Part shown: one piece after another, positions 1-38,128 of the stretch
How the letters are laid out: each line of letters starts with the position of its first letter
Position numbering within the stretch: position 1 is the stretch's first letter
Assembly: GCA_017398585.1 (NCBI GenBank)
Contig: JAFQFS010000121.1
Span: 1 to 38,128, forward strand
Length of the DNA stretch: 38,128 nucleotides
Origin: Clostridia bacterium
GTDB lineage: Bacteria > Bacillota > Clostridia > Oscillospirales > CAG-272
Reading direction: 5' to 3'
The notes under the pieces: generated by a model
The model's database searches: none
Seen by the model: only the letters and a program-made list of their open reading frames with translations
Told to the model about the DNA's origin: nothing
Position numbers and translations under genes: made by a program

Positions 1-195
1 AGTTTGAATTTCTGCCGAAGGCATGCGGCTGTAATATACGTCAATTTTGCACCCATTCACCTGCGGTGGTGAACCAAATTTTACATACCGCGTTCTCCTT
101 CCGACGGCTTCGCCGCCACCTTCCTCTGAAGACCGGAACGGTCTTCCAAGGAAGGCATTTGGATAACCTCGTTTCCTCTTAAGCTGACAGTATTG
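1..195 (-). repeat. T element copy T1 (MITE-like, cut by window edge)
   Basis: Read on the minus strand this matches the copy at 14970-15242 block by block: an end of the form CAATACTGTCAGCTTAAG (178-195), then GAGGTTATCCAAATGCC, a hairpin around GAAGACCG/CGGTCTTC, a GGCGGCGAAGCCGTC hairpin and the block CAGCCGCATGCCTTCGGC. The loop between the GAAGACCG arms differs between copies while the arms still pair. The other end lies outside the window. The short reading frames here have no SD and no family resemblance, so I treat it as non-coding repeat. Confidence 0.75.
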
Positions 196-254
196 GGGAC
201 AAGGGGGAATTGCGGATTTAAAGGATTGCTTTACCTTGGTACGTGGATATTCGC

Positions 255-283
255 TTGTGAAAGCGGCGGAAATGCGGTATACT
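255..283 (+). promoter_or_regulatory. Sigma-A-type promoter for the XRE/TPR regulator
   Basis: The boxes are TTGTGA at 255-260 and TATACT at 278-283, with a 17-bp spacer. They lie about 50 bp upstream of the ATG at 332. The assignment rests on motif and spacing only. Confidence 0.55.
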
Positions 284-331
284 TGTGGCATGAAACCGGT
301 TTCTGTATTTTTGATTCAAAGGAGAACGATT

Positions 332-1396
332 ATGAGATCCATCGGTCAGAACATCAAGCGTCTCCGCCGCGAACGCGACATCACACAGGAGGGACTGGCG
401 GAGTTCCTCGGCATCACCGCGCAGGCGGTGAGCGGCTGGGAATGCGACCGCAGCCTGCCCGACATCGCGCAGCTTCCGCTGCTCGCGAATATTTTCGGCG
501 TGACGACGGACGAAATCCTCGGTGTGAACGTCGCTGCAAGGGAAGCGAATATTGACGAAATCTGTAAAAAGGCACGAAAAACCGACGCGGACGGGTACAG
601 TGACGAAGCGATCCGTATCCTCCGGAAAGGGCTGCTTGACTACCCGAATTCCTATAAAATTATGGCACTGCTTGCGGGATATCTGTACATGGCGGGGCAG
701 TTCGACGAAGCTCTCGCGCTGAATCAGAAGGTCATGCAGGAGTGTACGGACATCAACATCCGGGCGGAGGTCACATCAAATCTGTGTTCGCTGTACGATC
801 ACCTCGGACAGACGCAGAAAGCGGTCGAAACCGCGATGACCCTGCCGGAGCTGTCGCGGAACGACCTGCTGAAGTATCTCTACAAAGGTACAAAACTCGT
901 GGAATTCTACCGCGAAAATACGCTCGATCTGTTCAGCGACGCACTGTATCAGGCGGAACAGCTCGCATATTGCCGCGGCGACGACGGAAAGGAAATCTAC
1001 ACCGCCGACGAACAGCTTGCAATCCTTGAAAAAGTCACCGCGGTTTACGAAATCCTCCTTGAAGACGGCGACTACAACTTCTTCGCGCAGTTTGTGGAAT
1101 CCGCATACCGCCAGTCGGCACGCCTGTACGCCGGAAAAGGCGACACGGAAAACACTCTTATCAGTCTCCGGAAAATGGCGGAATTCTCGCAGAAATTCCT
1201 GCGCTATCCGGAAGACGCGGCGCAGACGTCAATGTTGTTCCGCGGCGTAAAGTACGGCGGCTGGGTGAAGAATTCACCGGACGCGGTGGATACTTTGATT
1301 CGTGAAAACCTCGACTACCTGAATGAACCCCGCTTCGACTTCGTACGTGACAGAGAAGAATTCGCAGAAATCATAAAAATCCAGCAAGCCAAATAA
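332..1396 (+). CDS. XRE-family transcriptional regulator with TPR-like C-terminal region
   Basis: The protein has 354 aa. Residues 4-60 form a Cro/C1-type helix-turn-helix (GQNIKRLRRERDITQ, ITAQAVSGWE, then a LANIFGVTTDEIL helix). The rest is helical, with TPR-like pairs (LLAGYLYMAGQFDEALAL) that in this family sense a peptide or protein partner. The start at 332 was chosen because AAAGGAGAA lies just upstream and the helix-turn-helix begins at once; an in-frame start at 236 would add 32 residues unlike the family. It shares its architecture with the regulator at 25380-26543. Target genes are unknown. It is monocistronic, with its own promoter and a terminator-like hairpin. Confidence 0.85.
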   Translation: MRSIGQNIKRLRRERDITQEGLAEFLGITAQAVSGWECDRSLPDIAQLPLLANIFGVTTDEILGVNVAAREANIDEICKKARKTDADGYSDEAIRILRKGLLDYPNSYKIMALLAGYLYMAGQFDEALALNQKVMQECTDINIRAEVTSNLCSLYDHLGQTQKAVETAMTLPELSRNDLLKYLYKGTKLVEFYRENTLDLFSDALYQAEQLAYCRGDDGKEIYTADEQLAILEKVTAVYEILLEDGDYNFFAQFVESAYRQSARLYAGKGDTENTLISLRKMAEFSQKFLRYPEDAAQTSMLFRGVKYGGWVKNSPDAVDTLIRENLDYLNEPRFDFVRDREEFAEIIKIQQAK

Positions 1397-1401
1397 AAAA
1401 G

Positions 1402-1444
1402 GTGCAGTGCAAATCAAAACAAACGATTTGCACTGCACTTTGTT
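1402..1444 (+). terminator. Intrinsic terminator after the XRE regulator
   Basis: A perfect 14-bp stem (GTGCAGTGCAAATC at 1402-1415 pairing with 1425-1438) with a 9-nt loop is followed by TTTGTT. It begins 6 bp after the stop codon. Confidence 0.7.
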
Positions 1445-1477
1445 CCTATAACAGATTAAAGCTTTTTGAAAAGGGGT

Positions 1478-1515
1478 TCGGGGAAAAACTTTTTCTCGAA
1501 AAAGTTTTTCCCCGA
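1478..1515. repeat. P palindrome (solo copy P1)
   Basis: Arms of 18 bp (1478-1495 and 1498-1515, starting TCGGGGAAAAAC) pair perfectly around a 2-nt loop. The usual P leader (AAAGCTTTTTGAAAAGGGG, 1459-1477) precedes it. It lies between the convergent XRE gene and ackA, so it may act as a two-way terminator there, although the U-tract lies inside the stem and not after it. Confidence 0.8.
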
Positions 1516-1529
1516 TTATCCACATCAAA

Positions 1530-2744
1530 TTACTTATTCAGATTCTTAACGATGTCTTCGGTGTCGGAAGCGATCATGAGTTCTTCGTTGGTGGGGAGAA
1601 CGTAGACCTTTACCTTGGAGTCAGCGGTGGAGAGTTCGACGGTGTTGGGCTGGTGGTGGGTCTTTGCGTTGAGTTCGCGGTCGATCTTTACGCCGAAGTA
1701 TTCCATGTCAGTGCATGCGCGGTCACGGAGTTCGGGGTTGTTTTCGCCCATACCTGCAGTCCATACGATTGCGTCGAGACCGTTCATCGCTGCTGCGTAG
1801 GAACCGATGTACTTCTTGATCTGGTATGCGAGGGTGGAAGCTGCGCGGTAAGCGTCCTTGTTGCCTTCGAGGATCGCTGCTTCGATGTCACGGCTGTCGG
1901 AGGAGATGCCGGAAACGCCGAGGAAACCGCACTTCTTGTTCATGTAAGCGTCTGCTTCAGCGGGAGTCCAGCCTTCGCGTTCCATGAGGAAGGGAACGAT
2001 AGCCGGGTCGATGGAACCGCAGCGGGTACCCATCATAACGCCTTCGAGGGGAGTGAGACCCATGGAGGTGTCAACGCACTTGCCGCCCTTGACTGCGGAG
2101 ATGGAGGAACCGTTGCCGATGTGGCAGGTGATGATCTTGGTTTCTTCAACGGGCTTGTCGAGAAGCTTTGCCATTTCGCGGGAAACGTAACGGTGGGAGG
2201 TACCGTGTGCGCCGTAGCGGCGGATCTGGTACTTTTCAGCCATTTCCTTGGAGATGCCGTAGGTGTAAGCCTGTTCGGGCATGGTCTGATGGAAGGAAGT
2301 GTCGAATACGAGAACCTGCGGCTTGTTGGGCATTACAGCGAGACAGCCCTTGATACCCATGATGTGAGCGCCGGTGTGAAGCGGTGCGAAGTCACGGCAG
2401 AGTTCAAGCTTTTCGAGAACTTCGTCGTTGAGAAGAACGGATTCAAAGAAGTAAGGACCGCCGTGGACAACGCGGTGACCGACTGCTTCGATTTCGTTCA
2501 TGTCGGAGATAACGCCGGTTTCGGGATCGGTGAGGTACTTGACAACGATGTTGGTAGCAACAGCGTGGTCGGGCATCGGGATCTCAACCTTGATCTTTTC
2601 GCCGTCTTCGCCCTTTCTGTGTTCGATGCGGCCGTCAATACCGATACGTTCGCAGATACCCTTTGCGAGAACGGATTCGGTAGCGGTGTCAAAAAGCTGA
2701 TACTTGAGGGACGAAGAGCCCGCGTTTACGACTAAAACTTTCAT
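1530..2744 (-). CDS. ackA: Acetate kinase
   Basis: This is cytoplasmic acetate kinase: acetyl-phosphate + ADP gives acetate + ATP, the last step of acetate fermentation. The protein has 404 aa, the normal family length. Signatures of the acetokinase family are visible: the N-terminal phosphate loop NAGSSSLKYQLFDT from residue 7, VVHGG, the HIGNGSS loop, MGLTPLEGVMMGTRCG, and VWTAGMGENN near the C-terminus. GGAGG precedes the ATG (minus strand) with normal spacing. No pta lies beside it. The divergent neighbour tmcAL uses acetate, and the two share a 131-bp intergenic region. Confidence 0.97.
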   Translation of the reverse strand: MKVLVVNAGSSSLKYQLFDTATESVLAKGICERIGIDGRIEHRKGEDGEKIKVEIPMPDHAVATNIVVKYLTDPETGVISDMNEIEAVGHRVVHGGPYFFESVLLNDEVLEKLELCRDFAPLHTGAHIMGIKGCLAVMPNKPQVLVFDTSFHQTMPEQAYTYGISKEMAEKYQIRRYGAHGTSHRYVSREMAKLLDKPVEETKIITCHIGNGSSISAVKGGKCVDTSMGLTPLEGVMMGTRCGSIDPAIVPFLMEREGWTPAEADAYMNKKCGFLGVSGISSDSRDIEAAILEGNKDAYRAASTLAYQIKKYIGSYAAAMNGLDAIVWTAGMGENNPELRDRACTDMEYFGVKIDRELNAKTHHQPNTVELSTADSKVKVYVLPTNEELMIASDTEDIVKNLNK

Positions 2745-2782
2745 TTTGAGTATATTCCTCCGAATTTATTTGATAATGATCC

Positions 2783-2811
2783 TTGACAGGGTAATTGATT
2801 CACCCTATAAT
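2783..2811 (+). promoter_or_regulatory. Consensus sigma-A promoter for tmcAL
   Basis: TTGACA (2783-2788), a 17-bp spacer and TATAAT (2806-2811) make a perfect match. The spacer edges carry a small inverted repeat (AGGGT/ACCCT, 2788-2792 and 2802-2806), which could be an operator shared with the divergent ackA. No clear ackA promoter was found on the other strand. Confidence 0.75.
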
Positions 2812-2875
2812 TATATATGAAAACAAACAAAAATACAAGAACTTTCAAAGAAATCGTAGGAAAAAACAAAAACTC

Positions 2876-3976
2876 ATGAAACTGGAAACCGTAATTTGTG
2901 AACTTAACCCAATCCACAACGGACATGCGTACGTCATCGGACGTGCGCACGGCGGATCCGATGCCGTCTGCGCCGTTTTGTCCGGAAATTTCGTCCAGAG
3001 AGGGGAACCCGCCGTCTTTGACAAGTACATCCGCGCGCATGCCGCCGTTCTCGCGGGGGCGGATCTGGTGGTCGAACTGCCGTTTCCGTGGTGCTCCGCC
3101 GGTGCGGAATCGTTCGCGCTCGGCGGCGTGACCGTCGCCTCCGGCGTGCGGTCGCACGGACTCACGTTCGGCTCGGAATCCGGACGGATGGACGATATCG
3201 AACGGATTGCGGACGTCAAATCCTCGCCGGAGTTCGCGGAAGCCGTCACCGAAGCGGAAGCGGCATTCCGTGACCGGGGGAGCGCGGCGGTGTTCGACGA
3301 GACTCTGCGCCGGTTCGGGATCACGGAGATGCCCGGCGCGAACGATAAGCTCGGCGCGGAATACGTCCGGTTCGGACGGGAATCCGGTCTGACCTGCACT
3401 GCCGTCGGGCGTCTGACGGACATGAAAAGCGCGACACAGCTCCGCGCGATGGACTTCGCCGCCTGCGCGCCATACATGCCGGCGGAACCGTTTGTTCTGC
3501 TGAAGGATGCCGCGCGGTGCGATTATGCGAAGTACGCGGAACTTCTGTTCCATCACGCCAGACTGTACCTCCGCGATACGGAGAACCCCGTCCTGCAGAT
3601 CGCTGCAAAAAAGGCGCGGGAGACTACGGATGCGGGCGAATTCATGAAAAACATCGCCACAAAAAAATATACCGCCGCACGGATGCGGCGGGAGCTGCTG
3701 TTTTCGCTGACGGGCGTGCGTGCGGAATGGCTGAAACTGCCGCCGCCGTACACGATCCTGCTCGCCGCAAACGAACGCGGTCGGCGGTATCTCTCGGAAA
3801 ACCGGAAAAAATTCGAGTTTCCGGTGGTGACGAAACCTGCGGATTTTGTCCCTGACCCTACGGACGAAACGTCCGCGGAGATCCGCCGCTGTCACGCGTT
3901 CGCGGACGAGCTGTACTGCCTGATCAACGGCCGTCCGGCGGATTCGTTCATGAAGCGGCATCCGGTGATGGTGTGA
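2876..3976 (+). CDS. tmcAL: tRNA(Met) cytidine acetate ligase TmcAL (YlbM family)
   Basis: The protein has 366 aa. Members of this nucleotidyltransferase-fold family activate acetate with ATP and acetylate C34 of elongator tRNA-Met (ac4C). The N-terminus shows the family's HIGH-like motif (CELNPIHNGH) followed by SGNFVQRGEPAVFDKYIRA and ADLVVELPFPW, all diagnostic. The start at 2876 is preferred over an upstream ATG at 2795 because it begins exactly at the conserved strand and has GTAGGA upstream. The gene is divergent from ackA and ends one base before the stop codon of the AraC-type gene on the other strand. It is slightly shorter than the roughly 400-residue Bacillus protein. Confidence 0.92.
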   Translation: MKLETVICELNPIHNGHAYVIGRAHGGSDAVCAVLSGNFVQRGEPAVFDKYIRAHAAVLAGADLVVELPFPWCSAGAESFALGGVTVASGVRSHGLTFGSESGRMDDIERIADVKSSPEFAEAVTEAEAAFRDRGSAAVFDETLRRFGITEMPGANDKLGAEYVRFGRESGLTCTAVGRLTDMKSATQLRAMDFAACAPYMPAEPFVLLKDAARCDYAKYAELLFHHARLYLRDTENPVLQIAAKKARETTDAGEFMKNIATKKYTAARMRRELLFSLTGVRAEWLKLPPPYTILLAANERGRRYLSENRKKFEFPVVTKPADFVPDPTDETSAEIRRCHAFADELYCLINGRPADSFMKRHPVMV

Positions 3977-5194
3977 TCAGCGGTTCAGCGAGCAGCAGTA
4001 CGTAACGGTACGGTAACCGAGGTCGGCGGAGTCGAACGTGCCGCTGCGGTGTTCGTTGTCCGTGTTCTGCATGTCGTCGAACGGGATCGCGCCGCGTTTC
4101 AGCACCTCGTTGGTGACATATCGGAACGCATACCGGTACAGCTCTTCGCGTTTGTGCCCGTCGTTCAGGCAGACTTCGATGCAGTTGTTCATGACGAAAT
4201 CGTGTGCGCGCTGGAGTCCGCCGATGCACAGACCGATGATTTCGTCCCCTTCGCAGACAAAAAACTGGAAGATCGAGTGGTCCGCGCAGCCGAGGACGTC
4301 GCGGCGCCGGAATTCCTGTTTGATGTAATCGAGACGCGGAAAACGGAAGCCGTTTGCGGTGTAATAGGCTTCGTAGGCATCCATGTCGGCGTACGTTACC
4401 TCGCGGATCGAGATTCCGTCGGGCGCGTGGAGTTCGTACGGCTCGCCGGTGAAGACGCGGTACGGCGTCCGGCGGATTCCGCTTACGTTCACGCCGCGCT
4501 TCGCGAGTTCGGATTGGATGACCTCCTCACTGTCGAGGGTGAAGATACTGAAATGGTAGTCCACGGGGAAAATCTTCAGATACCGCGCGATTGTGTCGTA
4601 GTCGGACGAATAAATACTGCCGTACATGCCGCTGTCCGGCCATTCGCTGAACCAGATAAAATCGGTGCCGGAACTGTCCTCCGTGCAGAGAGCCGCGCCG
4701 CCGTTGACGACAAAGCAGATGGCTTCGTAGCCGAGCCGGAGGGCGTCGGTTTCGAGGATGCGGTCGATGGCATCGTCCCGGGAGATCTGCCGGAACTGCG
4801 GAAATTCGTGGGTGATCCGCGCGCCGACGGTGTCGTTGTACAGGTCGCCGTAGAACATTTCCGTCCCCTGCATGGCTTCCCGGTATTCGGTCGGCGTTCT
4901 GCCGTACTGCTTTTTGAATGCGCGGGAGAAGCTCTCGTGCGCTTCGTATCCGCATTCGAGGGCGATGTCGAGAATGTCGCGGTCGGTGGTGCGAAGGAGG
5001 TACATCGCTTTTTTCAGCCGGCGGAAACGGACGTATTCCATGACGCTGAAGCCGGTGTGGGCGGCGAACATCCGGTTGAAGTAGTCGGTCGAGAAGCCCG
5101 CGTGTGCCGCGACGTCGTCGATGGACATGTCGCTCTTTCCGGTTTCGGACTGGATGTAGGCAAGCGCCTTCTGAATGAGTTCGCTGTTTTCCAT
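3977..5194 (-). CDS. AraC-type regulator fused to a GNAT-like acetyltransferase domain
   Basis: The protein has 405 aa. Residues about 5-100 are an AraC/XylS double helix-turn-helix at the N-terminus (MSIDDVAAHAGFSTDYFNRM, then ALECGYEAHESFSRAFKK, then GRTPTEYRE). The C-terminal third looks like a GCN5-related N-acetyltransferase (IREVTYADMDAYEAYY, VCEGDEIIGLCIGGL, then a VTNEVLKRGAIPFDD helix and a GYRTVTYCC ending). The middle is not recognised. AraC proteins usually carry the DNA-binding domain at the C-terminus with an AraC-type sensor, so this order is less common. The start at the MENSEL methionine is favoured because the region upstream is promoter and palindrome; no strong SD is visible. 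The ligand and any enzymatic activity are unknown. Confidence 0.8.
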   Translation of the reverse strand: MENSELIQKALAYIQSETGKSDMSIDDVAAHAGFSTDYFNRMFAAHTGFSVMEYVRFRRLKKAMYLLRTTDRDILDIALECGYEAHESFSRAFKKQYGRTPTEYREAMQGTEMFYGDLYNDTVGARITHEFPQFRQISRDDAIDRILETDALRLGYEAICFVVNGGAALCTEDSSGTDFIWFSEWPDSGMYGSIYSSDYDTIARYLKIFPVDYHFSIFTLDSEEVIQSELAKRGVNVSGIRRTPYRVFTGEPYELHAPDGISIREVTYADMDAYEAYYTANGFRFPRLDYIKQEFRRRDVLGCADHSIFQFFVCEGDEIIGLCIGGLQRAHDFVMNNCIEVCLNDGHKREELYRYAFRYVTNEVLKRGAIPFDDMQNTDNEHRSGTFDSADLGYRTVTYCCSLNR

Positions 5195-5213
5195 AAAAAC
5201 CTCAGATATAATA

Positions 5214-5264
5214 AAATCGGGTACCCGTGCAGATATTATACACGACGGGTACCCGATTTGTCTT
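5214..5264 (-). promoter_or_regulatory. Promoter of the AraC-GNAT gene flanked by twin CGGGTACCCG palindromes
   Basis: On the minus strand AAGACA (5259-5264), an 18-bp spacer and TATAAT (5235-5240) form a plausible promoter. Two identical 10-bp palindromes CGGGTACCCG (5218-5227 and 5246-5255), centres 28 bp apart, flank the -10 box, and together the arms form a larger inverted repeat (AAATCGGGTACCCG at 5214-5227 against 5246-5259). This is what an autoregulatory operator pair would look like. The larger inverted repeat could also form a hairpin in the mRNA leader. Confidence 0.55.
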
Positions 5265-5294
5265 GACAGAAAACGCGGAGGTGAAACGATCGTT

Positions 5295-5894
5295 TTATTC
5301 TCCAAGCTCGCGGATGCGGAAGCCGACCCCGAGATCGGCGGCGATCTTCGCACAGCGGTCAACGTCGGTATCGGTGAGAGTACCGCGCACCACGGTGAGG
5401 TAAACCTTGGGGACGTATTTTGCGATTTCGCGCGCGAATTTCAGAACGCCCATGAAGGTGTCCTCGCCGAATTTCGGATGGCAGAGCTTGTCGTAAGTAT
5501 AGGAATCGGCGGCATTGAGGCTGACATGGACGCAGTCGACAAGGCCGCGGAAGGCGGGCGCGGTGTCCTCCTTCATGATGAGAGAGGCATGACCGTTGGT
5601 GTTGATGCGGATCGGGGTGGTGCAGCGTTCCCGGATCGCCCGGCAGGTCGAGAGCACGTCGTAAAGCCGGCAGGTGGGTTCTCCGAGCCCGCAGAAGACG
5701 ATCTCGGAAAACATGTTCAGATTGTGGGAAGTGACGTCTGCGATGATTTCTTCCAGAGTCGGTTCGCGTTCCAGACGTAAATCAGCGTAGCTTCCCGGCA
5801 GTTCGGTCTTACGGACACAGAATTCACAACGGTTCGTACAGTGGTTCGTCAGATTCACGTACAAATTATTTTTTATAACATGAGTTATAACCAT
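5295..5894 (-). CDS. Radical SAM protein, TatD-associated type
   Basis: The protein has 199 aa. It begins with a strand and then CTNRCEFC, a CX3CX2C motif (Cys19, 23, 26) that binds the SAM-ligating [4Fe-4S] cluster. GLGEPTCR follows as the SAM-binding segment. It is much shorter than most radical SAM enzymes and fits the TatD-linked subfamily known in Firmicutes, which agrees with its place directly downstream of tatD. Substrate and product are not known for this subfamily. GGAGG sits at good spacing before the ATG. It is probably co-transcribed from the metG-tatD direction, with a P repeat in the gap. Confidence 0.88.
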   Translation of the reverse strand: MVITHVIKNNLYVNLTNHCTNRCEFCVRKTELPGSYADLRLEREPTLEEIIADVTSHNLNMFSEIVFCGLGEPTCRLYDVLSTCRAIRERCTTPIRINTNGHASLIMKEDTAPAFRGLVDCVHVSLNAADSYTYDKLCHPKFGEDTFMGVLKFAREIAKYVPKVYLTVVRGTLTDTDVDRCAKIAADLGVGFRIRELGE

Positions 5895-5936
5895 GATTCC
5901 TCCAGCTCTCGGTCGGGTGCGGGGAACGTGAGATTT

Positions 5937-6020
5937 CGCGGGAAACCTTTTTTAAGGAAAAAGTTTCCCCTGAGACTTCCATCGGAAGTCTCGTCCCTTC
6001 CAAAAACCTTTTCAAATTGT
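5937..6020. repeat. P element arm (copy P2) with hairpin insert, empty-site reference
   Basis: It contains an imperfect GGGAAACC...GTTTCCC palindrome (5940-5970), a perfect hairpin GAGACTTCC/GGAAGTCTC (5972-5980, 5984-5992), then GTCCCTTCCAAAAACC. On the minus strand the order is GGGACGAGACTTCC, hairpin, AGTCTCAGGGG. The copy at 14811-15298 has the same order but is interrupted by a T element. It lies between tatD and the radical SAM gene. Confidence 0.75.
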
Positions 6021-6052
6021 TGGATTGATAGAGTAAGTGCGGATTTGAAGTC

Positions 6053-6850
6053 TTAGTTTAACGTGATGCCGAACAGGCGGCAGGTGTTGGCGACGGTGAT
6101 TGCCGCCATTTCTTCGGGCGTTTTTCCGCGGATCGCGGCAACGGCTTCGAGCGTGTGGTGCATGTAGCCGGAGTAGTTCATCTTTCCGCGGTGCGGGACG
6201 GGCGGCAGATACGGGCTGTCCGTCTCCACGAGGATGCGGTCTTCCGGCACAATCGCCGCCGCTTCCTTCACTTTTGCCGCGTTTTTGTAGGTCACGGGAC
6301 CGGAGAAGGAGATGTACCATCCCTTCGCGCAGAGCTGGCGTGCCACTTCGGCGCTGCCGCTGTAGCTGTGCATGACGCCGGTCACGTCCGGATAACGCGC
6401 GAGCAGATCGAGCGTGTCGCCCATCGCGTCGCGCGTGTGGATGATGACGGGCAGTTTTAATTCCCGTGCAAGCTCCATCTGCGCCGCGAAATACGCGGAC
6501 TGGCAGTCCCGGTCGATCTCGTCGTAGTGATAATCGAACCCGATCTCACCGACGGCGACAACCTTCGGCTTTGCCGCAAGGTTCCGGATCACGTCCAGCG
6601 CTTCGCCGAGACGATCCGTCCCGAGCCGCTGTGCGTCCGACGGATGAACGCCGACCGCCGCCCAGACGTGCGCGAATTCGCCCGCCAGACGGACGGAATT
6701 TGCGGAGCTGTCAAGGTTTGCCCCCACGTTCAGCACGCCGCAGATTCCTTCGTTGTATACGGTTTCCAGCGCACCGCGCGTCCCGCCTTCGAACTCTTCT
6801 TCGAAGCGGTCATCGTCGTAATGCGCGTGTGAGTCGAATAATTTTAACAT
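6053..6850 (-). CDS. tatD: TatD-family metal-dependent DNase
   Basis: The protein has 265 aa, the typical length. It is a TIM-barrel hydrolase with two-metal chemistry: DSHAHYDD (His8, His10), VGEIGFDYHY (metal Glu), IIHTRDA, MHSYSG, and VETDSPYLPP with the last metal Asp. TatD proteins act as 3'-to-5' nucleases and in Firmicutes lie next to metG, as here. The start is fixed by the MLKLFDSHAHYDD beginning. No SD is visible upstream; instead the P3 palindrome lies a few bases away, so translation may depend on coupling or on a structured leader. Confidence 0.93.
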   Translation of the reverse strand: MLKLFDSHAHYDDDRFEEEFEGGTRGALETVYNEGICGVLNVGANLDSSANSVRLAGEFAHVWAAVGVHPSDAQRLGTDRLGEALDVIRNLAAKPKVVAVGEIGFDYHYDEIDRDCQSAYFAAQMELARELKLPVIIHTRDAMGDTLDLLARYPDVTGVMHSYSGSAEVARQLCAKGWYISFSGPVTYKNAAKVKEAAAIVPEDRILVETDSPYLPPVPHRGKMNYSGYMHHTLEAVAAIRGKTPEEMAAITVANTCRLFGITLN

Positions 6851-6857
6851 GTGGTAC

Positions 6858-7104
6858 TCGGGGAAAACTTTTTTGAAAAAAAGTTTTCCTCAAGTTGCTT
6901 TGCAACTTGTAACCCCTTTCAAAAAACTTTAATCTGGGAAAAGGGAAGACAACGTCTGTGCAGATTTTCAGTAATACACCATTTTATCAGCTTCACGCCG
7001 GAGAGGTATTCCAAATCTGCACCCAACTTTGTCAAATATATCAGTCGGAAAGTTTTTGCGGAGGGGTTCGGGGAGGTGCTTTTTTCAAAAAGCATCTCCC
7101 CGAT
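6858..7104. repeat. P element, complete pair (copy P3)
   Basis: The left palindrome (arms 6862-6874 and 6877-6889) is followed by a small hairpin CAAGTTGC/GCAACTTG, then AACCCCTTTCAAAAAACTTT. The middle holds a nested stem, GTGCAGATTT (6958-6967) with AAATCTGCAC (7013-7022), and outside it GACAA/TTTGTC. The right palindrome has arms at 7068-7084 and 7087-7103 with one G-U pair. It fills the whole gap between the metG stop and the tatD start. Confidence 0.85.
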
Positions 7105-7109
7105 TTCCC

Positions 7110-9065
7110 TCAGTGTACGCGTTCTCCGTTCGGAGTTTCGGGGTCGAGGAAGATGACGCGGACGGTTTCGTCGCCGGAGGCGAGGATCATGCCGTTGGAT
7201 TCGATGCCGCAGAGGACGGCGGGCTTGAGGTTGGAGACGACGATGATCTTTTTGCCGACGAGCTGTTCGGGGGTATAGAACTTTGCGATGCCGGAGACAA
7301 CGGTGCGTTCTTCCCAGCCGATGTCGATGGTCAGCTTGAGGAGCTTCTTCGCCTTCGGAACCTTTTCGCATGCCTTGATTTCGGCAGTGCGGAGGTCAAC
7401 GTTCATGAAGTCGTCGATGCCGATCTGGACAACGCCTTCCGGCTTTTCGACGGCGGGCTTGTTTGCCTTTGCGGCCGCTTCTTCGGCAGCCTTTCTGGCC
7501 GCTTCGATTTCCGCCATGAACTTCGCTTCGTCAATTCTCTGGAACAGAGGTGCAGCGTCGCCGACGGGCTTGCCGGATTCGAGCGCACCGAAGGTCAGTG
7601 CGGTGTCGAAGTCACGGATGTCCGTGCCGATGCTTGCGAAAATCTTGTCTGCGGTCGCGGGGATCAGGCACTGCAGCATAACGGTGCCGATGCGGATCGC
7701 TTCGAGCAGGTTGTAAATAACGGTCTGCAGACGCGGCATGGTCTCTTCGGACTTCGCGAGCGTCCACGGGGTCGTTTCGTCGATGTACTTGTTCGCGCGG
7801 CGGAGCATCGTGAAGACGTCTGCGCATGCGTCCGCGATGTGCAGGGAATCCATGTGAGCGGAGAACGCCTTGACGGATTCGAGCGCCGCTGCCTTGAGTT
7901 CCGCGTCGGTGCCTTCTTCCGCACCCGGAACCGGGATCACGCCGTCGAAGTACTTCTTCGTCATCGCAACGGTACGGCTTACGAGGTTGCCGAGGTTGTT
8001 CGCGAGGTCGGTGTTGTAGCGGGTGATGATCGCTTCGTAGGAGATCGGTCCGTCGGATGCGTAGGGCATTTCGGAGAGTGCGTAGTAACGGACGCCGTCC
8101 ACACCGAACTTTTCGGCGAGATCGTCCGCGTAAACAACGTTGCCCTTGGACTTAGACATCTTGTCCGCGCCGAAGTTGAACCACGGGTGACCGAAGATTT
8201 TCTTCGGGAGAGGAAGTTCGAGGGACATCAGGAAGATCGGCCAGTAGATGGAGTGGAAGCGTACGATGTCCTTGCCGATCATGTGAACGTCTGCCGGCCA
8301 GTACTTCTTGAACTTTTCGGACTGTTCTTCGTAGGACTTGTCCGGATCGTAGCCGATCGCGGTGATGTAGTTGGTCAGCGCATCGAGCCATACGTAAACA
8401 ACGTGCTTGTCGTCGAAGTCAACCGGGATGCCCCACTTGAAGCTGGTTCTGGAAACGCAGAGGTCCTGAAGACCCGGCTTTAAGAAGTTGTTGACCATTT
8501 CCTTGCGGCGGGATTCGGGTTCGATGAATTCCGGATGCTCTTCGATGTACTGCATCAGACGATCCGCGTACTTGCCCATGTTGAATTTGTACGCTTCTTC
8601 CTTCGCCATGTGAACGTCGCGGCCGCAGTCGGGGCACTTGCCGTCCTTGAGCTGGGTTTCGGTGAAGAAGGATTCGCAGGGGGTGCAGTACCAGCCTTCG
8701 TACTGGTCCTTGTAGATGTCGCCCTTGTCGTACATCTTCTTGAAAATCTTCTTGACCGCCGCTTCGTGGTAGTCGTCGGTGGTGCGGATGAAGTGGTCGT
8801 AGTCCGCGTTCATGAGGTTCCAGATGTCCTTGATCTGACCGGAAACGCCGTCCACGTACTGCTGGGGGGTGATGCCTGCTTCGAGCGCCTTGTTTTCGAT
8901 CTTCTGACCGTGTTCGTCGGTACCGGTGCAGAAGAAAACGTCAAAACCGCGCGCCTTCTTGTAGCGTGCAACGGCGTCGGTCGCGATGATTTCGTAGGTG
9001 TTGCCGATGTGCGGCTTGGTGGACGCATAGGCAATCGCGGTGGTTATATAGTATTTTTCAGCCAT
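7110..9065 (-). CDS. metG: Methionyl-tRNA synthetase
   Basis: The protein has 651 aa and charges tRNA-Met in the cytoplasm. It is a class I synthetase: the HIGH-like motif is PHIGN (residues 18-22) and KMSKS is at 302-306. The zinc knuckle is of the single four-cysteine type, Cys127/Cys130 and Cys144/Cys147. An anticodon-binding helical domain follows (around residues 390-510), then a charged, Ala/Lys-rich linker and a C-terminal tRNA-binding OB fold of EMAP type (about 545-651: FMNVDLRTAEIKACEKVPKA, SNLKPAVLCGIESNGMILA), which normally makes the enzyme a dimer. AGGAG stands before the ATG. It lies downstream of nagA and upstream of tatD on the same strand. Confidence 0.97.
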   Translation of the reverse strand: MAEKYYITTAIAYASTKPHIGNTYEIIATDAVARYKKARGFDVFFCTGTDEHGQKIENKALEAGITPQQYVDGVSGQIKDIWNLMNADYDHFIRTTDDYHEAAVKKIFKKMYDKGDIYKDQYEGWYCTPCESFFTETQLKDGKCPDCGRDVHMAKEEAYKFNMGKYADRLMQYIEEHPEFIEPESRRKEMVNNFLKPGLQDLCVSRTSFKWGIPVDFDDKHVVYVWLDALTNYITAIGYDPDKSYEEQSEKFKKYWPADVHMIGKDIVRFHSIYWPIFLMSLELPLPKKIFGHPWFNFGADKMSKSKGNVVYADDLAEKFGVDGVRYYALSEMPYASDGPISYEAIITRYNTDLANNLGNLVSRTVAMTKKYFDGVIPVPGAEEGTDAELKAAALESVKAFSAHMDSLHIADACADVFTMLRRANKYIDETTPWTLAKSEETMPRLQTVIYNLLEAIRIGTVMLQCLIPATADKIFASIGTDIRDFDTALTFGALESGKPVGDAAPLFQRIDEAKFMAEIEAARKAAEEAAAKANKPAVEKPEGVVQIGIDDFMNVDLRTAEIKACEKVPKAKKLLKLTIDIGWEERTVVSGIAKFYTPEQLVGKKIIVVSNLKPAVLCGIESNGMILASGDETVRVIFLDPETPNGERVH

Positions 9066-9083
9066 GATTTACTCCTGTGGATG

Positions 9084-9216
9084 GTGAAATACCCGCATGG
9101 CGGGTGTGAAATTGCTGCGCAGTGAAATTCATGCTTCGCATGAGTGAAATATTCTGTATGAGTTACGCGGTAACTCATACAGAATGTTATGGAAGAAAAC
9201 TGCCGGAGCAGTTTTC
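9084..9216. repeat. Hairpin array with GTGAAAT spacers
   Basis: Four copies of GTGAAAT (9084-9090, 9106-9112, 9122-9128, 9144-9150) separate short hairpins: ACCCGC/GCGGGT (9091-9105), the CTGCGCAG palindrome (9115-9122) and TCATGC/GCATGA (9129-9143). A perfect 16-bp stem with 3-nt loop follows (9151-9166 with 9170-9185), then GAAAACTGC/GCAGTTTTC (9195-9216). It lies between nagA and metG, hence in the leader of metG if transcribed from nagA. It does not resemble a T-box or SAM riboswitch. Confidence 0.75.
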
Positions 9217-9223
9217 AATTTTT

Positions 9224-10375
9224 TTATACTCTCACGCCGCCGGCGTAGACTGCCTTGCGGACGGGGGATTCCTTGTTTTCGATGAGGACGAAGTCGGCGC
9301 GGAGACCGTTTGCGATTCTGCCGCAGACGTTGTCGATGCCGAGCATTGCGGCGGGGTTGGAGGTTGCGCAGGGAACGGTTTCCTCGAGGGTTTTGCCGGT
9401 GAACTTCATGTAGTTGCAGACGGCGGTGAAGAGATCGAGGGTGGAACCGGCGAGAGCGCCTTCAGAGTTGACGGCGCGGCCGTTCTTGACATAAACGGGG
9501 AGACCGGCGATTGCGTATTCGCCGTCTTCGCAGCCTGCGGCTTCCATGGAGTCGGTCACGAGGATGAGCTTGTCCGCGGGCTTCAGGCGGGACGCCATGG
9601 AGATCATCATCGGATGGGAGTGTTCGCCGTCCACGATGAATTCGGAATATGCGCAGTCGGTCAGCAGGGATGCAACCATGTTGCCGGGTTCGCGATGGTG
9701 GATCGGGCGCATTGCGTTGTAGGTGTGGGTGAAGGAGGTCACGCCCCAGCTGACGGCGTTCATTGCTTCTTCGTAGGTCGCGTCGCTGTGAACCATGCCG
9801 CAGGTTGCGCCGAACTTTTTCACGGTCTTGACGAAGGTTTCGCCGCCGTCGAGTTCGCACGCGCAGGAAACATGAATCGGCAGGGGGAGCATTTTTTCGA
9901 TGAAACCGGTCAGCTCGTCCGCGTCGAGGGGGAAGAGAAGTTCAGTCGCATGAGCGCCGCGGCGCTTGGGATTGAGGTAGCGGCCTTCGAGGTGGGTACC
10001 GGCGATGGTCGCGGTGCCGGGTTCGACGGCGCGGTTCTTGTTGATCGCTTCGATGGAAGAAACGAGGCTTTCCGCGGAAGCGGACGCAAGCGTTGCCATG
10101 AGCGTGGTGGTACCGACCGCCGCGTAGGACTTGCGGAGGTCGCGGACGCCCTGTTCATCGGCGAAGTTAAAGTCGTTTTTTGTACGGCCGTGGGTATGGA
10201 CATCGACGAGGCCGGGGATGATATACAGACCGGTGCAGTCAACGATCTCCGCGCCGGCGGGAACGGACTTGCAGTCGGTATCAGCGATGATGCCGTTTTC
10301 GCAGAGGATATCGGCACGGACGAATTCACGCAGGTCGGTGGAATAGACGAGCCCGCCTTTAAAAACAGTATACAT
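9224..10375 (-). CDS. nagA: N-acetylglucosamine-6-phosphate deacetylase
   Basis: The protein has 383 aa and converts GlcNAc-6-phosphate to glucosamine-6-phosphate and acetate in amino-sugar catabolism and cell-wall recycling. It has the amidohydrolase-barrel metal and catalytic residues: HTH at 60-62, HLEG with Glu130, His196 (MVHSDA), His217 (FTHTYNAM) and catalytic Asp275 (LVTDSM). The motif after Glu130 reads HLEGRYLNPKRRGAH, where most NagA proteins have HLEGP; the Arg is a small oddity. AGGAG precedes the ATG, and the gene has its own promoter and an upstream terminator. No nagB is nearby. Its acetate product could feed the same acetate pool as AckA (inference). Confidence 0.92.
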   Translation of the reverse strand: MYTVFKGGLVYSTDLREFVRADILCENGIIADTDCKSVPAGAEIVDCTGLYIIPGLVDVHTHGRTKNDFNFADEQGVRDLRKSYAAVGTTTLMATLASASAESLVSSIEAINKNRAVEPGTATIAGTHLEGRYLNPKRRGAHATELLFPLDADELTGFIEKMLPLPIHVSCACELDGGETFVKTVKKFGATCGMVHSDATYEEAMNAVSWGVTSFTHTYNAMRPIHHREPGNMVASLLTDCAYSEFIVDGEHSHPMMISMASRLKPADKLILVTDSMEAAGCEDGEYAIAGLPVYVKNGRAVNSEGALAGSTLDLFTAVCNYMKFTGKTLEETVPCATSNPAAMLGIDNVCGRIANGLRADFVLIENKESPVRKAVYAGGVRV

Positions 10376-10437
10376 TCTGACTCCTCACTTTCTGTTATCT
10401 ATAATTTATGATAAAATGGATTCTTTTGCATTATAGT

Positions 10438-10466
10438 ATTATAACAGAAAACGCCTGTATTTACAA
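10438..10466 (-). promoter_or_regulatory. Sigma-A promoter for nagA
   Basis: On the minus strand, TTGTAA (10461-10466), a 17-bp spacer and a perfect TATAAT (10438-10443) lie about 65 bp upstream of the nagA ATG. Confidence 0.65.
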
Positions 10467-10472
10467 GGCTTT

Positions 10473-10500
10473 ATGAAAAAAAACGCCCGGAAGGGCGTTT
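10473..10500 (-). terminator. Intrinsic terminator upstream of nagA
   Basis: Read on the minus strand, AAACGCCC-TTCC-GGGCGTTT (10500 to 10481) runs into a tract of eight T in all. It would stop transcripts arriving from the sulfatase side just before the nagA promoter. Confidence 0.7.
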
Positions 10501-10504
10501 GGAA

Positions 10505-10923
10505 GGAAGAAAAACGCCTAAAGGCGTTTTTCAAAATTAATGTCCCTACGCGGGACGGCGCAAAAGAGGTCCTCGCGCGGGACCTCTTTTGAATCACCCG
10601 CGCCAGAGAAGGGGAAGTGTCCCCTTCTCTGGACTCTTCCCCTCGGATTATGCGCTAACCGCGGGGGCTGAGGTTTTCGTCCGGCTTCTCGCCGTAAGCA
10701 TAAATCTGTTCCGCGGTTAGCCTATATCTGCGCAACCCTTGAACCGTATGTACGTGTCGATGGTTGTCTCAACTGCTCAGCTTCAAGAACGCAGAGGTGT
10801 CCAGAGGATACTTCCTCTGGTCGCGGAGATTCACAAGAGGCCCGCGATCGGGTCTCTTGTGCGCCCGCCCCGCGCAGGGGCATAAAAATTTGAAAAAAGC
10901 TCCCGCAGGAGCTTTTTTCTTCC
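10505..10923. repeat. S element copy A (mirror-symmetric hairpin train)
   Basis: From the outside in: GGAAG, an A-rich hairpin AAAAACGCC/GGCGTTTTT (10510-10531), GTCCC-TACGC-GGGAC (10542-10556), a 12-bp stem CAAAAGAGGTCC (10561-10591) and a 13-bp stem CCAGAGAAGGGGA (10603-10632). The core is GCTAACCGCGG (10654-10664) pairing with CCGCGGTTAGC (10711-10721). The same four kinds of hairpin then follow in reverse order, ending in CTTCC at 10919-10923. The left and right sets differ in sequence but not in pairing. Short reading frames inside have no coding character. Confidence 0.8.
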
Positions 10924-10988
10924 TTTTGAATAAAAGCGAAATCTAAGAATTCACCGAATTTCTTCAGCGATTCTTTGAACCCAAAGAA

Positions 10989-12347
10989 TCAGATCCCCAG
11001 ACCGCACTGCCATTCAACCCAGCCGGAGGTGAAGGGATCCCCGCGGCGTTTCAGTTCCGCGACGAGCAGCTTGCCCATCTCTGCCATGATGGCCTTGTAC
11101 TGCGGATCTCCCGCGAGATTGTGCAGCTCGCCCGGATCGTTCACAATGTCGTAGAATTCGTCAATGTCCGTCAGATTCCAGATGTACTTGTACTGCGAAT
11201 TCCGGATGCCGCGCTGCGTGAAGAGACCGAACTGCTGTCCGTTCGACGTGAATACCGCGTAGTCCGGCGTCTCCGTGCCGTCGATGTAATCCGATACCGG
11301 TCTGCCGTGACGCTTGCTTTTCGCTTCCAGTCCGGTGATCTTTTCCACCGTCGGTGCAATGTCCAGTGTGTTGCAGTTGAACTTTTCCACAATACCTGTG
11401 CCGAGCGTCGGATGACGTACGATCATCGGAACGTGTACGACATCATCGTACAGAATGTAGTGCTTGTCCATCATGCCGTGGCTGCCGCATGTGTCGCCGT
11501 GGTCCGCCGTCAGGATGATGAGCGTGTTGTCGTATTCGCCGGTCGCCTTCAGCGCGTCGATTACCTGTCCGATCGCGGCGTCCGTCTGGCTGATCATGCC
11601 GAAGTAGCGCGCAACGGTGGGGGCAAAGTCTTCCCACGTCTTGCCTTCGAGATGCCAGTTTTCAATCTGCTTCTTCTGAATGTACGGCTTGTTTTCGAAC
11701 GTGTCGCCGAAGCCCGGCCAAGGCGTCATGTCTTCTGCCTTGTACATTGTGTCAAACGGCGCGGACGGACGGCACGGCAGGTGCGGGTCGGTGATGTCCA
11801 CCCACAGATGCCACGGTTCCGACGCATTGTTTTCGCGGATAAAGTCGGCGGCGGATTTGCAGATGCGGTACGTTTTGGTGTCCTCGAACGCGATCGGGTT
11901 CGTTTCGCCGAACCAGCCGTTCGTGTAGCTGATCGAGCCGTACTTTTCGCCGATTTCGCGGCTCCATGCGCCGCCGTCGAAGATGGTTTCGTAGCCGAAC
12001 GCGGTTTCGTTGCCGTACGGGGATGCGTCCCAGTGACCCGCAAAGCCGCATTTCCAGCCGTGGTCGTGCAGTTCGCTCACCCATGTGGGGACGTCGGGAT
12101 TCGCGCCGTTCGTTTTGACGAAGTTGTAGTTGAACAGCGCGCCGATGGAGTCGGGCTGCACGCCGGTCAGCATGGACTGGCGGGACGGTGCGCAGACCGG
12201 CAGGGGAGAGTAGGCGTTCTTGAACCAGAGGCCGTCGGCAGCAAGCGCGTCCATGACGGGGGTCTTCACCGGGTAGATGCCCGAGAAGCCGACCGAGTCA
12301 TAGCGGAGCTGGTCGCACACGATGAGGAGTACGTTGGGTTTTGACAT
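10989..12347 (-). CDS. Type I (formylglycine) sulfatase, cytoplasmic
   Basis: The protein has 452 aa. The N-terminus LLIVCDQLRYDSVG carries the first metal Asp, and VCAPSRQSMLTG (Cys52) is the CXPSR site whose Cys is oxidised to formylglycine. TADHGDTCGSHG downstream supplies more metal ligands. There is no signal peptide, so it should act on imported sulfated sugars or other sulfate esters. No maturase (anSME or FGE) is in the window and must come from elsewhere. AGAGGT precedes the ATG. It lies between an isomerase-like gene and nagA, which suggests a role in carbohydrate use. The exact substrate cannot be read from the sequence; a phosphonate or phosphate ester hydrolase of the same fold is a less likely alternative. 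Confidence 0.85.
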   Translation of the reverse strand: MSKPNVLLIVCDQLRYDSVGFSGIYPVKTPVMDALAADGLWFKNAYSPLPVCAPSRQSMLTGVQPDSIGALFNYNFVKTNGANPDVPTWVSELHDHGWKCGFAGHWDASPYGNETAFGYETIFDGGAWSREIGEKYGSISYTNGWFGETNPIAFEDTKTYRICKSAADFIRENNASEPWHLWVDITDPHLPCRPSAPFDTMYKAEDMTPWPGFGDTFENKPYIQKKQIENWHLEGKTWEDFAPTVARYFGMISQTDAAIGQVIDALKATGEYDNTLIILTADHGDTCGSHGMMDKHYILYDDVVHVPMIVRHPTLGTGIVEKFNCNTLDIAPTVEKITGLEAKSKRHGRPVSDYIDGTETPDYAVFTSNGQQFGLFTQRGIRNSQYKYIWNLTDIDEFYDIVNDPGELHNLAGDPQYKAIMAEMGKLLVAELKRRGDPFTSGWVEWQCGLGI

Positions 12348-12426
12348 GGTGGTACCTCTTTCTATTTTTTATCAAATATAGAATACCAAACTGATTCTGT
12401 TCTTTTTCTCTTCTTTCTTGAAGAGT

Positions 12427-12618
12427 GAAGGAACTTCGTTCCTTCCAAAGAACCAAAAAGAGAAGAATCGCTTCTCATGCCAGGGTGTTTCGCCCTGAGA
12501 CTCGCCTGCGAGTCTCGTGCGGTCCGTGACCACTGGAGAACCGAAGGTTCTCCGGGAGGAACTTCGTTCCTCCGAGGGACAGCTGTCCCTTGACCCTGCG
12601 ACCTTTTGAAAAAGGTCG
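12427..12618. repeat. Array of about nine consecutive small hairpins
   Basis: Perfect or near-perfect stems follow each other with almost no spacer: 12427-12445 (GAAGGAAC/GTTCCTTC), 12460-12476, 12481-12497, 12497-12516 (GAGACTCGC/GCGAGTCTC), 12521-12531, 12535-12553 (GGAGAACC/GGTTCTCC), 12555-12573 (GGAGGAAC/GTTCCTCC), 12575-12590 (AGGGACAGCTGTCCCT) and 12599-12618. Several loops are TTC or GAA. It lies upstream of the sulfatase on the minus strand. A reading frame across it (12372-12872) has no SD and no family resemblance and is not called. Confidence 0.8.
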
Positions 12619-12639
12619 ATCAAAACTTTTCGGCGACAA

Positions 12640-12750
12640 CGTGCAGCTTGAGTTTCTTCAAATCTGCACAAAATTTTGTCCTTCCATTTGTTTAAAAGTT
12701 TTTGAAAAGGGGTGCGGGGAAAAACTTTTTCCAAAAAGTTTTTCCCCGCA
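12640..12750. repeat. P element, right half (copy P4)
   Basis: It has the inner P stem relics (GACAACGTGCAG ... AATCTGCACAAAATTTTGTC) and then the standard palindrome TGCGGGGAAAAACTTTTT with an 18-bp perfect arm (12713-12730 and 12733-12750, 2-nt loop). The left palindrome is missing, and the hairpin array stands in its place. The element abuts the 3' end of the isomerase-like gene. Confidence 0.75.
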
Positions 12751-12759
12751 AAACTCCCA

Positions 12760-13680
12760 TTAAGAATTTTCCAGAATATATCTCGCAGCGGCCATGCCGG
12801 ATTCGCTGCCGATCTTGCCGTCTTCCATGCCTTCGAATTCAACGGAAACGTATCCGTCGTAGCCTGCGTCACGGATGAAGCCGAGAGATGCCCATACGTC
12901 GAGGTCGCCCTGCGCGAGGATGGAGCCGCGGAGCATGTATTCGCCGGAGTTGGAGGAGAACCAGCAGCCGGAGTCGCAGCGGAACAGACCGCCGTTGCCG
13001 GTCAGACGGTCTGCGCGGCGGATGTAGAAGTCCTTCAGGTGTACCATCTTTGCGTACGGTGCGCACTTCTTGACCGCTACCTTGGTATCTTCGTCTACAC
13101 AGGTAAAGTTACCGGTGTCGAGAAGGAGACCGAAGTTTTCGCGGTCAACCGCTTCGATGAGGCGGATTACACGGTCGGAACCGTTGACGAAGAAGCCGTG
13201 GTTTTCCACAAGAGTGGTGATGCCGTACTGAGCGGCGTAGTCGGCGAGTTCGCGGCAGGTTTCCACAGCGATCGGGAATTCACGTTCGAACGCGGTGGGG
13301 GTGTTGGATTCGAGCGGACGGCGGAAGGAGGAGATGTCGTGGCGCATGCGTTCGAGACCGAGCTTCGCCGCAACGTCGATGTGTCTCTTCAGACGTTCGA
13401 CTTCCGCACGGCGTGCGTCGAGGTCCATCTTGAGAAGGTCGCCGAGAACCGCGTAGTCGGAAAGCGGAAGGTCGATTTCCTTCGAGAGCGCCTTGATGTC
13501 CGCGATGAGAGCTTCGTTGAATTCGCCGGTCGCGTCATCGTGCAGGGTGAAGCCGAACGGAACCAGTTCGATGTGTTCCGCACCCTTTTCCTTTGCGAAG
13601 CGCATAACGTCCAGAATGGACATGATGCCGTCGCAGATGTAGTTGTTCATGCTGTAGCTGGTAAGACCGATTTTCATCAT
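12760..13680 (-). CDS. Sugar phosphate isomerase/epimerase-like TIM-barrel protein
   Basis: The protein has 306 aa of the xylose-isomerase-like (AP endonuclease 2) TIM-barrel fold. Metal-ligand strands are visible: VENHGFF, LLDTGNF, MVHLKDF and VSVEFEG. The family includes hydroxypyruvate isomerases, myo-inositol enzymes and ketose epimerases; the substrate here is unknown. Two start codons are adjacent (13680 and 13677), neither with a clear SD, and the P5 palindrome begins 15 bp upstream. It lies between rsmI and the sulfatase on the same strand, so it may form a small carbohydrate unit with the sulfatase and nagA. Confidence 0.82.
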   Translation of the reverse strand: MMKIGLTSYSMNNYICDGIMSILDVMRFAKEKGAEHIELVPFGFTLHDDATGEFNEALIADIKALSKEIDLPLSDYAVLGDLLKMDLDARRAEVERLKRHIDVAAKLGLERMRHDISSFRRPLESNTPTAFEREFPIAVETCRELADYAAQYGITTLVENHGFFVNGSDRVIRLIEAVDRENFGLLLDTGNFTCVDEDTKVAVKKCAPYAKMVHLKDFYIRRADRLTGNGGLFRCDSGCWFSSNSGEYMLRGSILAQGDLDVWASLGFIRDAGYDGYVSVEFEGMEDGKIGSESGMAAARYILENS

Positions 13681-13694
13681 GGTGAGTGTTTTTA

Positions 13695-13911
13695 TCGGGG
13701 AAAACTTTTTTGAAAAAAAGTTTTCCCCGAACCCCTTTCAAAAAACTTTAAACTATATGGATTTATATAAATTGCAGCTTTTGTAGTTCAGCTGGAATTT
13801 TCGGTTTGACACACGCGTTTGTCTGGTTTTGTACCAACGAGATTGATATTTACCCCGTCCGAAAGTTTTGGAAGGGGTCCGGGGAAACTTTTTTCAAAAA
13901 GTTTCCCCGGA
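13695..13911. repeat. P element, complete pair (copy P5)
   Basis: The left palindrome is TCGGGGAAAACTTTTTT with 17-bp arms (13695-13711, 13714-13730) followed by ACCCCTTTCAAAAAACTTT. The right one has GAAAGTTTTGGAAGGGG before 16-bp arms (13878-13893, 13896-13911). The middle is A/T-rich and diverged. It fills the gap between rsmI and the isomerase-like gene. Confidence 0.85.
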
Positions 13912-13921
13912 CGCATCCCCG

Positions 13922-14803
13922 TCAATCCCTGTTCACAAGGTTGTAGATCTCGTTTTTCGGGATGCCGCGTGCTTTGGCGACGGCTTTGACGGCATCCATC
14001 TTGGACATGCCGCCGTCGATGAGCTGGTTCACGTGTTCGAGCGGATCGTCCGGAAAATCGGGCTTGATTTCCGCCTTTTTCGCGCCGGAAATGACGAGGA
14101 CGTACTCTCCGCGCGGTTCTTTTTCCTTGTAGATTTCCACAGCTTCCGCGATCGTCGTGCGGCAGACTTCCTCGTTCAGCTTGGTGATCTCGCGGCAGAG
14201 GGAGATTTCCCGGTCGCCGCCGAAGTGAGCGAGCAGGTCGTCGAGAGTGTTCCGCAGCTTGTGCGGCGCTTCGTAGAAGATCATCGTGCGCGTTTCGGAC
14301 GCCAGTTCAGAGAGACGTTCGCGGCGTTCGCTCTTCGACGTGCTGAGGAAGCCTTCGAAGGTGAAGCGGCCGGTCGGGAGTCCGGAGAGGGTGAGCGCGG
14401 TGACGGCGGCACAGCATCCGGGGATGCTCGTGACCTTCACACCGCGTTCGTGACAGAGGCGGACGATGTCCTCACCGGGGTCGCTGATGGCGGGGGTGCC
14501 CGCGTCGGTGACAAGGGCGCAGGATTCGCCGGCTTCGATGCGGTCGACGATGATTTCGCCGCGTTCGCGCTTGTTGTGCTCGAAGTAGCTGATCATCGGT
14601 TTGGAAATCTCAAAACGCGAAAGCATCAGACCGGTGTTGCGGGTGTCCTCAGCGGCGACGAAATCGACTTCAGAGAGGACCTTCAGCGCACGTTCGGAGA
14701 TGTCCGCGAGGTTGCCGATGGGCGTTGCGACGAGATAGAGAACCCCGCCTTCCACGGCATTTTTTTCAAACTGGGAAACGTTGCGTTTTTTAGGAAAACT
14801 CAT
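13922..14803 (-). CDS. rsmI: 16S rRNA (cytidine-1402-2'-O)-methyltransferase RsmI
   Basis: The protein has 293 aa and uses SAM to methylate C1402 in the ribosomal decoding site. It is a tetrapyrrole-methylase-fold protein with the family blocks LYLVATPIGNLADISERA, AEDTRNTGLML, VTDAGTPAISDPG, LPTGRFTFEGFL and FYEAPHKL, then a C-terminal small helical domain. The MSFPKK start (14803) was chosen because an upstream in-frame extension to 14908 reads through the P6 repeat. No SD is seen before this start. In Firmicutes rsmI lies between trmN6/yabB and metG, as here apart from the inserted carbohydrate genes. Confidence 0.94.
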   Translation of the reverse strand: MSFPKKRNVSQFEKNAVEGGVLYLVATPIGNLADISERALKVLSEVDFVAAEDTRNTGLMLSRFEISKPMISYFEHNKRERGEIIVDRIEAGESCALVTDAGTPAISDPGEDIVRLCHERGVKVTSIPGCCAAVTALTLSGLPTGRFTFEGFLSTSKSERRERLSELASETRTMIFYEAPHKLRNTLDDLLAHFGGDREISLCREITKLNEEVCRTTIAEAVEIYKEKEPRGEYVLVISGAKKAEIKPDFPDDPLEHVNQLIDGGMSKMDAVKAVAKARGIPKNEIYNLVNRD

Positions 14804-14812
14804 GGAGGGAAG

Positions 14813-15298
14813 TTTCTCGGGAAAACCTTTTGGCAGAAAGGTTTTCACCGAACCCCTTTCAAAAAACTTTAATATGGGTGAATGGGATGGAGTTCGTGCG
14901 GTCTGCACAGTACCTTATCAAGCCATCTGTCTGAAAAGGTTTTGGAAGTGGGGACGAGACTTCGTGAGGCAATGCTGTCAACTTAAGAAGAAACGAGGTT
15001 ATCCAAATGCCTTCCTTGGAAGACCGGAACGGTCTTCAGAGGAAGGGGGACCACGAAGTGCCGGAAGGAGAATGCGGCACAATCGTTTTGAGTCGCTATA
15101 TTTTGTAATCAAAGCAGAAACTACAGCCGCATGCCTTCGGCAGAAAGCTGAAATCCATCGTGACGCGGTCTCCCTCAGTCACTCCGTGACAGCTCCCTCC
15201 CGGAGGGAGCCTCATTAAGTTTCTCTTAAGTTGACACCATTGACTTCGTGAGGAAGTCTCAGGGGAGAACCTTTTCCTTAAAAAGGTTCTCCCCGATA
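14813..15298. repeat. P element (copy P6) interrupted by a T element
   Basis: The left half is an imperfect CGGGAAAACC...GGTTTTCACCG palindrome with AACCCCTTTCAAAAAACTTT and a GTCTGCACAG inner arm. The right half begins GAAAAGGTTTTGGAAGTGGGG and ends in the palindrome GGGGAGAACCTTTT (15262-15275 with 15281-15294). The hairpin of the right half is split at 14969/15243 by the T element. It lies between trmN6 and rsmI. Confidence 0.8.
14970..15242 (+). mobile_element. T element copy T2 (MITE-like) with direct-repeat flanks
   Basis: The ends are CAATGCTGTCAACTTAAG (14970-14987) and its inverted match ending in CTTAAGTTGACACCATTG (15225-15242), 17 of 18 bases paired. The 11-bp direct repeat ACTTCGTGAGG lies immediately outside both ends (14959-14969 and 15243-15253). 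Inside are hairpins GAAGACCG/CGGTCTTC, TGCCTTCGGCA and CTCCCTCCCGGAGGGAG. No transposase is encoded, so mobility would be in trans. Confidence 0.8.
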
Positions 15299-15305
15299 AC
15301 CTCAT

Positions 15306-16061
15306 TTAAAACAGATGTTCCAGGGAGAAGCCGTCGTAGACCTGCTGCATATCGTCCGTGTACGTCTGCGCGGCTTTGTCGGCGTAGATGATTAGCGGAC
15401 GCGCGAAAACCATGCCGGAGGAGCCGCCTTTTTTCGCTTCGGTCAGCACGAGACAGGGCTTGTCCGACGCGGACGGGTAGACGAAAACGGCGCGTTTGGG
15501 TTCGAGACCGTTCCCGCGCATGGCGCAGAGGAGATCGGCGAACCGGTCAGGACGGTAAACGACGGAGAACGATCCGCCCCAGCGGAGAAGACGCTTCGCG
15601 GCAGCGCAGAAATCGGCGATGGTGCCGTTTTCCTCGCGGCGCGCGATGTTCATTTCGGGCGCGGCGTTGGTACGTCCGCTGTCCGCTTTCATGTAGGGGG
15701 GATTCGAGAGGACGGCGTGGACTTCGCCGCCGAAGGTGTTCTGGGTAAGGTCACGCACATCGGAACAGAGGGACGTGACGCGGTCTTCGAGGTGATTGAG
15801 GGAGGCGTTGCGTGCGATGAGGTCGGCGAAATAGGGCTGCAGCTCAACGGCGTGGATGTGAGCGAAGCGCTCACGGGAAGCCGCGAGCAGGGAAACGACG
15901 CCGGTTCCTCCGCCGAGTTCGACGCAGACCCCGCGCGGAGCGGGACGGGAAAAGGCGGCGAGGAGGTAACTGTCGGTGCCGAAGGTGAGCCCGGTTTTCG
16001 ACTGAATGAGGGAAAGGGACTCGTTGATTTCGTCGAGGCGTTCGGTATCGGGATTGTACAT
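15306..16061 (-). CDS. tRNA1(Val) adenine-N6 methyltransferase-like protein (TrmN6/YabB family)
   Basis: The protein has 251 aa. It is a Rossmann-fold SAM methyltransferase with glycine motif VELGGGTGVVSLLAA (residues 47-61), the acidic loop AVELQPY and the amino-methyltransferase motif NPPY (120-123). The beginning (QSKTGLTFGTDSYLLAAF) is typical of the TrmN6/YabB family, which methylates A37 of tRNA-Val in E. coli; the substrate in Firmicutes is inferred. AAAGGA precedes the ATG. It sits between the ferredoxin and rsmI on the same strand. The 107-bp gap to the ferredoxin holds only a CGAAGGGG/CCCCTTCG hairpin near 16100-16127. Confidence 0.88.
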   Translation of the reverse strand: MYNPDTERLDEINESLSLIQSKTGLTFGTDSYLLAAFSRPAPRGVCVELGGGTGVVSLLAASRERFAHIHAVELQPYFADLIARNASLNHLEDRVTSLCSDVRDLTQNTFGGEVHAVLSNPPYMKADSGRTNAAPEMNIARREENGTIADFCAAAKRLLRWGGSFSVVYRPDRFADLLCAMRGNGLEPKRAVFVYPSASDKPCLVLTEAKKGGSSGMVFARPLIIYADKAAQTYTDDMQQVYDGFSLEHLF

Positions 16062-16168
16062 GGTACGTCCTTTATGGAGGAATTTTGCCGGAATACAAAC
16101 CGAAGGGGAGACGCGAGTCCCCCCTTCGATCCGATGCAGTGGTTATTTACCGACTCCAGGTCTGAGAA

Positions 16169-16342
16169 TTATTCTTCAGGCTGGGGAGCTTCAACAGGAC
16201 ATACGCCTGCGCAAGCACCACAATCAAGACATTCGTCAGCGTTGATAACGTACTTGCCGTCCTTTTCGGTAATTGCTTCTACAGGACATTCGGAAGCACA
16301 TGCGCCGCAGCCGATGCAATCGTCATTAATCTTGTATGCCAT
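16169..16342 (-). CDS. 2[4Fe-4S] ferredoxin
   Basis: The protein has 57 aa, a typical clostridial ferredoxin with two CX2CX2CX3CP clusters: CIGCGACASECPVEA and CLDCGACAGVCPVEA. It is a low-potential cytoplasmic electron carrier. The ATG at 16342 is chosen over an in-frame GTG at 16351 because GGAGG lies 8 bases before it, whereas the GTG falls inside the SD spacing. It lies between ricT and trmN6, where it could serve Fe-S proteins or radical SAM enzymes; RicT-type complexes themselves bind Fe-S clusters. That link is inference. Confidence 0.95.
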   Translation of the reverse strand: MAYKINDDCIGCGACASECPVEAITEKDGKYVINADECLDCGACAGVCPVEAPQPEE

Positions 16343-16468
16343 TGTGTACACCTCCGTGTTAAGATTAACCTTATTCTATCACAACTTCCGCGTAAATGAA
16401 ATAGGTTTTGCAAAAATATTTTTGAAAAAGTGAAAATTTTTAAGGAGTTTCGGGGAAAATTTTCTATT

Positions 16469-16911
16469 GTCCTCTCTGCGCGGACGGCGATCTGTTGATT
16501 GTCTGCGAGTGCAGACTAGACTTTGTCCGGCGCGGACGGCGCACAAGTGGGCGCGTCGTCGCCCTCTTGTGAATCTCCGCGACCAGCGGTGGGGATCCTT
16601 CCCCTCCTCTGGACTCTTCCCCTCGGATGATGCGCTAACCGCGAGGGGCTAAGGATTTTGTCCGGCTTCACGCCGAAAGTATAAATCTGTTCCGCGGTTA
16701 GCCTATATCTGCGCAACCCTTACACCGGCAGGTGTGTGTCGGGGGGGTTCTCAACTATTCAGCTTCAAGAACGAGAGGTGTCCAGAGGATACTTCCTCTG
16801 GTCGGGGTGATTCACAAGAGGGCGACGACTCGCCCTCTTGTGCGCCGTCCGCGCAGGACAAAGTCAAGTCTGCACTCGCAGACATTCAACAGATCGCCGT
16901 CCGCGCAGGAC
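16469..16911. repeat. S element copy B
   Basis: It carries an extra outer layer: GTCC...GCGCGGACGGCGATCTGTTGA at the left and the inverted match ending in GTCCGCGCAGGAC (16899-16911) at the right. Inside come GTCTGCGAGTGCAGAC (16501-16516) against GTCTGCACTCGCAGAC (16868-16883), the ACAAG...CTTGTG stems, CCAGAGGA stems, and the core GCTAACCGCG (16634-16643) with CGCGGTTAGC (16693-16702) followed by CTATATCTGCGCAACCC. The left CCAG stem is partly decayed. It lies between ricT and the ferredoxin. Confidence 0.8.
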
Positions 16912-16928
16912 GACAAACCGTCAGTTCG

Positions 16929-17774
16929 TCAGTTTCCGGAATCCTTCTTTCCGTGCTTGAGCACGGTGACGGTATCGCGGTGGAAGGGCTTGATGCTGTC
17001 GCCGATCTTCACCTTGATGTAGCCGGTGAGGGGGCTGATCTCGGTGACGGTGCCGACGCCTTCGGCGGTCTTGACGGTGGAGTCGACCGGGGGCGTGCGG
17101 GCGATTTCCTCTTCGTAGGTCTCGTGTTCGTAGCGGAGGCAGCACATGAGACGGCCGCAGGTGCCGGAAATTTTTGAGGAATTGAGGGAGAGATTCTGTT
17201 CCTTTGCCATTTTGATGGAGACCTGCACGAAGTCGGAGAGGAAGCTGGAGCAGCAGAAGGGGCGTCCGCAGACGCCGAGACCGCCGAGCATCTTCGCTTC
17301 GTCGCGGATGCCGATCTGGCGGAGTTCGATTCTGGTGCGGAACACAGCGGCGAGGTCCTTGACGAGGTCGCGGAAGTCGACGCGGTTCTCGGACGCGAAG
17401 TAGAACAGCAGCTTGCTGTTGTCAAAGGTATATTCCGCTTCCACGAGCTTCATGTCAAGCTTATGTTCGGCGGTCTTTTTGTTCCAGATCTCAAAGGTCG
17501 CGGCTTCGAGCTTCTTGTTTTCCTCGTAATGCGCGCGGTCTTCCTCCGTCGCGATGCGGATGACCGGTCTCAGCGGCGGTACAATCTTCGTGGACGGAAC
17601 ATAATTGTTTCCGTTTGCGACAAATCCGAACTCGATCCCGCGCGCGGTTTCAACAATCACGCAGTCGTTCGTCTTTACGGTGATTCCGTTCGGGGCGAAA
17701 TAATAGACCTTTCCGGCGTCGCGGAACCGCACGCCGACAATTTCGGTCATGTCTGTGGTGGGGGTATTATTCAT
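16929..17774 (-). CDS. ricT: RicT/YaaT (PSP1-domain) protein
   Basis: The protein has 281 aa of the PSP1 family. Cysteines GVCGRPFCC (Cys169, 174, 175) and GTCGRLMCC (Cys206, 211, 212) match the conserved pattern that, in Bacillus RicT, ligates Fe-S clusters within the RicA-RicF-RicT complex. That complex binds RNase Y and affects mRNA maturation, sporulation and competence. GGAG lies 10 bases before the ATG. As in Bacillus, holB is directly upstream. RicA and RicF homologues are not in the window. The C-terminal part (from about 230) is a small basic beta-rich tail. Confidence 0.92.
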   Translation of the reverse strand: MNNTPTTDMTEIVGVRFRDAGKVYYFAPNGITVKTNDCVIVETARGIEFGFVANGNNYVPSTKIVPPLRPVIRIATEEDRAHYEENKKLEAATFEIWNKKTAEHKLDMKLVEAEYTFDNSKLLFYFASENRVDFRDLVKDLAAVFRTRIELRQIGIRDEAKMLGGLGVCGRPFCCSSFLSDFVQVSIKMAKEQNLSLNSSKISGTCGRLMCCLRYEHETYEEEIARTPPVDSTVKTAEGVGTVTEISPLTGYIKVKIGDSIKPFHRDTVTVLKHGKKDSGN

Positions 17775-17819
17775 TCTATCTTATCTCCGTTTTATTGTAT
17801 GTGAGTTCATGTCGTTAGT

Positions 17820-18061
17820 GGAAGGGGAGACGGTCGCTTTCTTGAAAGAAAGCTCCGCAAAGAACTTTTCATCTGTGCAGCCATTTGGTGCAGTTGATAT
17901 GATATAGAGGGGAAAAAAAGGAATTTTCGGTGGAGTACGGCTGAAATCGTTCGGGCGGGAGCCAGGCCGAGCGGGCAGTTTCTGACGACCCGTAACAGTC
18001 CAAAGAGGTTTGGAGGGTTCTCAGGGAACCTTTCCTCCGAAAAGGTTCCCTGAGCGGGGGG
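17820..18061. repeat. L element copy L3 (internally deleted P/L repeat)
   Basis: The left arm is GGGGAGACGGTCGC with CTTTC-TTGAAAG and CTCCGCAAAGAAC. The right arm is CCAAAGAGGTTTGGAGGG and then GGGAACCTTTCC...GGTTCCCT. Between them are only the start of the L core (GGTGGAGTACGGCTGAAATCG) and a short tail. Compared with 22600-23298 and 29195-29866 about 400 nt of core are missing. It fills the gap between holB and ricT. Confidence 0.75.
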
Positions 18062-18083
18062 GAGGGGGCAGAGCCCCTGCAAT

Positions 18084-19085
18084 TCATCCCCCGCACACAA
18101 GCGCCGTCAGCACGGTCACCTGCGCACCGTTCGCGGCGATGTCGTTTTCCGCACGCACCACGGCTTCGGAAAGCTCGAGAAGGCGGCGGATGGAAACGCG
18201 GCGGGCGTAGGAGGGGAGTTCGGTGAAGAAGAGGAGTTCGCCGTCCTTTTTGGAGGCGAGGAGATCGCGGAGGGCGAAGCGGACGAGGGTCAGGAGGGTG
18301 CGGGTTTTCTCGCGGTCTTTCGGGAGGGACGTGTTGATGAAGACGAGGGCGTCGGTCTTTTTTCCGTTCAGGAGGAGATCGACGAATTCCTCCGCTGTTT
18401 TATAGAGGGCGAGTTCGGTGTCACCGCTTTTCAGAAGATTCAGCGCCGAACCGAGGGAACCGCCGCAGAGATGGGCGGATGCCGGAATGCGTTCCCGCTG
18501 TGCGGGCGTCAAATTCGGCTGCGCGGCGAGAAATTCCGTCACAAAAGCAGACGGGAACAGCTCCGTTTTGATTGTCGGGGCGCGGCTGCGGACCGTTTCG
18601 AGAAGCGCCGACGCGTCTTCCGTCAGGAGAAGAAACATGACGTACGGCGGCGGCTCCTCAAGAGAGAGCAGAAGCGCGTTCTGTGCCTGCACCGTCATGC
18701 GGTGCGCGTTTTCAATGATATAGATTTTTTTGTCGCCGTCATTCGGCGCGACGTACAGCGTCTGACGGATCTGACGGATCGCCTCAACGCCGATCGTCGC
18801 GTGATCCCCGTTCGATACCGTCATCACGTCCACGGAAATGCCCCCCGCAATCTTGCGGCAGACCGGACATTTCCCGCACGGCAGCGGATGGGACGCGTCA
18901 TCCCGGTGTTCACACAGCACCGCCTGCGCGATCAGAAGCGCGGCCGTGCGCTTGCCCGAGCCGGACGGCCCGTCGAGGATGTACGCGTGCGCACTCTTTC
19001 CCGAGGCAAAGTCCGAGGACAGCGTGTTTTTCAGTTTTTCGTTCCCGAGAAGGGACGGGAAAATTTTCCTTGTCTGCACGGTCAT
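18084..19085 (-). CDS. holB: DNA polymerase III delta' subunit
   Basis: The protein has 333 aa and is a clamp-loader ATPase-like subunit of the replisome. The P-loop GPSGSGKRT is at 39-47, and the zinc module has Cys58, Cys70, Cys73 and Cys76 (CGKCPVC). The sensor region reads IENAHRMTVQAQNALLLSLEEPPP, and the usual SRC motif appears as SRAPT. A TauN-like C-terminus follows. GGAGG stands before the ATG. It is the first gene of the minus-strand housekeeping train, with its own promoter; tmk and other genes often upstream of holB are absent. Confidence 0.92.
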   Translation of the reverse strand: MTVQTRKIFPSLLGNEKLKNTLSSDFASGKSAHAYILDGPSGSGKRTAALLIAQAVLCEHRDDASHPLPCGKCPVCRKIAGGISVDVMTVSNGDHATIGVEAIRQIRQTLYVAPNDGDKKIYIIENAHRMTVQAQNALLLSLEEPPPYVMFLLLTEDASALLETVRSRAPTIKTELFPSAFVTEFLAAQPNLTPAQRERIPASAHLCGGSLGSALNLLKSGDTELALYKTAEEFVDLLLNGKKTDALVFINTSLPKDREKTRTLLTLVRFALRDLLASKKDGELLFFTELPSYARRVSIRRLLELSEAVVRAENDIAANGAQVTVLTALVCGG

Positions 19086-19120
19086 GACTTCCTCCGGAAT
19101 TTATCAAAAAATCATTATCT

Positions 19121-19150
19121 ATTATAGCATAAATCATAGCCGTTTGTCAA
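19121..19150 (-). promoter_or_regulatory. Sigma-A promoter for holB
   Basis: On the minus strand TTGACA (19145-19150), an 18-bp spacer and TATAAT (19121-19126) form a consensus promoter about 36 bp upstream of the ATG. Confidence 0.75.
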
Positions 19151-19186
19151 ATCTTATAGGAAGAAAACCACGGAAATCAATTTTAC

Positions 19187-19345
19187 TCGGGACCCCATCC
19201 AAAAACCTTTAAGCGGATAAAAATGATAAACCGTACAGGTATTATTATGGATATGCACCGTACTCTGCATATTTATTGGTTTGAAAGTTTTTGAAATGGG
19301 GGTGTGGGGGAAAAAATTTTTTAAAAAAGTTTTTACCCCACGAAA
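19187..19345. repeat. P element, degenerate (copy P8)
   Basis: The left side keeps only GGGACCCCATCCAAAAACC. The right side has GAAAGTTTTTGAAATGGGGG and an imperfect palindrome GTGGGGGAAAAAATTTTTT against GTTTTTACCCCAC. An inner TATGCACCGTACTCTGCATA stem replaces the usual GTGCAGATT arms. It lies between the divergent holB and the YpeB-like gene. A small AAAACGCC/GGCGTTTT hairpin follows at 19368-19387. Confidence 0.65.
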
Positions 19346-19402
19346 ACTGATTTCCGCGGAAGAAAACAAAACGCCGGACGGCGTTTTACAGGAGAAATTT
19401 TC

Positions 19403-20248
19403 ATGAAAACCTTTCTTACCCGCTACGGAACTGCCGTTTTTGTCACGGCAGCGGTGATGTTCCTCACCGTATGCTCCCTTTCTGCGTACATTTACCTTGA
19501 TTTCCGCGCCGACGATGCTGCCGCAGACGCACAGTCCTATCTCAGCGAGACTCTTTTCAAAACCAGCGTCCGCCGCCTCGGTGCCGCGCTGAACGAAGAA
19601 AACCGCATGAGTTCCTACCACTTCGCCCTGACCGCCGCCGAAAACGCCGCCTCCGCTGGATACGGCGACGACGCCTCCTTTTTCCGGAAGATTTCCGCGG
19701 GCATCGCCGACGGTGCCGAAAACCTTTCCGACATCGCCGCCGCCGTGACCTCTTACCTCGATTCCGGTGAGATCCCCGAGGGATTCTCCATCCTCTACCA
19801 CGCCGAAGCGGAAGAGGAGGACTTCATGGCAAGCGAACCCGCGTCCGTGTCGTACTTCCGGAAATGGGCGGCGGACGAATGTGCCGCATCGGTCATCGGT
19901 GCGGACGATCTCCTGCGCTTTGCGGAAAAATCCCCCGCCGGTGAGTTTGTCTATACCTGCCGCAACGCCTACGCTGTCATCGACGCGCGCTCCGGTGCAC
20001 CCGTGGAAGCCGGACTCAGCATCGTACCCGGCGAACCCCGCCTCGACGAAGCCGCCTGTGCCGGATTCGCGCAGAACTTCATCAATGAATACTTTCCGCC
20101 GGACATCGCCCGCGCCGCGCACCTCGTCTCCGCCGTCCCCGACCACGCCGCCGGCACCTACAATTTCACCTACCAAAGCGCCGGACGCGAAATCAAACTC
20201 TCCGTCAAGCGCGACACCGGCCGGATTGTGCGTCTGGTTGCGAGATAG
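19403..20248 (+). CDS. Membrane-anchored YpeB-like protein of unknown function
   Basis: The protein has 281 aa. One N-terminal membrane segment (about residues 8-30, AVFVTAAVMFLTVCSLSAYI) is followed by an outside domain rich in Ala, Asp and Glu. The C-terminal 90 residues (AYAVIDARSGAPVEAGLSIV, then a helix with FAQNFINEYFP, then YNFTYQSAGREIKLSVKRDT) resemble a PepSY-type repeat as found in YpeB, the spore protein that works with the cortex hydrolase SleB. The resemblance is by pattern only, and no sleB gene adjoins it. AGGAG precedes the ATG. It is monocistronic and convergent with the hydrolase gene downstream. Confidence 0.75.
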   Translation: MKTFLTRYGTAVFVTAAVMFLTVCSLSAYIYLDFRADDAAADAQSYLSETLFKTSVRRLGAALNEENRMSSYHFALTAAENAASAGYGDDASFFRKISAGIADGAENLSDIAAAVTSYLDSGEIPEGFSILYHAEAEEEDFMASEPASVSYFRKWAADECAASVIGADDLLRFAEKSPAGEFVYTCRNAYAVIDARSGAPVEAGLSIVPGEPRLDEAACAGFAQNFINEYFPPDIARAAHLVSAVPDHAAGTYNFTYQSAGREIKLSVKRDTGRIVRLVAR

Positions 20249-20256
20249 GGGAGACG

Positions 20257-20480
20257 CCGGGGGACACTTTTTTGAAAAAAAGTGTCCCCCGGACCCCCCA
20301 CAAAAAACTTCAATCTATATAAAAAGACAAGGAGCGTGCAGATTTGGAATACCGGAGCGGCTATCAGTTTTACAGCGGTTCCGGCAGCCTGAATCTGCAC
20401 ATACCTTGTCTTTTCTATTTGTTTGAAAGGTTTTTCGGAGGGGTTCGGGGAACCCATTTTCCTTAAAAAAGGGTTCCCCG
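20257..20480. repeat. P element, complete pair (copy P9)
   Basis: The left palindrome is CCGGGGGACACTTTTTT (20257-20273 with 20276-20292). The nested inner stem is very clear: AAAAGACAAGG (20322-20332) and GTGCAGATT (20336-20344) pair with AATCTGCAC (20392-20400) and CCTTGTCTTTT (20404-20414). The right palindrome is CGGGGAACCC/GGGTTCCCCG (20446-20455, 20471-20480). It separates two convergent genes. Confidence 0.85.
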
Positions 20481-20490
20481 AGAAAAAACA

Positions 20491-22464
20491 TTACTTATTC
20501 CAGTTCTTCATTTTTCCGTAGTATTCGAGGAGTTTGATGAAGTGGCCGCCGACGACGGTGCGGTGCTGGAAGCCGCGCTGGTTGGAGGTAACGGTGAAGT
20601 ACCAGTCGGTCATCGGGACGCGGGAGAGGGTGCAGTTGTAGTTTTCCCACAGGGGAGCGATGTATTCTTCGAAGTCGGCACGGTCTTCCGCGAGGGTTGC
20701 GGTCCAGATGAGCCAGCCGGACTTGGTATAGGTTTCGCGGTTGTCAAGCGGCATGCCGTAGTGGTTGATGTGGCGCTTGTAGGAAGCGAATTCGGTTGCG
20801 GTAACGGCCTTGTCCATGACGCCGGTGCCGAACAGCTTGTCCCAAACGATGTTGTACTTCATGGACCAGGTGCCGGGGCGGTCGAATGCGAGGCGGTAGC
20901 TGCCGTCGCCGTTCGCTGCGCGTACGGCCCAGCCGGCTGCCATCTTCTTCGCCTTTTCGAGCATGGTATTGTAGTCGTCTTCACGGCCGAGCATCTTGTA
21001 GATGATGCCGAGACCGGTGATGCCCATGACGGCCTTGAGGGACAGGTTGCAGTTGTGCGCGAGGTGACCGGCGAAGTCGTCGGTGCAGAGCTGGTTTTCC
21101 GGGTCGTCACCGTGTGCTTCGAGGTACTTGACCCATGCTTCGAGGAGATCGAGGTTGTCTTCCGCGAACTTGGTGTCGCCGGATGCCATCGCAACGGTTG
21201 CCGCCATAACGAGCATGTTGCCGCATTCTTCGACGGGCATCTGACCGTCGATGTGGTTGTTCGCGTAAACCTGACCGTGTACGAGCGGGAACTGGCCGCA
21301 GTCATGCGGAGCGAAGTCGAAGATCCAGCCGTCGGTGCGGGAGTACTTGTAGATCGGGCGCATCATGCCGCATACGAGTTCCGGATTGTAGAGCAGGAAC
21401 AGCGGGATGGACGGATAGCTTACGTCAACGGTAGCGGCGCAGCCGTTGGAGAAGCATTCCTTGGAGATGAAGAGAACGTTGCCTTCGGTGTCAACGGCAA
21501 CCTTGTGAGCCGCGATCGCCTGACGGTAGGAGAGTTCGCAGATTTCCGCGTACTTTTCGCCGCCCGCGCGGGTCGCGTCGATGAACATGCGGTCCGCGAA
21601 CGCCTGGCACTTCGCACGGACGCAGTCGTAGTCGGCGTAAGCTTCGGTGATGGCTTCGAGGATGGTCTTGCCGTCCTTGTTCCAGTAGGAGGTGAGCTGG
21701 TCGCCGAAGTATTCGATGGACTTGATGTCGTCGTACGCGAAGGTGATGAGTGCGGAATTGCAGCAGCAGGTCTTGAGTTCGGTTTCCACGCACGCGAAGG
21801 TCATTTCTTCCTTGAAGCCTTCGGGAGCGGTTTCGCCTCTGCGGAAGGGAACGAAGGGAACGTTCACGGTTTCGGTGTACGCCTTGCCGCAGCAGGACGG
21901 AACGGAGAGGTAGAAGTAACCCCAGTCGATGCGGATATCGTCGCCGGAGCAGTGCAGAACCTTCTGAGAGGTGGAGCCGATCTTCGCAGACTTGAAGGTA
22001 TCGTTTTCGATGATTTCGCAGGTGACGTCTTCGTCGCCGCGGTGATTGAGGCAGATTTCCTCGGAAACGGCGATCTTCACCTTAACGTTATGGCATGCGC
22101 CGTCGGCGGACTTCGCGTCCACCTTGAGGTAGCTGACGGGACGGCTCATGAGCGCGAGGTCGTCCATCAGAAGGGGCGTGCTGAACGTGAGGTTCAGGAT
22201 GATGCCCGCACCTTCGAAGGTATAGTAGGTCGCGAAGGTATCGCAGTCGCGCGCGGTCTGAGTGAGCGCGGGCGTATTGTCCGCACGGTTGAGCTTACCC
22301 ATGAAGCGGTAAGCGGTGCCGTCGATTTCAGCGGTGCCGACGATGGTGTTCGGCTTGCCGGTCCAGTGTACGGTCGGGGTATCGGTGAGGCGGTCAGCCG
22401 GAGACCACACGGAGAAGTACGGGTCAACGGTGATCAGCGGCACGGACGGGGGTCTGAGTCTCAT
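20491..22464 (-). CDS. GtaA-type protein (DUF4964/DUF5127/DUF4965/DUF1793), glycoside hydrolase-like
   Basis: The protein has 657 aa. The beginning RPPSVPLITVDPYFSVWSP, then HWTGKPNTIVG, marks the DUF4964 module of fungal glutaminase A relatives. A beta-rich DUF5127 part follows, then an alpha/alpha-toroid from about residue 300 (SYRQAIAAHK, FSNGCAATVDVSYPSIPLFL, DFAPHDCGQFPLVHGQ, NNHIDGQMPVEECGNML, DDFAGHLAHNCNLSLKAV). The toroid is like those of many glycoside hydrolases. There is no signal peptide, so it is likely cytoplasmic, on a small substrate that is not known. AAGGAGAA precedes the ATG. It lies downstream of an alpha-L-fucosidase on the same strand, which supports a glycan role over glutaminase. 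Confidence 0.85.
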   Translation of the reverse strand: MRLRPPSVPLITVDPYFSVWSPADRLTDTPTVHWTGKPNTIVGTAEIDGTAYRFMGKLNRADNTPALTQTARDCDTFATYYTFEGAGIILNLTFSTPLLMDDLALMSRPVSYLKVDAKSADGACHNVKVKIAVSEEICLNHRGDEDVTCEIIENDTFKSAKIGSTSQKVLHCSGDDIRIDWGYFYLSVPSCCGKAYTETVNVPFVPFRRGETAPEGFKEEMTFACVETELKTCCCNSALITFAYDDIKSIEYFGDQLTSYWNKDGKTILEAITEAYADYDCVRAKCQAFADRMFIDATRAGGEKYAEICELSYRQAIAAHKVAVDTEGNVLFISKECFSNGCAATVDVSYPSIPLFLLYNPELVCGMMRPIYKYSRTDGWIFDFAPHDCGQFPLVHGQVYANNHIDGQMPVEECGNMLVMAATVAMASGDTKFAEDNLDLLEAWVKYLEAHGDDPENQLCTDDFAGHLAHNCNLSLKAVMGITGLGIIYKMLGREDDYNTMLEKAKKMAAGWAVRAANGDGSYRLAFDRPGTWSMKYNIVWDKLFGTGVMDKAVTATEFASYKRHINHYGMPLDNRETYTKSGWLIWTATLAEDRADFEEYIAPLWENYNCTLSRVPMTDWYFTVTSNQRGFQHRTVVGGHFIKLLEYYGKMKNWNK

Positions 22465-22599
22465 AGGATGGTTCTCCTTTTGGTATGAATTTTTGTTACT
22501 TACAGGGTATCATAAATAAATAACAAAATCAAGAGGGAATTTTCAAATGCGGGAGTTTTTTTGTACAGAAAATTGATTTTGTGCGGATTGTCAGGAGGG

Positions 22600-23298
22600 G
22601 GGAGACGGTCGCTTTCTTGAAAGAAAGCTCCGCAAAGAACTTCAATCTGTGTAGCCATTTGGTATGGCTGATATGATTTAGTGGGGGAAAAAGAAGGAAT
22701 TTTCGGTGGAGTTCGGCTTAAATTTGTTAGACCTATAGCCGTGGAGAGATAAAGATCATGAGGAATAGTGGAGCGACTTCTCAAAACTCCGTTTTGTTCA
22801 GCGCTCGACACTTCCGTATACTGGATATAGTGCGCCCTTTTAGAATTCAGCTACATAAACTCTTACACCGCCCGAGTTGCGGAGCAACTCGTCTTGGCAT
22901 GCCGCCGTTCGTGCTTTGCGTTAGTCAAAACTTGACGTCAGCCGCTCTAACTGACAGAAGCGAGGACGGCGGCAGCCAAGCCGAGCGGGAAATCTCTCTA
23001 CGTAGAGTGATTGCGAACGATAGCACGAAATCGAGGTTAGTCTATACGGCGTGGGAAGTCATGGGTCTAAAAGACTTCCTACGGAAGTCTTATGTGGCCC
23101 CTGACTTCCGTCTCCACCCTTTCTCAGGATTTGGATGTCTATATTTTGTCAGCTGGGACTAACTAAATGGCTGCGCACAGACCCATCCAAAATCCCCTAA
23201 AAACAAAAAATCTGCACAGTCCGAATCACTGTAACAGCCCAAAGAGGTTTGGAGGGGAGTCTGAGGGGGACCTTTCCTCTGAAAAGGTCCCCCTCAGA
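22600..23298. repeat. L element copy L1 with about 400-nt conserved core
   Basis: The left arm is GGGGAGACGGTCGC...CTCCGCAAAGAACTTC. The right arm is CCAAAGAGGTTTGGAGGGG followed by TGAGGGGGACC/GGTCCCCCTCA (to 23298). The core from about 22700 to 23165 (GAGGAATAGTGGAGCGACTT, TGACGTCAGCCGCTC, AGCCAAGCCGAGCGGGAAAT) recurs at 29310-29740. A 134-codon frame at 22758 is partly conserved in the other copy but has no SD, and the copies differ by whole hairpins, so a structured RNA or DNA is more likely than a protein. It lies between the hydrolase and fucosidase genes. Confidence 0.75.
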
Positions 23299-23308
23299 AA
23301 ACTATATT

Positions 23309-24343
23309 TTATAAGTCGTTCTTTTCCAGTTCCGCCGCTTCTCTGAGAATATCCACGGAGAAGGAGGGGATGCGGCCGAGGGCGTCGGGACCTACGTTGA
23401 GGAGGTAGTTGATGCCCATGGAATTGAGGTGTTTTTTGTTGTTGTAGACTTTTTCGGCGTTTTTCCAGTTCTGGTCGAAGTATTTGAAGCCCCAGCTGTC
23501 GTTGAGGGTGGCGGCGGTTTCGTAGAGACCGTAGGGGGAGTACTTGAATCCGCCGAGGTCGTTCATGTCGCCGTCTTTCGTTTCGGGCATCTTGTCCGGG
23601 AGCTTCTGCGGGATTTCGTTGTCACCGAGGGAGACGTAGTCGTATGCGCCGTTGCCGAGACGGGAGTTGATCAGGCAGTCCGGCTGGTACTGCTTGACCA
23701 TGTCGAACAGCTCAAGGCTCTGTTCGGGCGTGATCGTGTGCGGGGTATCGAACCAGATCAGGCAGAGATCGCCGTACTTCGTCAGGATTTCCTTCACCTG
23801 CGGCTTGATTTTGCGTTCGAAGCAGCGGGAGAAATCCTTGCCTTCCGCCGACTTGCCGAAGTCCCACGAGTTGTGCCACGATACACCGGAACAGGGATAG
23901 GGATTCGTGTATCCGCCGCCGTCCGGATCGTGCCAGTCGAGTTCCTGCGAGTAGTACAGACCGAACTTCAGACCGTGCTTGTAGCACGCTTCCGCCAGCT
24001 CGCCGATGATGTCGCGGCCGAACGGGGTCGCGTCAACGACGTTGAACGGGTCCGCTTCCGACTTGAACAGCGCGAAGCCGTCATGGTGCTTGGAGGTGAT
24101 CACGAAGTACTGCATGCCGCAGTCCTTCGCAAGGGAGAGCCATTCGTCCGCATTGAAGTATACCGGGTTGAAGACGTTCGCCAGTGCGCTGTATTCCTTC
24201 GACGGAATTGCAAAGTAGGACTGCGCCCATTCCGCGTAGGAATTCGTGCGGCGTCCGCGGTATTCGCCGCCGAGGAGGGAGTAGAGTCCGAAGTGGACCA
24301 TCATGCCGTATTTTGCCTGCTTGAACCATTCTCTGTTGTTCAT
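23309..24343 (-). CDS. Alpha-L-fucosidase (GH29), cytoplasmic
   Basis: The protein has 344 aa and hydrolyses terminal alpha-L-fucose with retention. It has the GH29 barrel motifs GMMVHFGLYSLLGGE at the start, FVITSKHHDGFALF (His86-His87) and LIWFDTPHT, in which Asp199 is the expected nucleophile. It is shorter than many GH29 enzymes and lacks a C-terminal beta-sandwich and a signal peptide, so it probably acts on imported fucosylated oligosaccharides. AAAGGAG precedes the ATG. It is followed on the same strand by the GtaA-type protein. An operator-like palindrome lies 37-57 bp upstream of the start. Confidence 0.92.
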   Translation of the reverse strand: MNNREWFKQAKYGMMVHFGLYSLLGGEYRGRRTNSYAEWAQSYFAIPSKEYSALANVFNPVYFNADEWLSLAKDCGMQYFVITSKHHDGFALFKSEADPFNVVDATPFGRDIIGELAEACYKHGLKFGLYYSQELDWHDPDGGGYTNPYPCSGVSWHNSWDFGKSAEGKDFSRCFERKIKPQVKEILTKYGDLCLIWFDTPHTITPEQSLELFDMVKQYQPDCLINSRLGNGAYDYVSLGDNEIPQKLPDKMPETKDGDMNDLGGFKYSPYGLYETAATLNDSWGFKYFDQNWKNAEKVYNNKKHLNSMGINYLLNVGPDALGRIPSFSVDILREAAELEKNDL

Positions 24344-24379
24344 GTGGGGCTCCTTTCGGGAGGGAAGATTTTGATTGAC

Positions 24380-24400
24380 TTGACCGGCAGTGCCGGTTAA
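24380..24400. promoter_or_regulatory. Operator-like palindrome upstream of the fucosidase
   Basis: TTGACCGGCA-G-TGCCGGTTAA has 10-bp arms with one mismatch around a single central base, 37-57 bp before the fucosidase ATG. It has the size of a repressor site. No regulator is next to it. A promoter could not be assigned with confidence. Confidence 0.5.
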
Positions 24401-24404
24401 ATAA

Positions 24405-24650
24405 TGTTGACTGAAGTTGGAATTGGGATGTCTTAATAGCCTTCCTCCGGGAGGAAGGTGGCGGCGAAGCCGTCGGAAGGAGACCGCGGCACAATCGGTT
24501 TGAGTCGCTATATTTTGTAATCAAAGCAGAAACCACAGCCGCATGCCTTCGGCAGAGATTCAAATCGTTCATGACGCATTCTCCCTCAGTCCCTACGGGA
24601 CAGCTCCCTCCCGGAGGGAGCCATTAACTGACACCATCAAACTTCTTTTA
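24405..24650 (+). repeat. T element copy T3 (diverged)
   Basis: It shares long blocks with 14970-15242 in the same orientation: GGAAGGAGA.CGCGGCACAATCG, TTTGAGTCGCTATATTTTG, TAATCAAAGCAGAAAC, CAGCCGCATGCCTTCGGCAG and CTCCCTCCCGGAGGGAGCC. The terminal repeats are weaker (GTTGACTGAAG at the left; TAACTGACACCATC at the right). No flanking direct repeat is evident. It lies between the divergent fucosidase and GNAT genes. Confidence 0.75.
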
Positions 24651-24698
24651 TGATACCATAGATTTCGGATGCCGTCAATAAAAAATTCCGGTTTTCTC

Positions 24699-24727
24699 TT
24701 GCGGGGAGAGGTGTCCCATGATATAAT
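24699..24727 (+). promoter_or_regulatory. Promoter of the GNAT gene
   Basis: TTGCGG (24699-24704), a 17-bp spacer and TATAAT (24722-24727). The -35 box is weak. The expected transcript start near 24734 favours the ATG at 24764 over the one at 24743. Confidence 0.5.
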
Positions 24728-24763
24728 GGAAGAAAAAAACGCATGAACGAAAGGCGGAACAAT

Positions 24764-25342
24764 ATGAGACAGCTTATGATGATTCACCGGATGGAAACAA
24801 TCGACGACTATCCGGTGCCGGAGGGATGGACCGTCCGCAACTGGCGCGAAGGTGAGGTCGAAATCTGGACACGTATCTGCGAAAACGGCCTGTGCGGCCC
24901 CGACGACGGGACGTTCTCGTCGTGGAAAGGCTCGATCCTCGGACGCGAAGCGCTCGTACCGGAACGGGACATTTTCTTCGTCTGCCGCGAAAACGACATC
25001 CCCGAAGCAACGCTCACCGCGTATGTCCATCCGGACGGCGTCGGCGATATCCATATGGTCGCGGCAGCGCCGTCGATCCGCGGGAACAACGTCGGACGCG
25101 TGATGCTGTCCGTCGGCATGAAGAAGCTGGACAAGGAAATGACGCACCGTCCCCGCATCACGGAACTGACCACGGACGACTGGCGCATCCCCGCGATCGT
25201 CGGTTACCTGAAAGCCGGATTCCAGCCCGTCGAATACGACGAAGGCATGGTCGAACGCTGGACGAAAATCTGCAGCGACCTGAACATGCACGGCATCGAA
25301 ATGCTCACCGAGCAGGGCGAACCGACCGGAATTATTCTGTAA
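24764..25342 (+). CDS. GNAT-family N-acetyltransferase
   Basis: The protein has 192 aa. It shows the GCN5-related fold: an N-terminal strand and helix, the long strand pair FVCRENDIPEATLTAYVHPD, then IHMVAAAPSIRGNNVGRVML, which holds the acetyl-CoA pyrophosphate loop (RGNNVG), and GYLKAGFQPVEY as the last helix and strand. The acceptor is unknown. The start at 24764 has AAGGCGG upstream and a realistic leader length; the ATG at 24743 would leave about 9 nt of leader. It is monocistronic and ends in a two-way terminator. Confidence 0.85.
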   Translation: MRQLMMIHRMETIDDYPVPEGWTVRNWREGEVEIWTRICENGLCGPDDGTFSSWKGSILGREALVPERDIFFVCRENDIPEATLTAYVHPDGVGDIHMVAAAPSIRGNNVGRVMLSVGMKKLDKEMTHRPRITELTTDDWRIPAIVGYLKAGFQPVEYDEGMVERWTKICSDLNMHGIEMLTEQGEPTGIIL

Positions 25343-25349
25343 ACAAAGG

Positions 25350-25374
25350 AAAAGGACGGATTTCCGTCCTTTTT
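25350..25374. terminator. Bidirectional intrinsic terminator
   Basis: AAAAGGACGGA (25350-25360) pairs with TCCGTCCTTTT (25363-25373) and has T runs on both strands. It lies between the convergent GNAT and XRE genes. Confidence 0.8.
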
Positions 25375-25379
25375 CTGCA

Positions 25380-26543
25380 TTATTCTCTGGTTTTCCGCAC
25401 CCATTCGTCCCAGCGCGGATCTGCCTGCATTTCCGCTTTGACCGCGTGATAATCCGGGACGCACCACCACGGCCAGTCCTCCGGCAGGGTGGAGGCGGCG
25501 GTCAGTGTGTATCCTCCAGGATTGACACGGAGCGTCCGGAACAGCGGGGAGGTATGGAACGTTTCGTTGTCATCGCTGATCCGTTCAAATGCCCGCGCAT
25601 GATCCAGTGCCTTGTCCAGCGACGCAAACGCGGCGTCACGGTCACCGGTGCGCCACTGGAATTCGGAAAGATAGAGATACATGCAGCTGACTTTGATGTG
25701 GTGCAGACCGTAGTCACCGTCCGGAAACGCACACGCAAACAGACCGATGGCGTTTTGGATGATCGGGATGGCGTTTTCGGGAAGCCGCCCGTACGGAAGC
25801 GAGATCAGACTCTGGATCATCTGTTCCGCGCAGGAGGAGAGCATCGTGTTGATGGCTTCGGCGAGACGTTCCGCACGGCGTTTTCCGTCATAGGCGGAGG
25901 CGAGCAGAAGTTCCTGACAGTTCCGCAGTTCGGGACAGGTCCCCGCAACGGCAGCGCCCTTGTCGTATTCGCCGGTGTTGGCATAGAGCTGGATCAGTTC
26001 CCGCACCGCCTGATGACGCATGGGACCGTCCGGCAGGGTTTCGAGCAGTTTTTCGTACAGCGCGATGGCTTCCTTCCATTCGGCGTAGGTGCGGTGGTGT
26101 TCGACCGCATAGACATCGTAGCCGTATTCGTCGGTGCAGTGATATTCGCCGTACCGGACGTAGCCGGCGTTGTACAGAACGGAGGCAAGGCAGAGCATCA
26201 GCGTTTCGTTTCCGGGAAATTCCGCCGCACTTTCCCGCGCAAGCTGAAGACATTCGTCCATGCAGACGTCCTTCCCGTTGTTTTTTGCGTTCATCGCGCG
26301 GATGCGGTCCGCCAGTTCGCCGATTTTCTGACTGCGTTCGGTCTGATAGCCGAACAGTTCGTCGATGGAAACGCCGAAAAAGTTCGCCATGGAGGGGAGC
26401 AGTTCCATGTCCGGATAGCAGATGCCGTTTTCCCAGCGCGAGACGGCCTGCGGCGTCACGCCGAGCGCCTGCGCAAGATCGTCCTGCGTACGGCCGTATT
26501 TCCGGCGGAGTTCGCGCATCCGTTCGCCCAATTTGATTTGCAT
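25380..26543 (-). CDS. XRE-family regulator with TPR-like C-terminal region
   Basis: The protein has 387 aa. Residues 5-65 are a Cro/C1 helix-turn-helix (LGERMRELRRKYGRTQDDLA, VTPQAVSRWENG, MANFFGVSIDELFGY). The rest is mostly helical with TPR-like units (EAIALYEKLLETLP, LIQLYANTGEYDKGAA, DAAFASLDKALDHA) and a Trp-rich tail. It has the same plan as the regulator at 332-1396 but low identity after the helix-turn-helix. AGGAGGT precedes the ATG. Targets are unknown. Confidence 0.87.
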   Translation of the reverse strand: MQIKLGERMRELRRKYGRTQDDLAQALGVTPQAVSRWENGICYPDMELLPSMANFFGVSIDELFGYQTERSQKIGELADRIRAMNAKNNGKDVCMDECLQLARESAAEFPGNETLMLCLASVLYNAGYVRYGEYHCTDEYGYDVYAVEHHRTYAEWKEAIALYEKLLETLPDGPMRHQAVRELIQLYANTGEYDKGAAVAGTCPELRNCQELLLASAYDGKRRAERLAEAINTMLSSCAEQMIQSLISLPYGRLPENAIPIIQNAIGLFACAFPDGDYGLHHIKVSCMYLYLSEFQWRTGDRDAAFASLDKALDHARAFERISDDNETFHTSPLFRTLRVNPGGYTLTAASTLPEDWPWWCVPDYHAVKAEMQADPRWDEWVRKTRE

Positions 26544-26581
26544 AAGGATACCTCCTGAATGAGATTCACCGGTATGGTTTT

Positions 26582-26610
26582 ATTGTAACAGAGAAAGGAC
26601 GGAAAATCAA
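26582..26610 (-). promoter_or_regulatory. Promoter of the second XRE regulator
   Basis: On the minus strand TTGATT (26605-26610), a 17-bp spacer and TACAAT (26582-26587), 39 bp upstream of the ATG. Confidence 0.55.
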
Positions 26611-26660
26611 TGATTCATCTGTTTGCCGGAAATCAACAAATTGTTTGGTCGGAGAAAAAC

Positions 26661-26691
26661 AAAAAAGCGACTGTGTTTCCACAATCGCTTT
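26661..26691 (-). terminator. Terminator of tRNA-Thr
   Basis: On the minus strand AAAGCGATTGTG-GAAA-CACAGTCGCTTTTTT follows the tRNA by two bases. The stem has one mismatch and ends in six T. Confidence 0.85.
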
Positions 26692-26693
26692 AA

Positions 26694-26764
26694 GCTGGTG
26701 GAGGGATTCGGACCCTCGACCTGCTGATTACGAATCAGCTGCTCTACCCCTGAGCCACACCAGC
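26694..26764 (-). tRNA. tRNA-Thr(CGU)
   Basis: This is a 71-nt cloverleaf on the minus strand: acceptor GCTGGTG/CACCAGC, D stem GCTC/GAGC, anticodon stem GCTGA/TCAGC with loop TTCGTAA (anticodon CGT), and T arm GAGGG-TCCGAAT-CCCTC. CCA is not encoded. Confidence 0.96.
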
Positions 26765-26802
26765 ATTCTGAATCCCCACTTCCGTGCGGATTCAGCTTTT
26801 TT

Positions 26803-26831
26803 ATTATACTACAGACCTTCCGGTTTGTCAA
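26803..26831 (-). promoter_or_regulatory. Perfect sigma-A promoter for tRNA-Thr
   Basis: On the minus strand TTGACA (26826-26831), a 17-bp spacer and TATAAT (26803-26808). A CTGAATCC/GGATTCAG leader hairpin lies between it and the tRNA. Confidence 0.85.
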
Positions 26832-26865
26832 GATGTTTTGGCAAATTTTCTTACCGGCAGTATCT

Positions 26866-28041
26866 TTACCGGTTCGCTTCGTACAGCAGTGCGTCCGCCG
26901 CCGCGATCACGTCCGTCAGTGCCGCGCCCGCCGCGAACACTTCGTACAGCGCGAGAACGTATGCGCGGTATTCGCCGTCCGTTACATCCGTGAGTTCCGT
27001 GAAAACGTCCGCTGCCGTGCCGCCGTTTTCCGCGGTATACTTCGCCAGTGCCGCCGCCGCGCCGGCCGCGATGTACGCCGGATGTCCGCCCGCTTCGGTC
27101 ACCGACAGCGATCCGCCCGTCAGACGGTCGGACTTCGCCAGCTTGCGCGGGATATCCGCACCGACGCGTGCGCACGTATCGCCGAGCGACGTGTTGCCGA
27201 ACCGGCGGATGAGGTCGTTCGTGTGTTCGATCAGCTCGTCGAACGGCATATTGAACCGTTTTGCGAGCGCAACCGCGCTTTCCGTCATCGCTTCGCGGAC
27301 GATCACGCGGATTTCCGGGTCGGCGATGGCTTCGCTGATGTACTCATACCCCTTGTACATGCCGAGGTACGCGCAGGTCGCGTGTCCCATGTTGTGGAGG
27401 TAGAGCTTCCGTTCGATGACAAAGCGGAACGGGGAAACGGGAATGACATTGCGGATCTCCGGAACATCCCCTTTGAACGCGTCGCGGTCGCAGGGAAGAA
27501 CGGCGTATTCTTCCGCACGGACGAGGAGAGGGTCGATCTTTGCAAGTTCCGGATCGGGGATCGGGACCATGCGTCCGACGGAAGTCTCGACGAGACCGAC
27601 GGAAGCGAGTTCGTCCGCCGTCAGTTCGGGTTCAAGAAGGGAGCGGATATACACGTCCGCGTCCATGAGGTTTTCGCAGATGAGGAGGTTGAAGGGACGT
27701 TTCGTTTCGGCATAGCGCAGTTTGATGCCGCCGGCGAGGTTCGGGATGATGAACCGGATCGCCTTTGCGCCGACACAGGTGACGCAGATGTCGCAGTCCG
27801 CGATGACACGCTGTGCCGCTTCGCGGTCGTTGCCGTTGACGGCGCGGACATTTTTGATGGTGAGGCGGGTGGAGGCGCCCGTGCGGACGATCTCGAGCGG
27901 ATATTCGTGACGGGCGTTCAGCTCGCCGACGATTTTTTCGGACACATCGACGAAGCAGGTTTCGTAACCGGCTTCGGACATGATCTGACCGATGAAGCCG
28001 CGTCCGATGTTGCCGGCACCGATGATAACAGCTTGTTTCAT
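26866..28041 (-). CDS. mtlD: Mannitol-1-phosphate 5-dehydrogenase
   Basis: The protein has 391 aa and oxidises mannitol-1-phosphate to fructose-6-phosphate with NAD. It belongs to the long-chain mannitol dehydrogenase family: the N-terminal Rossmann motif GAGNIGRGFIGQIM, CVGAKAIRF, and the catalytic region ERKLYLHNMGHA with the family Lys, followed by AYLGMYKG. AAGGAG precedes the ATG. It is the second gene of an operon behind the PfkB kinase, 17 bp apart. No mannitol PTS genes (mtlA/mtlF) are in the window. Confidence 0.93.
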   Translation of the reverse strand: MKQAVIIGAGNIGRGFIGQIMSEAGYETCFVDVSEKIVGELNARHEYPLEIVRTGASTRLTIKNVRAVNGNDREAAQRVIADCDICVTCVGAKAIRFIIPNLAGGIKLRYAETKRPFNLLICENLMDADVYIRSLLEPELTADELASVGLVETSVGRMVPIPDPELAKIDPLLVRAEEYAVLPCDRDAFKGDVPEIRNVIPVSPFRFVIERKLYLHNMGHATCAYLGMYKGYEYISEAIADPEIRVIVREAMTESAVALAKRFNMPFDELIEHTNDLIRRFGNTSLGDTCARVGADIPRKLAKSDRLTGGSLSVTEAGGHPAYIAAGAAAALAKYTAENGGTAADVFTELTDVTDGEYRAYVLALYEVFAAGAALTDVIAAADALLYEANR

Positions 28042-28058
28042 GATGGTTCTCCTTTTTC

Positions 28059-29078
28059 TCAGAATGCCGCGCCGGAATCCGCGACGCCGTAGATGTCCGC
28101 GTATTTGAGGGCTTCTTCAACCGTGCCCATTGCCTCGGTCGCACCGGGTTCGGTGAGAGACATTGTTGCCGCGCAGTTGGCGAGGAGCAGGGCATCGCCG
28201 AGGTTCATGCCGCGGTGAGCCGCACAGAGCATGCCCGCGCAGAACGCGTCGCCCGCGCCGACCTTGCCCATGATTTTGTCCTTCGGGAGACCGATCTGTC
28301 CGCAGGAATACAGTTTGCCGTCCCGATCCATGCCGAAGCCGCCTTCGGGGCAGTGGATGACCGCCCATTCGCCGACACCGAGGTCGAAGAGGGCAGAGAG
28401 AGCTTTCGGAAGATTGTCGTACAGGAGAGCGCCGTCTTCGCCGCGGAGCGGGATACCGGTGCTTTCCGACGCTTCGATCTCGTTGATGATGCAGTAATCG
28501 GTGTACTTCAGCGCGGGCGGAACGAGCTTCATGAAGCGTTCGCCGCTTTCGCTGACGACGTCGATGGAGGTTCTGATGCCGCGTTCCTTCGCGTGAGCGA
28601 GCAGGCGCGCCATTTTTGTACCGTATTCGTCGTCTTCGACGTCCAGCGCGTCGAGCAGAAGGATATACGCGATATGCAGGATATCGCAGTCGATGTCATC
28701 CCAGCGGAAGGAATCCTCACAGAATTCCGCATTCGCGCCGCGGAAATGGAAGAACGTACGCTCTCTTGTGAAGTTGTCGCTCATGACGGCGGTGAATGAC
28801 GTGGAACCCTTCCGGTAAATGGTGGAGGTATCCAGTCCTTCCGCGTTCAGACGTTCCAGGACATAATCGCCGTTCTCGTCCTCGCCGACCAGCCCCAGCC
28901 CGGAGACCTTCACGTCCGGCATGAGCCGCGCGATGTCAATCCCGACGTTGCAGACCGATCCGCCGACGCTCTTGCCGATCTCCGTGATGGTCGTGAGCTT
29001 CCCCGGCGTCGGATACCCGCTGATCGGGTACAGCAGGTCAAGCACGATATTCCCCGCAATACAGATTTTATTTTTCAT
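28059..29078 (-). CDS. PfkB-family carbohydrate kinase
   Basis: The protein has 339 aa, a ribokinase-fold sugar kinase. N-terminal AGNIVLDLLYPISGYPTPGK and KSVGGSVCNVGIDIARL form the sugar-binding side, INEIEASESTGI is the second signature, and GKVGAGDAFCAGML contains the anion hole and catalytic Asp. Its tight coupling to mtlD suggests a hexitol or ketohexose substrate (fructose is plausible), but the family also includes ribokinase, 2-keto-3-deoxygluconate kinase and others. It has its own consensus promoter. Confidence 0.88.
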   Translation of the reverse strand: MKNKICIAGNIVLDLLYPISGYPTPGKLTTITEIGKSVGGSVCNVGIDIARLMPDVKVSGLGLVGEDENGDYVLERLNAEGLDTSTIYRKGSTSFTAVMSDNFTRERTFFHFRGANAEFCEDSFRWDDIDCDILHIAYILLLDALDVEDDEYGTKMARLLAHAKERGIRTSIDVVSESGERFMKLVPPALKYTDYCIINEIEASESTGIPLRGEDGALLYDNLPKALSALFDLGVGEWAVIHCPEGGFGMDRDGKLYSCGQIGLPKDKIMGKVGAGDAFCAGMLCAAHRGMNLGDALLLANCAATMSLTEPGATEAMGTVEEALKYADIYGVADSGAAF

Positions 29079-29123
29079 GATATTGACTCCGTTCCTTGTT
29101 TTCGTTATAATAATGATAGATAA

Positions 29124-29152
29124 ATTATATCATCCTGTGCGGGATTAGTCAA
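29124..29152 (-). promoter_or_regulatory. Sigma-A promoter of the kinase-mtlD operon
   Basis: On the minus strand TTGACT (29147-29152), a 17-bp spacer and TATAAT (29124-29129), 46 bp upstream of the kinase ATG. No mannitol operator was recognised. Confidence 0.75.
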
Positions 29153-29194
29153 TATTGTTTTTTCTCTCCCGGGTGGGGAGTGCGGGGGTGGGGT

Positions 29195-29866
29195 TTCCTG
29201 AAGGGGACCTTTTCAGAGGAAAGGTCCCCCTCAGACTCCCCTCCAAACCTCTTTGGTCTGCGGAAGCCGGTTTGGGCAGTTGATATGGGAGAGAGGGGAA
29301 AAGGGGAAAATTTTTGGTGGAGTACGGCTGAAATCGTTCGGGCGGAAGCCATATAGTCATAAAAATCATGAGGAATAGTGGAGCGACTTCTCAAAACTCC
29401 GTTTTGTTCAGCGCTCGACCCTTCCGTATACGTGATCTAGTACGCCCTTATAGAATTCAGCTACTTTACGTCTTACACCGCACTCCTTGGCTGCCGCCGT
29501 TCGTGCTTTGCGTTTGTGCAAACTTGACGTCAGCCGCTCTGACTAACAGAAGCGAGGACGGCGACAGCCAAGCCGAGCGGGAAATTGCTTTCCGTAGAGA
29601 GATTGCTAACGATTGCACGATATTGAGGTTATCCCATACGGCGGGGGAAGTCAGGGTCTCGGCGGTCCCTGACTTCCGTCTCCACCCTTCCTCAGAAATT
29701 GGATCGCTCCCATTTTGTCAGCTGGGACCAACTAAATGGCTGCGCACAGACCCATCCAAAACCCCCCTAAAAACGAACCCATATAAGCCAGACCAAATGG
29801 CTACAACAGATTAAAGTTCTTTGCGGAGCTTTCTTTCAAGAAAGCGACCGTCTCCCCTGAACGTAT
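29195..29866. repeat. L element copy L2 (arms swapped relative to L1)
   Basis: The left arm here is AAGGGGACC...GGTCCCCCTCAGACTCCCC with CCAAACCTCTTTGG. The right arm is AAAGTTCTTTGCGGAGC, CTTTC-TTGAAAG-type stem and GACCGTCTCCCC. The core (GGTGGAGTACGGCT, GAGGAATAGTGGAGCGACTT, TGACGTCAGCCGCTC, AGCCAAGCCGAGCGGGAAAT, AACTAAATGGCTGCGCACAG) runs in the same direction as in L1. The L1 core has an extra CGAGTTGC/GCAACTCG hairpin that is absent here. It lies between the divergent kinase and uracil-DNA glycosylase genes. Confidence 0.75.
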
Positions 29867-29903
29867 GCTTAGCACACCCCCCATTTGATAGAAAGGAGAA
29901 CCT

Positions 29904-30464
29904 ATGGACTGGAATGAACTGGAAAGCGCCTGTATGAATTGCAGGGGCTGTGAATTGTGGAAGACGAGGACGAATCTGGTGTTCGGGTGCGGGAACCGGA
30001 ATGCGGAGCTGATGTTTGTCGGGGAAGGACCCGGGGAACGGGAGGATGCGACGGGGATACCGTTTGTCGGGGCGGCGGGGATGCTGCTGGACAAATACCT
30101 GGAGGCCGTCGGGATCGAGCGGGAGGACGTTTATATTGCCAATATTCTGAAGTGCCGCCCGCCGAATAACCGTGACCCGCTGCCGGAAGAAGGCGACGCC
30201 TGCATCGGTCACCTGCGCGGGCAGGTGAAGCTTGTACGCCCGAAGGTGATCGTCTGCCTCGGACGCATCGCCGCCGCACGGCTCATCCATCCGGATTATA
30301 AAATTACCAGAGAACACGGACAGATCGTCCTGAAGGGCGGATTTGCCATGACCGCCGTGTACCACCCCGCCGCGCTTCTGCGCGATGCCTCCAAAAAGGA
30401 GGATATGCTCCGCGATATGAAGAAGATCCGTGCATATCTCGACGGATTGAACGGAAACGGTTAA
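29904..30464 (+). CDS. Uracil-DNA glycosylase, family 4 (Fe-S type)
   Basis: The protein has 186 aa. It removes uracil from DNA to start base-excision repair. Four cysteines for a [4Fe-4S] cluster are at 10, 13, 84 and 100 (CMNC, LKCRPPNNRDP, DAC). The catalytic motif GEGPGEREDATGIPFVG (from residue 40) and HPAALLR near the end are typical of UDG family 4. AAAGGAG precedes the ATG. It leads an operon with an exported protein 15 bp downstream and an aldolase-like enzyme. Confidence 0.94.
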   Translation: MDWNELESACMNCRGCELWKTRTNLVFGCGNRNAELMFVGEGPGEREDATGIPFVGAAGMLLDKYLEAVGIEREDVYIANILKCRPPNNRDPLPEEGDACIGHLRGQVKLVRPKVIVCLGRIAAARLIHPDYKITREHGQIVLKGGFAMTAVYHPAALLRDASKKEDMLRDMKKIRAYLDGLNGNG

Positions 30465-30479
30465 GAAAGGAGATTTTTT

Positions 30480-31346
30480 ATGAGACGAACCATGTCGCTT
30501 GCCGCCTGCGGTATTCTGTCCGCTATGCTGTTTTACCACCTCCACGGTGCGGTATTACCGGAAAAACTGCCGGAACCGGTGACGGATCCCGCGATTCCGG
30601 AAACCGAAACGGTAACACCGGAATTTCTTCCCGAACCCGTGATCCTCGACGGTTTCATGCACGAGGACTTTCTCGGCGAACAGACCGCTGTGTTTCCGTG
30701 GACGGACGGCTTCGAATGGCAGACCATGCCGGAGAACTATATCCCGCTGTTTGTCAACGGCTCCGTCACGGACTGTGTGAGTGTCTGGATGCAGGACGGC
30801 ACGCCGATGCTTCCCGTCGCGTTCGTCTGTGAAACGCTCGGCGAAGAACCCGTGTCGGAGGACGAATTCCTCCCCGCCGATACCCTCGCGGAGCTGCTCG
30901 GTGCGGACTATTTTTATTACAACGACAGCGAACGCTGTGAAAACCAAATGCGGGAAAGTCCCGATCCGCACATGATGTACAACGCCGAACACGTCATGAT
31001 CGGAAAATATCCGGATACGTTTACCGCAAAAACTCCCGGACAGGCGGTCGATTATCTGCACGAGCAGTTGATTGTCGCTTACGAAGCCATGTACGAAACC
31101 GACTTTGTGCCGCTTTTGGAAAAGCCGGAAAAGCCTTACGGTCAGGACTGGGACCGCTGGAAAATCAGCACGATAGACACGGACGATATCCTCTGTGAAA
31201 CCGACCGTTTTTATGTTATCCCGTACGCATGGGAGTTCTACGTGGACAAATATACCGATGAAGTGTACCAGATGTACAACGGTCTCGCCAATACCATCAC
31301 CCGCGTCGAATTCGAAAGCGGCAGCGTCCTCGCTCCCGCGGGCTGA
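30480..31346 (+). CDS. Exported or membrane-anchored protein of unknown function
   Basis: The protein has 288 aa. A short hydrophobic N-terminal segment (about residues 3-25) is followed by a Pro/Glu/Thr-rich linker (residues 27-55), so it probably sits on or outside the membrane. Residues about 85-150 (YIPLFVNGSVTDCVSVW, MLPVAFVCETLGE, ADTLAELLGADYFYYND) look like a weak copper-amine-oxidase N-terminal (stalk-type) repeat. The rest is not recognised; it is rich in Tyr and Asp and has KTPGQAVDYLHEQL as a helix. AAAGGAG precedes the ATG. It lies between the UDG and aldolase genes, probably in one operon. Confidence 0.8.
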   Translation: MRRTMSLAACGILSAMLFYHLHGAVLPEKLPEPVTDPAIPETETVTPEFLPEPVILDGFMHEDFLGEQTAVFPWTDGFEWQTMPENYIPLFVNGSVTDCVSVWMQDGTPMLPVAFVCETLGEEPVSEDEFLPADTLAELLGADYFYYNDSERCENQMRESPDPHMMYNAEHVMIGKYPDTFTAKTPGQAVDYLHEQLIVAYEAMYETDFVPLLEKPEKPYGQDWDRWKISTIDTDDILCETDRFYVIPYAWEFYVDKYTDEVYQMYNGLANTITRVEFESGSVLAPAG

Positions 31347-31376
31347 TGCGGTCGGAAAACGGAAAGGAAAAATACC

Positions 31377-32402
31377 ATGCTCTCATTTGAAAGTGATTAC
31401 ACCACCGGTGCGCACCCGACGGTGCTGCGCCGTCTCAGCGAAACCAATCTCGAACCCCTGTCCGGCTACGGAACCGACCCGTACTGCGAAAGCGCGCGGC
31501 AGAAAATCCGCGAAGCGTGCGCCTGTCCCGAAGCGGACGTCCGGTTCCTCGTCGGGGGAACGCAGACCAATTCCACCATTATCGCCGCGCTTCTGCGTGA
31601 CACCGAAGGCGTGATCGCCGCGAAGACGGGGCACGTCAGCCTGCACGAAGCGGGTGCGGTCGAATACACGGGGCACAAAGTCCTCGAAATCCCGCAGGAA
31701 AACGGCAAAATTCAGGCGGACGTTCTCGCGGATTATCTCCGCTCGTTCTACGCCGACGAAGCGCACGACCACATGGTTTTCCCGGGCATGGTTTACGTCT
31801 CGCACCCGACGGAGTACGGTACGCTGTACACGAAAGCGGAGCTGACCGCGGTTGCGGAGGTCTGCCGGACGTACGGACTGCCGCTGTTCCTCGACGGGGC
31901 GCGTCTCGGGTACGGACTGATGAGCCGTCAGGCGGACCTGACGCTGTCCGACATCGCGCGGCTGTGCGATGTATTCTACATCGGAGGAACGAAAGTTGGC
32001 GCGCTGTGCGGGGAAGCGGTGGTCTTCACGAAGAACAACACCCCGCGGCATTTCATGACGATCACGAAGCAGCACGGTGCGCTGCTGGCGAAGGGACGTC
32101 TGCTCGGCGTTCAGTTTGACGCGCTGTTCACGGACGGGCTGTATTTCGAGATCAGCCGCCACGCGATCGACATGGCGGAGCGGCTGAAGGAAATCTTCGC
32201 CGCGAAGGGGTATGAATTCTACATGGATTCCCCGACGAACCAGCAGTTTGTGATTCTCACGAACGAAAAGTACGCGGAACTGAAGGAATCCGTCGCCATG
32301 ACGTGGTGGGAACCGTACGGCGGGGACTGCTCCGTTGTCCGGTTTGCGACCAGCTGGTCGACGACGGAGGAGGAGGTTTCTTTGTTAGAAACCTTGATTT
32401 AA
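31377..32402 (+). CDS. Threonine aldolase-like PLP enzyme
   Basis: The protein has 341 aa of the low-specificity L-threonine aldolase / beta-eliminating lyase family (PLP fold type I). FLVGGTQTNSTIIAALL is the cofactor-phosphate region, FLDGARLGYGL contains the Asp173 that contacts the pyridine nitrogen, and YIGGTKVGALCGEA carries the PLP lysine (Lys206). The expected reaction is cleavage of L-threonine or allo-threonine to glycine and acetaldehyde. AAAGGAAAA lies before the ATG. It is the third gene of the UDG operon; no functional link to UDG is evident. Confidence 0.88.
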   Translation: MLSFESDYTTGAHPTVLRRLSETNLEPLSGYGTDPYCESARQKIREACACPEADVRFLVGGTQTNSTIIAALLRDTEGVIAAKTGHVSLHEAGAVEYTGHKVLEIPQENGKIQADVLADYLRSFYADEAHDHMVFPGMVYVSHPTEYGTLYTKAELTAVAEVCRTYGLPLFLDGARLGYGLMSRQADLTLSDIARLCDVFYIGGTKVGALCGEAVVFTKNNTPRHFMTITKQHGALLAKGRLLGVQFDALFTDGLYFEISRHAIDMAERLKEIFAAKGYEFYMDSPTNQQFVILTNEKYAELKESVAMTWWEPYGGDCSVVRFATSWSTTEEEVSLLETLI

Positions 32403-32433
32403 AGAAAACTTCTATAATTTTAAGTTTATTCTA

Positions 32434-32836
32434 CAGGACGTCTGCGAGTGCAGACTGACTCTTTGTCCTGCGCGGACGGCGCACAAGAGGGCGAGTCGTC
32501 GCCCTCTTGTGAATCACCCCGACCAGAGGAAGTGTCCTCTGGACACCTCTCGTTCTTGCAGTCGGGCAGTTGAGACATCCACCGACACGTACATACGTTT
32601 CAAGGGTTGCGCAGATATAGGCTAACCGCGGAAAAAGCCCAACTTTCGGCTACAAAATAAACTTTATCCTCAGCTCCCGCGGTTAGCGCTGCGTCTGAGG
32701 GGAAGAGTCCAGAGGAGGGGAAACTTCCCCTCCTCTGGCGCGGGTGATTCAAAAGAGGTCCCGCGCGAGGACCTCTTTTGCGCCGTGCCGCGCAGGCACA
32801 TAAAATTTGAAAAACGCCTTCAGGCGTTTTTCTTCC
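32434..32836. repeat. S element copy C (opposite orientation)
   Basis: Compared with copies A and B the core is reversed: GGGTTGCGCAGATATAGGC precedes GCTAACCGCGG, and CCGCGGTTAGCG follows. The left end is GTCTGCGAGTGCAGAC, GTCC-TGCGC-GGAC, CACAAGAGGGCG/CGCCCTCTTGTG and CCAGAGGA/TCCTCTGG. The right end is CCAGAGGAGGGGAA/TTCCCCTCCTCTGG, CAAAAGAGGTCC/GGACCTCTTTTG, GTGCC-GCGCA-GGCAC and AAAAACGCC/GGCGTTTTT, ending in CTTCC. It lies between the aldolase and flavoprotein genes. Confidence 0.8.
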
Positions 32837-32912
32837 ATTCAATCAAACGAACAGTTTGCACCATCTCCCCCGGCTGTAAGCCGAAATTCCAACATCACTG
32901 TGAGGTAGAAAA

Positions 32913-34277
32913 ATGAAAATCTGTGTCATCTCCGGAAGCCCGAAAGGGAAGAACAGCATCACCTTCCAGACGGTGAAGTTCATTGCCCTGAACCACCCCG
33001 AATGTGAATTCGCTACCCTCCACGTCGGGCAGAAAATCCGTTCCTATGAAAAGGATATGTCCGCCGCTCTCGAAACCGTGTCCCGCGCGGATCTCCTCCT
33101 CTTCTGTTATCCCGTCTATACCTTCCTCGTCCCCTGTCAGCTCCACCGCTTCATCGAACTCCTCAAGGAGTCCGGCGTCGACCTCTCCGGTAAGTGCGCC
33201 GCGCAGATCACGACGTCCAAACATTTCTATGATACCACCGCGCATGCGTTCATCCGTGAAAATTGCGCCGACCTCGGGCTCCGCTACCTCGGCGGGCTGT
33301 CCGCCGATATGGACGATCTTACCAGACCCGAAGGTCAGGACGAAGCCCTCGATTTCTGGGAACTCGTCTGCCGCCGCGCTCTCACCCAGTACGCCGAACC
33401 GTATTTCATGCCCGAGGCAAAACCGGTCGATGCTTACCGCAGAATGTACGAATTCTTCGACGAATCCCCGAAAAATGAGGGAAGAGAAGCCGTCATTGTC
33501 GCCGACCTCCGCGAAGGGGACGACGATCTCGCCGGTATGATTGCCGATTTTCAGGCGCGCTTCCCGTATCCGTCACGCGTTGTCAACATCGCCGATTATC
33601 CCTTCTCCGGCGGATGTCTCGGCTGCTTTGGCTGCGCCGTCTCCGGCAAGTGCATCTACAAGGACGGCTTCGACGATTTCCTCCGGAACGAGATCCAGAC
33701 TGCCGACGCGATCGTCTACGCCTTCCGCATCAAGGATCACTCCATGGGCGCGCAGATGAAAATGTTCGACGACCGCCAGTTCTGCAACGGCCACCGCACC
33801 GTCACCATGGGCAGCCCCGTTGCCTATCTCGTCCGCGGCGACCTCGCCGCCGAACCGAACCTCCGCATGGTCATCGAAGGCCGCGCGGACGTCGGCCGCA
33901 ATTTCCTCGCGGGCATCGCGACGGACAACACCAATATGGGCGCGATGATCGAATCGCTGGCTTATGCGATCGACCGGGAAATTACCCTGCCGCAGACCTT
34001 CCTCGGCGTCGGCGGGATGAAGATCTTCCGCGACCTTATCTGGATTATGCAGGGTATGATGAAGGCGGACCACGAATTCTACCTCGAACACGGCATGTAC
34101 GATTTCCCGCAGAAGGAAAAGGCGACCATCCTCAAGATGAAGGCGGTCGGCGCGATGATTGCAAACCCGAAAGTCAAGGCGAAAATGGGAAACAAAATGA
34201 CCGAAGGTATGCTCGCGCCGTACACGAAGGTGCTGAAAAAATGCGCAAAGGAACTGCGCCGTGCACAGGAAGACTGA
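32913..34277 (+). CDS. Double flavodoxin-fold NAD(P)H oxidoreductase-like protein
   Basis: The protein has 454 aa and seems to be two flavodoxin-like (FMN reductase/iron-sulfur flavoprotein) domains in tandem. The first starts ICVISGSPKGKNS (FMN-phosphate loop) and has LLLFCYPVYTFLVPCQLHRF. The second begins near residue 190 (AVIVADLREGDDDLAG) and carries GGCLGCFGCAVSGKCIYKDG, a cysteine pattern usual in these proteins, then ADAIVYAFRI. In the second domain the usual GSP start is replaced by VADLREGDD, so it may have lost FMN binding. A GAGGT motif precedes the ATG. It is monocistronic; electron donor and acceptor are unknown. Confidence 0.82.
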   Translation: MKICVISGSPKGKNSITFQTVKFIALNHPECEFATLHVGQKIRSYEKDMSAALETVSRADLLLFCYPVYTFLVPCQLHRFIELLKESGVDLSGKCAAQITTSKHFYDTTAHAFIRENCADLGLRYLGGLSADMDDLTRPEGQDEALDFWELVCRRALTQYAEPYFMPEAKPVDAYRRMYEFFDESPKNEGREAVIVADLREGDDDLAGMIADFQARFPYPSRVVNIADYPFSGGCLGCFGCAVSGKCIYKDGFDDFLRNEIQTADAIVYAFRIKDHSMGAQMKMFDDRQFCNGHRTVTMGSPVAYLVRGDLAAEPNLRMVIEGRADVGRNFLAGIATDNTNMGAMIESLAYAIDREITLPQTFLGVGGMKIFRDLIWIMQGMMKADHEFYLEHGMYDFPQKEKATILKMKAVGAMIANPKVKAKMGNKMTEGMLAPYTKVLKKCAKELRRAQED

Positions 34278-34296
34278 ATTTAATACAGGATGGAAA

Positions 34297-34518
34297 GCGG
34301 GGAAACCCTTTTTGAGGAAAAGGGTTTCCCCGCACCCCTTCCGAAAACCTTTTCAAACAGAAAAAAGACAATGTCGGGTGCAGACTTTTCGAATAAGGTA
34401 CGGTTTACAGACGGTACCTTGTTCCGAAGGGTCTGCACCCAGCTTTGTTATTATATATTGTATAAAGTTTTTTGAAAGGGGTTCGGGGAAAACTTTTTTT
34501 CAAAAAAGTTTTCCCCGA
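34297..34518. repeat. P element, complete pair (copy P12)
   Basis: The left palindrome is GCGGGGAAACCCTTTT (34297-34312 with 34318-34333). The inner stem GGGTGCAGAC pairs with GTCTGCACCC around a GGTACGG/ACGGTACC loop stem. The right palindrome TCGGGGAAAACTTTTTT has 17-bp arms (34483-34499, 34502-34518). It lies between two convergent genes and ends 5 bp before the sigma-factor stop codon. Confidence 0.85.
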
Positions 34519-34523
34519 TTCCT

Positions 34524-36152
34524 CTACTTTTCCACAACCAGCAGTGCCGCCGGAACGGGATCGGTGATATTCTTCCGCAGAATCCCGTCTTCGGCCGCGT
34601 GATAGAGAAATGCCATCGGCAGGCTGTCGCGGCTGAGAAAATACCGCTGCCATTCCGGGACACTCGTCAGATGCGGCGGCAGCTTCATGCGCGTACGGCG
34701 GATCATGTCCGCCATGCTTCCGCTGAGCTTGTCGAAAATCGGTCTGCCTATCTCGTGTGACAGCCGTTTTTCCGCGCGGTATTCCTCACCCGTCAGGACG
34801 GGGAGATCGAGCGAGACCGCACCGTCCTTTTTCAGCATGCCGTGTCCGATCATTACGTCCGCTCCCTCCAGCACGCCCGCTTCGATGGTGCCGGAACGGA
34901 TGCCGCTGTGCAGTTCGTACATCCACTTGATGTGCTCTTTTTGCGTATAATTGTACGGGATTTTGCCGAGCTTCGTGGAGTACGAGCGGAACCAGATGCG
35001 CTTCGTGTCGTACAGATTCAGTACGTCCTCGCCGAACTCGCCGTCGACGCAGTAGTTCCAGTATTCCTCATCGCTCGTCCAGTCGTAACCGGACGGGTAG
35101 CGGTTGCCCATCGCGAGCCAGCGTCCGCCGTTTTTTCGGTAGGGATATTCCTCGGACGCCACCGGCTTATGCACCAGTCCGGCGGCGTCGAGAACCATGT
35201 TCAGCATCAGCGAAACGGCATAGTGCAGCTCGAGTTTCGGACGGCACGATTCCTCCTGACGGAGGTAATAATCCGTCCCGCGGAGTGCTTCCATTGCGGC
35301 GCGGAGGTCGTCACGGATGTCGGAGTAATGTTCATCGGAATAGCGGAGCTGTTCGCGGAAGTTCGCGTAGAAATCCTCGCGGGTGAACTGGATGAAATCG
35401 CTGTAGACCTTTCCGCCGTCGGTGCGCGCCATCAGTTCGGCGCTGACAAGACGGCGGACGATCGGTTCGACAAACGCGGCGGGTGTGCCGAGGGCTTTTG
35501 CAATCTCGACTTCGGTGAGCGGTTTTTCGTACGCGACAATCAGGATGTTCTGCGTGAGTGCGTCGTCGTAGCCGACGAGGGAGAACGGTTCGCCGTCAAG
35601 CCCGCAGCTTCCCGAACAGGAAAGACGTAAAATTTCGGGTTCGTAACTCTGTTTCGTGTAGGTTTCCATATCCTCTACTCCTTTTCTGATCTGCAGACGT
35701 CCCTTGTTCAGCCGACTTTTGACGGTTCCCGCGGGAATTCCCATGGCTCCGGCGATGGTTTCGATGCTCTCGCCGTGCAGGTAGAACCGTACGAACACCT
35801 CGCGGTGGGTTGCCGCCAGATAGCCGATCCCGCGGCGGATGGCTTCCAGCTGTCCGTCGGTTTCGTCCGCCTCATCGGTTTCCGCCGGTTCGCGGAACGA
35901 TCCGTCTTCCGTCCACGCGTCGTAGCTGATGGTCGGACGGCGGTATTTTTCGCGGAGACGGTCGCAGTGCTTGTTCGAGAGGATGCGGCAGAGCCAGCTC
36001 CACAGATGGTCGGGCTGATACCCGCGCGAGAGACTCTGCCATGCGGCAAGAAGTGTCTCCTGCGCGATGTCTTCGGCATCGTCGGCGTTTCCGGTCAGGC
36101 GGAGCGCGGCGTAATAAAGGGAGTCTGTATAATCGGTCAGTTGATGTTTCAT
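34524..36152 (-). CDS. ECF-type sigma factor fused in frame to a winged-helix protein
   Basis: The protein has 542 aa. Residues 1-161 are a sigma-70 family ECF factor: region 2 (YYAALRLTGNADDAEDIAQE, LWSWLCRILSNKHCD) and region 4 (HREVFVRFYLHGESIETIAG, GIPAGTVKSRLNKGR). Residues 162-542 begin METYTKQ and contain a winged-helix segment (LTEVEIAKALGTPAAFVEPI, then VYSDFIQFT) and a long helical C-terminus of no known family. A strong internal SD and ATG lie exactly at the junction, so the second part may also be made alone (34524-35669, 381 aa). AAAGGAT precedes the first ATG, and a cre-type palindrome lies just upstream. A much longer open frame reaching 37484 crosses the divergent gene and is rejected. 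Confidence 0.82.
   Translation of the reverse strand: MKHQLTDYTDSLYYAALRLTGNADDAEDIAQETLLAAWQSLSRGYQPDHLWSWLCRILSNKHCDRLREKYRRPTISYDAWTEDGSFREPAETDEADETDGQLEAIRRGIGYLAATHREVFVRFYLHGESIETIAGAMGIPAGTVKSRLNKGRLQIRKGVEDMETYTKQSYEPEILRLSCSGSCGLDGEPFSLVGYDDALTQNILIVAYEKPLTEVEIAKALGTPAAFVEPIVRRLVSAELMARTDGGKVYSDFIQFTREDFYANFREQLRYSDEHYSDIRDDLRAAMEALRGTDYYLRQEESCRPKLELHYAVSLMLNMVLDAAGLVHKPVASEEYPYRKNGGRWLAMGNRYPSGYDWTSDEEYWNYCVDGEFGEDVLNLYDTKRIWFRSYSTKLGKIPYNYTQKEHIKWMYELHSGIRSGTIEAGVLEGADVMIGHGMLKKDGAVSLDLPVLTGEEYRAEKRLSHEIGRPIFDKLSGSMADMIRRTRMKLPPHLTSVPEWQRYFLSRDSLPMAFLYHAAEDGILRKNITDPVPAALLVVEK
35667..35683 (-). promoter_or_regulatory. Internal Shine-Dalgarno and ATG in the sigma-factor fusion
   Basis: On the minus strand AAGGAG (35678-35683) lies 8 bases before an in-frame ATG (35667-35669). 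The SD bases encode Lys-Gly-Val in the fused frame. The position at the end of sigma region 4 and the start of the winged-helix part suggests a former, or still used, second gene start. Confidence 0.6.
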
Positions 36153-36166
36153 AATGAAGGATCCTT

Positions 36167-36180
36167 TGAAAGCGCTTTCA
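36167..36180. promoter_or_regulatory. cre-type operator (CcpA) upstream of the sigma-factor fusion
   Basis: TGAAAGCGCTTTCA is a perfect 14-bp palindrome and matches the catabolite-response consensus TGWAANCGNTNWCA at every position. It lies 15-28 bp upstream of the sigma-factor ATG, between two divergent genes. A site this near the start would be expected to repress. Confidence 0.65.
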
Positions 36181-36283
36181 CAGATTAAGTCGTCGGTGGC
36201 GGCAAAAGGTTCACGGTTTCCGGAAAATAGTTCTGATAATTTCCGTCTGTTTTGCAATGCGAAAGATAGTGTGTATATAGGGC

Positions 36284-36312
36284 TTGACAAACACGAAAGT
36301 TTGTGGTATAAT
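36284..36312 (+). promoter_or_regulatory. Perfect sigma-A promoter with internal inverted repeat
   Basis: TTGACA (36284-36289), a 17-bp spacer and TATAAT (36307-36312). ACAAAC (36287-36292) and GTTTGT (36299-36304) form an inverted repeat across the -35 box and spacer, which is where a repressor would block polymerase. Confidence 0.75.
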
Positions 36313-36368
36313 GCGCGTACGCGGAAGAACATTTGTACGAACATGAGAGAACGAAAGGAGAACAGAAT

Positions 36369-37349
36369 TTGGCAAGACCGCGAAAGAAAGGTTTGGCGTA
36401 TTATCCGAAGGATGTGGATTTTTATCAGGACGAGAAGATACTGGAGCTGTCCATCCGGTTCGGACCGGTGGGCGTGACGACGTACGAGGTGCTGCTGAGC
36501 ATGGTGTACCGGGAGGGGTACTGGCTTGAGCTGACACCGGAGCGTGCAGCGCTGCACGTAGTGCACACGGTGGGCGGGAACTGGTACCGGCAGGCGCGGA
36601 AGAAGGGGACGGCGCAGGAATTTGCGGCGGAGATCATCCGGAGCTGTGCGGAGATCGGGCTGTTTGATGCGGAACTGATGGAGCGTGGGATTCTCACGTC
36701 GCGCGGAATCCAGCGGAGATACGCGGCGGTGACAGCGAAGCGGTGTTCGGAACATACGGAATACTGGCTTCTCGAAGAGGGAGATTCGGGGACGGAAACG
36801 GGAGTTTCCGAACCGGAAACGCAGAAAAGCGGAGCGAAAATGCAGCAAAGAAATGAAAACAAAAGAAAACAAAAGAAAACGAAAGCAAAGAAGAAGACCG
36901 CGCGTCGTGAACCGACGTCGTCGGGACCGGCCTCCGGCCGTCAGCGCTGGCGCGTCGTCACCGAGAGACGGAGTGAGAAGATCCGGCGGGAATACGGGCG
37001 GATTCTGCCGGGACTGCCGGAAGCGGAGGTGACGCCGAAGCTGCTGCGTCAGCTGGCGAAGACGGGATACGGCGTGTGGGTCTATCGCCGGGTATTCGAG
37101 ACGGCGGCGAAGAGCACGTTTCTGACGACGCCGAAGGCGGGATGGCGGTGTGATCTGGAATGGCTGTGCGATCCGGCGAACATGGAGAAAGTGCTGTCGG
37201 GGAAGTACAGCGATTTCAGCCGGTACCGGACGGACGACCGGAACGCCGGGATGGCGGGATCGAGTTTTGAGACGGACGATTTTTTCGCGGCGGCAACGGC
37301 ACGTCCCTATGTGACGGCGGCGACGTCGGCGGACTGTCCGTTCCTGTGA
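36369..37349 (+). CDS. Phage/ICE-type protein with Lin1244/Lin1753-like (DUF4373) N-terminal domain
   Basis: The protein has 326 aa and starts with TTG. GGAGA lies 8 bases upstream of the TTG, and the product then begins ARPRKKGLAYYPKDVDFYQD, the exact family beginning; an ATG at 36333 would add 12 residues before this conserved start. Residues 1-110 fit the DUF4373 domain seen in phage and conjugative-element replication or regulatory proteins (ILELSIRFGPVGVTTYEVLL, MVYREGYW). A very basic low-complexity linker (residues about 148-180, Lys/Arg/Gln-rich) joins a C-terminal helical domain. It probably acts on DNA. It is followed at once by the next gene. Confidence 0.8.
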   Translation: MARPRKKGLAYYPKDVDFYQDEKILELSIRFGPVGVTTYEVLLSMVYREGYWLELTPERAALHVVHTVGGNWYRQARKKGTAQEFAAEIIRSCAEIGLFDAELMERGILTSRGIQRRYAAVTAKRCSEHTEYWLLEEGDSGTETGVSEPETQKSGAKMQQRNENKRKQKKTKAKKKTARREPTSSGPASGRQRWRVVTERRSEKIRREYGRILPGLPEAEVTPKLLRQLAKTGYGVWVYRRVFETAAKSTFLTTPKAGWRCDLEWLCDPANMEKVLSGKYSDFSRYRTDDRNAGMAGSSFETDDFFAAATARPYVTAATSADCPFL

Positions 37350-37363
37350 GAGGGGGCGGGAAC

Positions 37364-37804
37364 ATGAAGGAGAACCGTCCGGTGACGATCCGTGAGCTGT
37401 CGCAGCTGCGCGATCTGCGGCGGGAAATCCGGCTGGACACCGAGCGTCTGGCGCGCCTGGATGCGGCGCTGTATCCGTCGGCACGGCTGATGCGTGAGAT
37501 GGGGTACGCGGCGGAGATGGACCGCATGTCGGCGGAGATCCGGGCGATCATCGCGGCGAAGCAGGAACGCTGCATCCGCGAACGCATCCGTCTGGAGCAG
37601 TACATTGCGTCCGTGGACGACAGTCTGGTGCGGATGGCAATGACGCTCCGCTTCCTTGACGGGATGCACTGGCGTGCCGTTGCGATGCGCATCGGCGGAG
37701 GCAACACGGAGGACAGCATCCGAAAAATGGTGTACCGCTATCTTGCACGAAAAGAAAAAGAGCAGGGAAAATCTGCTCTTCGGAATGCGGGTAACAGGAC
37801 TTGA
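37364..37804 (+). CDS. Small phage-type regulator-like protein (sigma-70 region 4-like end)
   Basis: The protein has 146 aa. It is mostly helical and charged (LRDLRREIRLDTERLARLDA, then MDRMSAEIRAIIAAKQERCI). The C-terminal part (IASVDDSLVRMAMTLRFLDG, then WRAVAMRIGG, then DSIRKMVYRYL) is a helix-turn-helix like those of phage late regulators. ATG 37364 has GAGGGGG upstream; a GTG at 37346 overlapping the previous stop codon is an alternative start. Its last 19 bases overlap the 3' end of tRNA-Leu on the other strand, and the preceding codons lie in the tRNA terminator, so the original C-terminus may have been replaced on integration. Confidence 0.72.
   Translation: MKENRPVTIRELSQLRDLRREIRLDTERLARLDAALYPSARLMREMGYAAEMDRMSAEIRAIIAAKQERCIRERIRLEQYIASVDDSLVRMAMTLRFLDGMHWRAVAMRIGGGNTEDSIRKMVYRYLARKEKEQGKSALRNAGNRT
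37757..37780 (-). terminator. Terminator of tRNA-Leu, inside the opposite coding region
   Basis: On the minus strand AAGAGCAG (37773-37780) pairs with CTGCTCTT (37758-37765) over a 7-nt loop, followed by TTTCTTTT. It begins 6 bases after the tRNA 3' end. Confidence 0.75.
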
Positions 37805-37865
37805 ACCTGCACGGTCACCCAACGGATCCTAAATCCGTCGCGTCTGCCAATTCCGCCATACCCGC
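37786..37865 (-). tRNA. tRNA-Leu(UAG)
   Basis: About 80 nt on the minus strand: acceptor GCGGGTA/TACCCGC with discriminator A, D arm GCGG...CGC, anticodon stem ACGGA/TCCGT with loop TTTAGGA (anticodon TAG), a long variable arm TGGGTGACCG as in class II tRNAs, and T arm with GTTCAAGTC. CCA is not encoded. Confidence 0.94.
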
Positions 37866-37873
37866 ATGGGGAT

Positions 37874-37902
37874 ATTATAGCACAGTGGGGCGGGATTGTC
37901 AA
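37874..37902 (-). promoter_or_regulatory. Perfect sigma-A promoter for tRNA-Leu
   Basis: On the minus strand TTGACA (37897-37902), a 17-bp spacer and TATAAT (37874-37879). Only 8 bases separate the -10 box from the mature tRNA 5' end, so the transcript should have almost no leader. A second TTGACA lies just upstream at about 37908-37913. Confidence 0.85.
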
Positions 37903-37925
37903 GGATTTTGTCAAGCTGACGCTGA

Positions 37926-38128
37926 CAGGACGTCTGCGAGTACAGACTGCATGTTTTTTGCGCACCTGCGGTGCGGAAGGTGGAAAAATGACTTTTCAAG
38001 TCATTTTTCTAAAGTTTTATGTGCCTGCGCGGCACGGCGCAAGAGAGGACCGGTCGCGGTCCTCTCTTGACTCTCCACGACCAGAGAAGGGGAAGGCTCC
38101 CCTTCTCTGGACTCTTCCCCTCGGATAT
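37926..38128. repeat. S element copy D (cut by window edge)
   Basis: It begins CAGGAC, GTCTGCGAGTACAGAC, then a GGAAGGTGG segment, AAAAATGACTT/AAGTCATTTTT, GTGCC-TGCGC-GGCAC, AAGAGAGGACC/GGTCCTCTCTT and CCAGAGAAGGGGA-type stems, and is cut before the core. It shows the GTCTGC hairpin and the A-rich hairpin together at one end, which the other copies show separately. Confidence 0.75.

What the first reader, a model, noticed from the sequence alone, without database searches (positions are those of the whole stretch)
10505..10923. S elements: mirror-symmetric hairpin trains of about 420 bp with compensatory changes, four copies in 38 kb
Copies at 10505-10923, 16469-16911, 32434-32836 and 37926-38128 share one plan: a series of four or five hairpins, a core GCTAACCGCG...CGCGGTTAGC followed by CTATATCTGCGCAACCC, then the same hairpins in reverse. 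Stems differ but still pair: the GC-rich end stem is GTCCC/GGGAC, GCCCC/GGGGC, GTCC/GGAC or GTGCC/GGCAC; the next is AAAAGAGG-, ACAAGAGGG- or AAGAGAGG-type. Such covariation means that folding is under selection, or that arms are copied onto each other. I do not recognise a known RNA or insertion-sequence family.
Basis: partly seen in the sequence, partly recalled or inferred. Interest (0 to 1): 0.75.

Follow-up and report, generated by a model that had tools for sequence, protein, structure and literature searches.

The report
Twin knotted-RNA repeats in bacteria
Scattered through this bacterium's genome are short non-coding elements, each made of two back-to-back copies of a knotted RNA fold, and sister species can keep them at the same places with completely rewritten interiors.

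Summary
The S elements are about 420 bp inverted-repeat elements: 44 core matches in the 3.18 Mb source genome and 99 arm matches. Each arm is a structured RNA module read outward from the core towards a terminator-like hairpin. The hairpin ACAAGAGG..CCUCUUGU carries a covarying pseudoknot: its loop pairs with the linker before it. Non-Watson-Crick pairs are mostly G.U on the outward strand, seldom A.C, in both arms; a neighbouring repeat family counted in a similar way shows no such bias. Module pairs point away from each other in 48 of 50 cases. The module is found in 16 of 25 genomes of the genus, in some only weakly, and in Agathobaculum. Elements often sit at the same intergenic sites in sister genomes, but with genome-specific cores; empty sites exist too. 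No Rfam, phage or plasmid match, and no Y1 transposase or reverse transcriptase in the assembled host genome, was found. Expression and function are untested.

The parts
10505..10923 (+). complete element, copy 1
   Evidence: core on + strand
10509..10532 (.). left cap hairpin GAAAAACGCC..GGCGTTTTTC
   Evidence: sequence; not listed as terminator-like (the right cap is)
10540..10607 (-). left arm RNA module (H1, H2, linker), outward
   Evidence: model R1, 70.6 bits
10542..10556 (-). H1 hairpin of left arm
10561..10591 (-). H2 hairpin of left arm
10575..10581 (-). H2 loop side of pseudoknot (GCGCGGG on +)
   Evidence: complementary to 10597-10603
10597..10603 (-). linker side of pseudoknot (CCCGCGC on +)
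10603..10632 (-). H3 hairpin of left arm
10654..10721 (+). core: GCTAACCGCGG ... CCGCGGTTAGC
10801..10820 (+). H3 hairpin of right arm
10816..10883 (+). right arm RNA module, outward
   Evidence: model R1, 75.7 bits
10821..10826 (+). linker side of pseudoknot (TCGCGG)
10832..10861 (+). H2 hairpin of right arm; loop side CCGCGA 10842-10847
10867..10881 (+). H1 hairpin GCCCC-GCGCA-GGGGC
10892..10919 (.). right cap, terminator-like on both strands
16469..16911 (+). complete element, copy 2 (ends in other hairpin modules, not in the usual caps)
16522..16587 (-). left arm module, copy 2
   Evidence: 64.3 bits
16797..16862 (+). right arm module, copy 2
   Evidence: 80.7 bits
32434..32836 (-). complete element, copy 3
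32462..32527 (-). arm module, copy 3
   Evidence: 80.7 bits
32734..32801 (+). arm module, copy 3
   Evidence: 67.1 bits
38019..38085 (-). left arm module of copy 4, element cut by the window end
   Evidence: 72.8 bits

Best explanation
Each S element is a non-coding, gain-and-loss-prone intergenic element that carries two divergently pointing copies of one structured RNA module. Shown: the plan, outward core - H3 - linker - GAUUC/GAGUC - H2 - GCGCC - H1 - A/U stretch - cap hairpin; the linker x H2-loop pseudoknot; a pairing bias that marks the outward strand in both arms; tens of copies per genome; shared sites between sister species; genome-specific interiors; empty sites. Inferred: an RNA is made outward on each side and stops at the cap, which also shields neighbouring genes; the fold is recognised by a factor acting in trans; resident copies are overwritten by the genome's current type (gene conversion or re-insertion at occupied sites), giving concerted evolution at fixed places. 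Half elements behind stop codons look like derived or ancestral units.
For: Pseudoknot: 64 distinct linker/loop pairs, mean complementary run 6.5 vs 4.96 +- 0.14 when re-paired (largest of 300: 5.48), duplex energy -11.2 vs -7.8 +- 0.28; 5 of 6 pseudoknot pairs with changes on both sides. Strand: G.U 51 vs A.C 0 in H2, 30 vs 1 in the pseudoknot; with equal acceptance right arms 11:0, left arms 7:0, other genomes 46:3; control family 24:28. Orientation: modules 150-500 bp apart are -/+ in 20 of 20 (G000), 14 of 15 (G004) and 14 of 15 (L084-L163) parsed pairs. Shared sites: an R1 match within 1 kb of the orthologous gene in 13 of 26 (G004) and 7 of 25 (G022) places, 0.9 to 1.8 expected. Core scores: within G000 130, within G004 137, orthologous G000-G004 13.2, non-orthologous 13.2. 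Empty sites. Context 16 tandem, 6 convergent, 5 divergent of 27.
Against: No sigma-70-like promoter inside copies 1 and 3, the two scanned, so the start of an outward RNA is unknown. The caps would also stop transcripts entering from outside, and the left cap of copy 1 is not called a terminator. Outward folding is lower in energy than inward in the three arms folded, but for copy 3 the z-score is not (-7.72 outward, -7.88 inward). No target-site duplication was established. No mobilising protein was found. In the Agathobaculum arms read, the pseudoknot is not evident. 9 of 25 genus genomes have no R1 match and several have only weak ones. No expression data.
Confidence: 0.5

Rival explanations
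1. Two-way 3'-end cassette: whichever transcript crosses the element, the last arm it copies is in the outward sense and is followed by a cap; the pseudoknot train protects or shapes the 3' end. The element has no RNA gene of its own.
For: No promoter-like site inside copies 1 and 3; cap terminator-like on both strands. Of 17 R1 matches without a partner match, 11 of the 15 with an upstream gene call lie co-directional to it, among them genes read as fructose-bisphosphate aldolase and xanthine phosphoribosyltransferase (names recalled).
Against: Those 17 are not all single: L249 has a second arm on reading, L239 and L246 a D-type end, L251 and L252 a D-like one by eye; without these five it is 6 of 10. 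A cap is met first by any entering transcript; full elements also lie between divergent genes, 5 of 27.
Confidence: 0.2
2. REPIN-like single-strand DNA element moved by a Y1 (RAYT/IS200) transposase; the structure is that of ssDNA.
For: Inverted pair of palindromic units, extragenic, many copies, genome-specific populations; resembles REPINs of PMC3116915 (passages). G.T tolerance in ssDNA would also give strand bias.
Against: No Y1_Tnp match in G000 nor in element-rich G003, G011, G012, G015, G019; matches in G004 and G022 are weak. The structured strand differs between the two arms. G000 is only 73.6% complete.
Confidence: 0.08
3. A multicopy small-RNA family that titrates or is processed by an RNA-binding protein, dispersed by past duplication, not mobile now.
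For: RNA-level pairing bias, cap hairpins, many copies.
Against: Interior replacement at shared sites and empty sites point to turnover.
Confidence: 0.12
4. No selection: hairpins arise and are kept by copying errors at palindromes (template switching, arm-to-arm copying).
For: Short palindromes are inserted inside several hairpins.
Against: Does not explain G.U without A.C nor loop-linker covariation; arm types within an element are independent.
Confidence: 0.03

Closest known systems
REPINs / BIMEs with RAYT transposases (Pseudomonas, enterobacteria)
   Same: extragenic, inverted pair of palindromic units, many copies, genome-specific populations
   Different: longer (about 420 bp; REPIN length recalled as near 100), several hairpins per arm, covarying pseudoknot with a fixed strand, caps; no Y1 transposase found in the host genome
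Pneumococcal BOX/RUP and Bacillus cereus bcr repeats (recalled; BOX paper PMC3049150 seen in a search listing only)
   Same: small intergenic repeats, BOX being modular
   Different: two divergent arms of one plan, pseudoknots, caps at both ends
MITEs (recalled)
   Same: short, non-coding, inverted-repeat ends, presence/absence
   Different: no target-site duplication or parent transposon established; pairing bias at RNA level
Type III toxin-antitoxin RNA (ToxI) (recalled)
   Same: pseudoknots in a row and a terminator
   Different: not identical tandem repeats; toxin genes were not searched for
Palindromic candidate structured RNAs of the human microbiome (PMC8040213, passages read)
   Same: intergenic, found on both strands, often with terminators
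   Different: defined by a structure seen on both strands; here each arm has a fixed polarity. Its tables were not checked, so one of the 250 could overlap

Membership tests
REPIN/RAYT | inverted pair of palindromic units in extragenic space | tested here: met
REPIN/RAYT | Y1/RAYT gene in the same genome | tested here: not met
   0 matches to PF01797 in G000 (73.6% complete); 8 of 25 genus genomes positive, by eye unrelated to element number
REPIN/RAYT | GTAG-type tag at the foot of the palindrome (recalled) | not tested
   no scan was made
MITE | discrete insertion with empty sites | tested here: met
   sites chosen for lack of an R1 match: both flanks aligned with -6 to 164 nt between them in 9 of 13 comparisons, 8 different elements
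MITE | target-site duplication | tested here: inconclusive
   AAAATT near both edges at one site only (L193/L273/L303); no systematic test
MITE | autonomous parent with the same ends | tested here: inconclusive
   the one wide -/+ pair examined, 1.4 kb, encloses a gene read as ribonuclease Z (naming recalled), not a transposase
retroelement / SINE-like | reverse transcriptase in the genome | tested here: not met
   0 PF00078 matches in G000, and none in G003, G012, G019, G022; 12 of 25 genus genomes have one
any Rfam 15 family | covariance-model match over the element | tested here: not met
   only tRNA, ZMP-ZTP and Gut-1, all elsewhere, reach a cut-off
intrinsic terminator | GC hairpin plus T run at the ends | tested here: inconclusive
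known IS element | match in ISfinder | not testable with these tools
   database not held

The most novel reading that the evidence does not exclude
A new class of bacterial element: paired divergent non-coding RNAs whose pseudoknotted fold guides the element's own spread, copies homing onto sites already held by their kind, so that every genome rewrites its resident copies to one current type.
Probability: 0.2. Interest if true: 0.9.

Novelty: new variant of a known kind. Interest (0 to 1): 0.72.

Why it matters
Small dispersed repeats of bacteria are mostly discussed as DNA palindromes. Here the strand of the wobble pairs suggests that RNA is what selection sees, in two opposite directions from one centre. 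Sites shared by sister species but carrying unrelated interiors make a natural system for asking how dispersed repeats are homogenised in bacteria. Relatives in a cultured type strain, Agathobaculum desmolans ATCC 43058, make expression tests possible.

Tried and rejected
Rfam at gathering and permissive thresholds gave nothing over the elements. The two viral-contig matches of that pattern score 10.6 bits with R1 and are taken as chance hairpins, as are Sulfurospirillaceae (12.3 bits) and Calothrix (17.8 bits, E 0.0016). No phage or plasmid match by distant blastn. RAYT and reverse-transcriptase mobilisation were tested and not supported. The neighbouring D-type repeats (CGGGGAAAAC...GTTTTCCCCG) were tested as a second arm type: no loop-linker covariation (run 8.96 vs 9.24 re-paired) and no strand bias, with a rough pattern of their own and 25 distinct units; they were not merged, although hybrids with one D-type end exist. 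An alifold of 22 copies of the unmirrored 5' domain found little structure. Literature searches; nothing matching in the listings. The first gene-context script chose wrong strands because of long antisense frames and was replaced by a codon-usage caller (recovers 19 of the 21 window genes it was trained on). On recount, five supposed single arms turned out not to be single, and the cassette rival was lowered from 0.25 to 0.2.

Full report
Observation. The window is contig C119 of a 3.18 Mb, 178-contig genome, 73.6% complete. The named copies exist. A blastn search gave 102 alignments in the own genome, with only 40 of 96 first-look candidates scored; the core pattern gave 44 places, 0 for the control. 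I fetched 37 copies, some partial, and read them oriented. By contig name and length, G022 is RGIG7288 (JAFYOX, water buffalo cecum) and G004 is SIG618 (SVQN, Oscillospiraceae, origin not shown).

Anatomy. Read outward from the core, each arm is: H3, a linker, GAUUC or GAGUC, hairpin H2 (typically ACAAGAGG..CCUCUUGU), GCGCC, a small hairpin H1 (GUCC-GCGCA-GGAC type), an A/U stretch and a cap hairpin with an A run before and a U run after. H1 comes as GTCCC/GGGAC, GTGCC/GGCAC, GCCCC/GGGGC, GCCAC/GTGGC and GTCC/GGAC. By eye, the GCGC of the H1 loop and the linker before it are also complementary; this was not tested separately. Copy 2 ends in other hairpin modules instead of the usual caps.

Pseudoknot. 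The linker before H2 is complementary to the H2 loop in many unrelated versions, for example GCGCGGG/CCCGCGC, UUGCGG/CCGCAA, GAGCGG/CCGCUC, GUGCC/GGCAC, GCGGC/GCCGC, GUCGA/UCGAC. The 120 distinct modules were collected with a pattern that asks for a paired H2 stem but not for the pseudoknot. They hold 64 distinct linker/loop pairs; the mean longest complementary run is 6.5 against 4.96 +- 0.14 when loops are dealt out anew, the largest of 300 shuffles being 5.48. One pair, GUG/UGU, fails, and one reaches only 4. On alignment A1 (36 of the 120, chosen by me for diversity) the six pseudoknot columns pair in 81.9% of cells and five of the six have changes on both sides; sliding the partners lowers the score for the whole structure from 0.469 to at most 0.137. 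Registers differ by a base between versions.

Which strand. In the H2 stem of the 120 modules there are 51 G.U and 0 A.C cells on the outward strand; in the pseudoknot 30 and 1. The first screen tolerated G.U more than A.C, so the stem count was repeated with equal treatment: right arms 11:0 in 16 modules, left arms 7:0 in 14, other genomes 46:3 in 112. Many of these cells are inherited, not independent. The D-type repeat, counted in a similar way with a rough pattern of its own, gives 24:28 in 25 units. So the selected strand is opposite in the two arms: outward on both sides. RNA is the natural reading; single-stranded DNA is not excluded.

Spread of the module. Model R1 finds 7 strong matches in the window, 99 in the genome, and matches in 16 of 25 genus genomes, own included, 1 to 104 each; G006, G008 and G016 are weak. 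In an even draw of 394 genomes of the order, with stricter filters, 7 further genomes match at 1e-5, six of them of one genus. One of the six, G297, shows the same printed sequence and score as a locus of Agathobaculum desmolans ATCC 43058 (L259 and L146). R1 matches come in -/+ order about 300 to 400 bases apart in L085, L094, L098, L129, L146 (Agathobaculum records) and L174 (same matches as L267 from G297). L169 has -/-/+ and L268 -/+/+. My simpler parser found just one pair in that set, -/-. The pseudoknot is not evident in the arms read there.

Orientation and context. Neighbouring modules 150-500 bp apart are back to back in 48 of 50 parsed pairs of the three other sets; the exceptions are one +/+ and one +/-. 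Of 27 elements with both neighbours called, 16 lie between tandem, 6 between convergent and 5 between divergent genes; 3 more lacked a neighbour. Seventeen R1 matches without a partner match were read: of 15 with an upstream gene call, 11 point the same way as that gene. But L249 has a second arm on reading, L239 and L246 a D-type end, and L251 and L252 a D-like one by eye; without these it is 6 of 10.

Same sites, other interiors. Pieces of 28 genes flanking elements were sought in two sister genomes; 25 were found in G022 and 26 in G004. An R1 match lies within 1 kb in 7 and 13 of these, read by eye; one search was cut, so these are lower bounds. The expectation is 0.9 to 1.8, under my estimate of 40 and 48 elements or with every match counted apart. 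Among 15 site comparisons the clearest edge is at L193/L273, where the non-coding flank is conserved up to the first base of the cap; at several others the flank resumes some tens of bases outside the caps, with different hairpins between. Cores at orthologous G000-G004 sites score 13.2 on average (8 sites), like non-orthologous ones (13.2, 64 pairs), against 130 and 137 within each genome; G000-G022 17.7 vs 17.3; G004-G022, whose core types are partly related, 54.0 vs 51.8 (3 sites each). Thirteen comparisons at sites chosen for lack of an R1 match: in nine, covering eight elements, both flanks align with -6 to 164 nt between them, so the site is empty; one of these holds a D-type hairpin instead and one (L303) keeps a single cap-like hairpin; four align on one side only.

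Mechanism. The shown facts are an element with discrete edges that is gained or lost, is often kept at shared places, has a genome-wide type, and holds two outward folds. The inferred steps are outward transcription, termination at the caps, recognition of the fold in trans, and overwriting of resident copies. No promoter-like site was found inside copies 1 and 3; two lie just outside copy 1. This keeps the read-through cassette alive as the main rival. Y1 transposase and reverse transcriptase are absent from the assembled part of this genome and from several element-rich sisters.

Comparison. REPINs (PMC3116915, passages) are the closest in population biology but the transposase test is not met here. 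PMC8040213 (passages) reports 250 palindromic candidate RNAs in the human microbiome, 230 with predicted terminators; its tables were not consulted. Other names in the closest-known list are recalled.

Noticed in passing
window 1426-1514, 6858-7102, 12662-12748, 13694-13908, 14817-14879, 20258-20462, 34298-34546: A second dispersed family (D-type): TGCAC..TTTGT..AAAGTTTTTTGAAAGGGGTTCGGGGAAAAC...GTTTTCCCCG. It can replace one arm of an S-like element (L068, L239, L246; degenerate in L251, L252) but shows no strand bias.
   Followed up: partly
L015, L018, L024, L030, L037 and others: Short palindromes (GAGACACTTCGTGTCTC, GGAGGTCACGTAGTGACCTCC, GAGTTCG..CGAACTC) are inserted inside hairpin loops and stems, as if small hairpins themselves moved.
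   Followed up: no
window 9082-9155 +: Gut-1 RNA (RF01706) at 50.3 bits, just over its cut-off of 50.
   Followed up: no
window 22737-23064 and 29347-29656: Two long similar stretches, 88% alike, flanked by further shared repeats.
   Followed up: no
G000:C43:19550-20991 (L248): Two half elements point away from a gene read as ribonuclease Z, as if the gene sat inside a split element.
   Followed up: partly
L237, L243, L253, L255: A GCTAAGAGCTAATAGTGAATAGTGAATAGC-type sequence recurs before a single arm.
   Followed up: no
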